Source: a virus. Taken from it: DNA of 24,712 nt. Made by a program: the position numbers and the translations under genes. The notes below the pieces were generated by a model. That model was not told the origin of the DNA. It saw only the letters and a program-made list of their open reading frames with translations, and made no database searches. Positions 1-24,712 of this stretch are shown here, piece by piece. Positions within the stretch are counted from its first letter, which is position 1. Each line of letters begins with the position of its first letter. The stretch is from positions 1 through 24,712 of IMG/VR virus record IMGVR_UViG_3300017776_000178, one strand, 5' to 3'.

Positions 1-100
1 ATGTTAACGTAATAAGATATCCAAAAATCTCAGACTCACTAAGATAAGAATAACTTATTGTAGATGAAGCATTAATAACATTGTTAACAATTAAACTCAT
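1..100 (-). CDS. 5' part of a distal tail gene, cut by the window edge
   Basis: An open frame starts at an ATG complementary to 98-100 and runs 33 codons without a stop to the window edge. It begins MSLIVNNVINASSTI. It lies 15 nt downstream of the tape-measure stop, on the same strand and with the same tight spacing as its neighbours. The position directly after a tape measure is usually held by a distal tail or baseplate-hub protein, but too little sequence is present to recognise a family. The leader is pure A/T with no Shine-Dalgarno site, as for most genes here. The reading frame is well supported by context; the role is inferred from position only. Confidence 0.6.
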   Translation of the reverse strand, partial: MSLIVNNVINASSTISYSYLSESEIFGYLITLT

Positions 101-115
101 ATAAATATTTTTAAA

Positions 116-3100
116 TTAATCGCTGCCTTCAAGTGGTACGGGAGTAGGTGCGGGAGCAGGAGGACCACCCATCATGTTAGCGAGCTGGCCACCCAGATCA
201 TCAATTTGGAATTGTTGAGATTTAATTTGTCCACCTAATTCTTTTATTCTTGCCTTATCTGCTTCAATTATTGCTTCAGCCTGTTTCCTTAACTCGTTCA
301 CCTTGGCAGCGACATCTACTAATCCAGAAGTTGCTTCACCCGCCGCATTCAAGCCATCAGCCATCCTCCGAGCCTGTTCTGCGGATCTTCGCAAGTCATC
401 AACGATCTTTTTCCCGAATTGATCGCCTAATTTACCTATTTGATCATCTAGGAATTCGCTTCTTCTCTTGTTATCCCCTATTTCGTCGTCTATTTCTCCA
501 GCTCTTTCTCGGTCTCTCCCAGATCCTCCTAATGAGTAGATCAGTTCAGAATCTCCGGGTTTTGCTCTTTCCGGCATCACCCCATCTGTAACAACAGATT
601 CTTCGTTAACTTTATCAAAAAATGCTTGGTTCTTCTTCCCTTGACTACTGTCATCTAATGTGAAACCAAAATGATCGAGAACTTTATCTTCGTTTCCAGA
701 CAGCCTTCCTTGAAGCTCACCATCTAAAGTAGACATCGCCATTTGGAAGCGGTCTACATCTCCAGCATCTCTGGCTTCGTTTAAGCTCGCAACAATATCT
801 CTAACTCTACCTGCATCTATTGGCCCCTGTTTAGCGCCAGTTACAATTTCTGAAACGCCTTTAGTGTTTATAGATCCTTGCACAGGCTTGTTAGTATTTG
901 GATCAATTCCTCCAGTTAATTCTCTTTTGTCCCCTTGAAGCTGTTTAATTCTTTCTGTTATGGCTATGCGCTCCATAATCAGACTCTTAGCTCCCTGCTT
1001 AACATTATCATTGAAAACCTTTCCAGCTTCTTCTACGGCTTTCTTAAAATGTTCAGCTATTGCTCTATTGTTAGCTGCATGTTGAGTTTCTCTGTTGCCC
1101 AGTTGATCGACCCTCGGCTTCTGTGGTCCTATTTCATTATCGACCATGAACTGCGCTCTTTCTGCATTATCTGATGGAAGCTTTTGCAAACCAGCACTTT
1201 GAACGCCGAGTTGACCCATAGCCACCTTAGAATTAAGTGCGCTCAAAAATACACTCTGTACTTTGTTTTTTAATACTGCATCCTCCTTTCCGGGTCCAGT
1301 CATAGCCCCCAAGAAGTCACCTCTTTGTTTTGTCCTCCGAGCGGTTACCTCTCCTTTTTTTATAAAGTTATTTATACCCCCGCCTTTTGCTAATCCCTCA
1401 AGTTCTTTTGTCATCGCGGCGAGACTCGACCTGTACTCGCCCATAGCATCTGCATTTTCTATTAAGTGATCCCTAATGTACAATAGTTGTTCATAGCCAT
1501 TTGCAGCCTGACTAAACTGTAAAGAATTCCTAGTAAACTCAGATGCCGTATCAGCATATGCTGCACGACCCTGTTTTAGTTTTTCAATGAAATTTCCTAA
1601 TCCCTTCGCATTACCACCGTAAAGCTTTTGTAACTCTGAAAGACTTCTTCCCTTATCATCCATCCCAAGATTCTTTGGACCATCTGTTCCAGCTGCTCTA
1701 GCAGCCATCGAAAATCCAGTTCCTTGGTGATTTCTCCCTGAAAGCTTACCACCAGTAAGGCCGAAACGAGCCTCTAAACTCTGTCTATCTTTAAGCGCCC
1801 CATGAAAGTCATCAAGCCTTCTACCTTCAGCTTCCTGAAATTCTTGGTTATTTAATGCCTCTTCAAACTGATCAGCCATAGACTTAGCAAAACCAATAAC
1901 CGCAGCAGGTGCTTTCAATGGACCGGGAGCAGAAAGCCCGTATGATCCCGCATCAGCAAGTCCTCGCGTGATTATACTACCAGCAGTATCTTGCCCACCA
2001 GAGGTCTTCATTGAATCGGCTACAGGATCTTTAAGCATCTGTAATCCTGCTGCTCCTGCCAAACTCGCTGCACCGAAGCCCGCTTTATTACCCACAAACT
2101 TTCTGGCACGATCTATACCAGCATTACCCTTGTTGATTTTTTGTAATTGTGGTAAGGTAGTGCTCATCGGCACTTTAGTTTTCTTTGAGAACGCTGCTGG
2201 TATTCTAGTTTTTTTAAAGGCATTACCTGCGGGTCGCCTAGCCTTATTTATACCTGCACCTACAATATTTTTTGTACCGCGATATCCCCCTGCTACCGCA
2301 CCCGGAATCGCTGTAAAAGCTAAATTCATTCCCGCCATTTTAGCATAATCCATTGCGCTAGCCTGTTGTTCTAGCGTCATTTTCAGCCCCTCCTCCGCAG
2401 ATTTTACCGATTGCTTAAGCTGGGGATCGTTAGGGTTTTTCTTTAACTTTGCTTCAGCTTCTGCTAACAGCCTTCTTGCAGTATCCTCCTGTTTACCCTC
2501 GCCAAACTTTTGCTGCCCTACCATGAAACCCGTCATGCCAGCAGAATAAGCTGCCTGTTTACCTGAGATACTGCTCGCGCCTTTCCCAAGAAGACCCATA
2601 CTGCCCCTTATCAGAGATCCCGCAAAATATCTTTTGAGGTTTTTAAACTTAGATGCAGAAAGACTACCCGTAGACCTCCTACGCATACCCGGCCTTCCCG
2701 AAATTGGTTTGTAAATTCCTCTTGCCTTTCTGCTAGCTATATCATCTTTATTCGTGAAGCCAGACCCAGCATTATTATAAACGTCTCTTTTTAGACGCTC
2801 AGTTTCCTTTCGGATAGCTGCGTCCATCTCAGCCTTATACTTACTTAAAGGTGTTGTTGTGCCTTGTTGGAATTTTGCGGCATTCCCATATCTATTTTTG
2901 ACATTTAATCTAGCTTTTTTAGCAGCAGCTTTATTTAGCTCTGTTTTGCTTACATTCGCCATTCCAGCTTTTCCCTTGGCATTAGGGTCTTTCGGAAGAC
3001 CCTTTTCTTTTCTAATCTTAGTTAAAAAGCTCCTTTTATTACCATCACTAGCTGAAACCTTAAAGTCTGCTATTCTTTGAGAAATACCAAAAAGGTTTTG

Positions 3101-5335
3101 AACTCTCTGTAAATTCTTTCCTCCTCTGATATCAAAATCTCCACCGTTTTCTCTTGTAGCTGCCTCATAATCTAAAGACCTAGAAATAGCGACTTCGAAT
3201 GCTCCTCCAATTGCCGCTTTCAACCCTCCTTTAGCTCCAGCGGTTGTATCAAACCCCCTGCGAACGGAATTATAATCAGCCACCCTCCCTAAAGGTTTTA
3301 GTTTTTGAGTCCACTTAGAGGCTCCATTTATAATATTTTTAGTAAGAGTTCCTTCTAAATTTGCTTCAGTATTATCGGAAGCTCCTTCGATGGCATTTTG
3401 TCTGGGTCCACGAATAGGTGTTCTTCCATCATACTTTCTCCCATCATGAGTCATGGGTCCAAAGGTTTTCCTTACCCCTACTTTCGGGACTAGATAAGCG
3501 TAATCTCCTGTAGAAATTGGTTTTCCTTTTCTCTTACTTCCTTTATTAAATCTAGGGATTAAGGCATCAGCTTGTTCTGCGGTTAGGATTTCCTCTCTAC
3601 CTCCGATCCTCATTTTAGTTTCAGAGGTATTCATAACAGCAGGGTTCCCTCTAAAATTCGTAACAAATGGTGAGGCTCCTCTAGGAGCATCACGAGCTTC
3701 GTTCACCATCGCAGTCTCTAAGTCTGGCTCCATGATACCGCCACCACCAGAAGAAAATCTTTTACCTTTCTTGCCAGCGAAACCTCCACTAACAGAGTAG
3801 CCAGTAACACCTCTCCGAGCAGTCATGGAAGCTATGTTTGTAACAAGAGCTTGTTGCTGGGTAAGTAAGGCATTCTCTCTTTGAATGGCTGTGATTACAG
3901 CTTGTTCTTTCTGGGCCTGAGTCGCAGTAGTGCTTGCAAGCGTCTTTCTTAAAGTAACATCTTTCTGCAATAAGCCAACAATACCACCTTCAATATTTCT
4001 AAGTTTTTCGGTGGCAGAACCCATCTGCATAACGGTCTTGAATCCTTCCGCAGCAAATTTTAGAACAGTTTTAAATATTTTAGCAAAAGCTACTGTGAAG
4101 ATAATCAAGCCCGGTCCACCTATAAAAGCTCCAATTGTTTTAAATAAACCTTGAATAAATTTATTACCTTTTTCTGGATCTAGTGCTGAATCGAGACCTT
4201 CTGATAAAACAGTCGCGATACCCACAAGGTTTTTCAACAAAGGAGCAAAAGTTAAACCACCTAATTTTGCCCCTAAACTTGTAACAGATACCACAAGCGA
4301 ATTGATTTGAGCGGAAAGTTGCTCGTTAAGTGCGATGTTTTTGCTTGTAGCTTCGTTAGTCGCATTAAACGATTTCTTTGTAGCTTTTCCGAAAATAGAA
4401 GACTCACTTCCAATATCTTTTAAAGCAGCACTAACAACGTTGATTTGGAAAACTCCACCAGCTAGTTCTTTAATTTGACTTGCTACAGTTGGATCTGATA
4501 TATTCTCTAAAGCTTTAGAAAGTGCTTGCAGTTTTTGAACTCCAGTCTGGGTAGCATCAATCTCAACCCCCAATGATTTAAGGTCATCAATTGTAGAACC
4601 CCTACTCAAACGAGTAAAAATTGATTTAAATGCGTTACCAATAACAGCTCCACCTCGCGCAGTCCGTTGTTCAACAGCGGTAATCAATCCTAGAAGTTGA
4701 TCAAAACTAACTCCCGCATCTTCAGCTGTAGATCCAGCTCGACTAAAACCATCAGCAAGGTCTTGAGCAGAAACGGCAAAAGCGGTATCGACAGCAACAA
4801 TCTTATTCACAACCTGCTCTGCACTTAATCCAGCAGAAGTGAAACCGTTCATAGCAGCAGTCAAGGCTTTAACAGATTGAGCAGAACCTAATCCAGATAT
4901 CCTTGTTAGTATTAATGCAGCTTCCAGCCTTTTAGCACTTTCTGTAGCACTTAGACCTTGACGAGCTAATTCCGCAGCTCCATCAGCGACAGTCTCGAAA
5001 GATTGACCAGTAGTTTTTGCTACATTAAATATTGAATTCCTATATTTATTGAACTCTTGTGCGCTAGCCCCCAAAATCGCATTAATTTCAACCAATTTAG
5101 ATTGAACCGTTATCGTAGTGGAGACAAGAGCTTTAAATGATTGAGTTACTCCATTAATAACAGCAGTAGTAGCTCCAAACGCAAAAACACGAGCGGTAGA
5201 GGCATCTAGTGACTTCTGGAATTCAGAGGCTGAACCCGTAATCCTACCTAAAGCTTGCTGCACCTGCTTCGCTGACGCATTGATGCTTGAAGGGTTTAAC
5301 GTAAGATTAGCGTTAATATTAATTGGAGCTGCCAT
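116..5335 (-). CDS. Tail tape measure protein (1739 aa)
   Basis: This is by far the longest gene, placed after the tail-tube and chaperone genes as expected for a tape measure, which sets tail length and is threaded through the tube. Residues 1-370 are Ala/Ser-rich helices typical of the phage minor tail/tape-measure core, with phrases such as AELARQGLSA and AGVSFDQLLGLITAVEQR. A hydrophobic stretch at about 402-427 could insert in membrane. Residues about 515-900 are an unusual basic, Gly-rich insert that includes a nuclease-like motif set (see findings). More glycine/alanine hydrophobic patches occur at about 1000-1020 and 1080-1100. The C-terminus has a short heptad-like helix and a Pro/Ala-rich tail. 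Scaling from lambda (853 aa, about 135 nm) suggests a tail of roughly 250-280 nm, which is inference. The start is the first ATG after an AGTGTATTAA motif, with no Shine-Dalgarno. Confidence 0.93.
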   Translation of the reverse strand: MAAPININANLTLNPSSINASAKQVQQALGRITGSASEFQKSLDASTARVFAFGATTAVINGVTQSFKALVSTTITVQSKLVEINAILGASAQEFNKYRNSIFNVAKTTGQSFETVADGAAELARQGLSATESAKRLEAALILTRISGLGSAQSVKALTAAMNGFTSAGLSAEQVVNKIVAVDTAFAVSAQDLADGFSRAGSTAEDAGVSFDQLLGLITAVEQRTARGGAVIGNAFKSIFTRLSRGSTIDDLKSLGVEIDATQTGVQKLQALSKALENISDPTVASQIKELAGGVFQINVVSAALKDIGSESSIFGKATKKSFNATNEATSKNIALNEQLSAQINSLVVSVTSLGAKLGGLTFAPLLKNLVGIATVLSEGLDSALDPEKGNKFIQGLFKTIGAFIGGPGLIIFTVAFAKIFKTVLKFAAEGFKTVMQMGSATEKLRNIEGGIVGLLQKDVTLRKTLASTTATQAQKEQAVITAIQRENALLTQQQALVTNIASMTARRGVTGYSVSGGFAGKKGKRFSSGGGGIMEPDLETAMVNEARDAPRGASPFVTNFRGNPAVMNTSETKMRIGGREEILTAEQADALIPRFNKGSKRKGKPISTGDYAYLVPKVGVRKTFGPMTHDGRKYDGRTPIRGPRQNAIEGASDNTEANLEGTLTKNIINGASKWTQKLKPLGRVADYNSVRRGFDTTAGAKGGLKAAIGGAFEVAISRSLDYEAATRENGGDFDIRGGKNLQRVQNLFGISQRIADFKVSASDGNKRSFLTKIRKEKGLPKDPNAKGKAGMANVSKTELNKAAAKKARLNVKNRYGNAAKFQQGTTTPLSKYKAEMDAAIRKETERLKRDVYNNAGSGFTNKDDIASRKARGIYKPISGRPGMRRRSTGSLSASKFKNLKRYFAGSLIRGSMGLLGKGASSISGKQAAYSAGMTGFMVGQQKFGEGKQEDTARRLLAEAEAKLKKNPNDPQLKQSVKSAEEGLKMTLEQQASAMDYAKMAGMNLAFTAIPGAVAGGYRGTKNIVGAGINKARRPAGNAFKKTRIPAAFSKKTKVPMSTTLPQLQKINKGNAGIDRARKFVGNKAGFGAASLAGAAGLQMLKDPVADSMKTSGGQDTAGSIITRGLADAGSYGLSAPGPLKAPAAVIGFAKSMADQFEEALNNQEFQEAEGRRLDDFHGALKDRQSLEARFGLTGGKLSGRNHQGTGFSMAARAAGTDGPKNLGMDDKGRSLSELQKLYGGNAKGLGNFIEKLKQGRAAYADTASEFTRNSLQFSQAANGYEQLLYIRDHLIENADAMGEYRSSLAAMTKELEGLAKGGGINNFIKKGEVTARRTKQRGDFLGAMTGPGKEDAVLKNKVQSVFLSALNSKVAMGQLGVQSAGLQKLPSDNAERAQFMVDNEIGPQKPRVDQLGNRETQHAANNRAIAEHFKKAVEEAGKVFNDNVKQGAKSLIMERIAITERIKQLQGDKRELTGGIDPNTNKPVQGSINTKGVSEIVTGAKQGPIDAGRVRDIVASLNEARDAGDVDRFQMAMSTLDGELQGRLSGNEDKVLDHFGFTLDDSSQGKKNQAFFDKVNEESVVTDGVMPERAKPGDSELIYSLGGSGRDRERAGEIDDEIGDNKRRSEFLDDQIGKLGDQFGKKIVDDLRRSAEQARRMADGLNAAGEATSGLVDVAAKVNELRKQAEAIIEADKARIKELGGQIKSQQFQIDDLGGQLANMMGGPPAPAPTPVPLEGSD

Positions 5336-5341
5336 CTCAAT

Positions 5342-5350
5342 TTAATACAC
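5342..5350 (-). promoter_or_regulatory. GTGTA-motif site before the tape measure
   Basis: The minus strand reads AAGTGTATTAA, overlapping the stop codon of the upstream chaperone gene. If TATTAA is a -10 element, the predicted +1 falls on the A of the tape-measure ATG (6 nt between), giving a leaderless mRNA. No -35-like box is apparent. This is one of seven such sites. Confidence 0.5.
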
Positions 5351-6217
5351 TTAAAAATCTTCAGCAGACAGTTTGCCGTCTTTTTGCTTCATTTTTTCCT
5401 TTAAATCTTCCACTCCATGTACCACATTTTCCCCAGTTTTTTGTTCAGCCTGACCTTGGTATTTATAGATCTTTACGGGGTCTTCCCTAATTGAATCTGG
5501 AATATCCATGTTTTTAAGTTTATTCAACAAAACAGAAGCATAAACGAGTAAGTTTTTTTGCCAAAGAGTTATAGTATAAATATCTTTATTTAAGATGCTC
5601 ATTGGGTTAGATTCATTAAGAGAGTATAAATCAAAGAAATATGGATCAAAAGCTGCGGTAACGATATTCTCTATATCTATAAATTGAGAGACCTTTTGGT
5701 TTATTAAGGGCATAATATCAAAAAGATCATCTTCGTCAATTTTTGTTTTCATCTCCTCATCAACGAAAATATTATTTAGTAATGTTTTCGAATTTCTTTT
5801 TCGAGCAGCAAAGCTTTCAGCACTATGAGAAATAATGCTTTGTTTCTTTTTTATAAGACTATCTAATTTATCTTGATCTGAGCTAATAGAATTTTGTAAA
5901 CTTTTTCTTAAATTCCAGTCTGATACCTTCGACAGAGATTGGTTGGATTTATCTATCAACCACTTTAAGCTTTTAATTGTTTCCTCTTCCTCTTTAGACC
6001 AAAACTTTTTTTCAATAGCGTTTTTGATTAGGTCATCCTCATTCTTGACTCCCATTTTTATAGCGGAGTTGAAGCTCTGAAGTTCTATCTCAGCTAAATG
6101 CAAATCATCGTAAACAATAAAGTGCTTCAGATAAAGATAATCATCCTTATAGTTTATCTTACTGAAACCTCTTAATATATCCAAAAGAATCAGAGATGGT
6201 TCTGATTCCTTCTTCAT
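5351..6217 (-). CDS. Putative tail assembly chaperone, downstream member (288 aa)
   Basis: It sits immediately upstream of the tape measure, where phages with long tails encode a pair of assembly chaperones (G and GT in lambda) that bind the tape measure before tube assembly. The protein is helical, charged and Lys/Glu-rich, with no signal peptide or membrane segment. Its C-terminus is a charged tail (LKEKMKQKDGKLSAEDF). Its ATG shares one base with the upstream stop codon (TAATG), so it may be translated by re-initiation, by -1 frameshifting from the upstream gene, or both. I do not recognise a specific family from sequence; the role comes from position, gene pairing and the frameshift-like overlap. 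Confidence 0.6.
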   Translation of the reverse strand: MKKESEPSLILLDILRGFSKINYKDDYLYLKHFIVYDDLHLAEIELQSFNSAIKMGVKNEDDLIKNAIEKKFWSKEEEETIKSLKWLIDKSNQSLSKVSDWNLRKSLQNSISSDQDKLDSLIKKKQSIISHSAESFAARKRNSKTLLNNIFVDEEMKTKIDEDDLFDIMPLINQKVSQFIDIENIVTAAFDPYFFDLYSLNESNPMSILNKDIYTITLWQKNLLVYASVLLNKLKNMDIPDSIREDPVKIYKYQGQAEQKTGENVVHGVEDLKEKMKQKDGKLSAEDF

Positions 6218-7017
6218 TAGTCTTTTTTGGACTTAAACTCTTCGGGGAACACTTGCTCTAAGCTTTCTTGAAGATCTTTCTGGTTGGCTCCCATCTTGTT
6301 ATACCATAAGTTAGCAATTTGAGCTAACCTAGTAAACGATTCATCAAAGATGCTTTTGTTCTTAAGGTTAATATCTCCTTCAATATCCTCTTGATCTTCG
6401 CAAAGTAATAGATAATGCTCTCTTTTTTGATCAAAATCATCTCCGACAAATAAGGGGAATAAATCAGTTTTATCTTTAACCTTGTCTTCATAATACGAGA
6501 AGTTAAAAATAAACCACTCCATAAGCTTCTGTTCAGCTTTTGATTCTGCGGTTTGACTATACTGGCTTCTATTAAAGTTCTCAAAATCATTAATTTCTTT
6601 CTGAGTTGAAGTGAACATTTCTTTAGCTTCTCCTAGCCGATCTTCTTGCTCCTCTTCAAGCTTATCTTGCCCCTCGTAAAATTCAATAGTTCTAGCAGCC
6701 TCTAGATTATCTAAAAATGCTTTAGTTAATATTTCATCTGATAATTTTGAGGTATTTCCTCCGATATCTCCTATTTTCTTACTAAGCATGGATTTAGTCA
6801 AATACCCAGCATTAATAAAATCATTATATTTCTGCCCATAAAAGAACTCTCCAGCTTCAATACTCCCGTAATTGGGCTTAACAAAAACAACACGATTGAC
6901 AACTGTTTTAGTTTTCGTCTTTTTGGCCTCTACGATTTTACCATTTTTATCCTCTTTATCGTATTTGATCTCCTCTTTGATCTTTCTTTTTATCTTAAAT
7001 GAGTAAAGCTCTTTCAT
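6217..7017 (-). CDS. Putative tail assembly chaperone, upstream member (266 aa)
   Basis: This is the first gene of the pair preceding the tape measure. The N-terminus is strongly basic (MKELYSFKIKRKIKEEIKYD). The middle (about 55-125) is a helical segment around AGEFFYGQKYNDFINAGYLT, and the C-terminal half is acidic and aromatic-rich (LMEWFIFNFSYYEDK). The layout and length resemble proteins annotated as tail assembly chaperones in other large-tailed phages, but this is from memory, not a search. It overlaps the next gene by one base in the -1 frame. No Shine-Dalgarno is visible; the 39-nt gap upstream is AT-rich. Confidence 0.6.
   Translation of the reverse strand: MKELYSFKIKRKIKEEIKYDKEDKNGKIVEAKKTKTKTVVNRVVFVKPNYGSIEAGEFFYGQKYNDFINAGYLTKSMLSKKIGDIGGNTSKLSDEILTKAFLDNLEAARTIEFYEGQDKLEEEQEDRLGEAKEMFTSTQKEINDFENFNRSQYSQTAESKAEQKLMEWFIFNFSYYEDKVKDKTDLFPLFVGDDFDQKREHYLLLCEDQEDIEGDINLKNKSIFDESFTRLAQIANLWYNKMGANQKDLQESLEQVFPEEFKSKKD
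6218..6232 (-). other. Candidate -1 frameshift window joining the two chaperone genes
   Basis: The upstream frame ends TCC AAA AAA GAC TAA. The downstream gene is in the -1 frame. That frame is open only from just after a TAA at 6233-6235, reading GTC CAA AAA AGA CTA and then the downstream ATG. The single homopolymer in this window is six A's on the minus strand (6223-6228). The heptamer C AAA AAA is not a canonical X XXY YYZ slip site, because the first base differs, so the call is tentative. Confidence 0.35.
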
Positions 7018-7056
7018 ACCAGTTTGCTCTATATTATCGAAAAGTACAGAAAAAAA

Positions 7057-7443
7057 TCAATAACTATGTGTTATATTAAGAGTTGATTCCCCATGTTTAT
7101 CAAATTCGATATAATCAAATCCCGTGGGCGCAGAATAATTATTAGCGATCAAAACGTCATTAATAAAGAAAGACATGGTGTTATCAGATTTAGAATGGAC
7201 TAGTATATTAAATACCTCTTCAGATTCATAGCCCCCAACAAACCTTCCAGATTGGTCAAAAATATAACCTTCACTTCCAGAAAAAACAAAACCACTATTA
7301 AGTAATCCTGTACTACCACCTGCTCCAGTAACAACATCTCCAGCCCCAGCAGCGATAGAGAAGCCAGAATAAGAATCTTCAACAAAAGTGTTGAATTCTA
7401 TAGTGCTTTCCTCTGCTCCCGTGACATTTTGATAGACTTTCAT
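7057..7443 (-). CDS. Small Gly/Ser-rich protein of unknown function, probably virion-associated (128 aa)
   Basis: Not recognised. The protein is rich in Gly, Ser, Thr and aromatic residues and poor in Lys, with alternating hydrophobic strands (VFNILVHSKSDNTMSFFIND), which suggests an all-beta fold such as a lectin-like or immunoglobulin-like sandwich. A Gly-rich loop, AGAGDVVTGAGGSTG, lies at about 32-46. It has no signal peptide. It lies between the tail-tube paralogue and the chaperones and is cut off from upstream transcription by a strong terminator, with a GTGTA-type site between that terminator and its ATG. It may therefore be expressed separately from the tube genes. It could be a tail decoration or host-adhesion protein, which is speculation. 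Confidence 0.65.
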   Translation of the reverse strand: MKVYQNVTGAEESTIEFNTFVEDSYSGFSIAAGAGDVVTGAGGSTGLLNSGFVFSGSEGYIFDQSGRFVGGYESEEVFNILVHSKSDNTMSFFINDVLIANNYSAPTGFDYIEFDKHGESTLNITHSY

Positions 7444-7449
7444 TACATA

Positions 7450-7458
7450 TTAATACAC
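7450..7458 (-). promoter_or_regulatory. GTGTA-motif site directly after a terminator
   Basis: The minus strand reads TGTGTATTAA, immediately after the T-run of the 7459-7488 terminator. The 6 nt between TATTAA and the ATG match the tape-measure site exactly, again predicting a leaderless transcript. The terminator just before it makes a promoter here likely. Confidence 0.55.
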
Positions 7459-7488
7459 AAAAAAAAGCCCCACCTTTCGGTAGGGCTT
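7459..7488 (-). terminator. Rho-independent terminator after the second tail-tube-like gene
   Basis: On the minus strand a 10-bp stem, AAGCCCTACC with GGTGGGGCTT (one T-G wobble), closes a GAAA tetraloop and is followed by a run of T's. The wobble would be an A-C mismatch on the plus strand, so the signal is oriented for minus-strand transcription. Confidence 0.85.
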
Positions 7489-7510
7489 TGTAATTATTTA
7501 AAGTAAGCTA

Positions 7511-8830
7511 TTACGGCTCATCTGGGTAACCATCTCCATCTGGCAAGGAACCACCAGCAAGGTCTTCTACATCAGCCCAACCTTGAACTTCGATTGGTTG
7601 ATCTAAAGCAGCAGCACCAGACACAATATAAGAAGTACCATCCATACCAGTCAAGAATACTCCTGAAATTCCGTCATCTGCTCCAGTAGCAGCAGTAAAC
7701 ATTAGTCCTTGATCGGTAGTTGAAGCTCCTCCAATTTGAGCAGAGAAAGTTAAATCTACAGTTTCATTATCATCTAAGCCTTGGGAGAAACTTTGGCTAT
7801 CCAAAAGAGCGCCCGTAAGAACAAACTTATTTCGGACCTTGGTTCCATCTTTAACCTCAATATCAATATTGGTTGTTTTATTACCAGCGCTTCCAGTTAA
7901 AGCAAATTCAAGTGCTCCAGTAGTATACTCATTAACTAAGCTACTAATGTTGACAGTAACGTCAATTGGGAATTGAACAGGTTTAGCATAAGCTCTTTCT
8001 GTCCCAAGAGATTCAATGACTTCGCGAGCAAGAGGCACATCTATAGAGCAAGATTGAATAGGCATCGTTGCGAAATTAACTCCACCTATAGCCGTGCCAC
8101 TGGTGAGATTACTAATTTGGTCGTCAACAAAAGATACCGAAACATCATGAGGTCTTAAGACAGCATGTCCTACTTCTCCAGTGTCAGGTGGAGGCAAGAG
8201 AACTAATCCAGAATGAGTCCTCTCTCCTTCAAGATCAAGAGAAGGATTAAATAATCCAGATTGACATCCCGTCCAAAAAACAACATTAGAAGCTTGCACT
8301 TCTAAATCAACCCTAGGAATTTCTCCTACAGAAAGGTTTACAGAGTAGCTATTAATGAAACAGTTTCCAAATCCAATAACATCATGGCTATCTTCTTCTG
8401 TATTCCATTTGCTTGAGGTAAAAGCGTCTTCTCCTTCTTTTACTGTCGCAATAAAGATATTTCTTTGAGATTGAGTTGGGTCTTCATTAATAATTGAAGA
8501 TATCATCTGGGTATCAGCACCAGAAGAGTTATCAAAACCTAAAGCTAACTCATTCTCTCCATTCCCTAAGAAATAACCTAAAGACAAAGTTGGATCGATT
8601 TCTGATAATCTTACAGTAGAGATTCTAGCTAACTGACCAAATTCACGCACATCTTGACGACTCCCAGCGAGATCAATCTCAAAAGAGGCGTTGTCAATTC
8701 TGTGTAATTGATGTCCAGAAATTGTTTGCCGATCTCTACTACTATTAGTTCCCGTGTGGAAAATATCCCACCCAGTTGGGGTAACATATACCGCTTTACT
8801 TTGTGATATTACTCGTGTTCTTGTCGCCAT
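7511..8830 (-). CDS. Second tail-tube-like protein, paralogue of its neighbour (439 aa)
   Basis: It is clearly homologous along most of its length to the protein at 8874-10109. Shared blocks include TRVISQSKAVY near the N-terminus, DLAGSRQDVREFGQLARI, VIGFGNCF, SVNLSVGEIPR, PLAREVIES, and SQSFSQGLDDNETVDLTFSA followed by QIGGAST. The protein is beta-rich. It has a longer C-terminal tail after the last shared block, ending in an acidic Pro/Gly stretch (LPDGDGYPDEP). Codons in shared blocks differ mostly at third positions, so the duplication is old and both copies are under selection. It may be a second tube subunit, a minor tube protein or a distal tube ring. The only clear exit signal is the terminator just downstream. 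Confidence 0.7.
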   Translation of the reverse strand: MATRTRVISQSKAVYVTPTGWDIFHTGTNSSRDRQTISGHQLHRIDNASFEIDLAGSRQDVREFGQLARISTVRLSEIDPTLSLGYFLGNGENELALGFDNSSGADTQMISSIINEDPTQSQRNIFIATVKEGEDAFTSSKWNTEEDSHDVIGFGNCFINSYSVNLSVGEIPRVDLEVQASNVVFWTGCQSGLFNPSLDLEGERTHSGLVLLPPPDTGEVGHAVLRPHDVSVSFVDDQISNLTSGTAIGGVNFATMPIQSCSIDVPLAREVIESLGTERAYAKPVQFPIDVTVNISSLVNEYTTGALEFALTGSAGNKTTNIDIEVKDGTKVRNKFVLTGALLDSQSFSQGLDDNETVDLTFSAQIGGASTTDQGLMFTAATGADDGISGVFLTGMDGTSYIVSGAAALDQPIEVQGWADVEDLAGGSLPDGDGYPDEP

Positions 8831-8873
8831 AATTTAATTTTTCTACGTTTTAGTTTATCCATAGCCGACAACA

Positions 8874-10109
8874 TTAAGATCCGTGTGTGATAGGCTGAGT
8901 AGCGTCAGCAGTAGTATTAGCATTCTTTGCTGCGGTTGTCCTAGTTATAGTGTCATCTGCTTTTAACTTCGTCATAAATAAACCTTGATCAGAAGTACTC
9001 GCACCACCAATCTGAGCTGAGAACGTCAAGTCTACAGTCTCGTTGTCATCCAGACCTTGAGAGAAGCTTTGACTATCTAATACAGCACCCTTCAGGGTGA
9101 ACTTCATTTGTTCTGCTCCACCTGCGTTCAGAGCTACAGAAATATCAGTTGTACGATCTCCAGCAGTTCCAGTAAGAGCATATTCAAGAGCGCCTTCTCC
9201 AAACTCAGTAACGAGAGCAGACATGTTCATGGTCACATCAATTGGAAACTGAAGTGGCTTTGCATAAGCTAGTTGGGTTCCAATAGACTCAATAACTTCA
9301 CGGGCAAGAGGAACGTCAATCGAAACAGACTGAACAGCACTAAGGCTTGTATCGAACTTTTGTCCACCAATTCCTCCCGCAGTACCTTTAGTTGTAACTC
9401 CTTCGTTGTTAGCGAAACTTAAGGTAATATCGTGAGGCTTAAGAACCTTAAGTCCACCATCTAAATCTGCACAAACTTCAGCAGTTGGCAAGTCAATGTT
9501 GGCAGTAGTAGCAGGTTCAGCCCTAGTTCCATCTAAATTCAAACTAGGAGAAATTAATCCTTCACGATCATTTGAATAAAAGACTACGTTAGAAGCTTGC
9601 ATCTCAATGTCAGCACGGGGGATCTCTCCGACAGAAAGGTTAACAGAATAACTACTTAAGAAGCAGTTACCAAATCCAATAACATCAGATGGAGTTTGTG
9701 CAGCAAATCCTACAGCATCGTCGCCTTCATCGACTACGCCTACAAAGATATTATTTTCTTTTTTATTAACATCTTCGGTTAAGAAAGCTGAAATACACTG
9801 CGAGGTATTGTCGTCTGACTCATTAAATCCAAGATGTTTTTCGTTAGCGCCAGAGTTAAGATAATAACCGAAGGAAAGAGTGGGGTTAATCTCAGACATC
9901 CTGACTGTACCAATCCTAGCCAACTGTCCAAATTCACGAACATCTTGACGACTCCCAGCTAAATCAATCTCATAAGAGAATGTATCGACTCCTTGAAGCT
10001 GATCAGCCTCAACTGTAAATTTGGTGTTAGCACCTCCATTCGTCCAACCCGTAGGTGTTAAATAAACAGCTTTTGATTGGGAAATTACTCGTGTTCTACT
10101 ATTAGACAT
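8874..10109 (-). CDS. Major tail tube protein, putative (411 aa)
   Basis: It is the first gene after the neck and tail-terminator block, where tailed phages encode the major tube subunit. It is beta-rich and neutral, with the same N-terminal and core blocks as its downstream paralogue (TRVISQSKAVYLTPTGW; FGNCFLSSYSVNLSVGEIPR; ESIGTQLAYAKPLQFPID). At 411 aa it is longer than typical single-domain tube proteins (about 150-250 aa), so an extra domain is likely. Codons here are more C/G-ending than in the 7511-8830 copy, which would suit the more abundant subunit. The 43-nt gap to the paralogue holds no hairpin. The ATG lies downstream of an A/T-rich leader with no Shine-Dalgarno. Confidence 0.75.
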   Translation of the reverse strand: MSNSRTRVISQSKAVYLTPTGWTNGGANTKFTVEADQLQGVDTFSYEIDLAGSRQDVREFGQLARIGTVRMSEINPTLSFGYYLNSGANEKHLGFNESDDNTSQCISAFLTEDVNKKENNIFVGVVDEGDDAVGFAAQTPSDVIGFGNCFLSSYSVNLSVGEIPRADIEMQASNVVFYSNDREGLISPSLNLDGTRAEPATTANIDLPTAEVCADLDGGLKVLKPHDITLSFANNEGVTTKGTAGGIGGQKFDTSLSAVQSVSIDVPLAREVIESIGTQLAYAKPLQFPIDVTMNMSALVTEFGEGALEYALTGTAGDRTTDISVALNAGGAEQMKFTLKGAVLDSQSFSQGLDDNETVDLTFSAQIGGASTSDQGLFMTKLKADDTITRTTAAKNANTTADATQPITHGS

Positions 10110-10134
10110 ATTTTAAATTTTTAAAGGTTTAACT

Positions 10135-10143
10135 TAAATACAC
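10135..10143 (-). promoter_or_regulatory. GTGTA-motif site before the tail-tube gene
   Basis: The minus strand reads AGTGTATTTA. It is the member of the set farthest from its ATG, giving a predicted leader of about 19 nt. It lies just inside the gap after the upstream stop codon. Confidence 0.4.
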
Positions 10144-10147
10144 TGGA

Positions 10148-11026
10148 TCAAGCTCGTGGGAAACGATAAGTGGACAAATCAAAGTCAATAAAGGCAATAG
10201 AGAAGGACTGATTTAGTTTCTCCCTTAAACCCTCTGAGACCACCTTTGATGCTGTAACATTCTCTATAGAGGAGGAAAGTGCGTTACTGCCTTGACTTGC
10301 GACAACACCAGTGTAAGTATAAGGAAAATCTTTTACTGAGTAGGAGTAAGCGTAGGGGAATTCCTCATAAGGGATGTGCGTAATTTTCTCCCTTACTGTG
10401 TCTCTCAATTTAGAAATAACAGCGTCTAAAATATAAGAATCTTTAGTTAAGAGCATTACTCTAATTCTAGCTTTAGTATCCTCTTCTCCACCAAAAGCAA
10501 ACTCCTTATTTTCAGACGAAGCTAAAGACACAAAGCAAGCTGGTAAAAAATAAGCTGACTTATCAATATTCGCTGTATCGTTATAAAAGTAAGGAGAGTT
10601 TTGCCCGTTTTCAATGAAGTCAGATTGCAGTATAAAATCCAAATCACTGTCGTGAGAAATATAAGTATTGACCTCTTTAACAGAGTAGTCTCCCGAAACA
10701 CTTAACCCAGTCCCAGAAGCCGCAGGGAATAAGATGCGACCATTGTTGTAATCTGTATACACACCCCCATTTGCACTAGAATCTCCCGTAATAAAATCGT
10801 CTCCAACAAAGAAGCCAGAATTAACCACATCAATATCGTAATCGGAAACAAGTTGTCTGTACTCTCCTTGATATCCAACCATATCGGATGGAATATCATC
10901 AAAATCAACATACTTAAATGAATTAGACACATCAGTAAGGTAAGCCTTAGAATCCGACTTGATTAAGCGGTTCTCTAACCATAAGTAGAAACTAGATAAA
11001 AGGTTTTGATCAAATTGAGCTTTCAT
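10148..11026 (-). CDS. Putative tail terminator/completion protein (292 aa)
   Basis: It sits between a gp10-like neck protein and the tail tube, the slot of the tail terminator that caps the tube and joins it to the head. The protein has an N-terminal helix (LLSSFYLWLENRLI), Asp/Tyr-rich strands, then a segment typical of mixed alpha/beta small phage connectors (KARIRVMLLTKDSYILDAVI). No cysteine motif, signal peptide or membrane helix is evident. It is 3 bases from the upstream gene, so it is probably co-translated. The function rests on gene order rather than a diagnostic motif; other head-tail joining roles remain possible. Confidence 0.5.
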   Translation of the reverse strand: MKAQFDQNLLSSFYLWLENRLIKSDSKAYLTDVSNSFKYVDFDDIPSDMVGYQGEYRQLVSDYDIDVVNSGFFVGDDFITGDSSANGGVYTDYNNGRILFPAASGTGLSVSGDYSVKEVNTYISHDSDLDFILQSDFIENGQNSPYFYNDTANIDKSAYFLPACFVSLASSENKEFAFGGEEDTKARIRVMLLTKDSYILDAVISKLRDTVREKITHIPYEEFPYAYSYSVKDFPYTYTGVVASQGSNALSSSIENVTASKVVSEGLREKLNQSFSIAFIDFDLSTYRFPRA

Positions 11027-11029
11027 TTT

Positions 11030-11653
11030 TTAAAATTTTGTGACATTTCGTAAAAATTTATCCATAATGCCAGAGATGTAACTTCCTGTTCTAAGGTTAG
11101 ATGTTCTTAGTGGGTTTTTAACTTGGATACCAGTCCCCGATCTAGAAGGCACTCCTGATTCTCTATACAAAAAGGAGCCTAAATTAGAAATCCCTTTTTC
11201 CATGCCCTCTGCCCAACTGGAACCACTAGCCCAAGGAATTGGTGTTACATTAAAAATTGCCTGTGCCGAAGGCGCATTCATAATTGTTATTCTAAATTTA
11301 CCCCCGCCTACAGCCCTTACTTTAACATTTAAACGTTGGTTCAATATATTTTCAATAGGGATCGTAGGGCTATCTCCTTGACTAAAACCAATAAAAGAGA
11401 ATAAGTTTCCATATCCACCTAAAGTACCAGAGTTATTTGAGGCAGAAGGTCCAGATTTAATTTCTTGGGTAATAGAGTGGGAGTGGAAATCTCTAACTAA
11501 GTCTTTTCTAGCCTCTTCCATTATAGGATAAATATATTTCCTAATCTGTACACCAGTAACCTTACCATTCCTACCAGCAGTCACTTCTTGGAGAAGTGCA
11601 GCCTTATTTATAGTTACTTTGAACTTAGTTGCTGATATAAATGCTTTAGACAT
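11030..11653 (-). CDS. Putative neck/tail-completion protein, HK97 gp10-like slot (207 aa)
   Basis: The protein opens with a basic strand-forming segment (ATKFKVTINKAALLQEV), has a central Gly/Ser-rich loop region, and ends with a basic helix. The phrase TPIPWASGSSWAEGMEKGIS, followed by a Ser/Arg-Gly-rich tail, is similar in character to neck or tail-completion proteins of long-tailed phages as I remember them. Its stop overlaps nothing downstream (3-nt gap), and its start overlaps the previous gene's stop by one base. Position between the head-closure and tail-terminator candidates supports a neck role. No search could be run. Confidence 0.5.
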   Translation of the reverse strand: MSKAFISATKFKVTINKAALLQEVTAGRNGKVTGVQIRKYIYPIMEEARKDLVRDFHSHSITQEIKSGPSASNNSGTLGGYGNLFSFIGFSQGDSPTIPIENILNQRLNVKVRAVGGGKFRITIMNAPSAQAIFNVTPIPWASGSSWAEGMEKGISNLGSFLYRESGVPSRSGTGIQVKNPLRTSNLRTGSYISGIMDKFLRNVTKF

Positions 11654-12102
11654 TAGTTTTCTCGTTTAAGGAATACAGTATAGTATTGAGTCGAGAATGG
11701 CCCCACATTTTTAGCATCAGTATCTACAGTAAATAAAACATCATCAATTTCAATCCTCGTAGAATCCTTTACTTTTTCGTAACCATCTGAATCAACTTTG
11801 ATTCTCACCTTGCCATGAGAAGCCGTTAAATTAAATTGCCCTCCACCATCCACTACAGACTCTCCCTGATTTGGCGCATAATTGACTCTAGCTTGCACTG
11901 TGTGCTTGACTAGCGTAGTTTGTGAACTCAACCTAGAGTCGTCCTTAGTGCGGCCATACAGTGGATTGTAGTTCAAATTAGCGGGTCTTGTAGTTACCTT
12001 CTTCTCAATGTAGACGTAAATGTCTCTGGCGAAAGTATCGTGAACTTCGTCTAATGCACTTTGAATTTCTAATTTTTGAGCAGATGTAATTAATGAAGCC
12101 AT
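11653..12102 (-). CDS. Putative head-closure protein (149 aa)
   Basis: A small protein with an N-terminal helix (about 5-30) followed by beta strands (HGKVRIKVDSDGYEKV; TRIEIDDVLFTVDTDA). Helix-then-beta-barrel architecture fits head-closure proteins such as SPP1 gp16 or lambda FII, which plug the connector and form the surface for tail docking. It starts at an ATG overlapping the previous stop by one base and ends sharing a base with the next gene's start, so translation is probably coupled. Identification is by order and predicted fold only. Confidence 0.45.
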   Translation of the reverse strand: MASLITSAQKLEIQSALDEVHDTFARDIYVYIEKKVTTRPANLNYNPLYGRTKDDSRLSSQTTLVKHTVQARVNYAPNQGESVVDGGGQFNLTASHGKVRIKVDSDGYEKVKDSTRIEIDDVLFTVDTDAKNVGPFSTQYYTVFLKREN

Positions 12103-12623
12103 TATAATGATCTGTAAGAACTTGTAGATTGATAGGAGTCAATACTGTCAATGGGATCGACCCCATCTCGACCAAACACCTGTAAGGGAGAAGATTTGTA
12201 TTGGTTGTAACGACCAACTAAGTCATTTAAACGGTCAGTAGTATCAACTTTTAAGTCTCTATATGTTTTAGCAACAGAGTTTTTGTTTTGTCTTTGGATG
12301 GTAGTGTCGCCCTCTTTTAGAGTTATCCAGTCTGTATCTCCTCCGTAAGTAAAGCCGCGAAGAGAATCCCTAGAAGCTTTTTCATAATAATGAATTTCAT
12401 AAAGGGTCGAGAGAATATTTTCCTCAATCGGCAATAATCCTGAGCCAGTAGCAATTTCTATAGCTCCAGTATCATTAACATAAAATTCTTCATTAGTAAG
12501 GCCATTAAGCTCGCCAATATTGGCCTCAAGCCAACCGGAAACATAAGACACAGGAAATCTTGTTCTGTCCTCTGAAAACTCGTAATTTACTATTTTTGTT
12601 GCTAGTGAGCCAAGATCATTCAT
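12102..12623 (-). CDS. Putative head-tail connector/adaptor (173 aa)
   Basis: A mainly helical protein with a central segment (LSTLYEIHYYEKASRDSL), a Gly-rich turn, and a further helix ending RLNDLVGRYNQYK. This matches the helical-bundle connector proteins (HK97 gp6 / SPP1 gp15 type) that form a ring below the portal. It is first in a run of four tightly packed genes leading to the tail tube. The C-terminal 25 residues are Ser/Asp-rich and probably disordered. The leader reads GCTGTAAGATTATTTA before the ATG, with no Shine-Dalgarno. Family assignment is inferred. Confidence 0.5.
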   Translation of the reverse strand: MNDLGSLATKIVNYEFSEDRTRFPVSYVSGWLEANIGELNGLTNEEFYVNDTGAIEIATGSGLLPIEENILSTLYEIHYYEKASRDSLRGFTYGGDTDWITLKEGDTTIQRQNKNSVAKTYRDLKVDTTDRLNDLVGRYNQYKSSPLQVFGRDGVDPIDSIDSYQSTSSYRSL

Positions 12624-12660
12624 TAAATAATCTTACAGCAAAACCAGTCTTTAGGGAATT

Positions 12661-13035
12661 CTATAGCTCAAACAGCTTCTTAACTTCATCACTAACTTCT
12701 TCAGTTACTGGAGTAGGTGGTCCAGCAACAGATACATTATGTTGTCTCAGGTATATATCGAAAGACTTCTCTAAAGCCTTTTTTAAGGATGGTTTTGAAC
12801 TCATCTCCATTCCTGAAATCCCCACCCTTTGTGCAAGCTCTGTCATTTGAGAAATAGACATTGATCCTAAGTTCTCTGCAAAGATGCTTTTGTTCAAAGT
12901 CTTATATGGATTCATGTCTTGAATACCAAGTAAGCTTTCGAGTTCTTTTGCTTTACTGATTTGGTTTTCCTTTTCTGTGCGGTCTTTACCATCAGCTAAT
13001 TGGAACTCTTCTAGAAACTCTTTCTTATCGGACAT
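12661..13035 (-). CDS. Small hypothetical protein between capsid and connector genes (124 aa)
   Basis: Not recognised. It is acidic and helical, with an N-terminal charged region, a middle containing MSISQMTELAQRVGISGMEM, a basic helix SLKKALEKSFDIYLRQH, and a Pro-rich linker. The middle part could be a small SAP-like or helix-turn-helix fold, since SISQMTELAQRVGISG reads like the start of one, but this is weak. It follows a terminator after the capsid gene and a GTGTA-type site, so it begins a new transcription segment. Genes in this slot are sometimes head-completion or capsid-fiber proteins. Confidence 0.6.
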   Translation of the reverse strand: MSDKKEFLEEFQLADGKDRTEKENQISKAKELESLLGIQDMNPYKTLNKSIFAENLGSMSISQMTELAQRVGISGMEMSSKPSLKKALEKSFDIYLRQHNVSVAGPPTPVTEEVSDEVKKLFEL

Positions 13036-13048
13036 AACTTATCATAAT

Positions 13049-13057
13049 GAATTACAC
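13049..13057 (-). promoter_or_regulatory. GTGTA-motif site after the capsid terminator
   Basis: The minus strand reads TTTAGTGTAATTC shortly after the T-run of the terminator following the major capsid gene. The predicted leader to the 13035 ATG is about 7 nt. An out-of-frame ATG lies within the same leader. Confidence 0.45.
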
Positions 13058-13066
13058 TAAAAAAAT

Positions 13067-13098
13067 CAAAAAAAAAGAGCCGCCCCGTAGGGCGACCC
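13067..13098 (-). terminator. Rho-independent terminator after the major capsid gene
   Basis: On the minus strand GTCGCCC (13090-13096) pairs with GGGCGGC (13079-13085), with one T-G wobble, around a 4-nt loop. It is followed by TCTTTTTTTTT. It lies 20-50 nt after the capsid stop codon. It would help keep capsid transcript levels above those of downstream connector genes. Confidence 0.85.
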
Positions 13099-13118
13099 TT
13101 AAATTTAGGAGACCTCGA

Positions 13119-14213
13119 TTAGAGGATGATTCCACAAAGAGCTTTGTCGTCGATACAAACGCGACCCTCTTCGACTTTACCGTAGTAACCAATCTTGTTC
13201 TGACGGACGGAGAACTGGTCATCAACGAGAACGTTGAGTTCACCAGTCGAACCTTCATCAAGAACGACAGGACGGAGGAGAGCGTCACGAGAACGATCAA
13301 CACCGATAAGGATCTGCTCAGAAGCTTCAGTGAAGCTCACGCCACCCTTAACAGCATCAAAGATCTTATTGAAACGCTGTCCACTACCCAACTCAAGAAC
13401 TTCGATGATATTGATACCATAGAAGCTTGGAAGTCCAGCAGCACTGTAAAGCTGAGAGCGAAGCTCTTCAGGAGCAGCCATACTGGTAGTTCCAGAAGTA
13501 GCTTGACGAGTGTTAACAGGATTGTAGGCCATAGCACGGATATCTTCAACAACTTCAGGAGAAACGAGAAGATCGGTAACGCCAGCCTTAGAACCACCAA
13601 CAGGAGTTCCACCAACAAACGAGCTATTGATACGCTTGGACTTAGTGATAAGGTTATTCAAGTCATCAAGAACAAGGTTAGCACCAGCAGCAGAGATGAT
13701 ATGATCACCAGCAGCAGCAGTCAAGCTGTCTCCACCGACAAGAGCGGAAGCAAGCACATTGAATGCAGTGCGCTCCTGCTTAAGCATAACTTCCTGAGCC
13801 ATACGAGTGAAGGTCTTGGAAACAACGTCAACGCGAGCCTTCTTAGCATACTTACGGTCGAAAGCGAGTGCGCTATCAAGAGTGTAAGTGCTAAACTTCA
13901 ACTCGTTGTGAGCTGGAAAGACTTGGTTGTAAGGGAGTCCACCAGCAACTTGCTGGGAGTAAACCTGTACATAATCTTCATCAGTGACATCGTGGAAGAG
14001 GTCGAGAGGAAGGGAAGGGTTGTCATCAGCCTGATAAGTCAGAGTGGTGAAAAGATTCCCAACGGTCACTGCGTTGTTGATAACTTCAGTGACCACAGGC
14101 CCGAGAAGTTCTGCAACAGCGGCCTGAGCCTCGTAAGCCTCCTCACGATTATTCGAACCCATTGCGCGAACAAGGGCTAACTGATCTTCAGTATTTTTAA
14201 TAGTAATTTTCAT
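13119..14213 (-). CDS. Major capsid protein, HK97-fold (364 aa)
   Basis: It lies after the protease-scaffold and decoration-like genes and before the connector genes, the standard capsid slot. The N-arm is a charged helix (EDQLALVRAMGSNNREEAYE). The middle has the extended-loop-like PSLPLDLFHDVTDEDYVQVY and the long spine-helix-like region RVDVVSKTFTRMAQEVMLKQ. The A-domain-like C-terminal half includes VTDLLVSPEVVEDIRAMAYN. Codon choice is markedly biased to C-ending and major-type codons compared with the AT-rich neighbours, as expected for the most abundant virion protein. It is not fused to a scaffold. No Shine-Dalgarno is visible before the ATG, which lies 14 nt after the decoration-gene stop. 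The identification is strong by context and character, though not by a single diagnostic motif. Confidence 0.85.
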   Translation of the reverse strand: MKITIKNTEDQLALVRAMGSNNREEAYEAQAAVAELLGPVVTEVINNAVTVGNLFTTLTYQADDNPSLPLDLFHDVTDEDYVQVYSQQVAGGLPYNQVFPAHNELKFSTYTLDSALAFDRKYAKKARVDVVSKTFTRMAQEVMLKQERTAFNVLASALVGGDSLTAAAGDHIISAAGANLVLDDLNNLITKSKRINSSFVGGTPVGGSKAGVTDLLVSPEVVEDIRAMAYNPVNTRQATSGTTSMAAPEELRSQLYSAAGLPSFYGINIIEVLELGSGQRFNKIFDAVKGGVSFTEASEQILIGVDRSRDALLRPVVLDEGSTGELNVLVDDQFSVRQNKIGYYGKVEEGRVCIDDKALCGIIL

Positions 14214-14227
14214 AATCTATGAGAGAA

Positions 14228-14806
14228 TTAGATGTTAATGTTGACAATCGCGTATCCTCCTGCGTGGGTATCACCAGCAGCACGAGATCCAGTTGCGAGA
14301 ACCTGACCGACTTTTACTGCGGTTCCGCCAGCTACGCCAAGTTTTCCAGCAGCGTGTCCGTAAACGTCTGTTCCAGCAGCAGGAATAACAGCTCCAGTGA
14401 AAGCGCCTTCCAGCAGAGTGAAGACTCCTTTGGTTGCGACAGGTACAGATTCTCCAGAAAGAACGCACTGAAGCTCTTCTTTCTTTTGGGGGTAGAAACG
14501 AAGCTTCTCGCCATTTTCATCCGTGTCGCGAACGTCACGAAGAAGAATTCCAAGAGCTGCATCTCCAGATCCAGCAGAGTCCACACGAAGTGGGTTAACA
14601 GAAAGTGGAGAGTAAGCATTGCCCTGAGAAGTCAGGAATGCGCTTCCACCGTCAACGAGATCAACAAGATCGTCATTGAGATTAGCGGCTGATACTTTTA
14701 CAAGAGTACCTGCGGCCTTATCAGTGCCTTCCATAGCAAACATGTTGATAACATCGTTATCGTCATATTGGCGAAATGGTAGCAAATTGGTAATTTCATT
14801 AGCCAT
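14228..14806 (-). CDS. Putative capsid decoration/stabilisation protein (192 aa)
   Basis: A Gly/Ala/Val-rich, beta-type protein (GVFTLLEGAFTGAVIPAAGTD; LGVAGGTAVKVGQVLATG) located immediately before the capsid gene. Such small beta-barrel proteins next to the capsid gene commonly bind the capsid surface and stabilise the expanded head. It shares the C-ending codon bias of the capsid gene, which suggests high expression. It has a single cysteine (QCVLSG) and no membrane or signal segment. A head-fiber or scaffold-associated role cannot be excluded. Confidence 0.55.
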   Translation of the reverse strand: MANEITNLLPFRQYDDNDVINMFAMEGTDKAAGTLVKVSAANLNDDLVDLVDGGSAFLTSQGNAYSPLSVNPLRVDSAGSGDAALGILLRDVRDTDENGEKLRFYPQKKEELQCVLSGESVPVATKGVFTLLEGAFTGAVIPAAGTDVYGHAAGKLGVAGGTAVKVGQVLATGSRAAGDTHAGGYAIVNINI

Positions 14807-14829
14807 AATTTTTTATTATAATTAGATTT

Positions 14830-16353
14830 TTATTTGGTAACTTCTACAGAGAAGTTCTCCTTCAGTTTTTCAACCAAAGAAATTTGTTCTGAAGCTTCTG
14901 CATTGTTGTTTGGAATAGTAGCGGCCTCAACCTCTTCAATTTCCAACTCGTCTTCGCTAGCCTCAACTTCTTCCTGCTGCTCAGGAGTCTCTTCTGCCAT
15001 CTTGGAAGCAATAGCCTCTTCAATTTTAGCTTTGACTGCCTCTTCTTGAGCTGCAATAGACTCTTTAGTCTTGCTTGCAAAAAGAATAGAAAGTTTTTCT
15101 TTGAAAGTATCGAAAGCCTCATCAGAAGCTTCAACAACCTTCAACTCATCTACGACCAACTTAAGCTCTGCTTCAGTAAGTTCGTATGTGGAGTCAATAA
15201 AGTTCATACGAGAGTTAAATAACTCAACGGCAGCTTGAGCTTCGACCTCAGATTTGAGAGCGGAGAGTTCTGTCTGAACAGCATCAAAAGAAGCTTTCAT
15301 TTCAGTCAGATCTGCTTCTGCTTTCTCACGAGCTTCGGCTTCAAGTTGAACTTTAGATTTCCAGTTTTCAGAATGCTCTGTTAGAGCATCACGCATAATC
15401 TCGCCAACAGAGCTGGCCTGATCGTCTTTCTTGACTACTGAAGCTACGCTTTCGGCAACTTGTGTCATTAATGTCTCGAATTGTTCTTTATCCATATCAA
15501 AAATATCGAATTTGTTATTTGTTACATCATATTCCCCCTTTAGGGAATTTTTAATATTAATATTATCTTCCTTGGCTAAAGAATTATCAACATTCTTTTC
15601 TTCTTTCTTTGGTTCTGATGTATAAATCCCTTTTACTCTAGCCGCAGGTTTATATGTTAACGCAGCTCCCAAAGGGTAAGTCTCACCATAAATTAAACGA
15701 TGGACTGGAGTGCCTTCTTTATCAACTCCCTTGCCTCCGAACCCCTTTACATACTGCTTAAGCTCTTCTGCCTGTGAACCTTCGGCAATCTCACATTCGT
15801 CCAATCTATCTGATCCATAGACGACTTTATAGTTTTTAAATGCAAGTTCCCAACTAGTAGCAATACTCTGATATTCTTCATTTTCTTCATTCGCGGCTTC
15901 CTCAATAGAGTTAGCAAGTTCAGGGAAAATATTTTTGTAAATTAAGCCAGCAGCGTTTATATAAAAAGGCTCTTCCTTTTCTGCGTACGAATCAATAGCA
16001 TTATCTTTAAAATCCATTTCCTCTACAGAAAGAGAAGCATTGATCATGTGTCCAACGATCTTATGCTTCTTATGTTCAATATTGATTGGCTTATTAATAA
16101 ACCTCTTTACTGCTGACACTGCTGTTTCTGAATCAATGCCATCACCATTTTTATTAAATTCGTTTACTACAGCGAGATTGAATACTACAGGAAGTACATC
16201 TACGTTTGCTGACGGGTCGAAGTCTTCTGGCAATAAAGATTTAGCAGCTTCTGCGATAGACCCTTCTGATACTCCAAACTTCTCGTAGTCAGCTTCTTTG
16301 AGCGCCTTGATGTTACAATCAAAGCTACTTACCTCAAAATCTTTTAAATCCAT
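14830..16353 (-). CDS. Prohead protease fused to a scaffold-like C-terminal region (507 aa)
   Basis: Residues about 45-240 look like the phage prohead (herpesvirus-type, His/Ser) protease. Conserved-looking histidines lie in INIEHKKHKIVGHM (H94, H97, H102), and a candidate catalytic serine lies in IATSWELAF (S167). Residues about 287-475 are Ala/Glu/Lys-rich coiled coil (EAEAREKAEADLTEMKASF) ending in a very acidic stretch, typical of internal scaffolding proteins. The gene lies between portal and decoration/capsid genes, as expected. A methionine at residue 287 (ATG at 15495-15493) begins the coiled-coil part and could be a nested scaffold start, as with lambda C and Nu3. The joint role would be to scaffold prohead assembly and then remove the scaffold. 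The start ATG follows an AGTGTATAAC motif. Confidence 0.75.
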   Translation of the reverse strand: MDLKDFEVSSFDCNIKALKEADYEKFGVSEGSIAEAAKSLLPEDFDPSANVDVLPVVFNLAVVNEFNKNGDGIDSETAVSAVKRFINKPINIEHKKHKIVGHMINASLSVEEMDFKDNAIDSYAEKEEPFYINAAGLIYKNIFPELANSIEEAANEENEEYQSIATSWELAFKNYKVVYGSDRLDECEIAEGSQAEELKQYVKGFGGKGVDKEGTPVHRLIYGETYPLGAALTYKPAARVKGIYTSEPKKEEKNVDNSLAKEDNINIKNSLKGEYDVTNNKFDIFDMDKEQFETLMTQVAESVASVVKKDDQASSVGEIMRDALTEHSENWKSKVQLEAEAREKAEADLTEMKASFDAVQTELSALKSEVEAQAAVELFNSRMNFIDSTYELTEAELKLVVDELKVVEASDEAFDTFKEKLSILFASKTKESIAAQEEAVKAKIEEAIASKMAEETPEQQEEVEASEDELEIEEVEAATIPNNNAEASEQISLVEKLKENFSVEVTK

Positions 16354-16358
16354 AGAAT

Positions 16359-16367
16359 GTTATACAC
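16359..16367 (-). promoter_or_regulatory. GTGTA-motif site before the protease-scaffold gene
   Basis: The minus strand reads TAAGTGTATAAC, overlapping the portal stop codon (16368-16370). TATAAC is the closest of the set to a bacterial -10 and ends 5 nt before the ATG, so the predicted +1 falls at or within one base of the start codon. Confidence 0.5.
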
Positions 16368-18329
16368 TTAAATTTTAGTTGAGTGATGTAAAATTGCAGC
16401 AGACATATCATCAAGTTGATGCTTGGAGCCTACGTCTAACACATCTGGATCAACATTTAGTTTAGAAAGATTGTCTAAATTTTCTACGACACTGGATAAA
16501 GTCTCATCCCATTCATTTGTTGGCTTAGAAACAATGATTGATTCACAAGCCCGAGAAACTAAATCTTTCCGCTCCTCGTCAAGTTCTTCTAAACCAAACT
16601 TAAGAGCGAAGTCGCGATAAGCTCTAAGTTCAAATTCGCTAACCATTTGAGTAGCTTCAACAATATGCTTCTTTGAAAAGCTTGAGTTGGAAACTCCCAT
16701 CGGGCGACCACCAGAAGGAGCTACAGGAGCTACTTCGGGTTTAGCTTCTGGGGCAGATTCTTCTTCATTTTGAAATAGGTTAATACTATTTACTAGGGGT
16801 AGGTAATAACCATCTTCCCTCTGCTCTTTGAATTTATCTTGAGCTGATATTAATTCTTCTGCTTTAGGGAATATTCCATTATGAACAACACTCATGCCTT
16901 GTTCTGGAGTAAGAACTCCAAGCTCCATCATGCGAGTAGCAAGCTTAGTCATGTCAGAATTATCAATAGTATCTGTTTTAACAAATTTTACTTCTGGCCA
17001 AGAACGCATCCCCGCAGCTTTACAAATGCGACGAATCTCTGGTTGTAGGAAGTCTTTAATAAATTGACTATGGGACTCTTCAAGACGTTGAATGAAGATC
17101 TTCATCTTAAGTTGTCCATCTGCATATTTGTTATCTCCAAGGAGAACATTCTGAAGCCCTTCTTGAATGTCGCGGTTTAAAATCTCATATTTTTCCGGCC
17201 CAATTACTTTGCGAAGATCAGGAATAACAAAGTCAGCTTTTGTGGTATAATCAGATACAAGAACGCGCCCAACGCTTTGATTCTTGAAGATATTCTGCAT
17301 CGCGGCTAATGCTTTATGATTCACTCCACCCTTGTCTGGCTCTGCGCCCATAGTAACTAACAAAACAACATTCTCAATGGAACGAGAAATGGCTTGGTCA
17401 ATTTTCTTAAGTTCTAGCTTCTTATTAATGTCATCAAGAACAGAGAAAGCATATGGAACAGAAAGTGGTTCGTAGTCTTGCTTCTTAGCGAATACAACAT
17501 GTAACAACTCCGAAGCTAATTTAATATATAACCGCTCAGTAGTGGTGGCAGTGTTGTTTTGGATTCTTACCTGAACATCTTCTGGCAAAGAGTTATACAT
17601 CTCAATCTCATGGTCAGTTTTAGGGTCTTTAAGCCTAGAGATCTCGTAGGGAGTAAGAACTTTAAAGTATTGAAAGTCATTAAAAGAAATAGAACCCTTA
17701 GTAGCAATGTCAGTTGGGTTCATGATCAGATACTTGATTGGAATAGGTACACTCTTAGTGGCTCCATAAGTTTCTAAGATCTTTCCTGTATCAGCGGTTT
17801 TGATCTTACCGTCTACACGATACATGAAGACGTTACCTGATCGGTAGTATTCGCGGAAATATTGTGACTTAATATCATGAATTTTAATTCTTTTAAACCA
17901 AGCATTTACAAAGTTCCTAGCTTTCGCAGAACCCCCTTCTAAAAACAAATCAGAATCAGCGAAGTCAGAGAGCATGTCAATAGTGCTTCTAAATGCTGGA
18001 ACATTAAAGTAAGCCTTTTGGCATAATTGAATAGCATCACGGACATCTACAGAGTCACGAGAGTAATCAAACGGAAGAAGACCATCGTCAATATTTTTAA
18101 ATCTATTTTTAGTATACCTTTGAGTAATACTATTGGTTCTTGAGCCTGAACGGTTTGCTGGCTCAGAAAGGCGAGAAGCCGTAGTCTCGTACAAAGATTC
18201 TCCAACCAACTCTGGAGAAAACTCCTCCGCCAAAGACTGATTAGTAATATCTTCTAAATTATGATTTGGAGCGTTACTTTTAAACTTATTCCAATATTCA
18301 GATCTTTTTGTATACTTCCTCTTTGACAT
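16368..18329 (-). CDS. Portal protein (653 aa)
   Basis: It lies between the large terminase and the prohead protease, and its size suits a portal (usually 450-700 aa). The portal forms the dodecameric ring through which DNA is packaged and to which terminase and connector bind. Portal-like features are the residue 95-160 region with AFRSTIDMLSDFADSDLF, then YFREYYRSGNVFMYRVDGKI, and PIKYLIMNPTDIAT, which resembles the wing-domain block. A later helix-rich stem/clip region covers about 300-470. The N-terminal 50 residues are basic and probably disordered (SKRKYTKRSEYWNKF). The last 130 residues are an acidic helical extension. The ATG follows an AGTGTAACAATTGTT sequence, with no Shine-Dalgarno. 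Confidence 0.85.
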   Translation of the reverse strand: MSKRKYTKRSEYWNKFKSNAPNHNLEDITNQSLAEEFSPELVGESLYETTASRLSEPANRSGSRTNSITQRYTKNRFKNIDDGLLPFDYSRDSVDVRDAIQLCQKAYFNVPAFRSTIDMLSDFADSDLFLEGGSAKARNFVNAWFKRIKIHDIKSQYFREYYRSGNVFMYRVDGKIKTADTGKILETYGATKSVPIPIKYLIMNPTDIATKGSISFNDFQYFKVLTPYEISRLKDPKTDHEIEMYNSLPEDVQVRIQNNTATTTERLYIKLASELLHVVFAKKQDYEPLSVPYAFSVLDDINKKLELKKIDQAISRSIENVVLLVTMGAEPDKGGVNHKALAAMQNIFKNQSVGRVLVSDYTTKADFVIPDLRKVIGPEKYEILNRDIQEGLQNVLLGDNKYADGQLKMKIFIQRLEESHSQFIKDFLQPEIRRICKAAGMRSWPEVKFVKTDTIDNSDMTKLATRMMELGVLTPEQGMSVVHNGIFPKAEELISAQDKFKEQREDGYYLPLVNSINLFQNEEESAPEAKPEVAPVAPSGGRPMGVSNSSFSKKHIVEATQMVSEFELRAYRDFALKFGLEELDEERKDLVSRACESIIVSKPTNEWDETLSSVVENLDNLSKLNVDPDVLDVGSKHQLDDMSAAILHHSTKI

Positions 18330-18337
18330 GCTAACAA

Positions 18338-18346
18338 TTGTTACAC
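18338..18346 (-). promoter_or_regulatory. GTGTA-motif site before the portal gene
   Basis: The minus strand reads TTTAGTGTAACAATTG. The motif overlaps a perfect 10-bp palindrome, AACAATTGTT (18333-18342). The predicted leader to the portal ATG is about 2 nt. The palindrome could be a protein-binding site or chance. Confidence 0.4.
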
Positions 18347-18375
18347 TAAAGTTATAAAAGTCACTTTAAAACTTT

Positions 18376-20277
18376 TCAAATAGTAAACGGGATAAATGTA
18401 GCTGTAGGTTTTTTCTCAGCCTTAATATGTAAAGAATCAAAATACACTTTAGCAAACCAATTCCCTAGGATCAAGGCAGAGTAAGAGTCTTTACGCGCTC
18501 TATTCGGCCCCTTCTGTCTTCGGATGTTTTGTGGTAGATTGAATGACTGCGAACCTTGGGGGTTTGTAGTAACCTCAATGTTAGCACATTCTGACTTTGT
18601 AAGTTCAATGTTACTTTTCTGTTGATCAAGAAGGTCGATCATTTTTGCTCCTTTGGAGGTAGCTGTAATTTTATTATCCCACTTTATATCATCAATAGGT
18701 AAATTCTTTTTCCTTTGCTGGTCGAAGTGATCGTCCACCGCTCTGGAAGCAAACAGTATTCTTTTATGATCTATAGCTGCTTGTAACATCTCATTACCAC
18801 TTCTAATCCAGTTAACTGTAGGTTTTCTTAAGATACAGTATTTTTTTTCCTTTAGATTGTATTGATTCTTAAACTGCATAATATCATTATGCCATTGATC
18901 AGGTTTTTCTAAGTCCACCTCTATAACTCCGATATCAACCTTAGCTTTTTTAAACAACTGGCTTTCATTACAAGAATTAATAAATTGAACTCCTCCGTTG
19001 TAGTCACCGCATATCCCAACAATGTTAAAAGATTCTATAAGATACAGGAAGTACTTCATATGGTCTTTTAAGGACACTCCAGCCAAAGCATAACTATGAA
19101 CAAGACAAACCTTCTGTTCTTCCCTCAGAACCTTAAATACGTGCATAGCGAAGTGGTCAGCACTTGTGTTACCCGCCCAGTTAGGGTCAAAAGCAAGTAA
19201 GTAGTCATCACTTGGGTTTCCTACGACTTCAACAGCAGGAAATTCTCCATCAGCAATAGTGCAAGCCGCCATTTTAGACAATCTAAAGTAACCATCACTC
19301 TCATCTACAAATTGAGCACCAAACTCTCGTTTGAACTGCATTTCGGACATAGTTTCTTTCGCTTGTTTGAGTAAGTTTTGATCATATAACCTAGTAGGAG
19401 CACAATCATAACTTAACTGCATTATTAATCTATAAGCATCATCCGCAGCTTGTTCATCATCATCATTATTATTTCTATTTTGATCAAATTCTCCAAGAAT
19501 AAGTCCCTCATACTTCTTGTACAGCTTAAACATATACTCAAATTTGAAGGATGGAGATGAAAGTATTATAAGTTTGTTATTGGGCCATACATACCTCTCA
19601 TTCTCTTTCAGCTCGCCCTTGTCGATTAGGCGGGATTCTAGTTTATGTAGTTCCTCCCTTTCAATAGGGTTCTCTACAACTCCAAGGAATGGTATGATAA
19701 CTTCATTGAATATCTTTTCTGGTATTGTTAAGAACTCATCTAACACTATCCTATTAAATCGAAATCCACGTAATCGTTCTCCGTTAGCTAGCGGAAGGGC
19801 TATCGCACGGCTATTACCAATTTTCAAGGTCCACTGGTCAGTTCCTTTTGTGATTTTAACCCCGCATTCTTTTACAAGCTTTGCCTCTGGCTTGCTAAGG
19901 ATGTCCTCCATCTTCTGGAAAATTTGTTTTGATTGCCTAAAGCTACCTGCAATAACACCAATATTAGCATTGGGGTTTAGTAGACATTCAAGTAACACAT
20001 AAATAGCTGTAGAGAAAGTCTTAGACATACCACGGGAGAATACGAACATCGAATAGTCCGATACCATCATCCCCTTAATAGCCATAGCTTGAAATGGGAA
20101 TAATTTTACCCCTAAAAATAGCTCAGAGGTAAATGCAATATTAGCTCTTAAGAATTTATATAATAAATACTTTGCTTCCTCGTCAGGCAAATCGCCTTCA
20201 AGTGTTTTTAAATAATTATTAAATTCCGTAGCGGAGTGATCATTTCGATACCGCTGTTTTCCTTTCTGCCATGCCAT
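18376..20277 (-). CDS. terL: Terminase large subunit (633 aa)
   Basis: This is the DNA-packaging motor with N-terminal ATPase and C-terminal nuclease. A Walker A-like P-loop reads FSRGMSKTF at residues 80-88. Walker B is RIVLDEF (D180, E181), and a coupling motif LIILSSPS follows at 236-243. The RNase H-like nuclease is marked by LAFDPNW (D363), GICGDYNGG (D425) and a late acidic position at KDSYSAL (D597), the expected spacing for a TerL nuclease. The ATG is complementary to 20275-20277 and overlaps the upstream nuclease gene by 38 bases. The next in-frame Met is about 65 residues in, beyond conserved-looking sequence, so this start is the best choice. It is followed directly by the portal gene. 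Confidence 0.93.
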   Translation of the reverse strand: MAWQKGKQRYRNDHSATEFNNYLKTLEGDLPDEEAKYLLYKFLRANIAFTSELFLGVKLFPFQAMAIKGMMVSDYSMFVFSRGMSKTFSTAIYVLLECLLNPNANIGVIAGSFRQSKQIFQKMEDILSKPEAKLVKECGVKITKGTDQWTLKIGNSRAIALPLANGERLRGFRFNRIVLDEFLTIPEKIFNEVIIPFLGVVENPIEREELHKLESRLIDKGELKENERYVWPNNKLIILSSPSFKFEYMFKLYKKYEGLILGEFDQNRNNNDDDEQAADDAYRLIMQLSYDCAPTRLYDQNLLKQAKETMSEMQFKREFGAQFVDESDGYFRLSKMAACTIADGEFPAVEVVGNPSDDYLLAFDPNWAGNTSADHFAMHVFKVLREEQKVCLVHSYALAGVSLKDHMKYFLYLIESFNIVGICGDYNGGVQFINSCNESQLFKKAKVDIGVIEVDLEKPDQWHNDIMQFKNQYNLKEKKYCILRKPTVNWIRSGNEMLQAAIDHKRILFASRAVDDHFDQQRKKNLPIDDIKWDNKITATSKGAKMIDLLDQQKSNIELTKSECANIEVTTNPQGSQSFNLPQNIRRQKGPNRARKDSYSALILGNWFAKVYFDSLHIKAEKKPTATFIPFTI

Positions 20278-21193
20278 GAACTTTTTTTTCTAAATGATAT
20301 TGAACGTCAACGTGCCAAAGGCGTTGCCCGTGATGTAGTATCTTGGGAATAATTTTCTTTGCACCCGCTCTTGAGTAAGCAAAAACAAACTGTATGTTTT
20401 CTGGGTAGTCTATCATGAGACTACGAACATTGTGCCATAAGTAACCTAAGTTCGATTTAAACTTCGATACTTTGTTTTCTTCCTCGATTTTTTCAATAGA
20501 TGACTCGACAACAATGAACATGTAAGAATCAAACTGGACACAACGATCCATTTCGCGCCTGAATCTTTCAATATCTTTTCCAAATGTTTGTCTAAAATCA
20601 TCTTGAGCTTTTCTATCTATAAAGGTTTTTGAGTAATATTCTCCAGCGGCAGTATAATCACCGAAGTCTAATTTGTTCTTTACACTATTATCGAAGTTAA
20701 GAGGTTTTTGTTCTCTAGTATCTACAAATATTTGCATATCTTGACTTTCTTGCTCCCAGAAGTTTTTGGGTAAATTTTTGGTAAACCAAGATTTTATTCC
20801 CAAGTCCTCAGAGAACTCAGAGTAAGATGCCCACATTTTTCGATAGTAATCGATGTTAGGCATTTGAGCCAACATATAGTATAAATCTGGTGGGGTAAAT
20901 TTAACGTCCTTCTTCTCAAACCTCTCGCGGATATATTTGATTAAGTAATTTTTCGCTTTGATAGGGGAAGTTGTTTTCAACCAAGATAAATAATTATCTA
21001 CATTATTAAAATCTTCTGAGAAGTATTGGTCATAGTTCTTGAACTGTAACAATTCTTTTGTATAAAGATCTCTTTTAGCATAATACTCAACATAATATTC
21101 TCCAATGGAAGTACTATGCGCTTTAAGATGGGCGTGGAAGCTTCTGCGATTATCGAAAGACTTGCCACATACCCTACAAACAAATTCACTCAT
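20240..21193 (-). CDS. C2H2 zinc-finger protein with ERCC4/XPF-type nuclease domain (317 aa)
   Basis: The N-terminus carries a textbook C2H2 finger: C6-x2-C9-x12-H22-x3-H26. A middle helical part (about 40-145) follows. Residues about 153-235 match the XPF/ERCC4 nuclease signature: VDTREQKPL (D158, R160, E161), FGDYT (G178, D179), then IDRKAQDDF (D193, R194, K195, D198), which corresponds to the family's GD-x(n)-ERK-x3-D motif with Asp for Glu. ERCC4-type nucleases cut branched DNA (flaps, junctions). Its place between putative small and large terminase genes suggests a role in packaging, such as resolving branches before or during translocation, or a mobile homing-type origin. Its ATG overlaps the upstream stop by 4 bases and its 3' end overlaps terL by 38. 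All the expected catalytic residues appear present. Confidence 0.75.
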   Translation of the reverse strand: MSEFVCRVCGKSFDNRRSFHAHLKAHSTSIGEYYVEYYAKRDLYTKELLQFKNYDQYFSEDFNNVDNYLSWLKTTSPIKAKNYLIKYIRERFEKKDVKFTPPDLYYMLAQMPNIDYYRKMWASYSEFSEDLGIKSWFTKNLPKNFWEQESQDMQIFVDTREQKPLNFDNSVKNKLDFGDYTAAGEYYSKTFIDRKAQDDFRQTFGKDIERFRREMDRCVQFDSYMFIVVESSIEKIEEENKVSKFKSNLGYLWHNVRSLMIDYPENIQFVFAYSRAGAKKIIPKILHHGQRLWHVDVQYHLEKKVHGMAERKTAVSK

Positions 21194-22248
21194 AATAATT
21201 CTTTTTTGGATATCCCCAAGATCCTTGCTTTATAGTCATCCATATTCTCTAGTCTATCAGCTTCTTCTTCAATTAATTTGTTTTGAAGTTCAGCCATCAT
21301 AATCATACGATCTCTTTCTTCTCGATCTTGGAAGGCTTCAACTAAAGCGAAGATAGATCCATTTTCTTCACCCTTAGCTTTCAGTCTTGCAGTTCTAGAT
21401 CCATTCAAGTCTTTCGTTAGAGATTCGATGCGCTTCTCGCACTGGTTAAGCTCTTCACTGGTGGCCTTGATAATCTCCGTCAGACGCATTGTGATGTCTC
21501 TTTCGTTGTCTTGGTCGTCCAGTAGTGCATTAAGCTTGTCAATACGCATCTGGATATGTTTCTGGCGCACGTAGTTAGCACATACAGTCACGTATAGATT
21601 CAACTCGTCGTTAGTGAGGTCAGGCTTATCCCAAATAGCACGAACGAACTCGCTTTCGAATAAGTTTCTGTCAGCTAGAGTTGCATACTGATTAATAAAA
21701 TGATTAAAGCGAGGGCTTTTAAAATAAAGAATTAATTGCTCTACTAGTTTCTTTTGTTTTGTTTGGAGGTTTAGTTCCTCTAGACGAGTGCCGCAGAAGT
21801 TGTTGATCTTGACAATTGCTCTGTTTATAGATTTAGGTGGATTCCACTTCTCCTTTGTGACAATTTCGTTGTCATCTACAATCTCTGGTCTATAAGTTTT
21901 TAAGAAATCAACAATAACCCTATGCTTCATACTCAAAGGCTGAACATCACGATCCTTGAAGGTGAGTCGGGCAATCTCTAATGCATTCATGCCGACCTCA
22001 ATGTTGTCAGTCATCAAGAACTCTTTTTGTTCTTTGTTTAAATGAACCTGCTCTACTTTCGGGGCAAGTGATGTATTTGCTTTTTTGTCTTGTTCAGCTA
22101 AGAATTTCCTAACTGCACGACCCTGTTTTGATCTCCCGTCAATATCTTCATCATCAAATATCTTTCGGGTTATATACATTAAGTCAGGGTTCTTTTTAAA
22201 TAGCTTAAGAATCTCCTCTTTCTGTTCTTCTGTTAAATCATATATCAT
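21190..22248 (-). CDS. Putative small terminase subunit or related DNA-binding protein (352 aa)
   Basis: No diagnostic motif was found. The N-terminus looks like a helix-turn-helix segment (LTEEQKEEILKLFKKNPDLM followed by ITRKIF), with a basic stretch after it. A second HTH-like region around VGMNALEIARLTFKDRDVQ follows at about 85-105. The C-terminal third is a long charged coiled coil (about 235-350), the arrangement expected for a small terminase that recognises packaging sites and oligomerises. It is twice the usual TerS length (150-200 aa), so this is tentative. It is the only gene in the window with a perfect AGGAGG, 7 nt before the ATG. Its start overlaps the sigma-like gene's stop (TAATG) and its stop overlaps the nuclease start. 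Confidence 0.5.
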   Translation of the reverse strand: MIYDLTEEQKEEILKLFKKNPDLMYITRKIFDDEDIDGRSKQGRAVRKFLAEQDKKANTSLAPKVEQVHLNKEQKEFLMTDNIEVGMNALEIARLTFKDRDVQPLSMKHRVIVDFLKTYRPEIVDDNEIVTKEKWNPPKSINRAIVKINNFCGTRLEELNLQTKQKKLVEQLILYFKSPRFNHFINQYATLADRNLFESEFVRAIWDKPDLTNDELNLYVTVCANYVRQKHIQMRIDKLNALLDDQDNERDITMRLTEIIKATSEELNQCEKRIESLTKDLNGSRTARLKAKGEENGSIFALVEAFQDREERDRMIMMAELQNKLIEEEADRLENMDDYKARILGISKKELL

Positions 22249-22922
22249 TATATATCCTCCTCTTTTACTAACTTGGCTGCTATATTGTAAAATTTCTTTT
22301 TTAGGTTGTTTATTTGTTTGTATCTAGGTGTTTTTCTTTTACTTGTATCTCGCTTAAACCCGAACTTCTTAGCAACCTCCGCTTCATCCATGTGGTCTAT
22401 AAACAAAAGCTTATATATCTCCTTATGCTTGTCGTTCAACTCAGCCATAACCAGAAGATGTATCTTAGCCGTTTTCTTATCGTAATCTAATTCGTCTTCG
22501 TTTACTCTATCTTTAACCGATATTAAAGAATCCAAAGAGACTGGCATCTTTAAGTGAAATGCACTCTGCTTTTTGTTCTTCCATTTAGCGAAGTCACCAC
22601 ACTCTTCATCCTGCTCTTTACTCTTAGTGAAACTACACTCATCCCCACCCAAATAAAATGAACACCGCAAACATGGTTTAGCAAAGTTTCCATAGTGGTT
22701 CCTTATCAGATTCTTTATCTGATTACTAATCAACATAGAAGCCCAAGGCTTAAATGTCCTTTTCTGATCCCACAAATGCCACTTTTTATAGATATGAGTG
22801 CGGATTATTTGAGACACATCGTCATAATCCAACCAAGCTATGGAGTTAAGCTGCCACTTGGTTCTATATCTATTTAAAAGTTCTTCTATCTCTGGAATAA
22901 GGTCTTCATACCTTTTATCCAT
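22248..22922 (-). CDS. Sigma-70-like protein with a four-cysteine insertion (224 aa)
   Basis: Residues about 30-78 resemble sigma region 2: YDDVSQIIRTHIYKKWHLWD, then FKPWASMLISNQIKNLIRN, with the DL/W-NxxxxxxR pattern of -10-binding helices. Residues about 160-212 resemble region 4: ELNDKHKEIYKLLFIDH, then EAEVAKKFGFKRDTSK, a helix-turn-helix. Between them lies a Cys cluster, C84-x2-C87-x8-C96-x11-C108, which probably binds zinc. This suggests a phage-encoded sigma factor or RNA-polymerase-associated regulator. The ATG at 22920-22922 is preceded by an in-frame TTG at 22923-22925, which would add one residue. The gene overlaps the zinc-ribbon gene by 8 bases. It could drive the GTGTA-motif sites (see findings), which is inference. 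Confidence 0.65.
   Translation of the reverse strand: MDKRYEDLIPEIEELLNRYRTKWQLNSIAWLDYDDVSQIIRTHIYKKWHLWDQKRTFKPWASMLISNQIKNLIRNHYGNFAKPCLRCSFYLGGDECSFTKSKEQDEECGDFAKWKNKKQSAFHLKMPVSLDSLISVKDRVNEDELDYDKKTAKIHLLVMAELNDKHKEIYKLLFIDHMDEAEVAKKFGFKRDTSKRKTPRYKQINNLKKKFYNIAAKLVKEEDI
22256..22261 (-). promoter_or_regulatory. Strong Shine-Dalgarno AGGAGG, the only clear one in the window
   Basis: The minus strand reads AGAGGAGGATATATAATG: AGGAGG, 7 nt, ATG. It lies inside the end of the sigma-like gene, where the same bases encode KEEDI. Every other minus-strand start I inspected lacks a convincing Shine-Dalgarno. Confidence 0.8.
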
Positions 22923-23289
22923 CAATGTCTTGAATTCTAGATGAAGAGCAATCAGCTTGACTTTGTTTGATCATAGCGTCACCATCAGGCAAATTTGGTG
23001 CTGGCCTAGGAGTCCTACTCCGATTAGCGTCTTCGGGAGTAGCAGACTTCCAAAGATCAGTTAAAGTTGTTTGTTGTGAGCTAGCTTCTGCAATGACATC
23101 CCTTTTCATTTTATTCAAATCAAAGGTGCGAGGACTTTCTTCCTCACGTTCAATTTCAGCAACAGCTTCTTCGCGAGCTGGCGCAGGAGCAGCCGATCCA
23201 ATCGTCGTACCACACGACGCACAAAACTTGGGTTTAGTCACCTCGTACACGTTTTTGTGGCCGCAGGAAGAACAGAAAACTTTATTCAT
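22915..23289 (-). CDS. Small zinc-ribbon protein of unknown function (124 aa)
   Basis: The N-terminus is a CxxC...CxxC zinc ribbon (C6, C9, C23, C26; CSSCGHKN and CASCGTT). A Pro/Ala/Glu-rich linker and a low-complexity, probably disordered C-terminal part follow, with a short basic helix FDLNKMKRDVIAEA in between. Zinc-ribbon plus flexible tail fits an adaptor that touches nucleic acid or RNA polymerase, but nothing specific can be claimed. It lies between PhoH (8-nt gap) and the sigma-like gene (overlap), so the three are probably co-transcribed and perhaps act together. No Shine-Dalgarno. Confidence 0.65.
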   Translation of the reverse strand: MNKVFCSSCGHKNVYEVTKPKFCASCGTTIGSAAPAPAREEAVAEIEREEESPRTFDLNKMKRDVIAEASSQQTTLTDLWKSATPEDANRSRTPRPAPNLPDGDAMIKQSQADCSSSRIQDIDG

Positions 23290-23297
23290 ATCAAATT

Positions 23298-23972
23298 TTA
23301 TTGATTTTGGGCTAATAATTCAATTTTTTCTACAAGATAACTGATAATTTTATCTCTTATCACATCTTCTTTCCCAAATTCTACACTATACACCCCTTTT
23401 TTGGAACTCTGCTCGTCTTCAAACAAAGACTTAAGCCTATCAAAACCACTATTCCTAATGTCACTCTGCAAACTATCCCCACACACAAATAACTTACTGC
23501 CACGACCTATCCTTGTAAGCACAGTAGTCAATTCTCTCACACTCATATTCTGAGCCTCATCCACAATAACCACTTTCTCTCTCCAAGTACATCCGCGCAA
23601 AAAGTTTATCGGCTCCGCTTCCAGTACCCTTTTGTTTTTTAATTGCTCTTTCTCTGGCTTATTTAATAACTCATCAATCTTATCAAGTAACGGAGCCATG
23701 TATGGCCCAAACTTATCATCCATGTCCCCTTTCAGAAAACCTATCCCCCTATCCGCACTCTCCACCACACTCCTCAAATATAATATTTTTAAGTTTTTAT
23801 CCGAATTATACAAATCTAATGCAGAATAAACAGAAAGAAATGTCTTAGCTGTTCCCGCTGGACCCCCAACAAACACAATCCGTGTTTTGTCATCAGTCAT
23901 GATGTCATAGAATTCTTTTTGTTTTTTTGTCAATTCAATATGACCCAACAACAAGCTATTATCTTTTGCCAT
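23298..23972 (-). CDS. phoH: PhoH-like P-loop ATPase (224 aa)
   Basis: Walker A is GGPAGTAKT (residues 36-44), Walker B is VVIVDEAQN (134-142), and a PhoH-family GDSLQSD block lies at 165-171. Length and motif order match compact phage PhoH proteins. PhoH-family proteins are RNA-linked ATPases, and a role in RNA handling during infection is plausible; the specific role in phages is unsettled. It is the first gene of the minus-strand block. Its ATG lies 13 nt after a GTGTAATAG site. A 10-codon ORF ending 6 nt before this ATG (23979-24011) might be a leader peptide, but nothing else supports it. Confidence 0.93.
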   Translation of the reverse strand: MAKDNSLLLGHIELTKKQKEFYDIMTDDKTRIVFVGGPAGTAKTFLSVYSALDLYNSDKNLKILYLRSVVESADRGIGFLKGDMDDKFGPYMAPLLDKIDELLNKPEKEQLKNKRVLEAEPINFLRGCTWREKVVIVDEAQNMSVRELTTVLTRIGRGSKLFVCGDSLQSDIRNSGFDRLKSLFEDEQSSKKGVYSVEFGKEDVIRDKIISYLVEKIELLAQNQ

Positions 23973-23982
23973 TTGTTTTTAT

Positions 23983-23991
23983 CTATTACAC
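23983..23991 (-). promoter_or_regulatory. GTGTA-motif site before phoH
   Basis: The minus strand reads TGTGTAATAG. By the tape-measure geometry the transcript would begin about 4 nt before the PhoH ATG. It carries T rather than A before the GTGTA core. Confidence 0.4.
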
Positions 23992-24020
23992 ACCAAAGCA
24001 TGTAGTTTCATTTTATTATA

Positions 24021-24033
24021 TGTCGCACCGACA
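24021..24033. repeat. Short inverted repeat, possible operator
   Basis: TGTCG CAC CGACA: perfect 5-bp arms around 3 bases, directly beside a minus-strand TATAAT. It is too short to be a terminator and lacks a T-run. Its position next to a -10-like box suggests a regulator site, but the arms are short enough to be chance. Confidence 0.3.
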
Positions 24034-24182
24034 CTTTTTATATGTAAAATAACTTCTTTATAGTATTCACCACCCCCCGCGCTGTGTGTGTCAAGCACAA
24101 AAGTCAAAAACTTTGAGAAAACCCCTCCCCTATAAAAAAGTTTAAATAATACAAAAAAAAGCTTTTAATTGTCAGGCATCTG

Positions 24183-24191
24183 TGCTATACT
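24183..24191 (+). promoter_or_regulatory. Extended -10 promoter of the first plus-strand gene
   Basis: TGCTATACT is an extended -10 (TGN then TATACT). Bases at -35 spacing are poor (TTTTAA or TTTAAT), as is common with extended -10 promoters. The hexamer ends 6 nt before the ATG at 24198, so the predicted +1 is that A. Confidence 0.6.
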
Positions 24192-24197
24192 ATGCCC

Positions 24198-24443
24198 ATG
24201 AAAGAAATTACCTCAATCCCAGCTTTTGAGTCTGTCCCCACCTCATCAGTCTCTAACATTGAATTCGTTGAAATAGTTGATGAGCTTCGACCTGATCAGT
24301 GGGCTGATTGGGATGTAGTGTTCTCTTACAACGGAAAAGAATATGTAGGCTCCTTACAGGCTGGAGTTCACAATGCAGAAGATTTCCATCACGATGTCAT
24401 CGAATACGTCCAAGAAAAAATAATTCAAAATAATTCAAAATAA
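24198..24443 (+). CDS. Small acidic hypothetical protein (81 aa), probably from a leaderless mRNA
   Basis: Not recognised. The frame opens at ATG 24192, but the ATG at 24198 is preferred because the -10 hexamer ends at 24191 and the predicted first transcribed base is 24198; the earlier ATG would lie upstream of the mRNA start. The protein is acidic, with a compact middle, WADWDVVFSYNGKEYVGSL, that suggests two or three strands, and a C-terminal helix. No cysteine, signal or membrane segment. Small plus-strand genes divergent from a virion block are typical of early phage genes that adjust host functions, which is inference. Confidence 0.65.
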   Translation: MKEITSIPAFESVPTSSVSNIEFVEIVDELRPDQWADWDVVFSYNGKEYVGSLQAGVHNAEDFHHDVIEYVQEKIIQNNSK

Positions 24444-24444
24444 T
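24417..24444. repeat. Short tandem 10-bp repeat
   Basis: The unit TAATTCAAAA occurs twice in direct succession (24421-24440), flanked by partial copies. It covers the last codons and stop of the 24198-24443 gene (IIQNNSK). Probably replication slippage in AT-rich DNA; no function is suggested. Confidence 0.6.
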
Positions 24445-24456
24445 AGCAAAGAAAGC

Positions 24457-24485
24457 TTGCACCACTCAAAAAAATAAAGTATAAT
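24457..24485 (+). promoter_or_regulatory. Sigma70-type promoter of the second plus-strand gene
   Basis: TTGCAC (24457-24462), a 17-bp spacer, and a perfect TATAAT (24480-24485). Six bases separate the -10 from ATG 24492, so the predicted +1 is the A of the start codon. This is the same geometry as at the preceding gene. Confidence 0.8.
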
Positions 24486-24491
24486 ACCCAC

Positions 24492-24712
24492 ATGACAGCA
24501 AACAAAGAACACAAGTCAGCAAACTACGACCGCACCGTAACTTGGGATGATGGTCGCACAGTCAACTACAACGAACACTTTGAGGTCGAGGGCTTCACTA
24601 AAGTATCTTCCGTCTACCCTTCCGAAAGTTCTATAGCTAGGAACCTTGAACAGCGCAAGGCTTTAGGCGGTGGCAAGTCTTATGGCTACCGTTACAAGTC
24701 TATGCAGAGAGA
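24492..24712 (+). CDS. 5' part of a small hypothetical protein, cut by the window edge
   Basis: An ATG at 24492 opens a frame of 73 codons with no stop before the edge. The start is set by the promoter 6 nt upstream. The protein begins MTANKEHKSANYDRTVTW and continues with a polar, Tyr/Ser/Arg-rich sequence, including the basic Gly-rich phrase KALGGGKSYGYRYKSM. Codon use is more C-ending than in the minus-strand genes, which suggests good expression. No family is recognised. It is probably an early gene from its own leaderless transcript. Confidence 0.65.
   Translation, partial: MTANKEHKSANYDRTVTWDDGRTVNYNEHFEVEGFTKVSSVYPSESSIARNLEQRKALGGGKSYGYRYKSMQR

Follow-up and report, generated by a model that had tools for sequence, protein, structure and literature searches.

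In a marine tailed phage represented by a 24.7-kb fragment (IMG/VR virus record IMGVR_UViG_3300017776_000178; the whole stretch analysed, 24,712 nt, is called the window), two consecutive short genes at the right end of the fragment carry a −10 box at the same distance from their ATG. The locus raises the question whether this spacing is a coincidence or marks genes whose mRNAs begin at the start codon. The leftward genes of the window span positions 116 to 23972 and include tape-measure-like, prohead and capsid-region, terminase, sigma-like factor and PhoH-like genes. A divergent junction lies at 23972–24198, and the last 0.5 kb consists of two short rightward ORFs (Table 1). Two tandem paralogues (7511–8830 and 8874–10109), with 67% DNA identity over about 400 bp (8275–8687 versus 9578–9978), are probably duplicated virion proteins. 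No close cultured relative of the phage was found. As relatives, 80 viral contigs encoding a PhoH with 61–99% identity were used, one of which (G001) is 118 kb long, and early regions totalling 274 kb were sampled from 74 related contigs of marine phages. Genes in the relatives were called by a simple script.

Table 1. Position of the promoters and genes discussed in the window.
Feature	Position	Strand	Remarks
Phage sigma-like factor	22248..22925	−	Pfam Sigma70_r2 above cut-off; divergent sigma-70 region 2
PhoH-like gene	23298..23972	−	First leftward gene at the divergent junction; PHROG 170, E 1e-60
GTGTAA, candidate late promoter of phoH	23986..23991	−	GTGTA[ACT] class
A/T-rich tract, UP-like, upstream of first promoter	24142..24162	+	Read directly; matches the A-rich −55 to −38 of 118 cassettes
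Weak −35 TTTTAA, first early gene	24163..24168	+	17 nt spacer to −10; T at −34 in 90% of the family
Extended −10 TGC-TATACT, first early gene	24183..24191	+	TATACT at 24186–24191; sigma70-type
Early ORF 1, 81 aa, predicted leaderless	24198..24443	+	Homologues with 68–79% identity
−35 TTGCAC, second early gene	24457..24462	+	17 nt before −10
−10 TATAAT, second early gene	24480..24485	+	Sigma70-type; 6 nt, then ATG 24492–24494
Early ORF 2, predicted leaderless	24492..24712	+	Continues past window end; homologues with 46–92% identity

Both ORFs are real genes, because substitutions between homologues concentrate at third codon positions (106/67/169 differences at the first, second and third position for ORF 1 and 41/37/98 for ORF 2). 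ORF 1 gave no convincing family match. Its TATACT is separated by 6 nt from the ATG at 24198–24200, a gap which was kept in the window and at nine homologous loci. A second in-frame ATG, at 24192, abuts the −10 box directly (TATACT-ATGCCC-ATG) and was rejected as start; ACGCGC is found there in L001, L004 and L037, and ACTCGC in L074. Since the ATG at +6 is conserved and the ATG at 24192 is not, the start of ORF 1 was placed at 24198. For ORF 2, the next possible start codon after 24492 is at 24702. All homologues of either ORF show −10-N6-ATG, including those of ORF 2 that are relocated in the early array or placed under other promoters. The first-pass annotation had described two plus-strand genes with the same −10-6 nt-ATG spacing, and this was borne out at 24186–24200 and 24457–24494.

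The window contains three TATAMT-N6-ATG sites where shuffling predicts 0.40, and none of 100 shuffles reached three. From the window alone the case against chance is modest; it becomes strong through the recurrence in relatives. In the 274 kb of early regions, TADAMT-N6-ATG was located at 225 sites (86 without near-duplicates), 132 of them in near relatives (40 non-redundant) and 93 in far relatives (46 non-redundant). Other spacings mostly had 0–9 non-redundant sites each, about 3.5 on average, and the reverse strand about 0–3. The Poisson probabilities of the excess at spacing 6, about 1e-27 for the 40 sites and 1e-36 for the 46, are rough, since the sites are related, and related contigs, even de-duplicated, are not independent samples. 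The earlier expectation that the same spacing would recur before further early genes was strongly confirmed in the early regions of the relatives, and the first-pass reading of the two genes as leaderless is supported.

When complete promoters were considered (at least 9 of 12 matches, a 16–18 nt spacer and an ORF after it), 106 of about 216 lay at exactly 6 nt from the ORF, with 8 at 5 nt and 13 at 7 nt. The same scan showed no peak in T4 DNA (none at spacing 6) or in pelagiphage HTVC010P (one), and three promoters at spacing 6 in the first 50 kb of phiYS40. Other viral contigs, fetched as background, had 29 at spacing 6 versus about 16 per other spacing, a slight excess among phages at large. 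A secondary peak at spacing 0 is the ATGCCCATG form and most of spacing 11 represents overlapping second −10 boxes; neither was retained as a separate class. The peak at spacing 9 is partly a GTT-ATG form, found mostly in one ORF family, in which the ATG, 9 nt after the −10 box, is possibly preceded by a 3-nt leader. The GTT-ATG family (MKN/MKM-TTTTT-RFDHxLYG) was seen in L001, L003 and L077, at offsets of 2488, 860 and 2505 from the phoH start. Nearly all early genes of these phages have the promoter so placed that their mRNA should start at the ATG; the minority arranged otherwise includes the GTT-ATG genes and some ORFs with neither a Shine-Dalgarno (SD) site nor an adjacent promoter.

The arrangement extends beyond the closest phages and beyond the early array. 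The early region of a distant relative, with a terminase 51% identical, opens with TATACT-CCTCAC-ATG at the same place. In G001, spacing 6 is also present at replication genes outside the early array (103889–104590, 98187–98399 and 109965–110411), for example TTGACA...TAGAAT-TCCTGC-ATG at 104590 and TACAAT-AACGCG-ATG at 98399.

A logo built from 118 non-redundant cassettes shows an A-rich stretch from −55 to −38, a −35 box related to CTTGCA/CTTGAC, a (TG)N-TATAMT element and W at −6. In these cassettes, T occupies −34 in 90%, while position −1 is C in 82% and a pyrimidine in 96%. There is no room for an SD site because the −10 box occupies −12 to −7; an SD-like motif was found in 2.6% of the cassettes versus 3.9% of their own shuffles. 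Family-wide, 12% of long genes have an SD site, versus 6% in shuffles. RNA polymerase usually initiates on a purine after a pyrimidine, 7 or so nt past the −10 box, so that the A of the ATG is the expected +1 position. Codons 2–7 of the cassette ORFs contain 49% A, 25% C and 11% G. Leaderless translation is enhanced when CA repeats follow the start codon (PMC9031893), and A/C-rich, G-poor codons of this kind are favourable for it. Low RNA structure or A-richness just after the ATG was rejected as a special mark, as the phage's other genes show both. The gap between a stop codon and the next leaderless ATG has a median of 57 nt, in which a promoter only just fits.

Promoter, spacing, the C at −1, absence of SD, conservation, coding status and block swapping (described below) are all seen at the sequence level, and they point to the following scheme. 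The two sites in the window would open an array of early cassettes with one gene each. Every cassette is composed of an A-rich element, a sigma70 promoter with a spacer of ~17 nt, a 6-nt discriminator whose last base is usually C, and the ATG. The RNA polymerase of the host, carrying the main sigma factor, would read the array soon after infection, an early timing suggested by gene position and promoter type. The RNA would begin on the A of the ATG, as the geometry, the −1C/+1A initiator and the missing SD suggest, yielding a 5′-AUG mRNA without leader or SD, and ribosomes would take up the 5′-terminal AUG, probably as 70S. As the internal ORFs of a read-through RNA have no SD, translation is expected of the gene closest to the 5′ end. 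We infer in this way the transcript ends, the use of host sigma70 and leaderless translation, and consider it highly probable that host sigma70 RNA polymerase would make single-gene leaderless early mRNAs from the cassette array. The suggestion that the fusion preserves translation of early mRNAs under altered canonical initiation is speculation. A simpler reason would be that SD sites are few in this phage family, the promoter-start fusion providing a self-contained cassette for each gene.

Blocks of at least 86% identity in the 50 nt upstream were shared by 98 pairs of unrelated ORFs, in 70 distinct combinations. In L002, the 50 nt preceding the ORF 2 ATG recur with 100% identity in front of an unrelated ORF, and sharing can extend into the first codons, as with MKEITS in the window and L039. 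Because the same block often precedes unrelated ORFs, promoter and start codon appear to travel as one unit, and recombination anywhere in the promoter-ATG block would import a new ORF ready for expression. Among 60 early ORF families, three had a Pfam match and at most five a PHROGs match. A strong hairpin across the −35 box, for example GATCTTGCGCTTCGGCGCAAGATC, was observed in cassettes of L075, L056 and L023, at offsets of 558, 1880 and 775 from the phoH start; this type is possibly a combined terminator and promoter.

Extensive swapping, its reach into the first codons and the few cassettes with a hairpin across the −35 box would also fit a block that is kept mainly as a recombination unit, similar to the PeSL cassettes of T4, with the fixed spacing as a by-product of copying and leaderless translation as incidental. 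This explanation is improbable, however, in view of the diversity of −35 box, spacer and discriminator among the 86 non-redundant spacing-6 sites, and of 403 pairs of homologous ORFs that have unlike promoters and yet keep the spacing. The G001 replication genes at spacing 6 outside the early array also argue against it, and hairpins of at least 6 bp were present in 4 of 108 cassettes only, for which reason a PeSL-type stem-loop was rejected as a general cassette part.

Less likely again is that the true starts lie elsewhere, upstream or several nt inside the ORF, with the TATAMT boxes as decoys or a result of composition bias and the genes expressed from a leadered polycistronic mRNA. The short gaps between early genes do make read-through likely, and one weak upstream promoter match is present at 24037–24064, but promoter-like matches elsewhere in 20000–24712 are at chance level (14 versus 13.1). 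Composition leaves the peak at exactly 6, the −1C and the absent SD unexplained, and T4 and HTVC010P lack the peak in the same scan. Chance as the source of the two-gene coincidence, which could appeal to the window itself showing two early genes only, is refuted by the three window matches against 0.40 expected and above all by the recurrence at 225 sites in relatives.

Besides the leaderless early cassettes, a second class of promoter was recognized in the window. GTGTA[ACT] is located 8–11 nt before the ATG of 12 non-redundant late or structural genes, versus 0.07 expected per position, and GTGTAA/GTGTAT is probably a phage-specific late promoter. In addition to the phoH site, a (TTT)AGTGTAA/GTGTAT box occurs shortly before structural genes at 18346, 16367, 13057, 7458 and 5350, all on the minus strand. 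If the transcription start is placed as in T4 late promoters, late mRNA leaders would be only a few nt long. The sigma-like protein encoded near phoH, conserved at 60–97% in the relatives, may read these late promoters. A wider and tentative idea, which we hold to be somewhat doubtful, is that nearly the whole life cycle would proceed without 5′ leaders, with host-sigma early fused promoters followed by phage-sigma late GTGTAA promoters and the promoter-start fusion as a universal adaptor; such an adaptor would allow an incoming ORF to be expressed at once without SD.

For the host, the GTDB match was a contig of a MAG labelled Flavobacteriaceae (G017, CAKZOO01), the one MAG that contains a relative. 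A spacing scan of this MAG gave 81 sites versus 81 reversed-pattern controls, with no excess at 6. The bin contains several phage-like PhoH genes, and the G017 contigs C20, C42 and C50 (L561, L562 and L560) derive from two or more related phages; the phage contig in the MAG is probably a binning artefact. Compared with other Bacteroidota genomes, the tRNA-Leu of G001 reaches no more than 83% identity along the greater part of its length, and its exact copy in the CAKZOO01 bin sits on a 3-kb contig. Such a mixed bin makes host assignment from this MAG unsafe, and the assignment was dropped in view also of the lack of a spacing excess and of the tRNA-Leu identities.

In bacteria, leaderless genes are marked by a TANNNT box whose first T lies some 12 bp upstream of the start (PMC3160421), and sigma70-type leaderless genes without SD are found in Deinococcus-Thermus and Actinobacteria (PMC3160421, PMC12340547). 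The phage cassettes resemble these in having the first T of the −10 box 12 bp before the start and in the lack of an SD site (2.6% versus 3.9% in shuffles), and their −1C/+1A initiator would agree with the 5′ end of bacterial leaderless mRNAs at the start codon. Unlike the bacterial genes, they have a conserved −35 box and A-tracts, and consist of short tandem early ORFs with a promoter each, promoter and ORF being shuffled. In Thermus phage phiYS40, the mRNAs are largely leaderless, of the middle/late class, and IF2/IF3 levels are changed (PMC3594737). The marine phages are likewise predicted to have leaderless mRNAs; unlike the middle/late class of phiYS40 in its Thermus host, that of these uncultured phages is putatively early.

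PeSL cassettes of T4-like phages are reportedly the subject of Arbiol 2010 and Comeau 2014. As outlined in PMC4503421, they are early promoters between small hypervariable ORFs and apparently mediate shuffling. The marine array shares with them an early promoter common to unrelated ORFs (98 pairs), whereas most cassettes lack a stem-loop (terminator) coupled to the promoter (present in 4 of 108) and the start codon forms part of the unit. Because the stem-loop is missing in most cassettes, the array was not classed as PeSL. The cI mRNA of lambda, made from PRM, begins at AUG and is leaderless. PMC3160421 names lambda as the first example. In contrast to this single gene, the predicted leaderless mode of the marine phages would be a genome-wide early programme. 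A report of a leaderless early-gene array was not found in the open-access literature, which is weak evidence of absence. Leaderless expression has precedents in some bacteria and in a few phages; as a system comprising the whole set of early genes it is, as far as we found, apparently undescribed.

If the proposed reading is true, this phage family would possess an early array of leaderless single-gene cassettes, and leaderless initiation would be a main route of expression outside thermophiles and Actinobacteria. TATAMT-N6-ATG could then serve as a rule for finding where tiny orphan genes begin in viral metagenomes, and the cassette as a compact promoter-start part for synthetic work. The array would also offer a concrete model for gene acquisition and swapping in phage early regions.
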